From Bdellovibrionales bacterium CG10_big_fil_rev_8_21_14_0_10_45_34 (GTDB lineage: Bacteria; Bdellovibrionota; Bdellovibrionia; Bdellovibrionales; 1-14-0-10-45-34), in contig PEZS01000006.1 of NCBI GenBank assembly GCA_002778785.1, positions 780 through 56,640 on the forward strand: a stretch of DNA of 55,861 nt, given 5' to 3'. This document shows positions 1 through 55,861 of the stretch, one piece after another; the first letter of the stretch is position 1, and each line of letters begins with the position of its first letter. A program made the position numbers and the translations under genes. The notes under the pieces were generated by a model. It saw only the letters and a list, made by a program, of their open reading frames with translations. It did no database searches and was not told the DNA's origin.

Positions 1-158
1 CCAGAGAATGTGACTATTCTTTGCAAATCCCATCACTTGCTACATCACGAAGGCGAGGGGCTTTTCAGTGCGAAGTATCACCGCATCGATAGTAGTTTAC
101 GATAAGTATGCGACAGCTTCTACCGGAACAAATATATTCACGCTTTAAGTAACAATCC

Positions 159-2009
159 CTACGGGCAGGTTGGCAAATCAACAATCGAAGGGAACCCGGT
201 GCCGTCTAGCGGGACTTCGGGAGTGGGACCAGTGGGAGCGGTAGGAGTGGGGGTCGTTGTTCCTGGGTTACCGCTGCTTGAAACCTGGTATTTGATAGAG
301 CTATAAAGCTTCTTGATGTTGATCCTGCTTCCATTCTTAAAATAGCTTTCGAGCTTAGCGGAATGGTCGTTAGACTCATAGAGAAGCATCCATTTTTTAA
401 TTTCATCGGCCTTTACATTTTCGCTGCCGACGCGTTCAGCAACATATCCCCATGCAAGTGCGGCAGCACCGGAAACTTGTGGAGTGGCCATCGACGTTCC
501 CGATAGAGGGTAGTACTCAATGGGCGTTTGCCCATTTTTCAGCCCCAAAGCAGCGGTAGACCAGATGCCTTCACCGCCGGAGCCGGGTGCTGAAATTTCA
601 ACGACACTTGGACCGTAATTTGAAAAAGAAGAGAGGTTGGTTGTTGCAATCGGATTCTGATCGGTAGACCCAACTGCTATCACCTTAGAATTTGTTTTTG
701 CAAAGTAAGCGGGGTACTCCCTAGGTTCGCTTGTGCTATCCATGTTTGCACGCTTAAGTGCTTGTGAACATGTTGAAGAAGGTTTGAGTTGGCACTCTAC
801 GTAGCCGTTTCCTGCCGCTGTAATAACAAGGCGATTTGCAGCCGTAGCTTTGTCAACAGCTTCCTTTAAAAGTGAAGGTGCCTGAAATCCAGACGGGTAA
901 GTAACTCCAAGGCTCATGTTAATAATATGAGAAGTCTTTGCGGCTTCGATGATTGCATTGTAAAGGACATCATCTGGAAAATGCGCAACCCACTCCCCGC
1001 TTTCTTGAGACCACTTAAGTCCGTTGTAAGAAACCATATTCACACGCGGCCCGCCGACGCCAGCCACCCCGATGGAGTTTCCGATGGTGGCACCAATAAG
1101 TCCGGCCACATGAGTTCCGTGAAAAAACGTGTTAAGGATTGATTCGGTAACGCTCCCAGACTGTAGAGGCATTTCGGGGCGTCCTTGAAGGCTTCTTCCG
1201 CTCACCATATCTTTCGATAGTGATCGATTTACCTGCTCTAGATCAGTGTGATTCCAGTCCACTCCTGAATCTATTATTGCCACTGTGACGTAGCCGGCGG
1301 CACTGATTTCGTCACTCAGAAATGAATTCACGCCAGCTTGACTTTCAATGGCCGAATGAAAGGTTTGTTGCGGAAACTTTGGATCATTCCAGACGAGAGA
1401 CGGAACAAATCGCGGCACAGATTCTGTAATGCCAACAAGGCATCGATCTTTCTTAGCAAGTTCACTTATCTCAGAAAAGGTCATTGAGGACCTAAGCACA
1501 ATTTCAACAGCTTTCTCGTGAGACAGAACTGGCGATCGATCAAGTTCTGCCTCAGCAATAAGAGAGTCGACAGGCGAAGAAGACAATGTTCTGAGGTTCA
1601 GAGAAAAGTAAAACTCGGAGTCGGAGAGGCCGCTGCCGCCGGTGAATACGTCTTCCAAATTTTTCACACAAACAAGGTCGATAAGAACATTCAAGCGTGT
1701 GCCGGCGAGAATTTCATCGGCGGCTTTAAAGGCAGTGGGCTTTGAAAGATCAAAACTCATAGAGACTTTAGACCCTTCTAGAGTCTCGAGTTTTCCCTTC
1801 TGGGCAGAGTATCCTTCTTGAGCATTGTGGATCGTCTGCGGAGAAAGTTGAACCTTACTCTCACTAAAAGAGCCTTTGCCTGATGGCCTACAAGCCGACT
1901 TAAAACTGTCACTTTGTTGGTTAGCTAGTTTGAACGGCACCCCACAATTCTGATAAACCATCAGAATAGCGGCGCCCCATAATACAAGATGAAAAAGCCA
2001 ACGAAACAT
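159..2009 (-). CDS. Subtilisin-like (S8) serine protease, predicted lipoprotein
   Basis: Secreted endopeptidase of the S8 family. Counting from the ATG at 2009, the catalytic triad is visible as Asp247 (AIIDSGVD), His297 (HGTHVAGLIG) and Ser506 (LSGTSMATP). The N-terminus has a hydrophobic segment ending in VYQNCG, a lipobox with Asn before the Cys, so the protein is probably lipid-anchored. About 200 residues of pro-region precede the catalytic domain, and the tail is rich in Pro and Thr. A longer frame opens at a TTG at 2069, but it would put 20 polar residues ahead of the signal segment, so I prefer the ATG. No strong ribosome binding site is seen for either. It is the last gene before the left edge. 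Family assignment is firm; the substrate is unknown. Confidence 0.9.
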   Translation of the reverse strand: MFRWLFHLVLWGAAILMVYQNCGVPFKLANQQSDSFKSACRPSGKGSFSESKVQLSPQTIHNAQEGYSAQKGKLETLEGSKVSMSFDLSKPTAFKAADEILAGTRLNVLIDLVCVKNLEDVFTGGSGLSDSEFYFSLNLRTLSSSPVDSLIAEAELDRSPVLSHEKAVEIVLRSSMTFSEISELAKKDRCLVGITESVPRFVPSLVWNDPKFPQQTFHSAIESQAGVNSFLSDEISAAGYVTVAIIDSGVDWNHTDLEQVNRSLSKDMVSGRSLQGRPEMPLQSGSVTESILNTFFHGTHVAGLIGATIGNSIGVAGVGGPRVNMVSYNGLKWSQESGEWVAHFPDDVLYNAIIEAAKTSHIINMSLGVTYPSGFQAPSLLKEAVDKATAANRLVITAAGNGYVECQLKPSSTCSQALKRANMDSTSEPREYPAYFAKTNSKVIAVGSTDQNPIATTNLSSFSNYGPSVVEISAPGSGGEGIWSTAALGLKNGQTPIEYYPLSGTSMATPQVSGAAALAWGYVAERVGSENVKADEIKKWMLLYESNDHSAKLESYFKNGSRINIKKLYSSIKYQVSSSGNPGTTTPTPTAPTGPTPEVPLDGTGFPSIVDLPTCP

Positions 2010-2445
2010 ATACAAACAGATATCGGAATGAGATGTGCCTGGCTTGATCGCTTTTGAGACGATGCTCAAAGTTTAGCGACGAGAGAACTTGAAGAGTCGT
2101 GTGTAGCTGCTACGAAAAGCATCTTCCATTATTCAGAGTCTCAGAATGAGATGCAAATTCGCAAATCATCTCGCTCTTAACTCCATCTTCGACCTCAAAT
2201 CTATTTTAACCCCTAACCCCACCCAAAACAGAAGGAGGCCTGGAACTGCATAAAATAGCTACGGCTGCTGGACTTTAGCTGTAGATTCCACTACTAAATC
2301 GATTTGAAAATCTCCCTAAGGTCTAGATTCTGCTTACTCTTCTGCGAGTTTTTGCCGAAAAAACTTATGATTAGAAGAGAAGTCCCGGCTGCTCCAAAGC
2401 CACCGACTCAAACTGAGATGAGCGGCAGGGTGAGGAGATCCTATT
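2010..2445. other. Intergenic region between the S8 protease and an unknown gene
   Basis: This 436-bp stretch separates two divergently transcribed genes and should hold both promoters. I see no convincing -35/-10 pair. The word GAATGAGATG occurs near 2026 and again near 2147. A second reading frame with an ATG near 2367 runs into the next gene out of frame, but it has no recognisable protein character. Confidence 0.4.
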
Positions 2446-3099
2446 TTGGGCCGCAATCAGAAAAACCAAATTTTAAAAGAAGATTTATCAGAGAACTCAG
2501 CGGAGGTTTTATTGCAGTCTCCTGGGCAATTCTTTCACGAGTCCGTTAGGGACGCACTGGCTGCCAGAAGTATGGAGACATTTCCTCTTGCGGAGTCCTA
2601 CCTTGCTGACATTTTGGAAAAGTACATGGTAACAGATGCTCTCTACGAGCTCGACAATGAAAGCGGTAAGAGGCGCCAAGACACCCTAGCCGAAATGTTT
2701 TTACGAGCGCAAAATGCCGAAACCAGTTTAAAGCTCAACCTTTTAAAAAGACTGGCTGAGACTTCTCTTTACGTGGGCGGCTTTTTTGGAGAATCATTAG
2801 ATCGAAAAATTGTCGATATCGACTACTATGCCGAAATGGGCGGGAGTGCTTACCAAATGCTCTCGCGGTTAGTTGCTGAAGACACTTTTGCTCATTTGTA
2901 TAAAGAGTATTCGTATAGATTTCTAGAGTTCGTTGATGTGCTCTCGCATATCAGTCTTAAGAGCCGCCCGAACTCCAATAAGAACCTTCTGCACCACTAT
3001 ACCAGGTATCTAAAGACCGGCTCAGAACAAGCTTTAGAAACACTTCTTGAACAGGGTGTTATTCCTCCAGCTGGACCTACCAAGATTACAGAAAATTAA
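2446..3099 (+). CDS. Conserved-looking hypothetical protein
   Basis: I do not recognise this 217-residue protein. It has no signal peptide or membrane segment. It is rich in Glu, Leu and Lys and looks mostly helical, with a central block (LAETSLYVGGFFGESL) and several Tyr-rich stretches such as DIDYYAEMGGSAY. The start is a TTG preceded by GGAG with 8-nt spacing. The frame is closed by a stop only 12 nt further upstream, so the start choice is narrow. It stands alone, divergent from the S8 protease and convergent with the carboxylase genes. A soluble cytoplasmic protein is likely; no function is proposed. Confidence 0.7.
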   Translation: MGRNQKNQILKEDLSENSAEVLLQSPGQFFHESVRDALAARSMETFPLAESYLADILEKYMVTDALYELDNESGKRRQDTLAEMFLRAQNAETSLKLNLLKRLAETSLYVGGFFGESLDRKIVDIDYYAEMGGSAYQMLSRLVAEDTFAHLYKEYSYRFLEFVDVLSHISLKSRPNSNKNLLHHYTRYLKTGSEQALETLLEQGVIPPAGPTKITEN

Positions 3100-3225
3100 T
3101 AGCACTTGTTGCTTTCTTGATTAAGAGCGGCCAAAGCAGGATTTGTGGGCGGCACCAGGGGTTAAATCTTTGTCTCAAAATTAAAGTTAAAAGTTGCCGT
3201 TTGCTACACTGATTGGTTTGTCTAC

Positions 3226-3750
3226 TTATTCCCCGAAGACAATAAGAACAGCGCCCGATTCTACACTTTGGCCCTTTTCTACCTTAATCTCTTTTACAAC
3301 AGTATCAGCCACTGCTTTGATCTCGTTCTCCATTTTCATAGCTTCCATGATAAGCAAGGACTGACCGGCTTTTACCGCGTCTCCGGCCTTAACATAGATA
3401 TCTACGATCTTTCCCGGCATGCCGGCAGCCAAGTTATCACCCGCGCCAAATCCAGTTCCTTTTTTCAAACTTTCATGAAGAAGCATTTCATCGTTGTAGA
3501 GTTTAATTTCGCGATAACTGCCACGTGTATATACATTGAAGTGTTGGCCTTCACCGGCCACATCGATCATGTAAGAGGAATTTTCAAACAGAAAACTAAT
3601 CGCATCATCCATCCGCATGTATTGGCTTTTCGGTATACGATGTATCTCTTTCTTTTTATCGTCTTCTTGAAGGCTAACAGTCCAATTGCTGCGTCCTTCT
3701 AGAACTTCCATATGAAATTTCCGACCATTCATTTCTGCCAAAAAATACAT
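3226..3750 (-). CDS. Biotin carboxyl carrier protein of an acyl-CoA carboxylase
   Basis: Carries biotin between the biotin carboxylase and carboxyltransferase of an acyl-CoA carboxylase. The C-terminal 75 residues form a biotinyl domain with the canonical EAMKMEN motif; the biotin-accepting lysine is Lys139. Residues 1 to about 95 form an N-terminal segment of the kind found in PccA/MccA-type carriers, followed by a short GTGFGAGDN linker. The gene is last in a minus-strand set, 130 bp after the biotin carboxylase gene. AGGAG sits 6 nt before the ATG. In many bacteria this domain is fused to the biotin carboxylase; here it is a separate polypeptide. Function is firm at family level; the acyl-CoA substrate is inferred from the carboxyltransferase. 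Confidence 0.88.
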   Translation of the reverse strand: MYFLAEMNGRKFHMEVLEGRSNWTVSLQEDDKKKEIHRIPKSQYMRMDDAISFLFENSSYMIDVAGEGQHFNVYTRGSYREIKLYNDEMLLHESLKKGTGFGAGDNLAAGMPGKIVDIYVKAGDAVKAGQSLLIMEAMKMENEIKAVADTVVKEIKVEKGQSVESGAVLIVFGE

Positions 3751-3882
3751 CTTTCTCTCCTAAAAAAGTTTCTCAAAGCTATTTCAAACAGCACTCTTTC
3801 TTTGCAGGTCTAATTCAAAAATAGTCTTCGTGTTTAGGCCTCGATAACAAAAAGCAGTAACTAGTAAAAAGTGGACATACTT

Positions 3883-5376
3883 CTAACGCAAAGAGGCTTC
3901 GCGGCCGACTTTCTTCCATTGGCTAGCCAAGTTAACATCCCAAACCCCCAAGGACTTTTGTTGATTGTAGGCTTCAATCGCGGCACTGATCAAAAATACG
4001 CGATCGTCTACATACTTAAATAGATCAATGTATTTGCCGCTAAAATCCTTTTCAATAAATTGAGTCGTGTAGCTGCCATCCAAGAACTTGGGATGCGCCA
4101 AAATGCTTTTGTGAAGAACGATGTTCGTCTTGATACCAGTGATGGAATACTCATCCAAAGCGCGACTCAACCTTGAAATAGCCTCTTCTCTGGTGTGCCC
4201 GAACGCGATGACTTTCGCAAGCATAGGGTCGTAATGAATCGGAACTTCGTAGTCAGGGTAAATGTAAGAATCCACGCGAATAAAAGGTCCTTGAGGGTTG
4301 CGACACCGACGGATGTAACCAGGTGAAGGCACGAAGGTGAGAGGGTCCTCTGCACAGATGCGCGCCTCAACGGCGTGCCCTCTTTGAACAACGTCCTCTT
4401 GTTTGAAGCTAAGCTTTTTTCCAAGTGCGACCATTATCTGCTCTTTAACGAGGTCGATTCCCGTCACCATTTCAGTGACAGGATGTTCAACTTGAAGCCG
4501 CGTGTTCATCTCCATAAAGTAAAAATCTTGTGTAATGCCATCAAAAATAAACTCAAATGTGCCAGCACCAACGTAGTCAATGGCTTTTGCGGCCTTCACT
4601 GCAATCTCACCCATACGAGTACGCACCGCTTGCGAGACAGCGGGCGATGGTGACTCTTCAATGATTTTTTGGTGTCTTCTTTGAACACTGCATTCGCGAT
4701 CAAAGAGGTGGCAAACGTTCCCGTGTGTATCTCCAAAAACCTGAATCTCAATATGTTTCGGGTTGCTAATAAAGCGCTCTATGTAAACTGTGTCGTTTGA
4801 AAAATAATTGAGTGCCTCTGAGCGCGCTGCTTGAAAGGCACGCTCAAGCTCGGAGTCTTCACGAACAAGTCTCATGCCTTTACCGCCGCCCCCTGCGGAC
4901 GCTTTGATCATGACGGGATAGCCGATTTCTTTTACAACAGCTCTGGCTTCGTCTAGAGTTTTAAGAGAGCCTTTGCTTCCAGGTACAATCGGCACTCCGG
5001 CATTTTCCATTGTTTCACGAGCCATGAGTTTATCGCCCATAACCTCGATATTTTCTGGTGTTGGCCCAATAAACTTTATACCCGCTTTTTCAATTGTTCG
5101 GGCAAAGTTTGTGTTTTCACTTAAAAAACCATACCCGGGATGAATGGCATCGGCCTTAGAGTGCTTGGCAACCTCAATGATCTTTTCAACATTCAAATAC
5201 GACTCTCTGCTAGGGGCAGGGCCTACGCAATAGGCTTCATCTGCTAAAATAACATGTAAGCTGTTTCTGTCGGCCTCGGAGTAAACTGCGATAGAACGAA
5301 TTCCCATTTCACGACAGGCTCGTATGACTCTAATTGCAATCTCGCCTCGATTAGCGATCAGAATTTTTTTAAACAT
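3883..5376 (-). CDS. Biotin carboxylase subunit of acyl-CoA carboxylase
   Basis: ATP-dependent carboxylation of carrier-bound biotin. The 497-residue protein has the biotin carboxylase layout: N-terminal domain starting KILIANRGEIAIRVIRAC, an ATP-grasp domain with the glycine-rich loop KASAGGGGKGM, the EMNTRLQVEHPVTE active-site motif, and a C-terminal domain (AVEARICAEDP). The length equals free-standing AccC plus a short tail, and no biotinyl domain is attached. The ATG at 5376 has AGAGGGA just upstream. The gene lies between the carboxyltransferase and carrier genes on the same strand with gaps of about 100 to 130 bp, so co-transcription is likely. It could also serve the housekeeping acetyl-CoA carboxylase, since accA, accB and accD are not in this window. 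Confidence 0.93.
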   Translation of the reverse strand: MFKKILIANRGEIAIRVIRACREMGIRSIAVYSEADRNSLHVILADEAYCVGPAPSRESYLNVEKIIEVAKHSKADAIHPGYGFLSENTNFARTIEKAGIKFIGPTPENIEVMGDKLMARETMENAGVPIVPGSKGSLKTLDEARAVVKEIGYPVMIKASAGGGGKGMRLVREDSELERAFQAARSEALNYFSNDTVYIERFISNPKHIEIQVFGDTHGNVCHLFDRECSVQRRHQKIIEESPSPAVSQAVRTRMGEIAVKAAKAIDYVGAGTFEFIFDGITQDFYFMEMNTRLQVEHPVTEMVTGIDLVKEQIMVALGKKLSFKQEDVVQRGHAVEARICAEDPLTFVPSPGYIRRCRNPQGPFIRVDSYIYPDYEVPIHYDPMLAKVIAFGHTREEAISRLSRALDEYSITGIKTNIVLHKSILAHPKFLDGSYTTQFIEKDFSGKYIDLFKYVDDRVFLISAAIEAYNQQKSLGVWDVNLASQWKKVGREASLR

Positions 5377-5479
5377 TGTTCCCTCTCAATCGTTCACTAA
5401 AAAGTCAAACTGGCATCGTCAGAACGAAAAGTTACCCCAAATCTCCTACTTACGAAAACCCTCAATTCAATTTCCTTCT

Positions 5480-7045
5480 TTAAAGCGGAATGTTTCCGTG
5501 CCGCTTTTTGGGCATATAATCTTTTTTGTTTTTCAAAAGCTCGAGTGCTTCAACAATTCGCTTTCTTGTTATTGCAGGTTCAATGACCTCATCTATGTAA
5601 CCAAGCTCTGCAGCCTGATAAGGATTGGCAAACTTACTTTGGTACTCCGCCGTTAGCCGGGCTCTCTCTTTGTCAGGGTTACTTGCTTTTTTAATTTGCT
5701 CTCTAAAAATGATATTCACGGCTCCTTCAGCTCCCATCACCGCAATCTCAGCAGACGGATAGGCAAGGTTAATATCTGATCGCAGATGCTTTGAAGCCAT
5801 CACATCGTAAGCTCCGCCATAGGCTTTTCGAGTAATCACTGTGATTTTTGGCACAGTCGCTTCTGCATATGCGTAAAGCAATTTGGCGCCGTGAGTGATG
5901 ATGCCATTCCATTCTTGCTCAACACCCGGCAGGAATCCGGGAACATCCACAAGCGTTATGAGTGGTATATTAAAAGCATCGCAAAAGCGTACAAATCTAG
6001 CAGCTTTTATACTGGCTTTGATATTCAAACAACCAGCTAGAACCTGCGGCTGATTGGCCACAATACCTACGCTTCTTCCGTTAAATCGAGCAAAACCCAC
6101 GATGATATTGGTGGCATAGTTTTGGTGAACCTCTAAAAAGTACCCTTCATCGACGACAGATCGAATCACCTCTTTCATGTCGTATGGTTTTTTAGGATTC
6201 GCTGGTATGAGGTAGTTCAGCGATTCTTCTACACGATCGGGCTTGTCTTTTGTAGGTAGCACCGGTGGGTCGTCAACATTGTTGCTTGGTAGAAAGTTAA
6301 GAAGTTCACGAATCATCAAGAGGGTGTGCTTCTCATCTTCGCAGGCGAAGTGTGCAACTCCTGATTTCTCGGCATGAGTATGTGCGCCACCGAGGCTTTC
6401 TTTCGAGACATCTTCGTGAGTCACCGCCTTGATAACATCGGGCCCTGTCACAAACATGTAGCTGGTGTTCTTAACCATAAAAATAAAATCAGTAATACTT
6501 GGGCTATAAACGGCGCCGCCCGCGCACGGCCCCATAATCGCGCTGATCTGCGGTATCACGCCTGAAGCCATCGTGTTTTTCAAAAAGATGTCAGCGTAAC
6601 CACCAAGTGCTTCAACGCCTTCTTGAATGCGCGCCCCCCCGCTGTCGTTGAGCCCAATCATTGGGGCGCCTGCCTTCATCGCGAGGTCCATTATCTTACA
6701 AATCTTCTTTGCTTGAGTTGAAGAGAGTGAGCCACCAAAGACAGTGAAGTCTTGTGAATAGACGAAAACTTGTTTTCCGTTGATGCGTCCGTATCCGGTG
6801 ATAACTCCATCACCAAGAAATTTTTTATCTTCCATTCCAAAGTTAGAACAGCGGTGGGTCATAAAGCGGTCAATTTCGACAAAGCTTCCTGGATCGAGCA
6901 GAATGTCTAATCTCTCACGAGCTGTATATCTGCCGCCTTCTTTGTGTTTTACTGCCTTATCTTCGCCGCCCCCGACAAGAGCCTCTTCGTTCTTTCTCTC
7001 AAGCAGTGTTAGTTTTTCATCTGTAAGATGTGATTCAGTTTCCAT
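5480..7045 (-). CDS. Acyl-CoA (probably propionyl-CoA) carboxylase carboxyltransferase subunit
   Basis: Transfers the carboxyl group from biotin to an acyl-CoA. The 521-residue single-chain protein has both crotonase-like halves, as in PccB. The N-terminal half includes the acyl-CoA-binding segment ([12 protein letters not shown]) and an oxyanion region ([16 protein letters not shown]). The C-terminal half includes [12 protein letters not shown] and [13 protein letters not shown]. It ends in a PccB-like tail (KKRHGNIPL). It begins 40 bp after asnS on the same strand, with GAGGAG upstream, so it may be read from the asnS promoter. Propionyl-CoA is the usual substrate for this subgroup and would feed methylmalonyl-CoA, but mutase and epimerase genes are not in the window, so the substrate is inferred. 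Confidence 0.88.
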
Positions 7046-7085
7046 TTTCTTAACGCTCCTCTTAAGGCATTTCTCAAAACTACTT

Positions 7086-8369
7086 TTACGGATGCAGTCG
7101 TCCGTACATTCGCGGGAAAGGAATAGCTTCGCGAAGGTGAGGCGCGCCTGTGATCCAAGCTATTGCCCTCTCAACGCCAAGTCCAAAACCCGCGTGTTCA
7201 AAGCTACCATATCTTCTCAAATCCAAATACCAGCTAAAAGCTGATTCCGGAAGGTTATGCTCTTTTAGTTTTTTAAGCAGCACTTCAAGATTGTCCTCGC
7301 GTTGACCCCCACCAATAATTTCGCCGTAGCCGTCGGTGGCAATCAAATCGCAGCTCAAGCAATATTCTGGCTCTGCCGAATCTTCTTTCATATAGAAAGC
7401 TTTGATTTTCGTGGGGTAGTGATGAACAAAAACAGGTTTCTCAAACTTTGCACTCAAGATGGTTTCATCTGGAGCCCCAAAGTCGTCACCCAATTTAAAC
7501 TCAGGGTTTTCTTTTAAAATGATTTCGCAAGCTTCTCTATAATGAATTCTCGGAAAGGGCGGCTTAATTTTTTCAAGGCCACTAGTGTCTCTTTCAAGAA
7601 CTTTCAATTCTTCGACCCGGTTTTTTAAAACCGACTGCACGATATGAGTTACAAACTCTTCTGCAAGCTCCATGTTGTCGTAGAGGTTGTTAAATGCGAC
7701 CTCTGGTTCAACCATCCAAAACTCAATAAGGTGTCTACGAGTTTTTGATTTCTCTGCGCGGAACGTGGGCCCAAAACAATACACTTTACCAAAGGCTGCG
7801 GCGCCGGCCTCCATGTAGAGTTGTCCGCTTTGCGAAAGATAGGCTTTGTCGTCAAAATACTGCGTTTCAAAAAGTGTCGAGGTGCCCTCGCAGGCATTCG
7901 GAGTAAAAATAGGAGCATCAATGGGGGTAAACCCTCGGCCATCAAAGAATTCTCTTATCGCGTGAATGACCTGACCGCGCACACGAAGCATAGCATGCTG
8001 CTTGCGTGAACGAATCCATAGGTGTCGGTTGTTCAGAAGAAAGTCGATCCCATGTTCTTTAGGCGATATTGGATAGGGCTCTGCCTTAGAGAGAATCTTC
8101 AGTTCTTTTGCGGTGATCTCGTAACCACCTACGCTGCGGGGCTCTTTGCGAACGCTTCCTGTAACTTCGACCGTGCTTTCTTGTGTGAGAGATTCGAACA
8201 ACTCAAAGGCTTCTTCTGCGCATTCACCTCGAAAGTAAACGCATTGGCAAAAGCCTGTACCATCTCTCAACAATAGAAACTTGATTTTTCCAGAAGATCG
8301 CGAATTGAAAACCCACCCCTTAAGGGTCACTTGGTTGCCTTCTTGCTTCGCCAACTCAGCAATCGTCAT
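7086..8369 (-). CDS. asnS: Asparaginyl-tRNA synthetase
   Basis: Class II aminoacyl-tRNA synthetase charging tRNA-Asn. The N-terminal OB-fold anticodon domain (about residues 1 to 100, with [15 protein letters not shown]) is followed by the class IIb catalytic core. Motif 2 is seen around the stretch [25 protein letters not shown] and motif 3 near the end as [13 protein letters not shown]. The stretch [15 protein letters not shown] and the length of 427 residues fit AsnS rather than AspS. The ATG at 8369 has AGGAG about 10 nt upstream. It is the first gene of a minus-strand run that continues into the acyl-CoA carboxylase genes. An intact AsnS suggests direct tRNA-Asn charging, though amidotransferase genes cannot be excluded elsewhere. 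Confidence 0.96.
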
Positions 8370-8556
8370 CAGGTGCCAGCTCCTATTTGCGGACGCAAAG
8401 CGTCTTATCCAGTTCAGTAAGCCAGCAAGGTTAGCACAGCGGGCTGGCCTGTGCCAGGGCGGAAATCGGGCGCACAGCGCTATACTGGGTCTTTAAAGAT
8501 CCCGGGATGCTTAAAGTGGGACTCTCCGGTTAGGGAAAGGTAGGCCGAAAGCAAAA

Positions 8557-8580
8557 CTAGATTTTTATAGAAAAATCTAG
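8557..8580. promoter_or_regulatory. Perfect palindrome upstream of a toxin-antitoxin pair, candidate operator
   Basis: Two 10-bp arms, CTAGATTTTT and AAAAATCTAG, are separated by a 4-nt spacer and followed by an A-run. A possible -10 (TAAAAT, 8591-8596) and GGAGG (8605-8609) lie just downstream. Ribbon-helix-helix antitoxins typically bind such palindromes to repress their own operon. There is no T-run on the plus-strand side, so a plus-strand terminator is unlikely. Confidence 0.5.
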
Positions 8581-8615
8581 AAAAAAAAGCTAAAATACTA
8601 ACTTGGAGGTTTCGA

Positions 8616-8840
8616 GTGGGCGCAAAGCAACTAGCCACAAAGATTGATTCTCAGATCAAAGATGCATTAGATTCTTTTTGCCAAGAGCGGGGTTTGAAGA
8701 TTGGTCGTTTTATTGAAGATGCGATCTTAGACAAACTTGAAGAGTATGAGGACGTCTCCGATCTCAAGAACCTAAGAAAAGAAACCTATCGGCCATTCGA
8801 TGATATTTTGAAAGAACTTAAAAAGAGTGGCAAAGTATAA
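8616..8840 (+). CDS. Ribbon-helix-helix antitoxin of a type II toxin-antitoxin pair
   Basis: A 74-residue protein whose N-terminal half (KQLATKIDSQIKDALDSFCQ, then RFIEDAILDKL) has the short strand plus two helices expected for a MetJ/Arc ribbon-helix-helix DNA-binding dimer. The charged C-terminal part (PFDDILKELKKSGK) would wrap the toxin. The GTG start has GGAGG at 6-nt spacing. It overlaps the next gene by 14 nt, which is typical of translational coupling in toxin-antitoxin operons. A palindrome at 8557-8580 is a likely site for autoregulation. The family is inferred from the pattern and the neighbour, not from a search. Confidence 0.75.
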   Translation: MGAKQLATKIDSQIKDALDSFCQERGLKIGRFIEDAILDKLEEYEDVSDLKNLRKETYRPFDDILKELKKSGKV

Positions 8841-9093
8841 AATCCTTGTCAGCGCGTCGGCAGAAAAAGTCTTAAAAGGACTTCCAAAAAAGGACCTTGC
8901 TAAGGTTGCCATTACTGTTCAATCCCTTGCGTCGGATCCCTTTCCGTTAGGATGTAGAAAGCTTGCGGGTGAAAAAAATGTATTTCGCCTTCGTCAGGGC
9001 AGTTACCGAATCATTTACGAGGTTTTCAAAAGCGAACTCATTATTCACATCCTCAAGGTAGGCCATCGAAAAGACGTATACAGAGGCATATAG
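8827..9093 (+). CDS. RelE/ParE-family toxin
   Basis: An 88-residue protein with the RelE/ParE pattern: an N-terminal strand and helix (ILVSASAEKVLKGLPKKDLAKV), a central region ending RKLAGEKNVFRLRQGSYRIIYEV, and a C-terminal strand with basic residues (IHILKVGHRKDVYR). The conserved Arg in RLRQGSYRIIYE and the terminal His, Arg and Tyr are like those of mRNA interferases that cleave in the ribosomal A site. It follows its antitoxin with a 14-nt overlap. It appears intact, so the pair may be active; RelE-like ribonuclease versus ParE-like gyrase inhibitor cannot be decided from sequence alone. Confidence 0.82.
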   Translation: MAKYKILVSASAEKVLKGLPKKDLAKVAITVQSLASDPFPLGCRKLAGEKNVFRLRQGSYRIIYEVFKSELIIHILKVGHRKDVYRGI

Positions 9094-9137
9094 GGGAAGA
9101 GTGCAACAGAGCCATTGGTACTGCTCCAAAGCTGCGA

Positions 9138-9232
9138 TCTTTAAATAGATTAATTGATGGAGGTGTGGCGAAAATAAATTCAGGTCGTTAAGTAGCATTG
9201 AAATTTGGAACAATAGGAGTTGAGAGTGCTAA
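9138..9232 (+). repeat. Diverged repeat, copy A (partner at 13139-13240)
   Basis: The stretch starts CTTTAAATAGAT and ends TTGGAACAATAGGAGTTGAG followed by AGTGCTA. The partner copy has CTTTCAATAGAT and TTGGAACTATTGGAGTTGAA followed by AGTGCTA, with further matches (TGGC-AAAATAA, AGGTCG, ATTGAA) in the same order. Copy A supplies the ribosome binding site and start codon of the YaiI-family gene. Similarity was judged by eye and includes small gaps. Confidence 0.55.
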
Positions 9233-9681
9233 ATATTTACATCGACGCCGATGGTTGTGCTGTCAAAGATGAAGTTTACAAGGTGGCCTGCCGCTATAAA
9301 CTTGAGGTGTTCGTTGTGGCTAACAAACCGTTGGTGATTCCAATGAGTGCCAAAATACATATGCAGGTCACTTCTGGCGGCTTTGATGCAGCCGACGACT
9401 GGATTGCCGAGAACATTTCGCAAGGTGACATTCTGATAACGTCCGATTTGTTGCTCGCTGATCGCTGCATTAAACGCCAAGCCAGGGTTCTCGGGCCCAA
9501 GGGGCATGAATTCGATGAAGAAAATATTGGTAGCGCGTTGGCCTCACGCGAATTGATGGCCCATTTGAGACAAATGGGAAATGTGAACACAGGGCCAGCC
9601 CCAATGGCAAAAGCGGACCGCTCAAAATTTTTGTCAAAACTTGACCAAATTATTCAGTCTATACGCAAAACCACTGCGTAA
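9226..9681 (+). CDS. YaiI/YqxD (UPF0178, DUF188) family protein
   Basis: A small PIN-like-fold protein of unknown function that is widespread in bacteria. The N-terminal signature [18 protein letters not shown] is followed by [32 protein letters not shown] and a C-terminal HLRQMG region, all characteristic of the family; the acidic residues resemble a nuclease-like pocket. A TTG at 9220 is in frame but abuts the AGGAG at 9215-9219. The GTG at 9226 has 6-nt spacing and is preferred, giving 151 residues. It may be read through from the toxin-antitoxin operon but is separated by about 130 bp that contain a repeated element. The family is clear; the biochemical role is not established. Confidence 0.88.
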
Positions 9682-9765
9682 TGTGAATGCGTAAGTAACG
9701 TAACCGGTCAAAGTAGGATCAAATCAGCGTGATTCAGCCCACGAAACGGCAGAGTTCGGGTGATT

Positions 9766-9827
9766 TGCTTGCCTGCCTAGTGCGCTTTAAGCTTAAAGGC
9801 TTTTATCGAATCTGCTTGCATGCCTAG
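9766..9827. repeat. Direct repeats flanking a palindrome between convergent genes
   Basis: TGCTTGCCTGCCTAG (9766-9780) recurs with one mismatch as TGCTTGCATGCCTAG (9813-9827). Between them lies the perfect 14-bp palindrome CTTTAAGCTTAAAG (9785-9798), followed by a short T-run on the plus strand. The position between convergent genes would suit a weak bidirectional terminator. Confidence 0.4.
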
Positions 9828-9836
9828 ATTAGCGAG

Positions 9837-10397
9837 TTATTCATCAGCTGTTTCGAGTTCGTCGTCGTCGGTGTGGTAGCGCTGGAATTCTTCAGTAAAA
9901 GCGAACTTCGTTGGGTCTTTGATGCGATCGACGTAAAGAGTGGCAAACAGGTGATCGAGCTCGTGTTGAAACACGGTTGCTAAAAAATCTTCTGCCACAA
10001 CGGTGCGAGGCTGAGCTTTGTGATCTAAAAAATCAATTGAAACTTTGCGTGGTCTCTCAACAAAACCTCGGAGTCCTGGCACTGACAGACAGCCCTCCCA
10101 AAACCCTTGCGCAGTTTCATCGAGCACTTTGATCACAGGATTTATGATAACGAACTGCTCAGACTTCACTTGATTCGGATACCGCTCGTTGTCTTCTTGA
10201 ATGTCGATGACGGCAAGCTGGTAAGGTTCATGTACCTGCGGAGCCGCAAGCCCCACTCCACCGTATTCTGTCATCGTATCAAACATGTCAGCTATCAGTC
10301 GCTGGATCTCATCCGAAAGGATCTCGTTCTTCGAGAGGGTTCTCGCCGGCTGCCTCAGTACGGGGTGGCCCATGCGGGCGACTTTTCTAATAGCCAT
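9837..10397 (-). CDS. def: Peptide deformylase
   Basis: Removes the formyl group from the N-terminal methionine of nascent proteins. All three motifs are present: GVGLAAPQ (motif I), EGCLSVPG (motif II, with the metal-binding Cys) and QHELDHL (motif III, HExxH). The Gly that usually follows HLx in motif III is Ala here (DHLFATLY), a mild deviation. The 186-residue length is normal, with an acidic C-terminal tail (TDDDELETADE). It is preceded on the same strand by a DUF4143 ATPase gene 10 bp away; the usual fmt neighbour is absent. Confidence 0.95.
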   Translation of the reverse strand: MAIRKVARMGHPVLRQPARTLSKNEILSDEIQRLIADMFDTMTEYGGVGLAAPQVHEPYQLAVIDIQEDNERYPNQVKSEQFVIINPVIKVLDETAQGFWEGCLSVPGLRGFVERPRKVSIDFLDHKAQPRTVVAEDFLATVFQHELDHLFATLYVDRIKDPTKFAFTEEFQRYHTDDDELETADE

Positions 10398-10407
10398 TGT
10401 TCAGGTC

Positions 10408-11583
10408 CTATCTATTTGAAAGAAGGAATTCACTCAGTTTCGCAATCGGAACGCGATTATCAAGTATACGCACGCCCTCTTGATGACAAACAATAGCGTG
10501 CGGCACACGAGTGCGAAAGACCTTTTTTACTTCATGGTGACTGAGAATCTCGAATTTTGGAGGTGCAGTGACCTTTGCTTCAACAAACAAAAAATCTTGC
10601 GGGCTCTTCTGAATCAAGAAGTCGATCTCTTCTTGATCCTTTGAGCGCCAGTGATAAATCTGCCAGCCAAGTTGAAAGTTTATATTGAGTTTATAAATCT
10701 CTGAAAAAACAAGATTTTCAAACAGTCGACCTTGTTGAGGAGAAGTTAAGATTGGCTCCGCTGAGCTCCAGCCTTGAAGGCGGCAGGCCAAACCAGTATC
10801 TACAAAATAGACTTTAGGTGATTTGATCAGCCTTGAAGACAAATTTGAACGAAAAGGCTCTACAAGGGCAATTACACGCATCGTCTCAAGAACAGATATC
10901 CAATCTTTAATTGTTTTAGAATCGACCCCGACATCTTTCGAGAAGCTGGCATAGTCGATAAGTTCACCAATTCGACCAGCAAGAAGTTTCGTGAACTTCA
11001 AGAACTCATGCCGTTTTTGAATTCCTGCAGATAAAACTATGTCCTTTTCAATGTAGCTAGAAATATAATCGTCTAAATATTTTTTAACTTCCTTTTTTTC
11101 GTTGGTGTAGAGCTCAGGCCAACCGCCTTTATAGAGGATGTCTTGAATTCTTTGCTCTCTAAAAGCCAATACTTCAGAGACGCTCAACGTGTTCAAGTCA
11201 AAAAAACTAGCTCTACCAGCAAGACTCTCTTTAACATGTCGATCCATGAGAATTTGATTCGAACCAGTGAGGCGAATGAAAGTGTGCTCTTCAATGTTAT
11301 CTCGCTTCCACAAGTCGACTTGTCTCTTGAGAAGGGGGAAGATTTTGGGTGCATATTGAGCTTCGTCTATGAAAAGCTTGGGAGCGCCGAATTCTTTCAG
11401 AAACAAATGCGGGTCCCTCTCTGCAAGGTCCCTTATATCTGGATCATCAAGTGAAACCTCTTTAAAGGAGGGGTCGAGATGCAAAAGCAATGAGGATTTG
11501 CCACATTGCCGAGGCCCCCTTACAATTTGAATCGGATCTTGATTGGCGCGCAAAATGCCTGAAATATCTCTGTTAATCCACAT
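10408..11583 (-). CDS. AAA ATPase with DUF4143 C-terminal domain
   Basis: A 391-residue protein of the AAA_14/DUF4143 type. The P-loop is RGPRQCGKSSLL at about residues 22 to 33, Walker B is KLFIDEAQY near 69 to 77, and a sensor-like RLTGSNQILM follows. The C-terminal half contains KSPKVYFVDTGLACRLQG and a PD-(D/E)xK-like pattern: a conserved Glu in LFENLVFSEI, then EIDFLIQ and FVEAKV. Such proteins are common, often near mobile or defence genes, but their role is mostly unproven. It sits just upstream of def on the same strand, probably by chance. The PD-(D/E)xK reading is an inference from spacing. Confidence 0.82.
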   Translation of the reverse strand: MWINRDISGILRANQDPIQIVRGPRQCGKSSLLLHLDPSFKEVSLDDPDIRDLAERDPHLFLKEFGAPKLFIDEAQYAPKIFPLLKRQVDLWKRDNIEEHTFIRLTGSNQILMDRHVKESLAGRASFFDLNTLSVSEVLAFREQRIQDILYKGGWPELYTNEKKEVKKYLDDYISSYIEKDIVLSAGIQKRHEFLKFTKLLAGRIGELIDYASFSKDVGVDSKTIKDWISVLETMRVIALVEPFRSNLSSRLIKSPKVYFVDTGLACRLQGWSSAEPILTSPQQGRLFENLVFSEIYKLNINFQLGWQIYHWRSKDQEEIDFLIQKSPQDFLFVEAKVTAPPKFEILSHHEVKKVFRTRVPHAIVCHQEGVRILDNRVPIAKLSEFLLSNR

Positions 11584-11765
11584 ACTTGGCCATTATGGAA
11601 TCCGATTCCGTTTTGGTCAAGATATTAGAATCCCTGTCTAGAGTGTCTAATTACTGCCCAGCCCAAAGCAATGCTGTCCCGCCAGCGGGTGCGAAGGAGC
11701 GAGCTACAGTTTTCGTCCAGGTATCACTTATTTTTAAGCACTGTGGCTGCTAGTCCAAAGCCGGT

Positions 11766-12980
11766 TCAAAAGTCTTCGGGTAAAACGACCGTTCCGTTGG
11801 TTTTGATTCTGTAAGGTCCGGTGACGAGACTGCTTACAATCTTTTCACGAAGGTCTGAAACTTTCATCTGCGGATACTTACTCAAATAAAGTGCGGCAAT
11901 CCCTGAGACAAACGGCGCGGCCATGCTTGTTCCATCCTGACGAGAGAAGCCTCCGGGGACTGTGCTAATGATTCTTTCGCCGGGTGCTAATACGTCTACC
12001 GGGTTTCCGAAGTTAGAAAACCACGTGCGCAGGTGAATCGTCCCCAGGGCTCCCACAGTGATTTGATTGCTCAAGTTGTATTTAGCGGGGTAAACATCGT
12101 AGTACTCTAAATTTAAACCTTCGTTTCCGGCGGCGGTGACAAACAGCACGTTCTTCTCAGCAAGCGCTTCAATAGTTCGCTTAAGCTCTGCTGAGCAGCC
12201 AGGCCCGCCCCAGCTCGCATTAATGATATTCGCACCCATCTTTACCGAATAGTCGATGGCTTCAATCGAAGACGCCGTTGATCCTGATACAGCGCTCATA
12301 AAGTCTGCAGGTAATATCGTCGCTTGAGGGGCAACACCCCGCACAAAGTTGTTGTCGTGATTTGCTGCAATGACGCCAGCGACGTGAGTGCCATGTTCGG
12401 CTTCATCAACGTTGGTAGGGTTTCGGTCGGCGAAATTGTATCCGTAGATGTCATCCACATAGCCGTTGCCATCGTCGTCGACCCCTTCTTTGCCGTTGAG
12501 CTCCGCAGTATTGGTAAAAATGCGACCCACCAAATTGGGGTGTGTTAGATCGACACCGGAGTCGACGACTGCGACCACAACACCTTGCCCATAAAATCCT
12601 TTTGACCACACATGTTCGACTTCTATGTTTTTAACCCCCCAAAAAGCATCATCCGGTGAATTTTGAGTAGATAAAATACTCGCTTCTGAAAAAGTTTTTG
12701 GTACATCAATGCGGTAGTTAGGTTCGATAAGCTCAATGTAATCTGAGTACTGGGCCACAAGTACAGAGTCGATTTCTTGTGAGGTCCAGGATTCAAGTTT
12801 TTGTAGATAACCGCTACTCCACCTGACAACATAGCTGCCCGGTATAACTTTCGCATCACAGCTAGCGGAGGGCGACTCGACTCGGGTGCTTTGAGCGGTT
12901 GTGTTTGAGGGATTTTGCTCTTTTTTTGCGCATCCAAATGTAACGAACAAAAGTGTAACGATGCCTAATAAAAGTCTCAT
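11766..12980 (-). CDS. Subtilisin-like (S8) protease, predicted lipoprotein
   Basis: A 404-residue exported protease. The signal peptide ends in FVTFGCAKK, giving a canonical lipobox at Cys17. Residues 46 to 95 resemble an I9-type propeptide inhibitor (GSYVVRWSSGYLQK). The catalytic triad is Asp140 (AVVDSGVDLTHP), His196 (HGTHVAGVIA) and Ser352 (DGTSMAAPFVSG), and the oxyanion Asn is in TAAGNEG. The acidic stretch VDDDGNGYVDDIYGYNFAD is typical of fervidolysin-like subtilases. Compared with the other S8 protease at the left edge, this one is compact and lacks the Pro/Thr tail. It lies alone between a DUF4143 ATPase and a small repeat region. Function at family level is firm. Confidence 0.94.
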   Translation of the reverse strand: MRLLLGIVTLLFVTFGCAKKEQNPSNTTAQSTRVESPSASCDAKVIPGSYVVRWSSGYLQKLESWTSQEIDSVLVAQYSDYIELIEPNYRIDVPKTFSEASILSTQNSPDDAFWGVKNIEVEHVWSKGFYGQGVVVAVVDSGVDLTHPNLVGRIFTNTAELNGKEGVDDDGNGYVDDIYGYNFADRNPTNVDEAEHGTHVAGVIAANHDNNFVRGVAPQATILPADFMSAVSGSTASSIEAIDYSVKMGANIINASWGGPGCSAELKRTIEALAEKNVLFVTAAGNEGLNLEYYDVYPAKYNLSNQITVGALGTIHLRTWFSNFGNPVDVLAPGERIISTVPGGFSRQDGTSMAAPFVSGIAALYLSKYPQMKVSDLREKIVSSLVTGPYRIKTNGTVVLPEDF

Positions 12981-13048
12981 GTGCGGCAGTCCTTTGCAGT
13001 GGGCCTTTCGAGAGTCATTCTCGGCCCATTTCTCACATTGAGATCGGC

Positions 13049-13198
13049 ATGTGGTTTAGAAAGCTTGAACCTAAAGCTCGCTTGGCAAGGGCTTACTTAG
13101 TCAAAGGTCTTGAAGAGTCGGCTCTGATAGAGAACGATCTTTCAATAGATACTCTGCTGCATAAATTTTCTGATAGAAGCATGGCAAAAATAATTTAG
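13049..13198 (+). CDS. Possible small protein (49 residues) or gene remnant
   Basis: A short open frame starting MWFRKLEPKARLARAYLVKG and ending SDRSMAKII, with a well-mixed amphipathic composition. No good ribosome binding site precedes the ATG. Its last third lies in a sequence that recurs, with stops in the equivalent frame, at 9138-9180. That makes this either a small gene or the less decayed of two remnants of an ancestral gene. No family is recognised. Confidence 0.3.
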   Translation: MWFRKLEPKARLARAYLVKGLEESALIENDLSIDTLLHKFSDRSMAKII

Positions 13199-13240
13199 GT
13201 CGGGATTGAAGCTTGGAACTATTGGAGTTGAAAGTGCTAC
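13139..13240 (+). repeat. Diverged repeat, copy B (partner at 9138-9232)
   Basis: Contains the same ordered blocks as copy A: CTTTCAATAGAT, TGGCAAAAATAA, TTAGGTCG, ATTGAAGC and TTGGAACTATTGGAGTTGAA followed by AGTGCTA. In copy A the final block provides a ribosome binding site and GTG start. Here the equivalent GTG is soon followed by a stop, and the block abuts the 3' end of the opposite-strand transporter gene. Confidence 0.55.
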
Positions 13241-13243
13241 AGT

Positions 13244-14569
13244 CTAAAGCAGCAAAAAGCATAGGCTGATCCAGGCTCCCGAAACTGCGAGGAAGAGCAA
13301 AAATGTTCTTATTGCAACTGTGATTGGAATCTTGAGGTAAATCAAAATGGGCAAAGCGAAGAAGGGCTGAATGAGATTTGTCCATGCATCTCCCCAAGCG
13401 ACTGCCATTGCAAGTCTAGATATGCTGAGTTCGTGCTGTTTGGCGAGCTCTACAATCCACGTGGCCTGCGCTACCCATTGGCCTCCACCTGAAGGAATAA
13501 ACAAGTTAATAAAACCTGAAAACAGAAACACACCAACCTCAAGAAGCCCTGTTGGCCAAGCACTCATGCGTTCCGCGAACAATGCTGCTAGGCCAGAGCC
13601 CACCATGATCTTCATTATCATAGAGTAAATGGGGTATTGAATCAGAAATGCGCCGGTTATAAGAGCTGCGTCTTGAACATTCTTTACGAAGTAAAATATT
13701 GAAGGCGTTAAGATTGCAGACATAGCAAACCCAACGTAAATGACAAAGTTGAGATCGATCGCAAGCGCCGATCGCGAGTAGGCTACAGTGAGGGTGCCAA
13801 GCATCAATACGCCGATCCAAAACGGGAGCGATTGCAGCGGCTTCGCTTGCGAAAAATCCGCTGACACAAAGTGGGGGGCGGCACTTGGGCAAGATAAATC
13901 GGAACCTTTGTCGGCAGTTAATGGAAGCAACTTGCTGTGCCTCTTGAGCAATAGGGCGTGAATAAGCGGGAACAAAAAAGCCAGTCCAAGAACTATGACG
14001 ATGTTTAAGCTTGAGAAAATCGTATCGCTTAGGCCAATTAAGCCCGTATGTTCAGCTACGATATGCCCGGCAGTATTTAAACTCAGCGGTATCGAACCCG
14101 ACAAACCCCCATGCCAAACAATGAAGCCTGAGTAAGCCGCTGTAAGAATTAGACTTGGCGGAATATCCTTGTGGCGGGCAGAAATTTGTTTGGCAAAAAG
14201 CGCACTGGCGACGAGGCCAAGTGCCCAGTTGAGGTACGAAAAAACAAAGGAAGAAAGATTAAGTACTGCGAGTGCAGCGACAGGGGATACCAGCTGAGCA
14301 GACAAAAAAGTAATGAGCCTTGAAACTACGGGCGTCGATGCAAAGCAGTGTCCGGCCACAAAGACCAACACCATCTGCATGGTAAAACCAAAAAGTGAAT
14401 GCCAACCCAAGACCGCGTAAGATGCAATTTCACTAACATTCGACGACGTAAGCAGCCGCGTAACCGTCGCCGTAAGAACCAGAAGTGTAAGCCCCAATAA
14501 TAGGGTGACAACTTCATTGAAATTTTCTTTGTGAGCTAAGTGAACCCTTGTGCTTGGCTTAGCCACCAT
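13244..14569 (-). CDS. AtoE-family short-chain fatty acid transporter
   Basis: Inner-membrane permease of the AtoE type, which moves short-chain acids such as butyrate or acetoacetate. About a dozen hydrophobic segments cover the 441-residue chain. The C-terminal third has the family signature INLFIPSGGGQWVAQ followed by AMAVAWGDAWTNLIQPFFALP. The upstream TTG at 14617 would add a polar leader. The ATG at 14569 is preceded by AAGGGGG at about 8 nt and begins MVAKPSTRV, so it is preferred. The gene ends where the copy B repeat begins. It may work with the acyl-CoA carboxylase genes in short-chain acid use; that link is inference. Confidence 0.85.
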   Translation of the reverse strand: MVAKPSTRVHLAHKENFNEVVTLLLGLTLLVLTATVTRLLTSSNVSEIASYAVLGWHSLFGFTMQMVLVFVAGHCFASTPVVSRLITFLSAQLVSPVAALAVLNLSSFVFSYLNWALGLVASALFAKQISARHKDIPPSLILTAAYSGFIVWHGGLSGSIPLSLNTAGHIVAEHTGLIGLSDTIFSSLNIVIVLGLAFLFPLIHALLLKRHSKLLPLTADKGSDLSCPSAAPHFVSADFSQAKPLQSLPFWIGVLMLGTLTVAYSRSALAIDLNFVIYVGFAMSAILTPSIFYFVKNVQDAALITGAFLIQYPIYSMIMKIMVGSGLAALFAERMSAWPTGLLEVGVFLFSGFINLFIPSGGGQWVAQATWIVELAKQHELSISRLAMAVAWGDAWTNLIQPFFALPILIYLKIPITVAIRTFLLFLAVSGAWISLCFLLL

Positions 14570-14768
14570 ATTTTGCAGCCCCCTTACCCTAATCTCACAT
14601 AGAACATCACTTCCCAATAGAGCCTAACGCTTTAGAAAATGCGACGCAAACTAAAGGCCCACACCTTCGGTCAAAATCAAAGTAGACAGAAATGATCCCT
14701 TCAGAAGGGGAATGCAATTTGCACCTTCAATCGCGGCTATAAAAGAGTCACAAGTTTGGGAGCGCTGG

Positions 14769-17700
14769 ATGAGGCGGTTTTTGGTTTTTTGGCTAATTGT
14801 TAGCCATATTTTTACTTTAGACGTTGTTGCTCAGTCGGTCCGAGTTCGACCTGGCATTGAGACTTCCAAGCGGGGCGTCATTGATGTTTCAGGACAGACA
14901 CCGCCTAAAGCAGCTGATGGAACAAGCTATAGCGGCTCGACTGCTCCATCGCGCACGCCAGGGCGCAGGGGTGGCGATGGGGGCCACGGAGCCCAAGCGG
15001 ATAACCCAGGTCAAATAGAGGTCTCCCTGCGTGACCTAAGGTCGGCGGCAGAGATTGAACAGGCCAACGAAAGAGGCGCGGTGGCGGGTGGTGACGCCGT
15101 AGCTAATGCAGATGTGCAACGCTTTTACTCTGAAACCTCAATAGATGGCGAAGTAGAAGTTCAGGTAACGGTAAAGAAATCTGCAAAAGGATTTCTAAAC
15201 TCTACATTAGATTTTATTCGGGGCGCATGGAGTGGAGGCACTCAAAAAATAAAAGTAAGCTTTGATCAAACTCTGCGTTTGATCGCAAGAGGCGGTCAGG
15301 GTGGAGACGCTGGCGACGGTGGGCATGGACAACAGGGAGGCAGAGGCAGGAATGGTGCAGATGCAACAAGATACAGCGAGGGTGAAGACGGAGGTCCGGG
15401 AAGTGAAGGTGGGGCTGGTGGCCATGGTGGCAAAGCCACAGATGCTACTGATGGAGGGAAGGTTTCTGTAGAGGTATCAGCCAATCAAACATATTTACTG
15501 ATAATGATTGATAAGCAGTCGTCTGATGTTGCCGGCGCAAGAGGGGGCTACGGAGGCGCTGCTGGGCGCGGCGGCGAGGGAGGAGACGGCGGAAGTGGGG
15601 GAAGTAGCTACTCTTGGAGTGAGACTGAAACCTATACTGACAGTGAAGGAAAAACACAAACCAGAACTATTATAAGAAGCAAATCAGGGGGCAGCGACGG
15701 GCCAAGAGGAAGTGCTGGTCGAAATGGAATAGATGGGGGAGACGGTCGAAGCAGCAGCGCAGGCACTTACAAGTTTTCTGTGAAAGATGAATTCGGGCGC
15801 ATAACTTCCTACGATGAAAGGTTTAAAATACATATTTCTCACTATGAAATGGTCACCCCTGATCATGACAATGTGTTTGAACCAGGTGAAGAAATTGAAC
15901 TTAAGAATCTTACTATAACTAATGCTAGCACGATGCCATTTCCGAAAGGCACGAGGCTGCTAATTGCCGCTGTCCATGATGGTTTAATTCTTAACCTTTC
16001 CAAGCCCCTAGTTCTCACGCAGGGTCTAGAAGGAAACAGCACGCACACTTTTTCTGAAAACTTACGCGTTTATCCAAGAGAGATTCGCGAGGATGAAATC
16101 AAGCTCAATGAAACCCATGTTCGAAGACACAGACTACAGCTGTCGGCGCAAGTAACAGTTATTGGACGTGAACTCCCCGAGGCTGACAACACAATAGAGG
16201 CTAACGAAACTATAAGTCTGAGGTTCCCAGTTGAAATAGTTTGGATAAAGTCGTTAGAGGCAGCTATACCAGGCGAGTATCAAAGGGTTTTAATAAGAAT
16301 AAAAAATACATCCTCAAAAGAACTCGGCTCGGCCTCGGAAGTCAAAAGAGCCGTAATGGCTCAGCTAAATGCGAATGGCCAGGGAGATCTAACTGAGGAG
16401 GATCTTGACTTACAGTTTACTAATTTGCAGGTCACAGAATTCAACGAGCAGACCATTGGCACCTCCGCTACTGATCTCATCCGCAATGCTGCAATATTGG
16501 GCCGGAAAAACTCATTTATTTCTGATCTGTTAGCCCTAAAGCCCGGCGAAGAGAAAACGATGGTAGCTGAGGTCGGAGTGAGAAGAGGCGTCAAGGCAGG
16601 TCAAATGTTTGAGATAACTACTCGGCTGAGTCAACAGGCCCATCTAGACAACAAAGAGCCGAACGAAAGAGGCGCGACAGAAGAGAACAAATTGCTTGAA
16701 CAAAATTCTCAAGACAACTCAAGGCCCATGCAAACTGTTGCTTTGGGCAATTTTATCATCACAACCGGCGAAAGATATCAACCGGATGAAAATGCTGACG
16801 TGCTTTTTATATCGCACACTAACATCACAACAGCTCACTACAAGGAGTGGGAAAGGCTACTGCGAAGACTAGATCTAAAGATGAACATTTGGAATATAGG
16901 AATTGAGGGCTTTTTAAACTTGCTCGAATTTGGTGAAAAAACTCACGGACTTGATAGGCTGTTTGAATCATTCTATGGTAAAACAATTGTCATTCCAACC
17001 CACCTATTTAAATTAAACGGCGAAATTAAGAGTGCTCTCGATTATCTCGATTTAATTCAAATGCGAATGGCCACACTTGAAGGGAAAGTAAATTTTCTAT
17101 TTGTGGGGCCTAGTGGTGAAACGCTAAGCAGGCTAAATCAATCTTTGACTCCGCTTGATGAGCGGCCGGCGGATCCGCGCTATGCAGGTTCAGTGATAGA
17201 TGGACAATCGGGCTCATCTAGCGTCGACTACCGGATGGCGTGGAGGCGCGCAGAGCTTGGCAGCTTTGTTCTCGCAATCAATTCCCAGCGTGACTCAAGT
17301 GCAGAGAGTGGCCTCAGTGCTGCAGATAGCGCCGGCAGTAGAGCGCTCGTTAGACGAGCCGAAAAACTTTCGAAACAGCTGAGGGAGTGGCGCCACAAAA
17401 ACGGACTACCTGTCGCACAAAGTTTAGATTACAATTTCCCTTCCTCGAGCGTCGATGAGTTCGGGCTGTCGAAGTGGGTTTGGTTTCATGGCAAATCAAA
17501 AGGCGAATTGCTCGAGACAGCAAAAGAATTTGGCCAATATGTAGCAGACGGCGTACGTAGCCGTCAGCCCCTTGCCACGTTTTTTGCAACTCACGAGTTC
17601 TCACCTAGAATTGTGAGAAATCTCTTATTTGGCGCTCTTAAGAAGGTCGATTTCGGTGCAATTTTAATTAGAAAAGCTCTCTCCCCTTATGACGGTCAAT

Positions 17701-18677
17701 ATACATTTTTAAAAAGAGATACTTTGTCGGGTTCTCAAAGCGTTGATGATTTGCAAAAACGCGGGGAGATGTTGGCCGCAGATGCCGCTCAGGTAGAGAC
17801 GCGAACGACGCGATTGGCACTTCTTATGTCCCTTCCGACGGAGACCCTTGAAAGAATGATGAAGTGGTATCAAATAGGTGCTACAGGAATTGAAGAGTCT
17901 AGCAATGAAGCAGATGCCTACGGGCTAGAGGGTTTATTAGCGGGCAATCCTACCTGGACTGAGAAAGAGAAACTAGAGATTTTCGAAGAGCTTCTTCTTG
18001 CGCTTACAGATAAAGTACTCACTGAACAAATTAAACTTGGAGCGAGGGCACAATTCTTTAGATCAAGAGCAGAATGGGAGGCTTTTGTCCCGGCGCTCAT
18101 GAAATTCACTTCCATGCGAATGCCATTGGCATTCGCAGATAAAGAAATGCGAAGCCGTACACTAGACCTTGTTGCTTCACTTATGGCTGTGTTTCATTCA
18201 CATCCAAGCTGGTGGGATCGGCTGTCTGGAGCCAACATCCACTGGATAGAGAGAAGCTGCCGACGAATGTTGGAGCAGTTTGTGATAGCGAATATTGTCA
18301 ACTTCGATGGTCAAGAGAAAAGAGTTGTTTTAAGAGATCTTGCAGATAGATTTAATCAACACAAAAAAGCGATCTGGAAAGAAGGCAAGAAGAAAAGCCG
18401 ATACAATCAAAGTGCTAGAGCCAATCGCATCAATGCAGCAACAAACAGAGTGGATCTAGGGATTATAGGCAAGCTCAATTCGTCAGAAGGCGAAATTGTT
18501 AACTCGCGCAGAATACAGCAAGGCGCTTCAGCCGAGTTGCACCCTGAATCTTTCGTATCCGAAGCACAAAGGCGTCAGAGTCAAATTGTTGAATCTAACC
18601 ATAGAGCAAGACGTCGCAATGAAGGCATTCGAAAGGCTTTCGTGTGTGAGAGAATTTTTGACCTGTCGAGACAGTAG
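14769..18677 (+). CDS. Giant exported glycine-rich protein of unknown function
   Basis: About 1302 residues. The N-terminus [22 protein letters not shown] is a clear signal peptide. The ATG at 14769 has GGGAG at 6-nt spacing; an in-frame ATG at 14712 would bury the signal behind 19 residues. Residues about 60 to 330 hold four glycine-rich blocks (for example [19 protein letters not shown] and [20 protein letters not shown]) alternating with beta-type segments such as [20 protein letters not shown] beta-rich middle ([17 protein letters not shown], resembling an immunoglobulin-like repeat), a possible Rossmann-like segment ([17 protein letters not shown]) and a helical Lys/Arg-rich C-terminus follow. 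There is no transmembrane anchor or sorting signal at the end. The family is not recognised with confidence; a structural or surface-matrix role is possible but unproven. Confidence 0.85.
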
Positions 18678-18751
18678 ATTTCGTCTGCGAGAAATGCACG
18701 TGAGCGAACCCCAACCATCGTGAGCCAAGGCGACTTTTTAATGCAGTAGCG

Positions 18752-18790
18752 CCTCGGGCGAACCCACCGAGGTCCTAAAGGGCCGCCCGA
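18752..18790 (+). other. GC-rich segment with two mutually exclusive hairpins
   Basis: CCTCGG (18752-18757) can pair with CCGAGG (18767-18772), or TCGGGCG (18754-18760) can pair with CGCCCGA (18784-18790). The two stems overlap and exclude each other. The segment lies in the 293-bp gap after the glycine-rich gene, about 180 bp before the next start. No T-run follows, so a simple terminator is not supported. The rest of the gap is AT-rich with no feature I can name. Confidence 0.35.
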
Positions 18791-18970
18791 TATGGACGCG
18801 CAAATGTTTACAGAGCTTAGCGGTATCCATTGGTTATTGATCGCTTCTGAAAGGCAGGATCCTACATCGCTCGAAATGTAATTTAATCCTGATGCAATTC
18901 ACCCTGCAAGAAATAGTGGGTCATAACCTCATATTGCGAATAAAAATTTAATTGTCTATCGTGACTACAC

Positions 18971-19483
18971 ATGAAAATTTTAGTTCAAGAAATCAAAACA
19001 GAATGGACAAAAGCCTCACGTAGTGGAAGGGCTGCTCAATTAAGAAGCCAAACTCCGCTGAAGCTTGAGATGCCTCAAACGATTTTTGCCTCGGCGGACT
19101 ATATAATAGTTCATAAGCTTGAATTTAAAGAGGAGAACAACTTTGAGTGTCAGGCTGTCGAAGGCCACCTATCAGATCCTTTCTCAAATGGTAGTGAACT
19201 CTTTGGCGCAGTTGAGCTTCGGCCCGGCGACAATGGAAACATACAATTAAAGTTTCGATGGTCTAATGAAGTCGGCGCTCCTGAGCGAAAATCCAGAAAT
19301 ATCGGAAACATTTCAGATGGAGAATGGTTTCAAGTTATCTATAATGGTCGCTTTGGTGGAAGACATGACTGGCTGTACAGACAAATGGTTGTGAATGTTG
19401 GCCTGTCTAGCCAAATTGAGCCAACATTTTTTCTGTTAAAAGATCCAAAAGTCACCTGCGACGAACGAGCACTCCTTCGCTAA
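18971..19483 (+). CDS. Hypothetical protein
   Basis: A 170-residue protein with no signal peptide or membrane segment. The second half is beta-rich (AVELRPGDNGNIQLKFRWSNE, then DGEWFQVIYNGRFGG, then WLYRQMVVNVGL), suggesting a small sandwich domain. The ATG has no strong ribosome binding site. It follows the glycine-rich giant on the same strand after a 293-bp gap that holds a possible RNA structure. I recognise no family. Confidence 0.65.
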   Translation: MKILVQEIKTEWTKASRSGRAAQLRSQTPLKLEMPQTIFASADYIIVHKLEFKEENNFECQAVEGHLSDPFSNGSELFGAVELRPGDNGNIQLKFRWSNEVGAPERKSRNIGNISDGEWFQVIYNGRFGGRHDWLYRQMVVNVGLSSQIEPTFFLLKDPKVTCDERALLR

Positions 19484-19513
19484 GTCGCCCATTTAATTCG
19501 CGCCCAACTGGTA

Positions 19514-19873
19514 TCAGCGGTTTTTGTAAGGGTCGCCGGAGTACTTCCAAAGCCTATTTTTTAAAAATGATGGTACAACCAAAGAAACGGCACTAGCCAT
19601 CTTCTTTAAAAGACTAAAACTTTTCATTCCCCAGGGGTAATGGCTTAAAAGAACATCGTTATCTAGTACCCTAAAAAAATAATCGAGGATTAGGGCCATA
19701 ATGACAAAATCGTCCATTAGACCGAAAACAGGAATCCAGTCTGGGATCAAATCGATCGGAGAAACAATCAGTGCGACAAGGGCAAGAATCACCTTCTTGT
19801 CTCGATTAGGAATGCGCTGATCGCCCGCTACATTTTTAAAAAAGTCGACGAGGTCTTTAAAAAACTGAACCAT
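19514..19873 (-). CDS. YkvA-family (DUF1232) small membrane protein
   Basis: A 119-residue protein with the DUF1232 core: PNRDKKVILALVALIVSPIDLIPDWIPVFGLMDDFVIMALILDYFF, where SPIDLIPDxIP and GxxDD are the family hallmarks. Two hydrophobic segments flank the Asp-Pro turn. The C-terminus is basic. It is convergent with the preceding unknown gene. The family is clear; its function is not established. Confidence 0.88.
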   Translation of the reverse strand: MVQFFKDLVDFFKNVAGDQRIPNRDKKVILALVALIVSPIDLIPDWIPVFGLMDDFVIMALILDYFFRVLDNDVLLSHYPWGMKSFSLLKKMASAVSLVVPSFLKNRLWKYSGDPYKNR

Positions 19874-19928
19874 TTGATGACTATCTCAAAAATCCTCAGA
19901 TTCTCAATAGGTCCTTAGGAGCACCTAG

Positions 19929-20474
19929 TTATTTTGCCATTGAGTATTTGGGAAAGTACACCCATTCGTAATGGGGCAACCCTCCGGTATTGTATCTCAC
20001 CCACTGAAGTAAACCGACTGAAAAACCCGTGACGACTAGATTGGAACTTTCTTCTGTGGGAATCAGCTGAGCGCTCATTTCAAAGCTTATGCGCTCATTG
20101 CAAATTCGAACGCCTCCCACAATGGCGCAGCTTATCGGCGCAGTCTTATGCAACCGAAACGTGCCGTTGGTTCTTACCTGTGCAGTATCTTCAAACTTAT
20201 AATTTTTGACTTCTTCACTCTGCGGGTCCTGATACGGAATGGTCGTCGCGCACGTTATGAGCATTTCGTTAGTTGTGCATTCGACTGCAGTGACTGCGGG
20301 CGTGCATTCACCGCTCTGGCATATGTTATGATTCATCCTCACCGAAGCATTTATGACTGAGTCTGAAAGTGCGACCCCATCAAAATTTGTGACCGCATGC
20401 CCGCGAGTTCCTAAAATCGACATTAGAGTTAAACAAACGAAGAATAGAGAAGACTTGTATACAGATGATACCAT
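19929..20474 (-). CDS. Hypothetical exported protein
   Basis: A 181-residue protein starting MVSSVYKSSLFFVCLTLMSILGTRGHA, a standard signal peptide. The mature part contains six to seven Cys residues (ICQSGECTPAVTAVECTTNEMLITC) likely to form disulfides in the periplasm, followed by beta-type sequence. The ATG at 20474 has AAGGGGG close upstream. A longer frame from 20606 would place 44 polar residues before the signal and is rejected. No family is recognised. It may belong to the set of exported unknown proteins around the glycine-rich giant. Confidence 0.68.
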   Translation of the reverse strand: MVSSVYKSSLFFVCLTLMSILGTRGHAVTNFDGVALSDSVINASVRMNHNICQSGECTPAVTAVECTTNEMLITCATTIPYQDPQSEEVKNYKFEDTAQVRTNGTFRLHKTAPISCAIVGGVRICNERISFEMSAQLIPTEESSNLVVTGFSVGLLQWVRYNTGGLPHYEWVYFPKYSMAK

Positions 20475-20782
20475 TGGGCCCCCTTGAAAGTGTCTCACAT
20501 TGAGAACGTTATCATTGGAACTGCCATCTAAACAACTTGAACCGTGAGGTGTAACTTTCTGAGGATACCTGTCACACACAAATAGGAGCGTTTCAGATTT
20601 AGACACTGATGTCTTGCCGCCTGAAACTCAGGACCTCTGTCTGGGCACACCTCGTGCACCTGACTGTTTACTAGTTCGAACATTTAGTGTGCGCAGAGCA
20701 GTTGTCGCGGTTTCCATTCTTATTTTGGCTTCTGTACCCGCCTCGCCTTCGTTTCACTAATCCATCTAGTAGAAGAAAACAT
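20475..20782. other. Intergenic region between divergent unknown genes
   Basis: This 308-bp stretch should contain promoters for both flanking genes. I see no clear promoter, repeat or RNA structure. Open frames from both sides extend into it only through poor non-ATG or internal starts. Confidence 0.35.
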
Positions 20783-21361
20783 ATGAAATTTCGTGGTAGC
20801 TTGGTTGATTTGCTACTTCCGCCAATTGGGCTTGTCTTATCGATTTCACTTTTGGTTTTATCGGCTGCGAACAGCCAACATACCGTCGACAAAAAACTAG
20901 GGCGCTCCGCTAGTCGAGGATGTGGGGGTACTGAGCGGGTCTCAAAACTTGATAAGAAGACTTGTGTACTCAAGGTCACTAGTTGGAGTAAGGAAAAGCT
21001 TTTCGCACATAGCGACTTTAGCAGTAGAACTGGCACAATTATAGTTGGTCGCATTGAGCAAAATATTGACAACCAAGAAGTGGCTGATGGCTGGATAGAT
21101 TTGTACTACGAATTTTTAAAAGTGAAAAAAAGTTCTAGCACTCCCAAATATGGTTTAGATGCGAGATCGCAAGACGAATATGACCAAGATTTCGCACTTT
21201 TTGAAGAGCTTGTCGCTCGGGTCCATGATAAGTCCAACGCTCTGGAAGATTCAGTTGCCGACAGGTACAAACGGCACTTAACGGAAGTTAGAAGTCAATT
21301 GCAGCGATTGGCTCCGGCGGAATCCGCTGGAGCCGCTTTCTTCTCTAGCGGTGCTCAGTAA
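20783..21361 (+). CDS. Hypothetical membrane-anchored or exported protein
   Basis: A 192-residue protein with an N-terminal hydrophobic segment (LVDLLLPPIGLVLSISLLVLSAANS) that could be a signal anchor. The rest is hydrophilic, with a Gly/Cys patch (SRGCGG), a beta-like segment (GTIIVGRIEQNIDNQEVADGWIDLYYEFLK) and a helical C-terminal third. The ATG at 20783 directly precedes the hydrophobic segment; a longer frame from 20687 adds 32 residues with no support. It lies 57 bp before another exported unknown protein on the same strand, so the two may form an operon. No family is recognised. Confidence 0.6.
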   Translation: MKFRGSLVDLLLPPIGLVLSISLLVLSAANSQHTVDKKLGRSASRGCGGTERVSKLDKKTCVLKVTSWSKEKLFAHSDFSSRTGTIIVGRIEQNIDNQEVADGWIDLYYEFLKVKKSSSTPKYGLDARSQDEYDQDFALFEELVARVHDKSNALEDSVADRYKRHLTEVRSQLQRLAPAESAGAAFFSSGAQ

Positions 21362-21418
21362 GTAGCAACGGACTGTTCGAATGCAATCGAAGGAATGAAA
21401 TCTTTTGTGGAGGATGAA

Positions 21419-22081
21419 ATGAACAAGAGCCTAATAATTTTAATCGGTCTCATTCAAATGGGATTTTCGACAGCTGGTGCCGAAGTCGACACAGCACAAA
21501 ATGTCCAAAAAATGATCGAAAGTCTAGATGATAAAGAGCTGGAAAAAGTGACTCGTTCAAACGACGAATTTTCAAAATGGTGGTCTAGCCTCTCCGAGTG
21601 GCAACGAAGGGCTTTGCGTGCAACATTGTCGACGATCTCGCCTGTCACCGGAGGAGTTCTAGCCGGAAGCGATCTCCTAAACATCATTGAGCGAAATTCT
21701 AATGCCAGGAAGGATGAGGAATCTAGAAGAGTGATGAAATTCTTCGTCAGCGAACGAAATCCAAAGATTCCCCGACCTGCGAAATCCGGCTCTTATGATG
21801 CGGACTCGGGATTAAGCCCCGAGACGATAGCCGAATTTGAAGCGGCAGGTAAAAAATTACAGTCAAAGGAAGGAACTCGCGAAAAGTGGCAAGCTATCTT
21901 GAAGAGAGTGCAATGTAGTACGGAGGACGATGCTCACATCTTAAATACCAAAGACACTGGGTGTTCGGAAGCTGCAATTGGTGATGCAAGTGCGAACCAT
22001 CAAACTAAGATCACCGCGGCACCAAGGGTAAAAGCTTCTGCAGAAACCAACGCGGCCCAAGTATCAGCCGGCACAAAATAA
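21419..22081 (+). CDS. Hypothetical exported protein
   Basis: A 220-residue protein starting MNKSLIILIGLIQMGFSTAGAE, a signal peptide. The ATG at 21419 has GGAGG at 5-nt spacing, better than the in-frame ATG at 21395. The mature protein is helical and charged (NVQKMIESLDDKELEKVTRSNDEF), with a hydrophobic patch (TISPVTGGVLAGSDLLNI) and a Thr/Ala-rich tail. It is probably co-transcribed with the preceding gene. No family is recognised. Confidence 0.65.
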   Translation: MNKSLIILIGLIQMGFSTAGAEVDTAQNVQKMIESLDDKELEKVTRSNDEFSKWWSSLSEWQRRALRATLSTISPVTGGVLAGSDLLNIIERNSNARKDEESRRVMKFFVSERNPKIPRPAKSGSYDADSGLSPETIAEFEAAGKKLQSKEGTREKWQAILKRVQCSTEDDAHILNTKDTGCSEAAIGDASANHQTKITAAPRVKASAETNAAQVSAGTK

Positions 22082-22105
22082 TCTAAACTTAATTGACAAA
22101 AGCCC

Positions 22106-22951
22106 TCAAATTCTTGCGCAGAAATTGCGCAAGACGTTTGAGAAAATCTCAGCCATCTTTGCCATCTCAGAAGTGACTTCTTCGTGAGTCAGCGCAGAGT
22201 CGGTTAGGCCCGCCGCTAAGTTGCTGATGCAGCTGAGTCCAACGATGCTGGCGCCCATGTGATTTAAAGCGATAGACTCATTCACTGTGCTCATACCAAC
22301 TGCCGATATCCCAAGCTTTTGCAGATACCGGACTTCAGCTGGCGTTTCATAGCTTGGTCCCAGTAGGCCGCCGTAGACACCTGTAAAGTATTTTATTTTA
22401 AGCTCTTCCAAAACGTTCTTGAGTTTGCTCGAAAGCTCCCTGTTGTAGACCTTTGACATATCGGGGAACCTTGGGCCAAGTGGCAAACATTCTTTACCTA
22501 TCAACGGGTTTAACCCAGTCAGATTTATATGATCCTCAATCAACATAAAACTTCCGGGCTTCATCGCCGTGTTGAGTCCCCCGCTGGCATTTGTTATAAC
22601 AAACTGCGAACAGCCCCAAAACTTCAAGGCCCGAACCAAATAGACAACCTCATCGATGTTGTGGCCCTCGTAATAATGAACACGGCCTTGAAGAATCGCA
22701 ATTTCGCTTGCGACACCTTTTGCAGATCCCCCTGCCTTGCCAACAAAGAGCTGCCCCTTATGGCCTTCAACAGTTGGTGATAGAAAATGCGGAATTTTAG
22801 AATACTCAAGCACCTTCGGCTCAGTGAGCGATTCTGCAAAAGCACCTAGGCCCGACCCGAGTACAACACATGTCTTTGGAGCAGGCCCGAGCTCTTTATC
22901 AAGGTAGGCTTTTGTTTCTTTCAGTCTTTCAACAAGTGATGCTGTTTTCAT
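22106..22951 (-). CDS. Purine nucleoside phosphorylase (inosine/guanosine type)
   Basis: Phosphorolysis of purine (deoxy)ribonucleosides to base and (deoxy)ribose-1-phosphate. The 281-residue sequence has the trimeric PNP hallmarks: CVVLGSGLGAFAESL near the N-terminus (phosphate site), VEGHKGQLFVG, QGRVHYYEGH, ITNASGGLNTAMKPGSFMLIEDHINLTG, and GISAVGMSTVNESIALNHMG. This matches the PunA/mammalian-type family rather than the hexameric DeoD type. It is third in the minus-strand run deoC-deoA-PNP. Its product deoxyribose-1-phosphate needs phosphopentomutase to reach DeoC, and that gene is not in the window. Confidence 0.93.
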   Translation of the reverse strand: MKTASLVERLKETKAYLDKELGPAPKTCVVLGSGLGAFAESLTEPKVLEYSKIPHFLSPTVEGHKGQLFVGKAGGSAKGVASEIAILQGRVHYYEGHNIDEVVYLVRALKFWGCSQFVITNASGGLNTAMKPGSFMLIEDHINLTGLNPLIGKECLPLGPRFPDMSKVYNRELSSKLKNVLEELKIKYFTGVYGGLLGPSYETPAEVRYLQKLGISAVGMSTVNESIALNHMGASIVGLSCISNLAAGLTDSALTHEEVTSEMAKMAEIFSNVLRNFCARI

Positions 22952-23024
22952 TAGTTCTCTTTCTCTAGTCTAAATATTTCTTTATAGCTCACGGATCCCC
23001 CGACAGGAAAATTCGTTACGGCTC

Positions 23025-24353
23025 TCATTTAGAGCCACTAGACCCGGGTAAATAGTAATTCACTTCGTCGTAAGGCTTAACGCGGCTAAAGTTTCCTTCA
23101 TCAAAGCGGAGCGAGCTAAATAGACGCCTTTGCGCAGACTCCACGCCCTTGTTGTTTCGGTGGTAGAGTTTCGCTATGACTTCGCCAACGCTCACTTTCT
23201 GACCTAACTTCACAAACCATTCAATGCCGACGCTGTGATCAATCTTGTCAGAAAGGGATTTTCTCCCGGCTCCTAAGTCGATAGCAGCATAGCCAGCTTG
23301 CTCGACATCAATTGAAGTCAGCGTGCCAGAGTGCGCGGATTTAACTTCGATCACCTCGCTCGACACCTTTAGATCACTCAGTTGGCCGCCCTGATGTTTG
23401 ACCACGTTTTCAAATTTCTCATAGGCTTTACCCGAACTGATTAGCTTACCAGCAAGTTGAAACCCTTCATCTAAACTCGAGGCCTTTCCGGTAATCTCTA
23501 ACATAGCGCCGGCAAGAAAGAGGCTAAGCTGATAGGTATCGCTCCACGAATCGTCACGGTTGCCTTTTAAGATTTCTAGACACTCATTTACTTCTAAAGC
23601 ATTGCCAATGGCGCAGCCGAGAGGTTGCTCCATCGAAGTCAAAAAAGTGGTTGCAGGAACCCCCTTCAAGGCAGAAATCTTGCCCAAGTTGTCGGCGAGT
23701 TTTTTTGCATCTTCTAAACTCTTCATAAAGGCGCCAGATCCGAATTTAACATCGAAAACGAGTGCGCGCGCACCTTCGGCCAGTTTTTTAGAGAGTATAC
23801 TGGCGCAGATGAGAGGAATGCTTTCAACGGTTCCGGTAACATCTCTCAGGGCGTAAAGTTTTTTGTCCGCAGGGCAGATGCGCTCAGTTTGCCCAATAAA
23901 GGAGATTCCTAATTCTGTAAGTTGCCGCTTGAACTCGGCAATCGAAAGATTTGTGCGAAAGCCGGGGATGCTCTCAAGTTTGTCGAGCGTGCCGCCAGTA
24001 TGCCCGAGCCCCCGGCCTGACATCATCGGAACAATAACATCACAACAGGCTACTATCGGACCCAAGATAAAACTTGTTTTATCTCCAACGCCTCCGGTGC
24101 TGTGCTTGTCGCATGTGGGGAGCTTAAGATCTCGAAGGTCAACTTGATCTCCGGATGTTTGCATAATGTCTTCAAGCTCAAGTGTTTCTTCTGCAGACAA
24201 AGACTGAAAGTAAACGGCCATTAGCCATGCAGAAACTTGTTCATCTGGAATTTCGCCCTTGACGTATCCTTGAATAAAAAAGGTCAATTCATCTCGAGTT
24301 AGCGAGTATCCGTTGCGTTTTTTACGGATCAGCTCGGCGACATTGTATTTCAC
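23025..24353 (-). CDS. deoA: Thymidine/pyrimidine-nucleoside phosphorylase
   Basis: Cleaves thymidine, deoxyuridine or uridine with phosphate. The 442-residue protein has the family signature MSGRGLGHTGGTLDKLE and the phosphate-binding KHSTGGVGDKTS, with the usual alpha/beta domains and a C-terminal barrel-sandwich domain. The start is GTG at 24353 with AAGGAG upstream. Its length is close to both DeoA and Pdp (about 430 to 440), so substrate breadth cannot be settled. It lies between deoC and the purine phosphorylase, which points to a nucleoside catabolic operon. Confidence 0.92.
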   Translation of the reverse strand: MKYNVAELIRKKRNGYSLTRDELTFFIQGYVKGEIPDEQVSAWLMAVYFQSLSAEETLELEDIMQTSGDQVDLRDLKLPTCDKHSTGGVGDKTSFILGPIVACCDVIVPMMSGRGLGHTGGTLDKLESIPGFRTNLSIAEFKRQLTELGISFIGQTERICPADKKLYALRDVTGTVESIPLICASILSKKLAEGARALVFDVKFGSGAFMKSLEDAKKLADNLGKISALKGVPATTFLTSMEQPLGCAIGNALEVNECLEILKGNRDDSWSDTYQLSLFLAGAMLEITGKASSLDEGFQLAGKLISSGKAYEKFENVVKHQGGQLSDLKVSSEVIEVKSAHSGTLTSIDVEQAGYAAIDLGAGRKSLSDKIDHSVGIEWFVKLGQKVSVGEVIAKLYHRNNKGVESAQRRLFSSLRFDEGNFSRVKPYDEVNYYLPGSSGSK

Positions 24354-24504
24354 TCTTTTTTACTCCTTAATGAAGGCTTCTACTTCAATCAATAGGCTTG
24401 AGAGTCTGGCGGAAAGGCAGCTACCTTCTAAGCCTATTCATATATCTTTCGCCAATCAAATCTCTTTCTATTTTGCCATGTCCGCGCGAAAGCTTAAAGG
24501 TTGC

Positions 24505-25311
24505 CTAATAGCTTGTGCCGATGTCCTTCAAAGCTCCTTTAGATGTAGGTTTTTTTTCGCCCATTAGCTCGCCAACGATAGCAACGCTCCTGCTGAGGCC
24601 CAATCGATTGGCGCCTGCGGCGATCATATTCAAAGCATCTTCTAAATTTTTAATGCCGCCAGAGGCTTTTACTCCCTTTTCAGGCCCAACAATTTTTCGC
24701 ATAAGAGCAACAGCTTCACATCGGGCGCCATGCTGAGAAAATCCCGTCGATGTTTTCACAAAGTCTGCGCCGGCCGCCATCGCAATCGCCGAAGCAGCGG
24801 AGATTTGTAAATCATTGAGTTCGCTAATTTCTAAAATCACCTTAACCGTCTTTTTGTCTGAAGTAGAGCTAGATCGAGCTGCATTGTGAGGCCTAAAGCC
24901 ATTGACGACCGAGCTAATTTCTTCAAACAATTTTTCGTACTGAAAGTTGAAGACATATTGCCGATTCAGAACCATGTCGATTTCATCAACGTCAAGCGAT
25001 CGCGCCTGTACGGACTGAGCCAATTTTGCTTCTATGCTTTCTGCGCCAGATGGAAATCCGACAACTGTTGCGATCTTCACGCTGTTCAACGTTCTCTCAT
25101 TTTGTTTTTTTGTCTTTGTTTCGCTGAGTGCCGGGGTGCTCGCCAATTCTTGCCGACAGTGCTTCACCCACTCTAGGGGTACACATACTGAGAAAAATCC
25201 AAACTCTAGCGCTTGCTGGCAGAGCAGTGTAAAGTCAGCCTCTTTTGCGTCGGGAGTTAACAAAGTGTGATCTATCAATGCAGCTAGTTCGCCGGCTTCC
25301 ATATTGCGCAT
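24505..25311 (-). CDS. deoC: Deoxyribose-phosphate aldolase
   Basis: Splits 2-deoxyribose-5-phosphate into acetaldehyde and glyceraldehyde-3-phosphate. The TIM-barrel motifs are present: ALIDHTLLTPDA at the N-terminus, ATVVGFPSGAE, ADFVKTSTGFS with the Schiff-base lysine, and VKASGGIKNLEDAL with the second lysine. An insertion of Ser/Lys-rich residues (ARSSSTSDKKT) precedes strand 5. The ATG at 25311 has GGAGG 10 nt upstream; an alternative ATG lies 9 nt downstream. It is first in the operon deoC-deoA-PNP. No repressor gene is adjacent. Confidence 0.94.
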   Translation of the reverse strand: MRNMEAGELAALIDHTLLTPDAKEADFTLLCQQALEFGFFSVCVPLEWVKHCRQELASTPALSETKTKKQNERTLNSVKIATVVGFPSGAESIEAKLAQSVQARSLDVDEIDMVLNRQYVFNFQYEKLFEEISSVVNGFRPHNAARSSSTSDKKTVKVILEISELNDLQISAASAIAMAAGADFVKTSTGFSQHGARCEAVALMRKIVGPEKGVKASGGIKNLEDALNMIAAGANRLGLSRSVAIVGELMGEKKPTSKGALKDIGTSY

Positions 25312-25576
25312 GTTAGTAAATCCTCCGTTTTGTTGGCTTCACGTTTAGAGGCATTACATCTAATCATGAAACGTAGGGACTATCGGTAATCACAACCCAA
25401 GAAACATTTTTTAAAGCGAAAATCGCTCCAGAAGCGAGCCCCTAACATACGACCTGATGGCAGCTACGTCCAGGTGCGTATTACAATCCGCGTGTAGAGC
25501 CAAAAAATCATTACCCCTTAGCCGTCGCCCTAGATAGTCTTATTAGATAAGCGATAACTTTTTAGGGGAGAGCTCA

Positions 25577-26101
25577 ATGAAAAGAACTCTGAAGACGGTC
25601 TTACTTTGCCTAAGTCTGATGGCGGCGACACTTTCCTACGAGACAGTCTGTGCTCAAAAACAAAAAGGCTCCAGCCAAACCTCCGCCGACGGAGGTGGTA
25701 GCGCGCGAAGGCACTTTGCAACGATACTTTATGCAGGGCTTGGCGGTGCAGCTCTAGGCCTCAGTACGCTCAGTTTTTATGGTCGCCCGCAAGACTATCT
25801 TGTGAACATAGCTTATGGTGCCGCTGCGGGAGTTATTGCGGGTGTTGCCTATGTTACTTACGAGTGGCTAACCGAGCCAAGCTCCGTATATGGTGAGCTC
25901 GGCGGAGCAGAGAATTTTTGGGTTGGCCGACAACATAACCAGGCGCCCTCAGCAGCCGTTAATCTGGCTAGATACCAAAAGCCAGAGGCGTGGGGACTGA
26001 AGCTCTCACCTTTACTCTTATCAAACTCATCAAACAGTTGGGCTCGCCCCAGCCCGAATGAAAGCTATACTAGCGGGTTAGCAATAAATATTTCGATGTA
26101 G
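25577..26101 (+). CDS. Hypothetical exported protein with glycine-rich membrane segments
   Basis: A 174-residue protein with a signal peptide (TLKTVLLCLSLMAATLSYETVCA), a short basic linker, then two Gly/Ala-rich hydrophobic segments (FATILYAGLGGAALGLSTLSF and VNIAYGAAAGVIAGVAYVTY) that may form a helical hairpin in a membrane. The C-terminal part is polar and beta-like, ending in a hydrophobic SGLAINISM, which resembles the terminal strand of an outer-membrane protein. GGGGAGAG precedes the ATG. It is isolated between deoC and pilT. No family is recognised. Confidence 0.68.
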   Translation: MKRTLKTVLLCLSLMAATLSYETVCAQKQKGSSQTSADGGGSARRHFATILYAGLGGAALGLSTLSFYGRPQDYLVNIAYGAAAGVIAGVAYVTYEWLTEPSSVYGELGGAENFWVGRQHNQAPSAAVNLARYQKPEAWGLKLSPLLLSNSSNSWARPSPNESYTSGLAINISM

Positions 26102-26339
26102 TAAGAAACCGTCTTTACATTAATCGTCAACACACCATCAGTACCAACTCTCATCAAAAATGCTGATGACAAAAACCGGAGATTCTTCGTTTTCTCGATT
26201 TAATTTTAATCGATGACGGGCTTAATTCGCCACCTTAACTACGCTTTAAATATGCACGACAATATAAAGCCATGTACATCAGTCTTCGTAAGCCACTGAA
26301 AACACGCAGCTTTTTGTTCGGCGCCAGAGGCATCGGCAA

Positions 26340-27557
26340 TCAGCCGCTCTTTTTGAGAGGATTCACAGGCAGCGAAATTGAAGTCGTGTTAGCGCTTGGC
26401 TGTGCCGACTTTATTTGTGGGTTAATTTCATGAAGCGGCTTCTTGCTGGCTTCTGACGATTTCGCGTTTTGTGAATTTGAGGAAGATTTATCTAGAGGTG
26501 GTTCAGAGTGAAAAGACATGTCCTCTACTTTTTTACCCAAGAAAGAGGCACCATCTTTTGGCGTTATAAGTCCTCGTTTGATCAAATCTTTCACCGAGTC
26601 TTCAAAGGTGAACATTCCTTGCTGCCGTCCTAGCTGCATCGAAGAAACGATCTGAAAAGTCTTTCCTTCTCGAATCAAGTTAGCGATTGCAGTCGTATTC
26701 ACTAAGCATTCAAGAACAGCCGCTCGCCCCTGACCATCGGCTCGAGGCAAAAGCCCCTGTGCTAAAACTCCGCGCAAACTCTCAGATAGCATGACCCTGA
26801 TTTGAGCCTGTTGATCTGCCGGAAAGGCATCGATGATACGATCTACCGTCTTTGGTGCACTGTTTGTGTGAAGTGTACCAAAAACAAGGTGTCCGGTCTC
26901 CGCGGCAGTGATGGCTAGAGAAATCGTCTCTAGATCTCGCATCTCACCTACTAGTATGATATCGGGGTCTTCACGAAGCGCAGCACGCAAAGCGTTTGCG
27001 AACGATTTCGTGTGGCTCGAAACTTCTCTTTGATTCACGAGACTTTGTTGATTCTGATGCACAAATTCAATGGGGTCTTCAACTGTAAGAATATGCGCTC
27101 GTTCATTTCGATTAATATGATCAAGCAGCGCTGCAAGCGTTGTCGATTTACCGCTACCAGTGGGGCCCGTGACAAGAATGAGACCTTTGTGAACGTTGAT
27201 AAGATCTAACAAGCTTTCTGGTAAATTGAGTTCAGCGACAGTTTTTATAGTCTCCGGAATGATACGAAAAACCGCACCAATTCCTTTTCGCTGCATAAAC
27301 ACGTTGCAACGAAATCGCCCAACTCCCTCGAGGGGATAACTGCAATCTAGTTCCCAGTTTTCAATAAACTGTCGCTTTTGCTTTTCAGTGAGAATCTCGA
27401 AAATTAGCGCTTGGATCTCTTGAGCGTTCAGCTCACGAAAGTTAAGTTTTACCATTTCACCGTGCACGCGAAGGTACGGCGGACTGCCACTCGTAATGTG
27501 CAAGTCAGATGCACTTTGCTTTTTCATTAGGCCAAATAAATCGTCGAGTTTTGCCAT
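26340..27557 (-). CDS. pilT: Type IV pilus retraction ATPase PilT
   Basis: Powers pilus retraction and twitching. Residues 1 to 100 form the N-terminal PAS-like domain. The ATPase core has Walker A GPTGSGKST (131-139), an Asp box (LTVEDPIEFVHQNQQS), Walker B DIILVGEMRDLET (199-211) and a His box (GHLVFGTLHTN). The C-terminal segment AVLECLVNTTAIANLIREGK is the PilT-specific AIRNLIRE-type motif. The protein is 405 residues, about 50 to 60 longer than usual; the extra tail is Ser/Lys/Pro-rich and looks disordered. It is divergent from the RNase E/G gene; no other pilus genes are in the window. Confidence 0.93.
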   Translation of the reverse strand: MAKLDDLFGLMKKQSASDLHITSGSPPYLRVHGEMVKLNFRELNAQEIQALIFEILTEKQKRQFIENWELDCSYPLEGVGRFRCNVFMQRKGIGAVFRIIPETIKTVAELNLPESLLDLINVHKGLILVTGPTGSGKSTTLAALLDHINRNERAHILTVEDPIEFVHQNQQSLVNQREVSSHTKSFANALRAALREDPDIILVGEMRDLETISLAITAAETGHLVFGTLHTNSAPKTVDRIIDAFPADQQAQIRVMLSESLRGVLAQGLLPRADGQGRAAVLECLVNTTAIANLIREGKTFQIVSSMQLGRQQGMFTFEDSVKDLIKRGLITPKDGASFLGKKVEDMSFHSEPPLDKSSSNSQNAKSSEASKKPLHEINPQIKSAQPSANTTSISLPVNPLKKSG

Positions 27558-27699
27558 CTAAAATCCTGCCCGATTAACCTTGAGTTTCTCCAGTGATTCC
27601 TCTAACTTATCGGGTTGTAGTGTCGGATTTCTTAACAGTTCCGCGACTGGCCTCGACGCAAGTGATGGTCGCCCTTCGACGAAAGTACAGGATCTTAGT

Positions 27700-29289
27700 A
27701 TGTCGTCTCTCATACTTGTCAGCATGCGGCCCTCTGGCACACGGGTCGCCGTCATTGAAAACGACGTCCTTACAGACTTTATGATGGAGTCGAGCCATAA
27801 AAGAGGCTACGCGGGCTCTGTTTACAAGGGCAAGGTTCTGAGGATTTTACCGGGTATGCAGGCTGCTTTTGTCGACATAGGCCTTGAGCGAGCGGCGTTT
27901 CTGTATGTCGGAGATGTCATTGATCAGTCCGCAGAGGACGCTTCTATTTTTTTAGAGGCTGATGGCGGTCCGCCTGAGCCCACAGGCGGCGAAATGGTCA
28001 ACGTCGAATCGAAAAGGGATACAGAAAAGCCCCGTGCTCAGATACAGGATTTATTAACAGAGGGCCAATTTGTTTTAGTACAAGTGGCCAAAGACCCGCT
28101 TGGAACAAAGGGCGCAAGGGTCACCACGCATTTGTCTCTTCCGGGGCGTCATGTTGTTTTCATGCCGTCGGTGAGTCATTTGGGAATATCTCGAAGAATT
28201 GAAGACGAAGCAGAACGTGATCGGCTTCGTGATATCCTAGAAAGACACAAGCCCACTGAGGGCGGCATCATAGTTCGCACAGCTGGCGAGCAAGCTCCTG
28301 AAGAAGCTATCAAAGCCGATATAGAGTATTTGAGTATTCTCTACAGTGAAATTCAGAAGGAATTTAAGAGACGCAGAAACGTCGGGCTCGTTCATACAGA
28401 ATTAGATGTAGAGCTGAGAGCGATCCGTGACTTTTTGACTGAAGATGTAGAAGAAATTCTTGTCGACGACTACAAAGCCTATAAAAGAGCCGCGAAGTTT
28501 ACAGCCCAGTTTATGCCAAGGCTCAAAAACCGCGTGAAACACCATAAGAGTGAGGCTCCTCTATTTGATCTATACAATGTTGATTTAGAAGTGAGCCGGT
28601 CTTTGGGTAGAAAAGTTTGGCTCAAATCGGGTGGGTACATCATTATTGATGAGGCCGAGGCCCTTGTAGTTATTGATGTGAACACCGGGAGCTATGTCGG
28701 GAAGAAAGACCTTGAAGAGACGATTCTAAAAACCAACCTAGAGGCCGTAAAAGAAATTGCCCACCAGCTGAGAATCAGAAACTGCGGCGGCATTATAATC
28801 ATCGACTTTATTGATATGGAGAGGGTGGGCAACCGCGAAAAGGTCATGGAGGCGCTTAAAGACGAGCTTAAAAAGGATCGGGCTCGAACGACGCTTTCTG
28901 AGATGTCCTCGCTCGGGCTAGTAGAGATGACCCGCAAGCGGATTCGGCCCAGCTTGGTCAAAAGTCTCTGTGAGCCCTGCTTCTACTGCGAAGGCCGGGG
29001 ATATGTAAAATCCAAAGCCACGATCTCTCAGGAGGTCTTTTTTGCCGTCGAGAGAGAAATGGGCAAGAAAGTACGTAGGAACTCGGCCACTAGGATCAGC
29101 TGCCATCCCGAGCTGGCCGCATGGATTTTTGATGAGGAGAGCGAAACCCTCGAATTTATGGAAAAACGCTACGGCGTGACCCTCCAGTTTGTGACGTCAA
29201 ACGAATTTCATATAGAAGAGTACGAGATTTCTTCTTTGGCCATCGGGGAGCCAGCCGATCCCCCATCAGGGACTTCATACGATTCTTGA
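27700..29289 (+). CDS. Ribonuclease E/G family endoribonuclease
   Basis: Single-strand RNA endonuclease for mRNA decay and rRNA processing. The ATG at 27700 has AGGA at 7-nt spacing. A longer frame from 27580 would place 40 residues of low family character first and is rejected. The 529-residue product has the S1 domain (VYKGKVLRILPGMQAAFVDIGLERAAFLYVGD), a linker insertion of about 35 mostly acidic residues, the RNase H-like and catalytic DNase I-like domain (EALVVIDVNTGSYVGKK with the catalytic Asp, then GGIIIIDFIDME) and a Zn-link region (LCEPCFYCEGRG). There is no long C-terminal scaffold, so it is RNase G-like. rplU follows closely. Confidence 0.92.
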   Translation: MSSLILVSMRPSGTRVAVIENDVLTDFMMESSHKRGYAGSVYKGKVLRILPGMQAAFVDIGLERAAFLYVGDVIDQSAEDASIFLEADGGPPEPTGGEMVNVESKRDTEKPRAQIQDLLTEGQFVLVQVAKDPLGTKGARVTTHLSLPGRHVVFMPSVSHLGISRRIEDEAERDRLRDILERHKPTEGGIIVRTAGEQAPEEAIKADIEYLSILYSEIQKEFKRRRNVGLVHTELDVELRAIRDFLTEDVEEILVDDYKAYKRAAKFTAQFMPRLKNRVKHHKSEAPLFDLYNVDLEVSRSLGRKVWLKSGGYIIIDEAEALVVIDVNTGSYVGKKDLEETILKTNLEAVKEIAHQLRIRNCGGIIIIDFIDMERVGNREKVMEALKDELKKDRARTTLSEMSSLGLVEMTRKRIRPSLVKSLCEPCFYCEGRGYVKSKATISQEVFFAVEREMGKKVRRNSATRISCHPELAAWIFDEESETLEFMEKRYGVTLQFVTSNEFHIEEYEISSLAIGEPADPPSGTSYDS

Positions 29290-29314
29290 CAGCGCGCCGC
29301 TCTCATGGCACTAA
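29286..29314 (+). promoter_or_regulatory. Possible promoter for rplU-rpmA-obg
   Basis: TTGACA at 29286-29291 overlaps the stop codon of the RNase gene. A weak -10 (CACTAA or ACTAAT) lies 17 to 18 bp later, leaving a leader of about 30 nt to rplU with GGAGG near the start. The -35 match is perfect; the -10 is poor. Confidence 0.3.
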
Positions 29315-29346
29315 TTCCGACTCGCAAGGAAGTTTGAGGAGGTCCC

Positions 29347-29865
29347 ATGTACGCAGTCATTCGCACCGGTGGTAAACAATACCGCGTTGAACCGGGCGTG
29401 ACCATTCGGGTTGAAAAGCTAGATAAAGAGATTGGGACAGAGTTTGATCTCAGTGAAGTCTTGCTTATTGGCGGAGATAAAATTCACGTCGGCACACCGC
29501 TCGTAGAAAAAGCGAAGGTAACCGTCGTAGTAACTCGTCAAGCAAAAGGACCCAAGGTTCTTATTTATAAAAAGAAGCGCCGTAAAGGTTACGAAAAGTT
29601 AACTGGTCATAGGCAACTTTATACCGAGCTGTTTGTCGCTGGAATTAGCGGACCTGATGGTCAGCATATAAAGGCAGAAGCTAAGCCGGTCATTGTAGAT
29701 CCAGTTAAAAAAGCAGAGAGGCTTGCTAAGGCTGAAAACAAGCCAAAAAAGAAAAAAGTAGCAAAAAAAGTTGCCGCGGCTCCAAAGAAAAAGAAAGTTG
29801 CTAAGAAGGCAACGTCTAAAGCTGGTGCCAAAAAGAAGACAAAGAAAAAGGCGAGCAAGAAGTAA
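29347..29865 (+). CDS. rplU: 50S ribosomal protein L21 with long lysine-rich C-terminal extension
   Basis: The first ~100 residues are a complete L21: MYAVIRTGGKQYRVEPG, VLLIGGD, then KVLIYKKKRRKGYEKLTGHRQLYTEL. Typical bacterial L21 stops near residue 103. Here about 70 more residues follow, composed mainly of Lys and Ala with Val, Thr and Ser, in patterns such as KKKKVAKK repeated twice, resembling a histone H1-like tail. GAGGAGGT precedes the ATG. It heads the conserved order rplU-rpmA-obg. The tail is in frame without a break, so it is not a readthrough artefact. Confidence 0.95.
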   Translation: MYAVIRTGGKQYRVEPGVTIRVEKLDKEIGTEFDLSEVLLIGGDKIHVGTPLVEKAKVTVVVTRQAKGPKVLIYKKKRRKGYEKLTGHRQLYTELFVAGISGPDGQHIKAEAKPVIVDPVKKAERLAKAENKPKKKKVAKKVAAAPKKKKVAKKATSKAGAKKKTKKKASKK

Positions 29866-29903
29866 TTTTTTAAGTTAGCATTGGAGCTCTTAAGGAGAGT
29901 AAC

Positions 29904-30164
29904 ATGGCATCGAAAAAAGCTGGTGGTAGTACAAGAAACGGACGAGACAGTCGCGGTCAAAGATTGGGTGTAAAGGCTTTTGGTGGTCAGTTCATCTCTG
30001 CAGGTTCTATCATTGTTCGTCAGCGTGGAACTCAGTTTTACCCAGGTAATAACGTAGGTCTCGGTAGAGATTTCACGATTTTCGCGCTTCAAGATGGTCA
30101 TGTGAAGTTTGAACGGATTACTAAACAGAAAATGCGTATTAGCGTATATCCGAAGTCAGCCTAG
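29904..30164 (+). CDS. rpmA: 50S ribosomal protein L27
   Basis: An 86-residue protein with the L27 hallmarks [28 protein letters not shown] and [27 protein letters not shown]. Its N-terminus follows the direct type (no Firmicute-style cleaved leader). AAGGAGAG precedes the ATG. It lies 38 bp after rplU and 137 bp before obg. Confidence 0.97.
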
Positions 30165-30301
30165 AGCTAATATCAATAAAATAAATAGTGATGTGTTGCC
30201 AGAGCTGTCGCAGTTCAACAGTTACGACAGTTTCAAAGCATTATCAGCATTTCTCGTATCAAATGGACTCAAGCAATCGTCCAAAATAATGTTGGTCTAG
30301 A

Positions 30302-31327
30302 ATGAAGTTCGTCGATGAAATCGATATTGAAGTGTGTTCTGGCTCGGGTGGGCCTGGGGCGATCAGCTTTCATCGTGAAAAGTTTGTGCCTCGCGGGGGA
30401 CCAGACGGTGGTGCTGGCGGCAAAGGTGGGGATCTCATTTTTGCGGTGTCTGATCACCTCAATACGTTGTTTCCGTTTAGATCAAACAAAAAGTACGCGG
30501 CGAAAAACGGTGATCCAGGAGCTGGCCAAAATCGCACGGGGCATGACGGAGAAGATCTTGTGCTAAATGTTCCGAAAGGAACAATCATTCGAGATGAATT
30601 TGGCGAAATAATCGCCGACCTCAATGAATCTGAAGCAAGATTCGTCTACTTAAAGGGCGGAAGAGGTGGGCAAGGAAATCTCTTCTATAAAACAAGTGTT
30701 AATCAAGCTCCGAATCGCGCACAACCAGGCGAGAGCGGTGAATGTAAGCGCGTTCATCTAGAGCTCAAACTACTAGCGGACGTCGGGATATTGGGCTTCC
30801 CCAACGCAGGTAAAAGCACTTTGATTTCACGAGTGTCCTCGGCTAGGCCAAAGATCGCAGATTATCCGTTCACAACCTTGACCCCAAATCTGGGGGTGGT
30901 TCATTTTGGTGGCGAGCAGACTCTTGTAGTTGCGGACATTCCAGGGTTGGTGCCCGGAGCCCACAAAGGGGTCGGCCTTGGTCTGAAGTTTCTCAAGCAT
31001 ATCGAGCGCACAGCATTTTTTATTCACTTGATTGATGTCAGCATGATGAGCGCCCGCGACCCGATGGAAGATTACGATAGCATTCAGATGGAGCTAAAAG
31101 GATATGACCAGCAATTTGCTGACTCTGAACTTGGACCCCCTTTGATGGATCGCTTCCAGCTGGTTGTGCTCAACAAAGCTGACTTATTAAACTCAGACGA
31201 ACTCTTTGAAGTAACGCGAAGGTTTGAGTCTCGGGGGCTTCGAGTGATTGCCATTTCCGCGGCAACAGGGTACGGGTTAAAGGAATTGCTGGACGCGATG
31301 AGGAGACAACAGTTTGCAGGAAATTAA
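30302..31327 (+). CDS. obg: Obg/CgtA GTPase
   Basis: Ribosome-assembly and stress-linked GTPase. The N-terminal Obg fold (residues 1 to ~158) has the glycine-rich turns PRGGPDGGAGGKGGD and LKGGRGGQGN. The G domain has GFPNAGKST (165-173), the switch I region DYPFTTLTPNLG, DIPG and NKAD, and a final SAATGYG. There is no C-terminal TGS-like or OCT extension. No clear ribosome binding site is seen before the ATG, so translation may be coupled or weak. The gene overlaps the next by 14 nt. Confidence 0.95.
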   Translation: MKFVDEIDIEVCSGSGGPGAISFHREKFVPRGGPDGGAGGKGGDLIFAVSDHLNTLFPFRSNKKYAAKNGDPGAGQNRTGHDGEDLVLNVPKGTIIRDEFGEIIADLNESEARFVYLKGGRGGQGNLFYKTSVNQAPNRAQPGESGECKRVHLELKLLADVGILGFPNAGKSTLISRVSSARPKIADYPFTTLTPNLGVVHFGGEQTLVVADIPGLVPGAHKGVGLGLKFLKHIERTAFFIHLIDVSMMSARDPMEDYDSIQMELKGYDQQFADSELGPPLMDRFQLVVLNKADLLNSDELFEVTRRFESRGLRVIAISAATGYGLKELLDAMRRQQFAGN

Positions 31328-32348
31328 GAGACTTGGAGTCTTTGGTGGAAGTTTTAACCCATTTCATCGTGGGCACCTGAATTCAATTTTGACCGCTTTA
31401 GAAAAGCTACAACTCGACAAAATTTTGGTCGTACCCGCATTTCAAAGTCCCGATAAGCCATTGATTGAAGGGCCAACTCCCGAGCAACGATTTGAAATGG
31501 CGAGACTCGGCATACAGGGGCAAGACCCCCGAGTCGAAGTCAGCGACGTCGAAATCAGCAGAGGTGGGGTGAGTTACACCGTCGATACAATCGACCAATT
31601 AAAAAAGCAGTTTGCGGGTGCGGAGATTTTTTTGATTATCGGCACGGACAATTTTGAAACTTTTGACCGCTGGAAGAACTTTGAGCGCATTTTGCAAAAC
31701 GCTAATTTGATTGTAACCACCAGACCAGGATACGTCTTGCCAAGTACGCAAGATGAAATCCCTGATGGGGTGGATAAAATGATAGAAGAGTTTGGCCCAA
31801 GAGAAATTCTTCTTAGCTCTGCAAAGGTTATTCGTTTCTTGCCGCTTAAAGATGTTGAAGCATCAGCGTCTGAAATACGAAGAGGTATGCGACTTGGTAG
31901 AAACGTGTCGGGTCTTCTAGCTTTTGAAGTTGAGAAGTACATCGTCGACAGCAAACTTTACGCAGGGATTGAAAAAAAGATTTCTGATTTTTCTAAGCTC
32001 ACTCAGATTTGTGCTGCGAGAATAGAAGAAAAGAAGGGATTTGCAATTCGAGCATTTGATCTTGAAGGCATAGAGAGTATTTCGGACTACGCGATCGTTT
32101 CTTCAGGAACGAGCACTCGTCATGCCGCTTCTCTTGCTGAAGATCTCATGATGTTCATCAAAAAAGAGTATGGCGTGCACCCTCTGGGGATAGAGGGATT
32201 GCAAGAAGGGCGCTGGATTGTTTTAGATTACGGAGCTTTAATCGTTCACTTTTTTTACGACTACGTTCGCGCGGAATATAGAATCGAAGAACTTTGGAGA
32301 GCTGCAAAAGAAATCCCCCTTCAACTCGCGAAAACCGCGGTTAATTAA
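31314..32348 (+). CDS. Fusion of nicotinate-nucleotide adenylyltransferase (NadD) and ribosome silencing factor (RsfS)
   Basis: A 344-residue two-domain protein. Residues 1 to about 206 are NadD: LGVFGGSFNPFHRGHL (nucleotidyltransferase HxGH motif), IIGTDNFETFDRW, and a C-terminal DVEASASEIRRG where the family usually has ISSTxIR. Residues about 221 to 334 are RsfS: SDYAIVSSGTSTRHAASLAEDL, GIEGLQEGRWIVLDYGALIVHFF and EYRIEELW. The two genes are commonly neighbours in bacteria, so a simple fusion is plausible. The TTG start overlaps the obg end and has AGGAG 8 nt upstream. NadD makes deamido-NAD; RsfS binds L14 and blocks subunit joining. Both domains look intact. Confidence 0.93.
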   Translation: MQEIKRLGVFGGSFNPFHRGHLNSILTALEKLQLDKILVVPAFQSPDKPLIEGPTPEQRFEMARLGIQGQDPRVEVSDVEISRGGVSYTVDTIDQLKKQFAGAEIFLIIGTDNFETFDRWKNFERILQNANLIVTTRPGYVLPSTQDEIPDGVDKMIEEFGPREILLSSAKVIRFLPLKDVEASASEIRRGMRLGRNVSGLLAFEVEKYIVDSKLYAGIEKKISDFSKLTQICAARIEEKKGFAIRAFDLEGIESISDYAIVSSGTSTRHAASLAEDLMMFIKKEYGVHPLGIEGLQEGRWIVLDYGALIVHFFYDYVRAEYRIEELWRAAKEIPLQLAKTAVN

Positions 32349-32503
32349 AGAGTACCGCTTTAGGTTGGGTTCAAAAGCACACATTAGAGAGGTGTTGAAG
32401 CATGGAAGTATCACTTCCAAATTCTGTGACCCAGCCTGGTCTACGCGCGTGAAATAGTTTTGCTTATCTTTATCTAAGCCCACTTCAAAAACCAGGAGTT
32501 TAG

Positions 32504-32968
32504 ATGATACGCATTTTGTACATAACATCAGGAGCAAACAAGTCGGCAGATGGGCTCGCACAAGAATTCACTAAGCGGGCTGGGGCGTGGCATAAGTTAG
32601 AGCTCGTTGAGTTAAAGGTCAAATTGTCCAATGGTCTGAGTGCTGAAGAGAGAAAACAAAAAGAGACCCATGCGATCATCGAGAAGCTGAGCCCCCGCGC
32701 TTTCAAAGTTGTTCTCGATGAAAAAGGTAAATCTGTTGATACTAATCGGTTCGCTCAGCTTATTGAGGTCGCTTTCAAAGACTTCGGCAGTGTAGATTTT
32801 TGTATTGGAGGAGCCTATGGCTGGGACCAAAATCAACTGAAGGCATTTCATCAAACGCTTCGACTCTCAGATTTAACGATGAATCATTGGCTGGCTAAGC
32901 TAGTATTATGTGAGCAAATTTACCGGGCCCTTTCTATTTTGAACAATCACCCTTATCACAATGTCTAA
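32504..32968 (+). CDS. rlmH: 23S rRNA (pseudouridine1915-N3)-methyltransferase
   Basis: A SPOUT-class methyltransferase acting on helix 69 of 23S rRNA. The 154-residue sequence has the C-terminal knot motifs VDFCIGGAYGWDQ and LSDLTMNHWLAKLVLCEQIYRALSILNNHPYHN, the latter diagnostic for RlmH. AGGAG precedes the ATG. It follows the NadD-RsfS fusion after 155 bp, a very common gene order. Confidence 0.94.
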   Translation: MIRILYITSGANKSADGLAQEFTKRAGAWHKLELVELKVKLSNGLSAEERKQKETHAIIEKLSPRAFKVVLDEKGKSVDTNRFAQLIEVAFKDFGSVDFCIGGAYGWDQNQLKAFHQTLRLSDLTMNHWLAKLVLCEQIYRALSILNNHPYHNV

Positions 32969-32970
32969 AT

Positions 32971-33019
32971 ACTAGGTGCGAGGCAATTTAACTCTTTCAC
33001 AGCTCCTAAAACTAGGTGC
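32971..33019. repeat. Short direct repeat after rlmH
   Basis: ACTAGGTGC occurs at 32971-32979 and again at 33011-33019, 40 bp apart, in the gap between rlmH and comF. The rest of this ~200-bp gap shows nothing I can name. The core ACTAGGT is also the core of the repeat in front of the XRE gene at 52676, which may be chance. Confidence 0.3.
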
Positions 33020-33169
33020 CATGGTTGAACGAAATACCGCGCCGTTGTTTTAGAAGAGATTTTCAGATTTCTAACGATCTTTTTACAGATGGAAGGCGAA
33101 CTAGGATAGAGAGAGCACCTATACGGAGTTCGGACCTACACATTTACTTTTTGCGAAAGAGCCTCCTGT

Positions 33170-33994
33170 TTGCGTGCCTGGCGAGAGCTTTTCATAGGCG
33201 TAGAATTGCAGCGCCAAACACCAATGGCGTCAAATTTTTCCGAAATTTTTAGTGTCGTAGCATCTTACGATGTGCACCAGTGCCCTCGCTGCTTAAGCAT
33301 TGTTAGCAGCAAAGCACCCGAACCATTTTGTAAAGCTTGCTGGAATTGGGCAATGACGGAGATCTCGATTAAGAGCCTTTTTTTGTCAAACCAACTACGA
33401 GTTTGGAATGCCATGGCATCTTCGCCTCAGAAATATCAGGAACTGTTCGACCCCCTACTTGTTGTCAAAGCTCTTAAGGGGAGCTCGTCCCGCCGGGGAT
33501 GGTTAGAAATGGCAAAAAAGTACGCCCTCGATGAGTCTTTTATATCTTGGGTAAAGCGGCTAGCGGTACAAACCCCAAATGATCTCTTTCTGGTTCCGGT
33601 ACCTGGCTCATCTACTTACCTGCGAAATCACGCAAGGACGTTTGCAGAGTCACTCTCAACGTTGCTGGGTTTGCCGGTGTGCGATCTGCTTTGTAGTGCA
33701 AACCAAAGACAGTCTCAGAAAACTCAGTCTCGCACGGAGAGATCAAAAAAGGTTTACCTCTTAAAGGTTCGAACAAAACCACTGCGAAGCAGACACTACC
33801 AATACTCTTGCTCCCGATGGCCTCCTGCTACCGGCGACGGCCAACACAAGGAGAGTGTGCCCAAATTCCTTATCGTGGACGATCTAATGACCTCTGGGGC
33901 CACTCTAAAGGCGGCAACTCACACTTTGCTCGAACTCGGAGATGTCAAAGGCGCGATAGTCCTTGCTTGCCGGGAGCGCAACAAGTTGCTATAA
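33170..33994 (+). CDS. ComF-family phosphoribosyltransferase-like protein
   Basis: A competence-protein-F-like protein of about 274 residues. The N-terminal zinc-finger pair is CPRC and CKAC (residues about 40 to 60). The type I phosphoribosyltransferase domain ends with the PRPP loop FLIVDDLMTSGATLKAA. The middle has VKALKGSSSRRG and the LVPVPGS motif expected for ComF. The long frame opens with TTG at 33170; an ATG at 33224 would still keep both Cys pairs, and neither has a strong ribosome binding site. ComF proteins take part in DNA uptake or DNA transactions; PilT is also encoded here. Confidence 0.85.
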   Translation: MRAWRELFIGVELQRQTPMASNFSEIFSVVASYDVHQCPRCLSIVSSKAPEPFCKACWNWAMTEISIKSLFLSNQLRVWNAMASSPQKYQELFDPLLVVKALKGSSSRRGWLEMAKKYALDESFISWVKRLAVQTPNDLFLVPVPGSSTYLRNHARTFAESLSTLLGLPVCDLLCSANQRQSQKTQSRTERSKKVYLLKVRTKPLRSRHYQYSCSRWPPATGDGQHKESVPKFLIVDDLMTSGATLKAATHTLLELGDVKGAIVLACRERNKLL

Positions 33995-34169
33995 CGCGTC
34001 ATTGATGCGCGAGCAAGACTTTAGCTCTTCATAGGAATGGTAAAGCCAAGCTGGGCGCTGATTATCTGAGTTAATGGAGTTTTAAAAATCTAAACACGCG
34101 CTGAGGCTTGCTCATAAAAATCTTGGAGCAAGTAAATGGCCGGGAGCCTTTTGAGTTCAGGAGTATTGC

Positions 34170-34931
34170 ATGCGATCCACGTGGCAACACGACGATTTTG
34201 TATCGTACAAACTAGGGCGACTTTTTGAATTTTCGTCTCGTGGTTTGATTTACAATATCACTCTTGTCTCTTTGCTCATTACAGTCACCAGCTTACTGCT
34301 TTTTGCACCTCATATGGCATTTGCCAAAGATACCAGCGCCGCCGAGGCGCTGAGGGCTGTTGAGAACAAATACCAAACCGCGATGTCGGTAAAGATGGAT
34401 GTGAAGAAAACCCTCAGGCTCTCGGTTCTGGATAAAACAAAAGAATCCCACGGAGAAATGACTCTTCAATCGCCGGGCCATATGCGGCTAGAGCTAAAAG
34501 AGCCCGACAATAGCTTGCTTGTAGTTAATCCAAAGTCTGTTTGGCTTGTTCATCACCCGCTTGACGACGACTTTGATGACAAAGTTCGCGTGACGGTGTC
34601 GAAGGAGCCGCTGAAATCACAGCCTCAAATGCTGGTTGTTTTTTTGATGGGCTCCGGAAGTTTGTTAGATACTTTCACCATCAAAAACGAAGCCACGTGG
34701 AAGCCGGGCGGCGAGCCGATTGAATTAGAGCCGAAAAAGAAAACTGAGTCGGAGATTTCGAAGGCTAGCCTAATTATTGAAGCCGGAGAAATCAAAAAAC
34801 TAAGCTACTTTGATCACCTTGATAACGAAACTGTTCTGGAGTTTTCAAAAACCAAATTCGGAGAAAAAATTAAAAAAACACTCTTTGAATACAAGCCACC
34901 GAAAGATGCTGTTGTCACAAGAGTTGATTGA
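34170..34931 (+). CDS. LolA-like outer-membrane lipoprotein carrier
   Basis: A periplasmic chaperone-like protein of 253 residues. The hydrophobic signal segment lies at about residues 29 to 51 after an unusually long polar leader. The mature domain follows the LolA pattern: alternating beta strands starting AVENKYQTAMSVKMDVKKTLR, GEMTLQSPGHMRLEL, LLVVNPKSVWLVHHP and a C-terminal ETVLEFSKTKFGEKIKKTLFEYKPPKDAVVTRV. AGGAG with 7-nt spacing supports the ATG at 34170. It heads the set LolA-like, YajQ, RimO. It could also be a LolA-family paralogue with another cargo. Confidence 0.82.
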   Translation: MRSTWQHDDFVSYKLGRLFEFSSRGLIYNITLVSLLITVTSLLLFAPHMAFAKDTSAAEALRAVENKYQTAMSVKMDVKKTLRLSVLDKTKESHGEMTLQSPGHMRLELKEPDNSLLVVNPKSVWLVHHPLDDDFDDKVRVTVSKEPLKSQPQMLVVFLMGSGSLLDTFTIKNEATWKPGGEPIELEPKKKTESEISKASLIIEAGEIKKLSYFDHLDNETVLEFSKTKFGEKIKKTLFEYKPPKDAVVTRVD

Positions 34932-35026
34932 GCCGGCCCACGAGCAAACGCCAGATTGTTGTAGGGGTACGGGGTTGGTTTTGAAGTGAGGTTTGGAGTC
35001 ACCAAACAAAGAGAGGAGAATAAGAA

Positions 35027-35512
35027 ATGCCAAGTTTTGATATAGTTTCAGAGATCGATCTACAAGAAGCAGACAACGCCGTTCAGCAGGCGCGAAAAGA
35101 GATCGGGGGACGCTACGACTTTCGCGGAAGCAAATCTGAAATACATTGGGACAAAAAAATCATCACAATTTTGGCGGACGACGATTACAAACTCGGGGCT
35201 ATGAAAGATATTCTGCAGAGCAAATTTCATAAACGCGGGATCGATATCCGCGTCCTGAAGTTTTCGGAGCCTGAGCCCGCATCAGGCATGATGAAACGTC
35301 AAAAAGTCGATTTGATTATTGGCATCGAGAGCGAGACTGCAAAAAAAATTACTAAATCTATCAGGGATTCTAAACTAAAAGTGCAGTCACAAATTATGGA
35401 CGACAAGGTGCGGGTAACATCAAAAAGCATTGATGAATTGCAAACGTGTATCCAGTTTGTAAAGGATCAAGATTTCACTGTGGCTCTACAGTACACGAAT
35501 ATGCGGAGCTAA
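35027..35512 (+). CDS. yajQ: YajQ-family nucleotide-binding protein
   Basis: A 161-residue protein of the YajQ (DUF520) family: MPSFDIVSEIDLQEADNAVQQARKEI, GGRYDFRGSKSEI, LKAMKD-like segment GAMKDILQSKF, and the C-terminal QSQIMDDKVRVTSKSIDELQ and FVKDQDFTVALQYTNMR. Some members bind cyclic di-GMP and act with transcription factors. GAGAGGAGA precedes the ATG. It sits 48 bp before rimO. Confidence 0.95.
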   Translation: MPSFDIVSEIDLQEADNAVQQARKEIGGRYDFRGSKSEIHWDKKIITILADDDYKLGAMKDILQSKFHKRGIDIRVLKFSEPEPASGMMKRQKVDLIIGIESETAKKITKSIRDSKLKVQSQIMDDKVRVTSKSIDELQTCIQFVKDQDFTVALQYTNMRS

Positions 35513-35559
35513 AGAGTGCAGCCAATCTAGAACATACTAAGAAATGAGAATAAACACAT

Positions 35560-36969
35560 ATGAGCGAAATTACTGAAAATAAAAAAGTTCACTTTGTGAG
35601 CCTTGGTTGCCCAAAAAACCTTGTCGATACCGAAATCATGCTGGGTAGCCTTTCGCGGCAGAATTACTCAGTAACTGAGAATCCAGGCGAAGCGGATACT
35701 ATTATAGTGAATACTTGCGGCTTTATTGACGAATCTAAGCGAGAGTCCATCTCTACAGTTCTTGAAATGGGTGAACTCAAAAAGAACGGTCTCCTCAAAA
35801 ATTTGGTTGTCGCCGGATGTCTTACGCAAAGATATAAAGATGAACTCGTGGAAGGTATTCCAGAGGCAGATCTTTTTGTGGGCTCGGGCGAGTTTCAGAA
35901 TATTGCTGAAATTCTCAAAAACCGAGAGGCAGGATCGACAGAAAAACGCTATTTCAACTTGCCGACCTTTCTGCAAAACGAGGCAACTCCAAGAATTAAT
36001 TCGCAAATGCCTCATCGGGCTTACTTGAAAATATCTGAGGGTTGTAAAAAGAGATGTGCTTTTTGTGCGATACCTTTGATTCGGGGCAACCTGCAATCTC
36101 GAACGATTCCTGCAATTGTTGCTGAAGCAAAGCTACTCGTTGCCTCAGGGGTGAGAGAGGTTATTGTTATTTCTCACGACTTCACCGACTTTGGTTGGGA
36201 CCTCAGAAGACAAAACCCAGAAGCGATCGAAACGCCTTATGAACTTTTAAAGGCCCTGAGCGAAATTCCGGGACTAGATTGGATAAGAACCCTTTACGTG
36301 TATCCGGATGGAATCGATCAAAAACTCATTGATCTCATCAAATCTAAAGACAATTTGGTAAAATACTTCGACATGCCACTTCAGCATATTAGCGATTCGA
36401 TCTTAAAATCGATGAATCGTAAAATGACCCGTCAGTTGATTGAAGCGGCTCTAAAAATGATACGTGAGGAAATCCCTGAAGCTGTAATCCGAACCCAGTT
36501 TATTGTGGGTTTTCCTGGGGAAACAGAGGAAAACTTTCAGGAGCTTCTTGGTTTTATCAAAGAACAAGAGTTTGACCGGGTGGGTTGTTTTAAATACTCG
36601 CCGGAAGAAAAAACCCCCGGATCCAGAATGCCCGACCAAGTTGACGAGCAAACAAAACAGAGACGACATGATGAGCTCATGGAAGTTCAGCAAGAGATTA
36701 GTCGTAGAAAGCACGCCGCTTTGGTCGGAAAGACCGTCGAAGTTCTCGTAGAAGGTCTCAGCGAAGAAACCGAACTTTTGCTACAAGGAAGAACTTCTCA
36801 GCAAGCTCCAGAGATAGACGGTATTGTTTATCTGCGAGACGGACATGCAGAGATGGGTGAAATTGTGAGAGTGAAAATAGTTGAAAGTATGGACTACGAT
36901 CTTGTGGCAGAAATTATCGAACGCGAGCCGAGAAGAAGCCCCTTGACGTCTAACGGCAGGGCGCGTTAG
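35560..36969 (+). CDS. rimO: Ribosomal protein S12 methylthiotransferase RimO
   Basis: A radical-SAM methylthiotransferase acting on the conserved Asp of ribosomal protein S12. The N-terminal UPF0004 domain binds a cluster through three Cys (in LGCPKN, NTCGFI and AGCLTQ). The radical SAM motif is CKKRCAFC, within ISEGCKKRCAFCAIPLIRG, and a C-terminal TRAM domain follows. The phrase SLGCPKNLVDTEIMLG separates RimO from MiaB. The 469-residue length fits. The ribosome binding site is weak. It is the last gene of the LolA-like/YajQ/RimO run. Confidence 0.95.
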   Translation: MSEITENKKVHFVSLGCPKNLVDTEIMLGSLSRQNYSVTENPGEADTIIVNTCGFIDESKRESISTVLEMGELKKNGLLKNLVVAGCLTQRYKDELVEGIPEADLFVGSGEFQNIAEILKNREAGSTEKRYFNLPTFLQNEATPRINSQMPHRAYLKISEGCKKRCAFCAIPLIRGNLQSRTIPAIVAEAKLLVASGVREVIVISHDFTDFGWDLRRQNPEAIETPYELLKALSEIPGLDWIRTLYVYPDGIDQKLIDLIKSKDNLVKYFDMPLQHISDSILKSMNRKMTRQLIEAALKMIREEIPEAVIRTQFIVGFPGETEENFQELLGFIKEQEFDRVGCFKYSPEEKTPGSRMPDQVDEQTKQRRHDELMEVQQEISRRKHAALVGKTVEVLVEGLSEETELLLQGRTSQQAPEIDGIVYLRDGHAEMGEIVRVKIVESMDYDLVAEIIEREPRRSPLTSNGRAR

Positions 36970-37012
36970 CCTAAATTCATAGAATTTTCATGCGCTTAAT
37001 GCGGGGGGATAA

Positions 37013-37090
37013 ATGTTTGAGAGTCGCATCATGGTAGTCTTCGTAGTTTCTGCAGTCGTCTTTTTTGTCGCGAATATGCTTATTTCATAG
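37013..37090 (+). CDS. Possible 25-residue membrane peptide
   Basis: An ATG preceded by GGGGGGAT opens a 25-codon frame, MFESRIMVVFVVSAVVFFVA plus NMLIS, which is a single hydrophobic helix with a short charged N-terminus. It lies in the gap between rimO and the convergent hpt gene. Such peptides are common but hard to prove; the ribosome binding site and the composition are the only support. Confidence 0.35.
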   Translation: MFESRIMVVFVVSAVVFFVANMLIS

Positions 37091-37108
37091 GCAAAGCATC
37101 TCCAGTGA

Positions 37109-37639
37109 CTAGTTTTTCAAAAGATAAATGTCTGAGTAGTTTCTACCTAAGCCGTCGTCGTCCATTCCGTAACCCACAACAAAGCGATCCTCAATTGTTC
37201 GGCCCAAGTAGTCCGGTATAATATTGATCACCCTTCTTGCAGGTTTATCTAGTAGCGATGCGACCTTTAAACTTGCTGGCCCTGCCGAAAGCAAACGATT
37301 CTTTAAAAAGCTCAGTGATCTGCCAGCGTCAATGATCTCTTCCACCACAATGACGTGTTTATCGGCGACGTTGATTTCGATGTCTTTTGTTATTGAAACT
37401 CCGGCGGGTCTATCACCGTCTTTTTTAACGTTGCTGAGCTGCACGAAATCTACCTGGAGCGGAAGCCGAATTCTACGGACAAGGTCAGAAAGAAAAAGAA
37501 AGGATCCTTTTAGGGGGCACACAAAAATCAATTGCTCTCCAAAATAATCGGACTCGATTTCTCGGGCAATTCTATCGATCATTTCGTCTATCTCGGCCTT
37601 TGTAATAAAAGGAAGCATATCGTTTCTAATCAAGCTCAT
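37109..37639 (-). CDS. hpt: Hypoxanthine-guanine phosphoribosyltransferase
   Basis: Purine salvage enzyme. The 176-residue protein has the PRPP-binding motif HVIVVEEIIDAGRSLSFL, the N-terminal FVCPLKGSFLFLSDLVRRI, and the C-terminal DRFVVGYGMDDDGLGRN that forms the base-binding site. In this family the PRPP motif is usually VEDIIDTG; the Asp and Thr are Glu and Ala here, a conservative variation. AGGGAGA precedes the ATG. It overlaps the end of the TPR gene by 14 nt and would use bases released by the PNP encoded in this window. Confidence 0.9.
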   Translation of the reverse strand: MSLIRNDMLPFITKAEIDEMIDRIAREIESDYFGEQLIFVCPLKGSFLFLSDLVRRIRLPLQVDFVQLSNVKKDGDRPAGVSITKDIEINVADKHVIVVEEIIDAGRSLSFLKNRLLSAGPASLKVASLLDKPARRVINIIPDYLGRTIEDRFVVGYGMDDDGLGRNYSDIYLLKN

Positions 37640-38384
37640 GCTGAGTCTCCCTGTAAAAAAGCTGGTTTCGCCCTGTTCGCGACATTCTCAATATCTCTTG
37701 GGCTTCGGAATTCATTGGGTCTCTTAACAAAACTGATTCAGCAATCTCTGCAGCAAGTTCAATGTCGCCAGCCTTGTAATGCGCAGATGCTAGCTTTAAC
37801 CGTGCAGGCAAATACTGAGGGAAGTCCCTCGTTAAATTCTTTAACTCACGGATAGAGCTTCTCTCATCGCCCTTTTTCAAAAAACACTCCGCTATTCGCA
37901 TCCCGTACTCCGGCTTCTTCGATGAGAGTCGCTGTGATTTGAAGTACTGCTCAATAGCCTCGTCGATTCTCTCGTACTGAAAGTAAAGATCTGCAAGCTC
38001 TCTATGTTTTTTAGCCAAAAGCTCCTCAACAAATGGGTCACGTTCATGTTTCTTTTGATCGAGCGCTTTCTGCGCGTCTTCGAAAACCTTGCGTCCCTCG
38101 TCGTATCTACCCAAATCGTTCAATATTACAGACAGCCCTATGCTCGCATCTGTGTAGGCCGGATCAATCTCTAAGGCTCTCTTAAATAGCTTGATGGCCT
38201 TTGAAAACTTTCCGTTCTCGTAATATATCGTCCCCAACATTTGGAATACCTCAGGTATTCTGTTGTTTAACAATAATACTCTTTGTAAAAGAGGCTCCGC
38301 CTCGCTGTAACGCCCCTCGATAAAATCTTCCTTCGCAACGTCCATTAACTCTTGATAGTCATGCGCTTTGCTATTGGGCTTCAC
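37626..38384 (-). CDS. Tetratricopeptide repeat protein
   Basis: About 252 residues made of TPR units, for example EAEPLLQRVLLLNNRIPEVFQMLGTIYYENGKFSKAIKLFKRALEIDPAYTDA and a C-terminal unit ending ESVLLRDPMNSEAQEILR. There is no signal peptide, so it is probably cytoplasmic. Two GTG starts are possible, at 38396 and 38384. The second has GAGG at 6-nt spacing and is preferred. It overlaps bamD by 14 nt upstream and hpt by 14 nt downstream, indicating a tight operon. Partner proteins are unknown. Confidence 0.85.
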   Translation of the reverse strand: MKPNSKAHDYQELMDVAKEDFIEGRYSEAEPLLQRVLLLNNRIPEVFQMLGTIYYENGKFSKAIKLFKRALEIDPAYTDASIGLSVILNDLGRYDEGRKVFEDAQKALDQKKHERDPFVEELLAKKHRELADLYFQYERIDEAIEQYFKSQRLSSKKPEYGMRIAECFLKKGDERSSIRELKNLTRDFPQYLPARLKLASAHYKAGDIELAAEIAESVLLRDPMNSEAQEILRMSRTGRNQLFYRETQHELD

Positions 38385-39108
38385 TGCGGGCCTCACCAGC
38401 TTCTTCAGACTCCGGAAACTTGCTGATCAATTCTTGAAAATACTTCTTAGCTTCTTCGTTCTGTTCCAGCGCTTTTGACATACGTCCCGCACCGAGCAAA
38501 GCCGGACGAATCTGATCAGTATCCGGGAACTTAGAGAGCACATAGCGATATCGTTTAAGAGCGCTTAAATGGTAATCTCTCTTTTCATAAAACCTGGCGA
38601 CATACATTTCTTTTTCAGACAACTGCTCTCGAGAATTCTTAAGTTTTTCCTGACTGTCTTTCACATACTCCGATTGCGGATAGTACTTAATAACTTCTTC
38701 AAAATACTTGATGGAGTCGTGGGCCAAGCTGAGATCTCTATCTATCGTAGACGGAAGCTGGCTGAAATAAGACATCGCTAAGCGATAGGTTACATAGTCC
38801 GAGCGTGGATGTTTAGGATGCAATTCTTTAAACAAACTGTAGCTGGCTTCGGCCTCGGCAAATGACTCCCGTTCATAGTGGATGTCAGCGATTCGCAGCT
38901 CAGCTTCTGTCGCAAGAGAGTTGTAAGGAAACTTATTCTTCACCTCAGCATATTTTTTCAGGGCCTCTTCGAAGCGCTCTTCTTTTTGAAGAGCCTCTGC
39001 TGTTTTGAACACACCATCAGGTAAGCTTTGGTCGTAATCCGGAATACTTGAGCAGCCGGTTCCAAGGGCCAGAGTGGTAATAATTGAGAGGAAAAAAATC
39101 GATTTCAA
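38371..39108 (-). CDS. bamD: Outer membrane assembly lipoprotein BamD
   Basis: Essential lipoprotein of the BAM complex that inserts beta-barrels. The signal peptide ends LGTGC (Cys19), a canonical lipobox. Five TPR-like units follow, with the characteristic start (YDQSLPDGVFKTAEALQKEERFEEALKKYAEVKNKFPYN) and NSREQLSEKEMYVARFYEKRDYHLSALKRYRYVLSKFPDT. The length of 245 residues is typical. The start is TTG with GGAGG only 4 nt upstream. It is first in the bamD-TPR-hpt operon. Confidence 0.93.
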   Translation of the reverse strand: MKSIFFLSIITTLALGTGCSSIPDYDQSLPDGVFKTAEALQKEERFEEALKKYAEVKNKFPYNSLATEAELRIADIHYERESFAEAEASYSLFKELHPKHPRSDYVTYRLAMSYFSQLPSTIDRDLSLAHDSIKYFEEVIKYYPQSEYVKDSQEKLKNSREQLSEKEMYVARFYEKRDYHLSALKRYRYVLSKFPDTDQIRPALLGAGRMSKALEQNEEAKKYFQELISKFPESEEAGEARSEAQ

Positions 39109-39213
39109 ATGGCCTCCGAAACGTTGATTTTAAAGACTCTCTACACGGACTGTCAATGAGACCGGCGCTATGAAAGCCTTTAATGGGTGCTGGAAAGGCC
39201 TGCGTTGAAATTG

Positions 39214-40266
39214 TTAGCTTATGCGAAAGTCAATTAAGTGATCATAAGCGGTGCTGAGGGTCAGCTTCCCTACGCTTGCCAGGGGAATCGATATTATCAT
39301 TCCCATGACCCCCATCACTTCGGCACCAACGATAATCGCCACGAGTACTGTAACTGGATGCAGGTTCGAAATTCTCGCAACGACCAGAGGAATCACAAAA
39401 AATACGTCGATAGCCTGCGCAAGCAAATAAACGCCAGTGACAAGCCAAATCGTCGTTGTTGGCTCTTGATTAAAGAAAATTATGGCGAATGCAGGTACGG
39501 CTCCTATTATGGGTCCGACGTAAGGAATAAGATTAGCAATCGCTGCAAACGTGCCTAACAGCAACGAAAACGGAAACTGGGCAATCGCCAGTCCAATCCA
39601 AACGACTCCGCCCACAATCACCGACTCGAGAATTCGGGCACGAATGAAGTCTCCGAGCTGCTGGCTAATTTTATGCCCGAGGCTGAGTCCGAGCTCAAAG
39701 AGATTATTCGGAATAACTCCAAAAATTGTTCGACTCATTTGGCGCCCATCACGAAGCATAAAAAAGGCGATAAACGGAGCGAGCATAAGTACGGTGATAA
39801 TTCGAGAAGTCAGGTTGGGCAAATTTTGAATCGTAGAGTAGGACGCTTCAGAAAGGTAATTGAGCACGTCATCACTGAGAGATCTTGTATAATTGGGTAT
39901 ATAACTTTTAATTTTTGCTTCGATAAGGTGTAAATCCTCCGACGCTGTCGCAAGATACCTCGGAAACTCGATGACCAAATTTGCCAGTTGCCGGTCGGCT
40001 GCAGGTAGCAGAACGACAAATGAAACTGCAACGACCACAAAAGAGGCTAAAAAAGGAATAACAATAGCCATCGATCTACCCAGTCCCAATCGCTCTAACC
40101 GCAAAGCTACGGGGGCCATCATGTAAGAGATAACGAAAGCGAGGATAAAAGAGACGAGCATGTTCTTAACAAAGAAAAGAATGGCTAAAAAACCAAGAAA
40201 AAGACCAACGGCGGTGAGAAGCCTAAGTGTTCTTTCTCTTTTGATAAGTGATTCAAAACTCTTCAT
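39214..40266 (-). CDS. AI-2E family (PerM-like) membrane protein
   Basis: A 350-residue polytopic inner-membrane protein with about seven to eight hydrophobic segments. The family pattern is visible: N-terminal pair of helices, a periplasmic loop (LPAADRQLANLVIEFPRYLATASEDLHLIEAKI), then APFIAFFMLRDGRQMSR, GVVWIGLAIAQFPFSLLLGTFAAIANLIPYVGPIIGAVPAF and a C-terminal LHPVTVLVAIIVGAEVMGVMGMIISIPLASV. Members include putative AI-2 exporters and sodium/proton antiporters. TAGGGAAGA precedes the ATG. It follows the cNMP sensor gene by 6 bp. Confidence 0.88.
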   Translation of the reverse strand: MKSFESLIKRERTLRLLTAVGLFLGFLAILFFVKNMLVSFILAFVISYMMAPVALRLERLGLGRSMAIVIPFLASFVVVAVSFVVLLPAADRQLANLVIEFPRYLATASEDLHLIEAKIKSYIPNYTRSLSDDVLNYLSEASYSTIQNLPNLTSRIITVLMLAPFIAFFMLRDGRQMSRTIFGVIPNNLFELGLSLGHKISQQLGDFIRARILESVIVGGVVWIGLAIAQFPFSLLLGTFAAIANLIPYVGPIIGAVPAFAIIFFNQEPTTTIWLVTGVYLLAQAIDVFFVIPLVVARISNLHPVTVLVAIIVGAEVMGVMGMIISIPLASVGKLTLSTAYDHLIDFRIS

Positions 40267-40272
40267 TCTTCC

Positions 40273-40824
40273 CTAGGCGGAAGTACTGGGATCCTTGGAT
40301 CGTTTTAAATCCATTTTCAGAGAAGTGATTTTCTCCGTTGTCTCTCTTAGCCGCCTTCCTAAAACTTCGGCCAATCGAAAGACAACCTTTACTCCAATAG
40401 CAGGATGGCGTTCGATGAGAGCCATAAGGTCTGGCTTGAAAAAACCCAAAAGAATAGAATCTTTGGACGCCCATGCAGATGCACTTCGATGCCCATTCTG
40501 TTCGACGAGCGACACCTCGCCAAAAAAGTCGCCCTCTTGTAGGTGCGTGACAATAGTTTCGGGTTCAGCTCCGGCGAGTACGTCTAGGTTTTGAGTCGTT
40601 ATCGTTACACCGCCTCTAACGACAATGTACATTCCGATGCCGATTTCACCCTCTTTGAAAACTCTCTCGCCCGACCGATAGTGACGTTCATGCACCATTT
40701 CGCGAATGATTTTGAGTTCCCTGGATCTAAGGCCTGAAAACAAAGCATTGTCTGCAAGAAGCGCTTCGATGTTTTTCTTTCGATCGGCAACCCGATGAAA
40801 GTTTTCCCAAATAAAGTTTACCAA
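40273..40824 (-). CDS. Cyclic-nucleotide-binding domain protein
   Basis: A 183-residue single-domain cNMP sensor. The beta-roll is clear: ALFSGLRSRELKIIREMVHERHYRSGERVFKEGEIGIGMYIVVRGGVTIT, then LQEGDFFGEVSLVEQNGHRSASAWA, which has the phosphate-binding-cassette position, with the usual Arg replaced by a shifted basic residue. There is no helix-turn-helix, so it is not a CRP-type regulator. The start is TTG with AGGGGGA upstream and overlaps the preceding gene by 7 nt. It probably acts as a regulatory subunit for a partner, perhaps the adjacent permease. Confidence 0.85.
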   Translation of the reverse strand: MVNFIWENFHRVADRKKNIEALLADNALFSGLRSRELKIIREMVHERHYRSGERVFKEGEIGIGMYIVVRGGVTITTQNLDVLAGAEPETIVTHLQEGDFFGEVSLVEQNGHRSASAWASKDSILLGFFKPDLMALIERHPAIGVKVVFRLAEVLGRRLRETTEKITSLKMDLKRSKDPSTSA

Positions 40825-41606
40825 GTTAAATCCCCCTGACTAACAACAAAAACATTTTCAGCCCGCACCCAGCCCTGATTGGAAGCTTGGTTCTCTATGC
40901 GCAACCACTCTCCTTTTGTCTCACGCACTTTCACAAGTTCACCTTCGGGCAAAAGAAAGAGTTCGGGCTGTTCATCTGAAGGCCCTGTTTTTGCTTGTGT
41001 ACCAAGTGCCACAGAGGCCCTGGGCTGAAGACCAATAAGGATCTGGAGACCGGCAAAGAGGGCGATCAACACAAAAACTACTCCGGCAATAAGGAGCTTA
41101 GTAGGAAGGGGGTTGCTCGGCACTGCGGTTCGTACTCTAAAGTAAGCGTAGGCTAATGCGACAAAAAATAGCATGGCAAAGGTCTGGGTAAGTCCGAAGG
41201 GAATCGTTTCGCTCAAAAGAGCTAACTGAGTATACGGCGACCAATCAGAGTTATTTCGCGAGCGAATTTTGGATTCCACCTCATGGAAAAGGTTTTTTGA
41301 GGAGCGATTCCAAGGGTTTAATAACAACGCCTTGCGTAAATAAGCTAACGCCCAGCCGTTCTGCCCGAGCCTGTACTCAGTAAGCGCAAGATTGTATAGT
41401 AGAGTATCGCTGGTGGGATCTTGAGTGAGGGCGTTTTTAAAGTGATCGCGTGCCTTTTCAAACTGAGAAGTCGCGAATGCGTTTAGACCTTCTTGGAACT
41501 CTTGCTGAAGAGCGGGAGAATTCTGTGCTGATGAGCCTTTCGGATAACCTAACAGCGGTAACGCTAGCAATGCTAGTAGGAGTGTTTTTTTAAGTTTGAA
41601 CAACAT
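40818..41606 (-). CDS. Membrane TPR protein with SH3-like domain, BatE-like
   Basis: About 262 residues: a signal peptide (KKTLLLALLALPLLGYPKGSSA), TPR units (LQQEFQEGLNAFATSQFEKARDHFKNALTQDPTSDTLLYNLALTEYRLGQNGWALAYLRKALLLNPW), two membrane helices (FAMLFFVALAYAYF and LLIAGVVFVLIALFAGLQILIG) and a C-terminal bacterial SH3 domain (ELVKVRETKGEWLRIENQASNQGWVRAENVFVV). This order is that of BatE-type proteins, but no batABCD genes are in the window. Two ATGs (41609 and 41606) lie behind CTGGAG; the longer frame to 41717 overlaps the divergent gene. It is first in a set with the cNMP sensor and the permease. Confidence 0.75.
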   Translation of the reverse strand: MLFKLKKTLLLALLALPLLGYPKGSSAQNSPALQQEFQEGLNAFATSQFEKARDHFKNALTQDPTSDTLLYNLALTEYRLGQNGWALAYLRKALLLNPWNRSSKNLFHEVESKIRSRNNSDWSPYTQLALLSETIPFGLTQTFAMLFFVALAYAYFRVRTAVPSNPLPTKLLIAGVVFVLIALFAGLQILIGLQPRASVALGTQAKTGPSDEQPELFLLPEGELVKVRETKGEWLRIENQASNQGWVRAENVFVVSQGDLTW

Positions 41607-41710
41607 CATCTCCAGTTTTTTTAAAGGGTTAAAAAACAACAAGTGCTCACAATTGAGTTTAGTTTCGAAATAACGGTTTTCAAGGCCTGACTTAGAGAAA
41701 GGATATTTGC

Positions 41711-43090
41711 GTGCCAAGCAGCCAGATTCATTTTGTTGGAACAGAAAGTCTTAGTTCTTCTATAGAGCAAATAGTAGATCAGCACTTGGCGGGCGCCGAG
41801 GCAATCAACGGGATCCGCCCACCTGATCCAACGATTAAAGAGTCCAATGACAAGCTCCTGGCAGAAATTGCCTCGCTGCGCGGAAGACCAATGTTCTACC
41901 CCGTTCTCAGTAGCGGCATTGGTCGAGGACCTTTCGCCCGTCTTTCAGACGGAAGTGTGAAGCTCGATCTTATCAACGGTATTGGGATACATATAATGGG
42001 TCATTCGCATCCAGAGATCATTAAGGCTTCGATTGAGGGATCGCTTTCAGACGTCGTTATGCAGGGGCATCTTTACGCAGGCAAAGAGTACGTTGAACTC
42101 AATCGGCGTCTTGTAAGATTGGCTTCTCAGAAGTCACGGCTCAAGCATTCTTGGATTACTACCTGCGGATCCATGGCCAACGAAAGCGCGTTAAAAATTG
42201 CGAGACAGAAGCACTTCCCGGCAAAAAATATCATCGCTTTTGAAAAAGCCTTCGCTGGTCGAACGATTATGATGGCCGAAGTGACCGACAATAAAGACTA
42301 CAAGCAGGGACAGCCAGACTACAATGAAGTCTTTCGGCTCCCCTTTTATGACAAAAAAGACCCCGTTCGGAGTACAGAAAAAGCGCTAGAGACACTCAAG
42401 GGCCACCTAGATAAGGGGCCAAATAGCTTTTGCACTTTTGTGTTTGAACCTATGCAGGGCGAAGGTGGCTACGCGTTTGGGACAAGAGAGTTCTTTTTAC
42501 CTTTATTAGAGACATGCAAGAAAAATAACATCGCGATATGGCTCGATGAAGTTCAAACGTTTTGCAGGACCGGGAACTTCTTTGCTTTTGAGACATTGGG
42601 TTTAGGTGACTATGTTGACATCTGTACAGTTGCGAAGACGGCACAGTCGGCGGCCACTTTGTTTACTGATGAGTACAATCCGAAGCCGGGCTTAATTGCG
42701 GGTACTTTTGCCGGATCATCCGCGGCTTTGGCTGCGGGCAACAAGCTGCTGGACATTCTAGAAACTAAAGGGTTTATGGGTAGCTCCGGCCGTGTTCAAG
42801 AAATTCATAATCGCTTTGTAGAGGGTTTTAATAATCTGAACGAAACAACCTGCGAGGGTATGTTCAACAACGCGGGTGGTTTGGGCCTTATGATGGCGGT
42901 GACTCCATTTGACGGCTCCAAAGAAAAAGTGAACGCGTTTCTGAAGGCGTTGTTTGAAAATGGAGTCATGTCGTTTGGTTGTGGTCGAGACCCCTACCGT
43001 GTGAGACTTCTCGTTCCGGCCATTATACAAAACAGCGAGATAGATCTGGCACTTGGCGTGTTTGAAAAGACCGCACAACAGTTAGCATAG
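41711..43090 (+). CDS. Class III PLP-dependent aminotransferase, probable succinylornithine-type
   Basis: A 459-residue fold-type I aminotransferase. Visible motifs are NGIGIHIMGHSHPEI near the N-terminus, TTCGSMANESALKIAR (phosphate-binding loop), EPMQGEGGY, IWLDEVQTFCRTGNFFAFE with the PLP-binding Asp, and VAKTAQSAATL, which should hold the PLP lysine. The region around this lysine departs from the usual GKGLGGG pattern. It starts at GTG with AAGGA upstream and is first in an operon with an M20-like gene, astA and astD. By context it would act like AstC on succinylornithine, but lysine or GABA aminotransferase activity cannot be excluded. Confidence 0.8.
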   Translation: MPSSQIHFVGTESLSSSIEQIVDQHLAGAEAINGIRPPDPTIKESNDKLLAEIASLRGRPMFYPVLSSGIGRGPFARLSDGSVKLDLINGIGIHIMGHSHPEIIKASIEGSLSDVVMQGHLYAGKEYVELNRRLVRLASQKSRLKHSWITTCGSMANESALKIARQKHFPAKNIIAFEKAFAGRTIMMAEVTDNKDYKQGQPDYNEVFRLPFYDKKDPVRSTEKALETLKGHLDKGPNSFCTFVFEPMQGEGGYAFGTREFFLPLLETCKKNNIAIWLDEVQTFCRTGNFFAFETLGLGDYVDICTVAKTAQSAATLFTDEYNPKPGLIAGTFAGSSAALAAGNKLLDILETKGFMGSSGRVQEIHNRFVEGFNNLNETTCEGMFNNAGGLGLMMAVTPFDGSKEKVNAFLKALFENGVMSFGCGRDPYRVRLLVPAIIQNSEIDLALGVFEKTAQQLA

Positions 43091-43098
43091 GTAAGAAA

Positions 43099-44385
43099 AT
43101 GTCGAATTGCATTGAACAGCTTAGCGAATTTTTAAAGATAGATGTCACAGAGAAAGACTATCTCTCAAGAGTCGGCTCCTACTTGCGATCTATCGATACC
43201 AAGGATAGTTGCTCTATTGAAATACTCGAGGACTACGGCCTGCGCATTGCTTCAAAGAGAATGAATAAACACAAAAAACGAACATTGATTATTGCTAGTT
43301 TAGAGGAGCCAGATGCAGGATCTGGTCCGTTATGGCCAACGAACTCATTTAACCCTCACAACATTATTTTGCGCGAAGATAGACTTTATGGATCTGGCAC
43401 ATGTCACTCTAAAGCAGATTTCTTTTTGGCGACGAAGGCATTGATCAATGTAGTATCTGCGAGCACGCCGATATCAAGCGAGTATGAAATCGTTGGTTTT
43501 TTGCCAAGAGGTGGGCAGTTGGCGCCGGCGGTCGAGCTGTATGCCAAGAGGTGTACAGATGTTGCGGCTGCGATTCTACTAACAGAAACAAACGGTCAAC
43601 TTGTCGGCCAATCCTACGGAGAGTTGGCACTGGCTTTTGATATACCATACTCTGCACAAGAACTTCAAATGAGAGCAAAAAATCTGATGGGTGACCTCAT
43701 GAGAACGGAGCTAAGAGTTTTTCGCTCCATGCAACCCGCCCTTGTTACAAACTCATCAAACTCTGCAATGACGGCACTCGTAAAATACTTAAGAAAAATT
43801 CCGTCTGACAGGACGATTTTGAACATCGATTCTACTCCGTTTCAATGCCGAGGGCCTCAGCAAGTGACTTTAGAGCTCGATAGCGAAAGTACGGCGTACC
43901 AGTCAAATGCTTCTAAGTTGGTTGTTCTCGATGAGCTGATTTCTCGTTTAGAAATGAAACTGGCCCTTGATGAAATAGAAGCAGAGGCCTTTTTGGCGAG
44001 CATTCAGACCACGAATTTGTCATTAAAGCTTTCAGCGCGTATCCGCTTTTTTGGTGAAGATTCGGAGCGAGCTGTTGAGCGCTGCCTCGAGTGGCTGGAG
44101 CATGAAACATCGATGTTAAATGTTTCGCTTGATGTGACCGGGTATTTGCCAGCGCTTGTTTGCAGTGGTCATGAACGTTTACCCAGGCATCAGCCAACAG
44201 TAGCGGGCCTTCTTGCGAAGTTTTTTTCGGAGGTATGTTGCTTTGGCGGCGCATCTGTGACCAACCGAAACACTGTTGAAGAATCTAGACAGATTAAGGA
44301 AATTGAAAGAACGCAGCAATTTTATCAAAGACTTATGGTTGAGGATTCCTCTCTACTGCATTCAACGTCTTCTTTGGCTGATTAG
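43099..44385 (+). CDS. M20-fold (ArgE/DapE-like) protein lacking the metal ligands
   Basis: A 428-residue protein whose segments align by eye to M20 deacylases, but the metal-binding residues are replaced. Where HxD is expected it has ASLEEPD; where GRGxxDMK is expected it has GSGTCHSKAD; where the catalytic EE lies it has LPRGGQ; and the C-terminal AHxPDEY is TNRNTVEE. The fold cues remain: LWPTNSF, RLYGSG, TETNG and IKEIERTQQFYQRL. It lies 8 bp after the aminotransferase and 9 bp before astA. A desuccinylase role would suit the pathway, but without the usual ligands it is probably non-hydrolytic or uses new chemistry. Confidence 0.7.
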   Translation: MSNCIEQLSEFLKIDVTEKDYLSRVGSYLRSIDTKDSCSIEILEDYGLRIASKRMNKHKKRTLIIASLEEPDAGSGPLWPTNSFNPHNIILREDRLYGSGTCHSKADFFLATKALINVVSASTPISSEYEIVGFLPRGGQLAPAVELYAKRCTDVAAAILLTETNGQLVGQSYGELALAFDIPYSAQELQMRAKNLMGDLMRTELRVFRSMQPALVTNSSNSAMTALVKYLRKIPSDRTILNIDSTPFQCRGPQQVTLELDSESTAYQSNASKLVVLDELISRLEMKLALDEIEAEAFLASIQTTNLSLKLSARIRFFGEDSERAVERCLEWLEHETSMLNVSLDVTGYLPALVCSGHERLPRHQPTVAGLLAKFFSEVCCFGGASVTNRNTVEESRQIKEIERTQQFYQRLMVEDSSLLHSTSSLAD

Positions 44386-44394
44386 GAGAAATCG

Positions 44395-45411
44395 GTGAGT
44401 TTTAGAATTCGATCGGCACGCGAATCAGATTTAAGAGATATTCAGTCCCTGGCCGCGCAGTTTTCGTTGTTGAATCTGCCGGACGACGAAGAGGTTCTCG
44501 AAAAGAAGCTCGCTCGAAGCGTCCTAGCCTTTTCTGATGAATGCCCTATAGACAAATCAGAGTGTGAGTATGTTTTTGTCATTGAAGATTCCGAAGTGAA
44601 GAGAGTGGTGGGGTGCTCGGTTGCGATGGCGAAACATGGAACCGAAGAGGTGCCGCACATTTCTTTTCAGGTGAATCGCGAACAAAGGTTTAGCCGCGAT
44701 CTTGGAATTGGCTTTATCCATCAGGTGCTCAGGTTAAAACTGGATCATGATGGACCAACTGAAGTGGGTGGCTTGTTGGTAGATCGATCCTTTCGAAGTC
44801 GACCAGAGAAGTTAGGTCGTCAAATAAGTTTGATACGGTTTGTCTACATGGGACTTGAGCCAACTCGTTTTGAAGAGAGACTTCTTTGCGAGTTCGCACC
44901 TCCGCTGACGAGAGAAGGGCGTAGCGAATTCTGGGAGGCCCTGGGGCGTCGTTTCACTGGACTCCCTTATCAAGAAGCAGATGTCATTAGTCATCGCCAC
45001 AAAGAGTTTATTCAAAGTTTGTTTCCTACAGGAGATATTTACTTAACTCTACTGGACACGAGAGCCCGCCAAGTTCTGGGTCAAGTGGGCGGGCAAACCA
45101 AACCGGCACAACATTTGTTGGAGGCGCAAGGTTTTAAATATCTTAATGAAGTAGATCCGTTTGATGGCGGTCCTCACTTTGGTTGTCTACGAAAAGAGGT
45201 AAAAATTATCTCTCAGGGCAAAAAGTTGAAACTTAAAGAGGGTGTTAATGAATTCCCCAATATGGGGCTAATTGGGCTTGTTAGAGAGGGCGAGTTTTTC
45301 GGGTGTCAATCCGCCTATTCTACCGAGGCCAGTTATGTGAATGTGCCGAGTGTGACGCGAAAACTTTTATCTCTTTCAGATGGCGAAGAGCTATTTGTGA
45401 GTCCGTCTTAG
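44395..45411 (+). CDS. astA: Arginine/ornithine N-succinyltransferase
   Basis: Succinyl-CoA-dependent N-acylation of arginine or ornithine. The 338-residue protein has the family pattern: FRIRSARESDLRDIQSLAAQ at the N-terminus, CSVAMAKHG, EVGGLLVDRSFR, then EFWEALGRRFTGLPYQEADVISHRHKEFIQSLFP, and a C-terminal LLEAQGFKYLNEVDPFDGGPHFGC. The GTG start has AGGAG upstream. It is the third gene of the operon. No astB is in the window, so ornithine may be the true substrate. Confidence 0.9.
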   Translation: MSFRIRSARESDLRDIQSLAAQFSLLNLPDDEEVLEKKLARSVLAFSDECPIDKSECEYVFVIEDSEVKRVVGCSVAMAKHGTEEVPHISFQVNREQRFSRDLGIGFIHQVLRLKLDHDGPTEVGGLLVDRSFRSRPEKLGRQISLIRFVYMGLEPTRFEERLLCEFAPPLTREGRSEFWEALGRRFTGLPYQEADVISHRHKEFIQSLFPTGDIYLTLLDTRARQVLGQVGGQTKPAQHLLEAQGFKYLNEVDPFDGGPHFGCLRKEVKIISQGKKLKLKEGVNEFPNMGLIGLVREGEFFGCQSAYSTEASYVNVPSVTRKLLSLSDGEELFVSPS

Positions 45412-45422
45412 TGGAGGTTTCT

Positions 45423-46922
45423 ATGGATCAAAAAATGATTTTTATGGGTGATTATGTTAATGGCAAATTCGTTCGCCCCTCAAAGCCGGATATGGAATGG
45501 TCTTTGTCGAGCCCCGCCGATTTAGCTTATAAGTATGCCGACTGCGCATCTAAGCTTTCTCATGTCGACGAGGCCATCGAATCTGCAAACAAGGCCTTTC
45601 TCACTTGGTCTACTTTGTCTCAGCAGGATCGCAATAAATATTTGTTAAAATTGAAAAGTGTTTTCGAAGACCAAAAGCAAAAGTTAGCAGAGATAATATC
45701 TATTGAAACCGGAAAACCTCTTTGGGATAGCCTCGGTGAAGCGCAGGCGATGATAGGTAAAATCACAATCACTCTTGAAGAGTCACTAAAACTTGTCGCG
45801 GATCAATTTGTTCCCAATGCACTCCCTGGCATTGATGGTGTGACTAAGTTTAAACCAAGAGGGGTATTCGTTGTTATAGGGCCTTTCAACTTTCCGGGTC
45901 ATTTGGCAAACGGCCACATCATTCCGGCTCTTGCAACTGGCAACACTGTTGTGTTTAAGCCAAGTGAACTAACTCCTATGACGGGTCAGTTTATGGCTGA
46001 ATGTTACGACAAGGCAGAGATCCCTGCCGGAGTTTTCAATTTGGTGCAGGGTCAAGCAGAGACTGGTCGCCGGCTCAGTATGCATGAAAATGTTGAGGGT
46101 ATTCTGTTCACCGGTTCCTACGATGTGGGTTTAAAGATCAAACAAGATACTATGACCCACTTTTGGAAGATCTTGGCGCTCGAAATGGGCGGCAAGAATG
46201 CTTCTATTGTTTGGAAAGATGCTGATTTTGAAAAAGCTCTCTTTGAGAATTTGATGGGCTCCTTCATGACTACAGGGCAGAGATGTTCGTGTACGAGTCG
46301 CTTGCTTCTTCATGAATCCATTTACGATCGCTTTGTGAGTGAGTTCCATGAAAAAACAAAGAAACTGAAGATTGGGCACTGGAGAGAGAATCCGTTTATG
46401 GGCCCACTTATTAGTGCCAAGTCTGTAGAAAACTATGTTCGCTTTCAAGGTATAGCGGTCCGAGAAGGTGCCGAGTGCTTAATGCGCGGTAAGGTTCTTG
46501 AGCGAAGCCCCGCGGGGAATTATGTGTCTCCAAGCATTAACCTCGTAAATAAGCCGAACCCGAACTCAGTTTATCAAAAAACAGAAATCTTCGGTCCCAA
46601 TGTTGCCGTTTACAAAATTTCCGATTTTGATGAAGCGCTGACGTTAGTGAATAGTAGTAGCTATGGTTTAGTTTGCTCTGTGTTTTCAAAAGACAAATCA
46701 TTGCTTGAGCGGGCTCAGCAAAAAGCGAGAGTCGGTTTGGTAAACTGGAACAGATCCACTGCAGGCGCGAGCTCGAGGTTGCCATTTGGAGGCATGGGAA
46801 AATCTGGAAATGACAGGCCCTCGGCCCACTTTGCTGTCAACTACTGTACCGTTCCCGTTGCTAGTTTATTGGATACTTCTGGCTTTGATGAAACTAAGAT
46901 TCCCGCCGGCGTTGATTGGTAA
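45423..46922 (+). CDS. astD: Succinylglutamate-semialdehyde dehydrogenase
   Basis: NAD-dependent oxidation of succinylglutamate semialdehyde. The 499-residue protein is an aldehyde dehydrogenase with VIGPFNFPGHLANGHIIPALATGNTVVFKPSE (cofactor site), FTGSYDVG, LEMGGKNASIV (catalytic Glu) and TTGQRCSCTSRLLL (catalytic Cys); GQRC(T/S)C is diagnostic for AstD. The ATG at 45423 has GGAGG at 6-nt spacing. A longer frame runs back to 45303 through the end of astA and is rejected. Last gene of the operon. Confidence 0.92.
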   Translation: MDQKMIFMGDYVNGKFVRPSKPDMEWSLSSPADLAYKYADCASKLSHVDEAIESANKAFLTWSTLSQQDRNKYLLKLKSVFEDQKQKLAEIISIETGKPLWDSLGEAQAMIGKITITLEESLKLVADQFVPNALPGIDGVTKFKPRGVFVVIGPFNFPGHLANGHIIPALATGNTVVFKPSELTPMTGQFMAECYDKAEIPAGVFNLVQGQAETGRRLSMHENVEGILFTGSYDVGLKIKQDTMTHFWKILALEMGGKNASIVWKDADFEKALFENLMGSFMTTGQRCSCTSRLLLHESIYDRFVSEFHEKTKKLKIGHWRENPFMGPLISAKSVENYVRFQGIAVREGAECLMRGKVLERSPAGNYVSPSINLVNKPNPNSVYQKTEIFGPNVAVYKISDFDEALTLVNSSSYGLVCSVFSKDKSLLERAQQKARVGLVNWNRSTAGASSRLPFGGMGKSGNDRPSAHFAVNYCTVPVASLLDTSGFDETKIPAGVDW

Positions 46923-47070
46923 AGCAAAAACTGCCTGCTTCGAGTTTGTAGAGTCGCATCCTTGAGATTGGAGCTTTGAATGAATCGGATCAGTGTCGTT
47001 TAAAAAACTCAAGCATCGCGAGCGTATTCTTTGTGAACCAACAAGCTAAAGATTTTTTGGAGATTGAAGG

Positions 47071-48114
47071 ATGTTAAGATTTCTAGGCTGGATTTTTACT
47101 TTTGTTTTTCTTGGCGCGGTGACAGCCGGTTTGGCGTTTTGGGTTTATATTTCTATGCCGCTAAATTCTGCGGTTGGTGAAGTCACCATTGAAGTTCCCC
47201 CAGGGCCATTTTCGAAGGTTCTCGATAGGCTCGAAGAAACTGGATTAATTAAAAATAAGCGAATGGCTTCTCGTGTTGCTCAGTTTTTGGGATACACAAA
47301 AACGGTAAAAGTAGGCGAATACCGAGTTTCAGGGTCGAACTCTCTAAGTGAAGTTTACAAGACTCTTGCTTCAGGAAAGAGCGTTCTCTACACGGTTACT
47401 ATTCCAGAGGGGAAAAATCTTTTTGAAGTTGCGGATATCTTTGAGTCGGCTGGATTCGGGCCCGCTAAGGATTTTGTAAAAATTTTTACTGATCCATCAG
47501 TTGCAACGGAGCTCACAGGATTCAACGTAAATACACTAGAAGGTTATCTGTTTCCAGAAACCTACACACTTTCAAAGTTTGAATCTAAAAAGGCTATAGT
47601 GAAGAGTATGGTGATTCAGGCGCAAAATGCGTTTAAGGAGCTGTCTGAATCTGCTAGGCCGCCATTAAATCTGGATCGCCAGCAAATCTTTACTCTTGCA
47701 AGCATGATTGAAAAAGAAACCGGTGCTCCAGAAGAGCGGCCTACAATTGCGAGTGTTTTTATCAATCGGCTGAAGAAAAAAATGAGACTGCAGTCCGATC
47801 CGACAATCATCTACGGAATTTGGATACAAACAGGTGAACCGCTTCGTAACATCAAAAAATCCCATCTCAGCTTGCCGTCGCCGTACAATACCTATTATGT
47901 GAAAGGACTTCCTAAGGGCCCTATCGCAAGCCCCGGCAAAGAAAGTTTGCGTGCGGTATTTGAGCCTGCAACCACAGACTACCTTTACTTTGTGAGTCGT
48001 AATGATGGTACCCACGAATTCACTTCAACCTATGCAGAGCATGACAAGGCTGTTCACAAGTACCAGCGCACTCGCGCCAACCGCGTCGGTAAATCTTGGC
48101 GCGACCGCAAGTAG
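47071..48114 (+). CDS. mltG: Endolytic murein transglycosylase MltG
   Basis: A single-pass inner-membrane enzyme that cuts nascent glycan strands. The 347-residue sequence has one N-terminal membrane helix (FLGWIFTFVFLGAVTAGLAFWVYI), a LysM-like domain (VTIPEGKNLFEVADIF) and the YceG core with LEGYLFPETYTL and the active-site region LASMIEKETGAPEERPTIASVFINRL, in which the Glu of EKE is catalytic. GPIASPGKESLRA and TDYLYFVSRNDGTHEFT complete the family pattern. GGAGATTGAAGG precedes the ATG. Confidence 0.95.
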   Translation: MLRFLGWIFTFVFLGAVTAGLAFWVYISMPLNSAVGEVTIEVPPGPFSKVLDRLEETGLIKNKRMASRVAQFLGYTKTVKVGEYRVSGSNSLSEVYKTLASGKSVLYTVTIPEGKNLFEVADIFESAGFGPAKDFVKIFTDPSVATELTGFNVNTLEGYLFPETYTLSKFESKKAIVKSMVIQAQNAFKELSESARPPLNLDRQQIFTLASMIEKETGAPEERPTIASVFINRLKKKMRLQSDPTIIYGIWIQTGEPLRNIKKSHLSLPSPYNTYYVKGLPKGPIASPGKESLRAVFEPATTDYLYFVSRNDGTHEFTSTYAEHDKAVHKYQRTRANRVGKSWRDRK

Positions 48115-48134
48115 GGCTGCTAGTCGATCATTTT

Positions 48135-48953
48135 CTAATCGTTGAATTCCTCGATGATTCGAAAAGCAAAGATTGGTCCCCAGTAAGAATCTTGCCGAGA
48201 GATCCCTGCGCCGAACTGTATTTTTGTGGACTTCCCAAAAAGTAAATGGGCTTGAGGTATAAGTCTCAACGACCAGCTGTCAAAAAAATTAGATACAGCA
48301 TTGAGTTCGATTGCGGCGTCGACTTTTCTTCCGTAGTTGTAAAAAAAAGTTGTGTTGAGCACGCCGAATCCGTGGGTGGGCCCTGCATCCTCACTATCGG
48401 TGCGCGCACCCAGCATTATCAAGTAAGACCAGTCGCGGTTTAGTCGCTGACCGTGCAAATACAGCGATGTAAACTCAGTCATACGATCTCCATGTTTGCG
48501 TTCGCCAATAAACTGTAGGCCCTGAACACCTGGATTCGTACTGCCCGGTGGGCCAAGCGTAACTTGAAGCGCGGCCTTGTGAGACTCATTGCGATCCCCT
48601 TTCATCGGCAGCTCTAGTTCAACTGCGTAACCATCGGCAAAGGCCCATTCAACTTCAGGCGCATAGTAGAATTGTTGAAAACCACTGCCATCCTCCTGAT
48701 AGAAAAGAGAGTTGATCTCGAACTCGCCCTTCTGTGCTCCAAGCCTTCTCACTAGATCGAACATCATGGGTTCTGGGATCTCAGCCTCAGATCCGTACTC
48801 ATCATGATGATAGTTCTCCGCCTTTTTCATAGGTTGCGCGGCCTCATCTGAATGCGCCACGGTTCCGAGGCCCAGCGAAACAGAAACAGCAAGTAGTATA
48901 GAAAGTAAAAACGGAAATCGTTGAGCAGAAAACCTATAAAAATAGAAGCGCAT
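48135..48953 (-). CDS. Hypothetical outer-membrane beta-barrel protein
   Basis: A 272-residue exported protein with a signal peptide (FPFLLSILLAVSVSLGLGTVAHS) and a His/Glu-rich segment (KAENYHHDEYGSEAEIPEP) after the cleavage site. Alternating amphipathic strands (GEFEINSLFYQ, QQFYYAPEVEWAF, TEFTSLYLHGQRL, WSYLIMLGART, STKIQFGAGISR, YWGPIFAFRI) follow; such a pattern fits a small barrel. The His/Glu patch might bind a metal, which is a guess. GAGG precedes the ATG. It is downstream of a small exported protein gene on the same strand. Confidence 0.7.
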   Translation of the reverse strand: MRFYFYRFSAQRFPFLLSILLAVSVSLGLGTVAHSDEAAQPMKKAENYHHDEYGSEAEIPEPMMFDLVRRLGAQKGEFEINSLFYQEDGSGFQQFYYAPEVEWAFADGYAVELELPMKGDRNESHKAALQVTLGPPGSTNPGVQGLQFIGERKHGDRMTEFTSLYLHGQRLNRDWSYLIMLGARTDSEDAGPTHGFGVLNTTFFYNYGRKVDAAIELNAVSNFFDSWSLRLIPQAHLLFGKSTKIQFGAGISRQDSYWGPIFAFRIIEEFND

Positions 48954-49014
48954 TGTTTACCTCGTAAAGAAGAGAAAGAAATTCGGATTCAGAGCTGCGT
49001 AGTTGTAAGGATCT

Positions 49015-49350
49015 CTAAGACAGGCGAGGCGGTCGCCGAAGCACAGAAAAATAACCATCGGCCATGAGGCCGAGTTTTTTGATCGAACCAAAGCGAGCAT
49101 GCCTACGAAGAAAAAGCGAAGGCAAAGCCGCGACCAAAATGACATCGGAAAGCCCTGTGAATGTGGGTTGAGCTGAGGGAGTTTGATCCTCCGGGATGCC
49201 ATTGCCATCAGCGTCGCCATCCAACTGCGACATCGCAATGTCTTTAAGGTCCCACTGGCCGGTGAAAATGCAAACCGCCTCTCCTGTAAAGACAAACAGA
49301 AGACACAACACTATAAAAAAAACAGACGCTCTAAAGCCTACCGATCGCAT
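49015..49350 (-). CDS. Small exported protein, possibly frameshifted
   Basis: A 111-residue frame with a signal peptide (ASVFFIVLCLLFVFTGEAVC), then a Ca-binding-like acidic turn (LDGDADGNGIPED). The C-terminal half (RRHARFGSIKK) looks less natural. A second frame, 48957-49295, ends 3 bp before the next gene's ATG and overlaps it; one reading is that a single gene of about 49350 to 48957 carries a frameshift. I cannot tell which frame is real after about residue 70. No family is recognised. Confidence 0.45.
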   Translation of the reverse strand: MRSVGFRASVFFIVLCLLFVFTGEAVCIFTGQWDLKDIAMSQLDGDADGNGIPEDQTPSAQPTFTGLSDVILVAALPSLFLRRHARFGSIKKLGLMADGYFSVLRRPPRLS

Positions 49351-49590
49351 TTCTCTATAAATTTAACATCCACTTGAAAAAAGGCAAACACAGATCCGGC
49401 CTATACCTCTGTGCAGAGGCTAAGTAGAGGAGTCGCCATCTTCTCAACTGTGCCTCGCTTAAGACGGCATCTAGTACTAATTCGGTGCCAAAATGCGCTA
49501 TCGCCATTTGGCATTGGTTTGCTACTAACAACTAAAGGGTTTACCACTGGGGTCGTTTTGCACTCTAATGATTCGTTTAAAGGGGGAACT

Positions 49591-51693
49591 TTGAGAAAAA
49601 GAATTCATCGTCATTTCGTAGTATTGCTCATTCTATTACTAGCTTGCACCATGATATTTACGAACTGTGGGCCGACGGGTAAAAAGAATGAGGCTTCCAA
49701 AACAGTTGCCGAAGAGCCTCTACATCCTTTCGCTCAAAAGATCCAAAATAAGATTATCGCCTCTGACCTTTCAGCGGAGAGTCTTTTAGATCAATGTGAA
49801 AAAGCCATTCTAGAGTTAAACTTCAAGGTAGAATCTACTGTCACTGCGACAAAGGTTCTTGAAAGAGTTTCTTTTGAAAGTAGTCTTTTGCCACTAGAAA
49901 CTGCAAAGGCAGACTTTGCTGATGATACATCTCCTCTCTACTTTATGGCCTATGTCTCAACAGATGCGAACCTTCGCAAGGCCGGCTCAGACTGTGAGCA
50001 AAAGGTTTCTGAGGCAAGCGTTGCTCTAGGAACTCGCAGAGATGTTTACGAAATGCTTTTAAAAATAAACGCCCTGAGCCTAGAAGCTGATGAGGCTCGA
50101 CTGTTAAGTGAAACTTTGCTCGTCTATAAGAAAAACGGGATGGCCTTGAGCAATCAGGATTTAGCGGCATTTCGCGAACTTCGTCAAAAGCTGTCACTCT
50201 TAGAGTCTCAGTTTTCGCAAAATCTTAACGAGGATGTTTCTACTGCTGAGTTCACTAAAGAAGAACTTGTCGGTACGTCCGAGAGATTTCTCTCAAGATT
50301 GTCAACGTCGGCTTCAGGGAAGCTAATTGTAACTACGAAATCCACTGACTATCGAGAAGTCATGGCCAATGCTATAAACCCTGAAACCCGAAAAAAAATG
50401 ATGTTTGCCTATCTTAACCGCGCAGGTGAACAAAATACTAAACTCTTAAAAGAGGCAATTCTCCTTCGCCAAGCAATTGCAAAGTTACTGGGCTACAAAA
50501 CTTGGGCGCACTACCGCATCGATGGCAGAATGGCAGCCACACCCGAAAACGCAAAAAATCTCATAGTTTCTTTGAAAGATCGCGTAGCGCAGGTTTACGC
50601 CAAAGATAGAGACCTTATGCTCGAGTCAAAGCGCGAAGATTTACCTTCGGCGGATCGTCTCGAGGCTTGGGATCTGACTTTTTACACCAATAAAGTCGCA
50701 AAAGAGCGCTTCTCTTTAGACAGAGAATTGGTTCGGCAGTACTTTCCGGCCGAAAAAGTCGTCGCTGGAGTTTTTGAAATTTACTCCAAGCTCTTTGCGG
50801 TGAAATTTGAAGAAGTTGTTAACGCGCACGTTTGGTCAGAAGATGTTAAGCTCTATGCAGTTAGGTCAGCCGATGACAATTCCATTCTCTCTTACTTCTA
50901 TGCGGACTTGACACCGAGACCTGGTAAGTACGGGCACGCGGCGGCTTTTCCGTTAATTTCGGGGCGCATCGTAAAAGAGGGATATTATAGCCAACCCGTT
51001 GCGGCCATTGTGGCCAACTTCACACCGGGCAACCCTTCTTTGATGTCACACTCCGAAGTAGAAACCTTCTTTCATGAGTTCGGCCACATTGTACACCAAA
51101 CTTTAACCGGGGCTCCCTATGCAAGCCTCTCAGGAACGGATGTTGCGCAAGATTTTGTCGAGGCCCCATCGCAAATGCTCGAGGAGTGGGCCTGGGACAA
51201 GAATATTTTGAAAATGATTTCTGGGCACTTTGAGCGACCTCGGGAAATTTTGCCAGATTCGCTTATCGATAAAATGGTTGCAGCAAAACATTTTGGCGAA
51301 GGTCTTTTGTACGCTACGCAAATACTTTATGGTTTGACGGATCTAACTTTTCATATGGCAGAGGGTTCTGTCGACGTTCACGCGACTTACGATCAACTGT
51401 ATAAGGAGATCCTTTTGGTCGAACCACTTGAAGGCGGTCGTTTTGTCGCAGGATTTGGTCATCTCATGGGCGGTTACGACGCTGGCTATTACGGTTACAT
51501 TTGGTCAGAGGTGTACGCGGCAGATATGTTCACGCGGTTTGAAAAAGAAGGATTGCTGAATGCAAACGCCGGTGAAGCCTATCGGAAATGGATTCTTGAG
51601 CCAGGTAGAATGCTCGATCCTCTTTCTATGATCGAAAGCTTTTTAGGTAGGCCCTATAGCACCGAAGCTTTTTACCGAAAACTCGGGCTGTAG
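49591..51693 (+). CDS. M3-family metallopeptidase, predicted lipoprotein
   Basis: A 700-residue zinc oligopeptidase. The TTG at 49591 has AGGGGGA 3 to 5 nt upstream and begins a signal peptide ending CTMIFTNCGP, a lipobox with Cys26. The longer frame from 49411 has no support. The zinc site is HEFGH at 495-499, with the third ligand Glu524 in DFVEAPSQMLEEW. The segment PRPGKYGHAAAFPLISG and the C-terminal YAADMFTRFEKEGLLN fit the thimet-oligopeptidase/OpdA branch. Lipid anchoring suggests it digests peptides in the periplasm or at the surface, unlike the cytoplasmic OpdA. Confidence 0.92.
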   Translation: MRKRIHRHFVVLLILLLACTMIFTNCGPTGKKNEASKTVAEEPLHPFAQKIQNKIIASDLSAESLLDQCEKAILELNFKVESTVTATKVLERVSFESSLLPLETAKADFADDTSPLYFMAYVSTDANLRKAGSDCEQKVSEASVALGTRRDVYEMLLKINALSLEADEARLLSETLLVYKKNGMALSNQDLAAFRELRQKLSLLESQFSQNLNEDVSTAEFTKEELVGTSERFLSRLSTSASGKLIVTTKSTDYREVMANAINPETRKKMMFAYLNRAGEQNTKLLKEAILLRQAIAKLLGYKTWAHYRIDGRMAATPENAKNLIVSLKDRVAQVYAKDRDLMLESKREDLPSADRLEAWDLTFYTNKVAKERFSLDRELVRQYFPAEKVVAGVFEIYSKLFAVKFEEVVNAHVWSEDVKLYAVRSADDNSILSYFYADLTPRPGKYGHAAAFPLISGRIVKEGYYSQPVAAIVANFTPGNPSLMSHSEVETFFHEFGHIVHQTLTGAPYASLSGTDVAQDFVEAPSQMLEEWAWDKNILKMISGHFERPREILPDSLIDKMVAAKHFGEGLLYATQILYGLTDLTFHMAEGSVDVHATYDQLYKEILLVEPLEGGRFVAGFGHLMGGYDAGYYGYIWSEVYAADMFTRFEKEGLLNANAGEAYRKWILEPGRMLDPLSMIESFLGRPYSTEAFYRKLGL

Positions 51694-51820
51694 GAGCAGA
51701 ACCAAAAAGAAGTATAGAGCTTCAGCCTATCTAGTGGTGTACCGACCATTTTCAATTATGCGGCTCTTTGTGTGCCCGTAATGACTGCCCGTTCAGATCG
51801 TTACTTAGTGTTTCAGATCC

Positions 51821-52243
51821 TCAGCGGCGCGAAATATACTCGATGTTTAGTTTACCACCGACCGGATAGTCGCCGTCGCTTGTGCCAAATTCGACTTCTT
51901 GTCGGCACGTCCTATTGCAGCCCGTGGGTGCAGTTAGCGTCAACTCTGTTTCTGCAGAAAGATTGCCTCGGTAGCTAATTGTCAATATATTATCCTTAAG
52001 TTTGATGCTGATAGGGCCAAGATTAATTGACTCATCTGTCTTAATAACAAACTGTCCTTTTGCACTCCGATCATACTGCTCGACTGGAAGCCAAACAATC
52101 TTTGAGTCTTCAAAGGCCTCCTGGGACTCCACAGTTGCGTAGAGGGCAGCACCGACTTTCACAGATTCCAGTTGTGTATCGCTCGCAGGCAATGAAACAG
52201 ACATCAACAACAAACCCAGCACGGTGTAAGTTCTTTTTTTCAC
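51821..52243 (-). CDS. Hypothetical exported protein
   Basis: A 140-residue protein. The GTG at 52243 has GGAGGAGGT directly upstream, the strongest ribosome binding site in the region, and is followed by a signal peptide (KKRTYTVLGLLLMSVSLPAS). The mature part is beta-rich (KVGAALYATVES, NLGPISIKLKDNILTISYRGNLSAETELTLTAP) with a Cys pair (GCNRTC). The frame extends to 52285 without support. No family is recognised. Confidence 0.7.
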   Translation of the reverse strand: MKKRTYTVLGLLLMSVSLPASDTQLESVKVGAALYATVESQEAFEDSKIVWLPVEQYDRSAKGQFVIKTDESINLGPISIKLKDNILTISYRGNLSAETELTLTAPTGCNRTCRQEVEFGTSDGDYPVGGKLNIEYISRR

Positions 52244-52329
52244 GTCACCTCCTCCAATATCTCGGTGTTGTACCCAACAAATCAATCAAATCAACGGTTG
52301 CTCAGTAGGTTGTAAAGTATTCCAGCCTT

Positions 52330-52536
52330 TTATGCCCTAACCTGTTTTTCGCCGACATTAAATTGGTAGCATGAAGGGCGGCGGGATCCGGTTTTGGTGA
52401 GCCAACCTTTTTCGATCCATTGAGTAAGCCAATAGTGAAGCGTGCGCTCAGACTTTGCAAAATAGTCTTTAAAATCTAAAAACCTAAAATCCGCGCTCCT
52501 TATGTGTTGTCTGAACTCTAAGAACTCTTTATCCAT
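52330..52536 (-). CDS. Small winged-helix-like protein
   Basis: A 68-residue product starting MDKEFLEFRQHIRSADFRFLDFKDYF and containing RTLHYWLTQWIEKGWLTKTG, a pattern like the recognition helix and wing of a small DNA-binding domain. AAGGGTG lies upstream of the ATG. A longer frame to 52755 would run across the divergent XRE promoter and is rejected. It is divergent from the XRE gene and could help regulate it. The DNA-binding reading is inference. Confidence 0.5.
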   Translation of the reverse strand: MDKEFLEFRQHIRSADFRFLDFKDYFAKSERTLHYWLTQWIEKGWLTKTGSRRPSCYQFNVGEKQVRA

Positions 52537-52654
52537 AGCTTCACCCTTGGAGTCCTTGGCATGTGAAAGCGTGACAACTAAGGGCCATTTGCTAGATTCA
52601 AGAAAGAGAAGCCCTTTGTCTGATTTAGTTTTTCCGCTAGGAAATACATAACAT

Positions 52655-52677
52655 ACTAGGTATAATAAACTAGGTAT
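52655..52677 (+). promoter_or_regulatory. Direct-repeat operator overlapping a promoter for the XRE gene
   Basis: ACTAGGTAT occurs at 52655-52663 and at 52669-52677, with a period of 14 bp. A perfect -10 (TATAAT, 52661-52666) lies across the first repeat and the spacer. The second repeat overlaps the ATG at 52676. The start point expected from this -10 falls within a few bases of the ATG, so the mRNA would be leaderless or nearly so. No clear -35 is present, and no ribosome binding site is seen. Confidence 0.55.
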
Positions 52678-53197
52678 GGATTTGGTCGAAAAGCTCAAGT
52701 TGGCTAGAAAAACCGCCGGTCTTACGCAGTTCCAGTTGGCAGGGGCAGCCGGCATAAGTATGGCAACTCTTCAGAATATTGAAGCCGGTAAGGCCAACCC
52801 TGAATGGTCCACCTTAGAGAGACTGTTCGCTGCCCTATCGCTTGAGTTTACGCTAAAGCCCAAAGACCTTGACTATGAAAGACTAAGGTCTATTGGCGTT
52901 CCTCTTATTGGAATGGAAAGCAAACAGCAGAGTGCGTTTATTAAAGCACCCAAGCTCAGCTCCTCGATTGTCATAGATACTCTGAAAGCGAATATGGCTC
53001 AGATTCTAAACCTTTCCGAAAGCTCGCGAGAATTCAAAGCGATGCTTTCGTATCTTTGGGCGATCAAGGATCATTACCCAAAAGTTTTTCTTCAGTTAGG
53101 CACGGGGCCGAAAAGTTGGGTAGAGCGGGGGCTCGAGTCTACCCAGCCTATTGCACTTCGCCGCATTGTTCTGTCTTATTTGGGAGAGCACCTTTGA
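52676..53197 (+). CDS. XRE-family transcriptional regulator, probable antitoxin
   Basis: A 173-residue protein. Residues 1 to about 60 are a lambda-repressor-type helix-turn-helix (KLKLARKTAGLTQFQLAGAAGISMATLQNIEAGKANP). The C-terminal 110 residues are helical and unknown. It begins at an ATG that overlaps a direct repeat, which it likely binds. Its stop overlaps the next gene's TTG (TTGA, 4-nt overlap), so the two are translationally coupled. This layout, with a nucleotidyltransferase-like partner, resembles toxin-antitoxin or abortive-infection pairs. Confidence 0.8.
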   Translation: MDLVEKLKLARKTAGLTQFQLAGAAGISMATLQNIEAGKANPEWSTLERLFAALSLEFTLKPKDLDYERLRSIGVPLIGMESKQQSAFIKAPKLSSSIVIDTLKANMAQILNLSESSREFKAMLSYLWAIKDHYPKVFLQLGTGPKSWVERGLESTQPIALRRIVLSYLGEHL

Positions 53198-53718
53198 AGA
53201 CCCTAGACATCAAGCTTATGAAAAAATTTTTAAAGCTAGCTGGATCTGAACTTGCTGGAGAATGGTTGCTGGTTGGTGGGACTCTGTTACCCGCTATTGG
53301 GCTGCTTGTACGTACCACGGTTGACATAGATATCGTAGGTCTTGGGCCAAAAGAGCGAGCTCAAACGTTAGAGCTCATGCAAATTGCCGACAAGCTAGGC
53401 TTGAGCATTGAGAGCATCAATCAAGCAGCAGCGTTTTTTCTTAAGAATGTTAAACATCAGAAGAGCGATTTGATTCCTATTGTGAAGGGCCCAAAGGCAA
53501 CAGTCTTTCGACCATCGGTGTGGTTATACTGGAGCCTTAAAATAAAACGGCTTAGCGAAAGTGACCTAATCGATTGCAAAGAGTATTTTCAGTTCTGTCG
53601 TAATAGTGGCGACGAAATTGAAATCAAAGCTCTTAAACAACTTGTAGTGTCAACGGCTAGAAAAACCGCAGAAGCTGACAGGACAGCAAGACTCCAAAGC
53701 CTTTTGCGGCTGCTCTAG
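53194..53718 (+). CDS. Nucleotidyltransferase-like protein paired with XRE regulator
   Basis: About 174 residues from the TTG at 53194, which has GGGAGAG upstream and overlaps the preceding stop. The segment GEWLLVGGTLLPAIGLLVRTTVDIDIVG has the GG then DxD spacing of minimal nucleotidyltransferases of the AbiEii/DUF6036 type. The C-terminal part (KIKRLSESDLIDCKEYFQFCRNSG) would be the helical lobe. Partner XRE regulators are common for such proteins. A toxin role through nucleotide transfer is inference from this layout, and the exact family is uncertain. Confidence 0.6.
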   Translation: MKTLDIKLMKKFLKLAGSELAGEWLLVGGTLLPAIGLLVRTTVDIDIVGLGPKERAQTLELMQIADKLGLSIESINQAAAFFLKNVKHQKSDLIPIVKGPKATVFRPSVWLYWSLKIKRLSESDLIDCKEYFQFCRNSGDEIEIKALKQLVVSTARKTAEADRTARLQSLLRLL

Positions 53719-53768
53719 CGAGCTTCATCGCCGGCGCGAGGAACAATTTGGAACATATTTGGGGGCGA

Positions 53769-54368
53769 TCATTCGAGCCAAGTTACGCGGCCTTCAGTTT
53801 GTCGGGGGGCTTTGGGGGGTTCATGATCGGGATATCCAAGAGTGAGCGCGCAAAGTAGCTCAAGCTCTGCTCCAGGAGGAACAGCTAAATTGTCGACTCC
53901 CAAGAAAGCATCGACATCTTTTTTGATTTCAAGCGGTGCGCCCATCGTGCAACAGCCAAGTCCTTCGGCAAAAGCGGCAAGATTCATATTCTCTACCGCC
54001 ATATACACACTGCCAATACTTGTATGATACCGCTCTTCAGGATCGTTGAGCGAATAGCAAAAAATAATTACAGGTGCATTACCTAAAGTGTAGAAAAATC
54101 GCTCAGTGAATTCATACAAAGAAGGTTTCAAGCGCTTCTCTAAAACATCTTTAATGCCTAGCCAAGATTTTTGAGACAACTTGAGATAATCATCGCGCTT
54201 CACTCCTTGAACAACGAAGAAGCGCCAATTCTGTCGATTTTTACCAGATGGAGCCTGCATACCGGAAGCAAGAATTCTCTCTAAAATTTCTTTATGAACA
54301 GGATCCTTCTTGTACTTTCTTATCGATCTTCTTCGCTCTATTAACTCGTAAAAATTAGTCTCACTCAT
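53769..54368 (-). CDS. Nitroreductase-family FMN protein
   Basis: A 199-residue flavoprotein with NFYELIERRRSIRKYKKDPVHKEILERIL at the N-terminus (FMN phosphate contact Arg-Arg-Ser), APSGKNRQNWRFFVV, then NMNLAAFAEGLGCCTMGAPLE and LCALTLGYPDHEPPKAPR. These are the standard nitroreductase motifs. The ATG at 54368 is preferred over the TTG at 54377. The substrate is unknown. It is isolated, with a 283-bp gap to the next gene. Confidence 0.9.
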   Translation of the reverse strand: MSETNFYELIERRRSIRKYKKDPVHKEILERILASGMQAPSGKNRQNWRFFVVQGVKRDDYLKLSQKSWLGIKDVLEKRLKPSLYEFTERFFYTLGNAPVIIFCYSLNDPEERYHTSIGSVYMAVENMNLAAFAEGLGCCTMGAPLEIKKDVDAFLGVDNLAVPPGAELELLCALTLGYPDHEPPKAPRQTEGRVTWLE

Positions 54369-54651
54369 ATTCGACAAACCTCAAGTTGGTTTACTAACTG
54401 ATTTAAACATAAGTTTGATGCTGATGTAGGTAGCTCAACCTGAATTCTCAAATGTTCCTATCTTAAACGCAAATCTCACTCAGTAAGACGTTTCTTTTGT
54501 TTGATCAATAAAAACCAATATCGAGTATGCCGCCAAACTGTAACCAAACAGGCTATTGGTTGACGCGCCCAGTCCCACAAGTGACTCCGTACCTTAAAGA
54601 AACAGGACCTGGCACCTTAATGCGAGGGGGAGAGATGCCGATCTGGTTAGT

Positions 54652-55128
54652 GTGAAACAGTATTGGCAGCCATTTAAGCAACATCTATCGCTCGTCATTG
54701 AAAAAGTAGACCTACTCTTCTTAGGTCTGGTGCTTGGCCTATGGATATTTACTTGGTCACTGACGCTTAACTCCAGATGGCTCAAGGTGTTTCAGTCTGA
54801 GGTGCTGACTCAAAACGAAATTCTGCTTTCAACTGTTCAGGGTCCGCTCTTTGGCCCGAATGAGTATGGATACGCTAATAAAGTGCAGGTTCCTGACGGC
54901 TTGAGACTGGAGATCTTTAGGACCTCCGAGAGCGGATACTCCCGTCTAATTAAGGCAATTTCATTTAAGCACGCCAAGGATGCACATATTGAGTTCTTAG
55001 AGGGTGCCAGCAATCTCGTCCTTGTAGACGAGGATGGCGATGGTTCTCTTGAGATTCTCTTTCCTTACACGGACTCTTTGCTAAATTCTCAAATTGAAAC
55101 ACTCAACTTTGCAAACCTCGAAAAATAG
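54652..55128 (+). CDS. Hypothetical membrane-anchored protein with a Ca-binding-like loop
   Basis: A 158-residue protein with one N-terminal membrane segment (VDLLFLGLVLGLWIFTWSLTL) and an extracytoplasmic domain. Near the C-terminus VLVDEDGDGSLEILF has the DxDGDGxxE pattern of an EF-hand or FG-GAP-like calcium loop. The GTG start has no clear ribosome binding site. It is followed by the lipoprotein gene 91 bp later. No family is recognised. Confidence 0.6.
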   Translation: MKQYWQPFKQHLSLVIEKVDLLFLGLVLGLWIFTWSLTLNSRWLKVFQSEVLTQNEILLSTVQGPLFGPNEYGYANKVQVPDGLRLEIFRTSESGYSRLIKAISFKHAKDAHIEFLEGASNLVLVDEDGDGSLEILFPYTDSLLNSQIETLNFANLEK

Positions 55129-55219
55129 TTAGAGAAATCGCCATTATAACTTCAGCCAGACTCGACTTTCGCCGAGAAGAAGAGAGTTCAGATTGTTCTT
55201 TTCTAAAGGAGCGTTGGCG

Positions 55220-55771
55220 GTGAAAAGAAGTTCAAAAATGGCGTTGGCAGTATCTGGCCTTAGTTTCTCTTTATTGATGGCTTTTCAGAACTGTGCTCAA
55301 CCTCCCCAAGCAAGCCAAGTCCCGGTGAATGATCGAGTCAAAAAAATCAACGTAGAAGACGAGCTAGGCTCTCGCGCCACTGCAGAAGAGCTTATGAAAG
55401 CTTTCGAGAGATGCAGCTCTTTTCAGGGAATCGCCTACGAAAACTGCACCCTGCGGGCGCTCGAAGACAAAGTTGCTCGCGCGTTAGAAAATAGCCAAGA
55501 GTCAGCACGCTGTAACTCTAAGATCGAAAAAGTGGTTTGTTTTGCCTCAAATCCCGTCTGCGATCAGCGCTCAGGCTATATTGGCCGCGAGGCACAGGCG
55601 TTAGCAAGTTGTCTTCCTGAGCTGAGTAAGAAGGGGCTTCAGAGTTCTTACCTTTCTCAGATGAAACAGCACAACTTAGCCAAATACCTGAATCTGATAA
55701 ATCAAAACTGCCTTATCGAAGAAAAAGGTTGCATGGTAGTGCCTAAATGCAGAACCGTTTGCGACAGTTAA
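55220..55771 (+). CDS. Cys-rich hypothetical lipoprotein
   Basis: About 183 residues. The GTG at 55220 has AGGAG 9 nt upstream and is followed by a signal peptide ending LLMAFQNCAQ, a lipobox with Asn at -1. The mature part has ten further Cys (for example CSSFQGIAYENC, CNSKIEKVVC, CLIEEKGC, CRTVC), likely forming disulfides. The stop codon TAA is made from the first unit of the tandem repeat that follows. A longer frame from 55193 is rejected. No family is recognised. Confidence 0.75.
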   Translation: MKRSSKMALAVSGLSFSLLMAFQNCAQPPQASQVPVNDRVKKINVEDELGSRATAEELMKAFERCSSFQGIAYENCTLRALEDKVARALENSQESARCNSKIEKVVCFASNPVCDQRSGYIGREAQALASCLPELSKKGLQSSYLSQMKQHNLAKYLNLINQNCLIEEKGCMVVPKCRTVCDS

Positions 55772-55861
55772 GAGTTAAGAGTTAAGAGTTAAGAGTTAAG
55801 AGTTAAGAGTTAAGAGTTAAGAGTTAAGAGTTAAGAGTTAAGAGTTAAGAGTTAAGAGTTA
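55766..55861. repeat. Perfect heptanucleotide tandem repeat at the window end
   Basis: The unit AGTTAAG is repeated without change for 96 bp (13 full units plus 5 nt) and continues to the last base of the window, so the real length is unknown. The first unit supplies the stop codon of the lipoprotein gene. Confidence 0.97.

Follow-up and report, generated by a model that had tools for sequence, protein, structure and literature searches.

Few known structures contain polyglycine-II (PGII) domains, which are easily taken for low complexity. Described PGII sandwiches include gp38 of the phages S16 and PP01, PE_PGRS proteins and the snow-flea antifreeze protein (PMC12892980, PMC10216338, PMC8409303). 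In gp38 of T-even phages the exposed sandwich serves as a rigid platform whose loops bind (PMC12892980), and models of PE_PGRS33 likewise show a PGII sandwich platform with binding loops (PMC10216338). The Obg N-terminal domain also alternates glycine blocks with strands and carries the turn GG-dGG-x-I-x-V...LL. The Pfam entry for the family DUF7932 (PF25560) is confined to a beta domain of 130 residues and assigns no function to it.

In the window, a stretch of 55,861 nucleotides from a Bdellovibrionales genome, an open frame spanning 14712-18677 yields, when started at 14769, a 1302-aa protein with a clear Sec signal peptide, and hydrophobic export signals also open its relatives (Table 1). 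Four glycine-rich blocks alternating with beta segments had been noted in a preliminary description of this DNA, and the measured block positions lie close to those given there; the 14-residue beta-type segment quoted as an example corresponds to residues 229-242 (15453-15494). G-x-x-G pairs were counted per block against 2000 shuffles of each block, which revealed 15 pairs in block 2 (shuffle mean 7.3) and 11 in block 3 (mean 3.8), neither reached by any shuffle, 6 in block 4 (mean 2.5; reached by 14 of 2000) and, weakly, 4 in block 1 (mean 2.1; reached by 186 of 2000). Several blocks thus carry the Gly-x-x-Gly or GGX triplet phase of PGII-bundle proteins, with block 1 being the weak case. 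With the PGII sandwiches the protein shares this triplet grammar, an exported or exposed setting and, as proposed below, a rigid platform; unlike them, it belongs to another family with no sequence match found to theirs, and it adds beta sandwiches and a flavodoxin-like domain.

Table 1. Features of the exported DUF7932 protein (window positions) and associated loci of relatives (positions within each locus).
Feature	Position	Strand	Basis
Whole gene, exported DUF7932 protein, 1302 aa	14769..18677	+	ORF, signal peptide, Pfam match
Sec signal peptide, residues 1-21, VVA/QS, without lipobox	14769..14831	+	sequence
Glycine block 1, residues 51-74, after family motif IDVSG	14919..14990	+	Gly density; pLDDT 76-89
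Glycine block 2, residues 164-237	15258..15479	+	Gly density, AlphaFold2 model, alignment of relatives
Beta/helix segment (13 residues) between blocks 2 and 3	15459..15497	+	DSSP of model; conserved L
Glycine block 3, residues 246-291, ends in family motif GGSSYSW	15504..15641	+	Gly density, model, alignment
Beta hairpin between blocks 3 and 4, length varies among relatives	15606..15683	+	model, comparison of relatives
Glycine block 4, residues 301-334	15669..15770	+	Gly density, model, alignment
DUF7932 domain (PF25560), residues 354-473, beta-rich	15828..16187	+	Pfam, model
Second beta domain, CARDB/Ig-like, motif PVEI...PGE...IKNIS	16218..16763	+	alignment, model, Foldseek
Flavodoxin-like (Rossmann-like) domain, residues 678-793	16800..17147	+	alignment, model, PDB fold search, profile match
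C-terminal part, mostly helical, poorly conserved, low-confidence model	17148..18674	+	comparison, model
C-terminal cysteine motif (10 residues), Cys 1293	18645..18674	+	
Members with near-C-terminal cysteine	window, L055, L056, L052, L053, L054, L061, L071, L095		
Coiled-coil architecture loci	L067:1740-5948, L072:8170-12015, L073:6439-10602, L074:6904-11052, L077:8262-11180, L078:1-3305		
CxxC-pair downstream genes	L049:11203-12084, L057:6748-7707, L058:5929-6990 (one gene apart), L062:1-321		
Conserved exported neighbour of short members	L064:10665-11708, L065:6274-8460, L066:10648-11709		

Among the relatives, both the length of the glycine blocks and the phase of their glycines are kept. 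Block 2 with its strand (residues 172-243) comprises exactly 72 residues in 13 of the 15 complete long members of the window protein's type, the other two aligning with 71 and 39 residues; block 3 measures 23-24 residues in these members, and glycines occupy fixed columns of the alignment (GG.GG.gG.GG.G..G..G), although the part from DUF7932 to the flavodoxin-like domain shows only 17-27% identity to the window protein. In other member types the block 2 stretch takes 69, 75-76, 81-82 or 101 residues. A structure prediction of residues 50-340 had been suggested in the preliminary description, and AlphaFold2 was run on residues 22-672 with an input of only eight sequences, resulting in a mean pLDDT of 70.6 and a pTM of 0.53. 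Per ten residues, pLDDT reached 70-94 for residues 172-361 and 76-89 for residues 42-81, so that the blocks are confidently predicted as folded, with no disordered or collagen-type result; they contain almost no helix or strand, and strands run between them. As popular secondary-structure programs miss the PPII/PGII conformation (PMC8409303), a PGII bundle would be expected to yield an output of this kind. Constant length and phase, together with a confident prediction free of helix and strand, are consistent with a folded module of polyglycine-II type, which we consider the best reading. Of the PGII bundle originally proposed, the folded glycine module was thereby supported, while the PGII geometry itself is what we infer for a fold that the model predicts.

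This reading had to be weighed against three other explanations of the glycine blocks. Their high glycine, serine and aspartate content would suit a disordered low-complexity linker or spacer, but such linkers seldom keep length and phase, as a packed fold would and as the blocks do, and with pLDDT values mostly of 70-94 a disordered spacer appears highly improbable. A collagen-like triple helix, in which the blocks would be trimerising Gly-X-Y repeats, can draw on Pfam Collagen matches in 8 of 26 members (best E 5e-6) and on a collagen-like fibril among the PDB profile matches, the latter by composition; the window protein, however, has no Collagen match, its blocks hold 0-2 prolines each in a GG-x-GG pattern rather than long uninterrupted Gly-X-Y, they are short and split by strands, and a single chain is confidently predicted to fold, which makes a triple helix very unlikely. 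The least plausible candidate, to which we attach next to no weight, is a type I secreted protein whose blocks are calcium-binding repeats of RTX type: the protein is indeed exported and rich in Gly/Asp repeats, but the nonapeptide GGxGxDxUx is absent from it and occurs as single stray matches in four relatives, and the window protein bears an N-terminal Sec signal peptide. A constant-length glycine module in an exported family, read as PGII, opens a new context in which this fold can be tested, and it provides a way into a Pfam family that has no name.

A likeness to the Obg fold had also been put forward. Profile-profile comparison (hhalign) against nine Obg N-domains from related genomes, with 40 triplet-shuffled controls, gave a probability of 10.8% and a score of 26.8, and one of the 40 controls scored higher (28.2). 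The only local match was the common turn GG-dGG-x-I-x-V...LL, and neither PF01018 (GTP1_OBG) nor any GTPase family matched the window protein or the scanned members. Homology of the glycine domain to Obg is consequently not supported, hhalign being at the level of the shuffled controls; what stands is the shared grammar, in a protein that, unlike Obg, is exported and lacks a GTPase domain.

The preliminary description knew of no family with the full architecture, which has to be corrected. Residues 354-473 match DUF7932 (E 5.1e-14, 53.2 bits against a curated cut-off of 27), the one Pfam match of the window protein and one found in all 26 members scanned. Besides it, sequence searches of Pfam, NCBIfam, PADLOC, PHROGs and PDB gave composition matches at most. 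DUF7932 is itself uncharacterised, and its match is limited to this segment. We collected 28 relatives in Bdellovibrionota (27 members including that of the window, plus two added). They comprise long members of ~820-1320 aa, short ones of ~640-700 aa, which combine glycine head and beta domains with another end and lack most of the flavodoxin-like domain, and a third type, ~900 aa in size, whose glycine block is longer. The distribution is patchy: the window protein has matches in 12 of 60 genomes of its nearest kin, and DUF7932 occurs, at the level of the phylum, in 30 of 291 genomes and, at that of the order, in 21 of 141 (the window's genome counted), but in 0 of 14 control genomes. Most named records are MAGs of Bdellovibrionales; one each bears the name 'Bdellovibrionia' and 'Proteobacteria'. 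The family is real, conserved, uncharacterised and not unique to the source genome, and the glycine head, the second sandwich and the flavodoxin-like part are newly described beyond the Pfam entry.

The beta-sandwich and the possible Rossmann-like domain of the preliminary description both found support. Foldseek with the N-terminal model retrieved tandem sandwiches of integrin alpha, transglutaminase, macroglobulin and staphylococcal adhesins (E ~1e-6 to 1e-7); as TM-scores for the integrin and adhesin matches were low (~0.1-0.25), these say tandem beta sandwiches and nothing further. For the second beta domain, Pfam CARDB did not match in the window protein and gave a weak sub-threshold match in one coiled-coil relative. 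The C-terminal model was poor (mean pLDDT 51.6), with a beta-alpha-beta unit at residues ~678-793 (pLDDT ~60-80) that resembles flavodoxins and WrbA at insignificant E-values (best PDB match E 0.04).

Two further findings extend the architecture. Foldseek against viral models placed one protein far ahead of the rest, A0A3G4ZNF8 (BFVD), a DUF7932 protein of Terrestrivirus sp. (Klosneuvirinae, Mimiviridae), whose predicted fold aligns with the N-terminal model along its full 651 residues (22-672; E 4e-35, TMq 0.56, 653 columns, 20% identity, both folds being predicted). It differs in coming from a giant virus rather than a bacterium and in its 1137 aa, and the likeness rests on the part matching these residues. 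This relative surfaced through the fold search only; three scans of viral contigs returned none, nor were relatives found in phage or plasmid collections. In addition, six further large proteins from the phylum begin with long coiled coils and GxxxG-type and Tyr/Ala-rich repeats, and their C-terminal parts match the window family in a profile comparison (294 columns, probability 99.35, E 6e-21) that runs from DUF7932 through the sandwich into the beginning of the flavodoxin-like domain. The profile match points to one C-terminal module joined to either a glycine head or a coiled-coil stalk, as would be expected if the N-terminal rigid head or spacer were exchangeable. What is new is a constant glycine module within an exported DUF7932 architecture, its coiled-coil exchange, a near-terminal cysteine and a giant-virus counterpart, in a family that spans relatives of predatory bacteria and apparently a giant virus. 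A subtilase-like gene lies in the neighbourhood of three coiled-coil loci (L067, L072, L073). A subtilase with a lipoprotein-like signal is also encoded in the window (11766-12980, opposite strand, two genes from the DUF7932 gene), and any connection between these subtilases is putative.

By analogy with gp38 and PE_PGRS33, we propose as a lead, with an even chance of being right, that the protein is a stiff element for display or adhesion, placed in the cell envelope or in the secreted space. The N-terminal ~300 residues would form one rigid domain of short strands alternating with PGII-packed glycine blocks, presenting loops and the hairpin between blocks 3 and 4; this head would sit on two Ig/CARDB-like sandwiches (DUF7932 and the next domain) acting as a stalk, followed by the flavodoxin-like domain and a helical tail through which the protein may form a disulphide link. 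The window protein has no recognisable surface anchor. Against a display role speaks that, unlike the loops of phage gp38, the hairpin in most close pairs did not evolve faster than the sequence around it, the fastest-evolving part being the C-terminal tail, and that the flavodoxin-like domain might have an enzymatic or ligand-binding function instead. In such a periplasmic or secreted enzyme or ligand-binding protein, the flavodoxin-like domain would do the work and the glycine and beta domains would be scaffold. Its motif LLVTN..T...AW..LG...WD.SYYG.LDL...KGKT is conserved in long members and the segment recurs in coiled-coil relatives, but no Pfam or NCBIfam enzyme family matched the window protein or scanned members, PDB fold matches were no better than E 0.04, and short members (~650 aa) keep the glycine head without most of this domain, leaving an enzyme or ligand binder rather unlikely. 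Returning to the display element, its extension to a hitherto unrecognised class of rigid scaffolds, at the surface or secreted, with a PGII head on a DUF7932-CARDB-flavodoxin module common to Bdellovibrionota and giant viruses, where a coiled-coil stalk can replace the head and a lone C-terminal cysteine ties the tail covalently, is tentative and, taken as a whole, doubtful.

The cysteine lies 6-13 residues from the end in 9 of 20 long members, three of which have no other cysteine; the nine are exported and otherwise nearly free of cysteine. Seven of these nine tails read C-x-x-[ILV]-hydrophobic near the end, a pattern present in 4 of 327 other genes of the relatives' loci. A general C-terminal cysteine tag on exported proteins was rejected, with no enrichment in 80 other exported genes. 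A protein that has just one cysteine can form disulphides solely between molecules, and our guess is therefore that it links the protein to itself or to a partner.

The DUF7932 gene stands alone, with a divergent SCFA-transporter-like gene upstream, and comparison of the relatives' loci revealed no generally conserved neighbour, so that gene context gives no function. Downstream, a 170-aa ORF without family match (18971-19483) also carries a near-terminal cysteine (CDERALLR). Three short members share a conserved exported neighbour of ~350 aa without family. Members without a terminal cysteine include four with a downstream protein bearing cysteine pairs; this exported protein, encoded just downstream of the glycine protein, combines several CxxC pairs with a C-terminal hydrophobic segment and is a possible partner.
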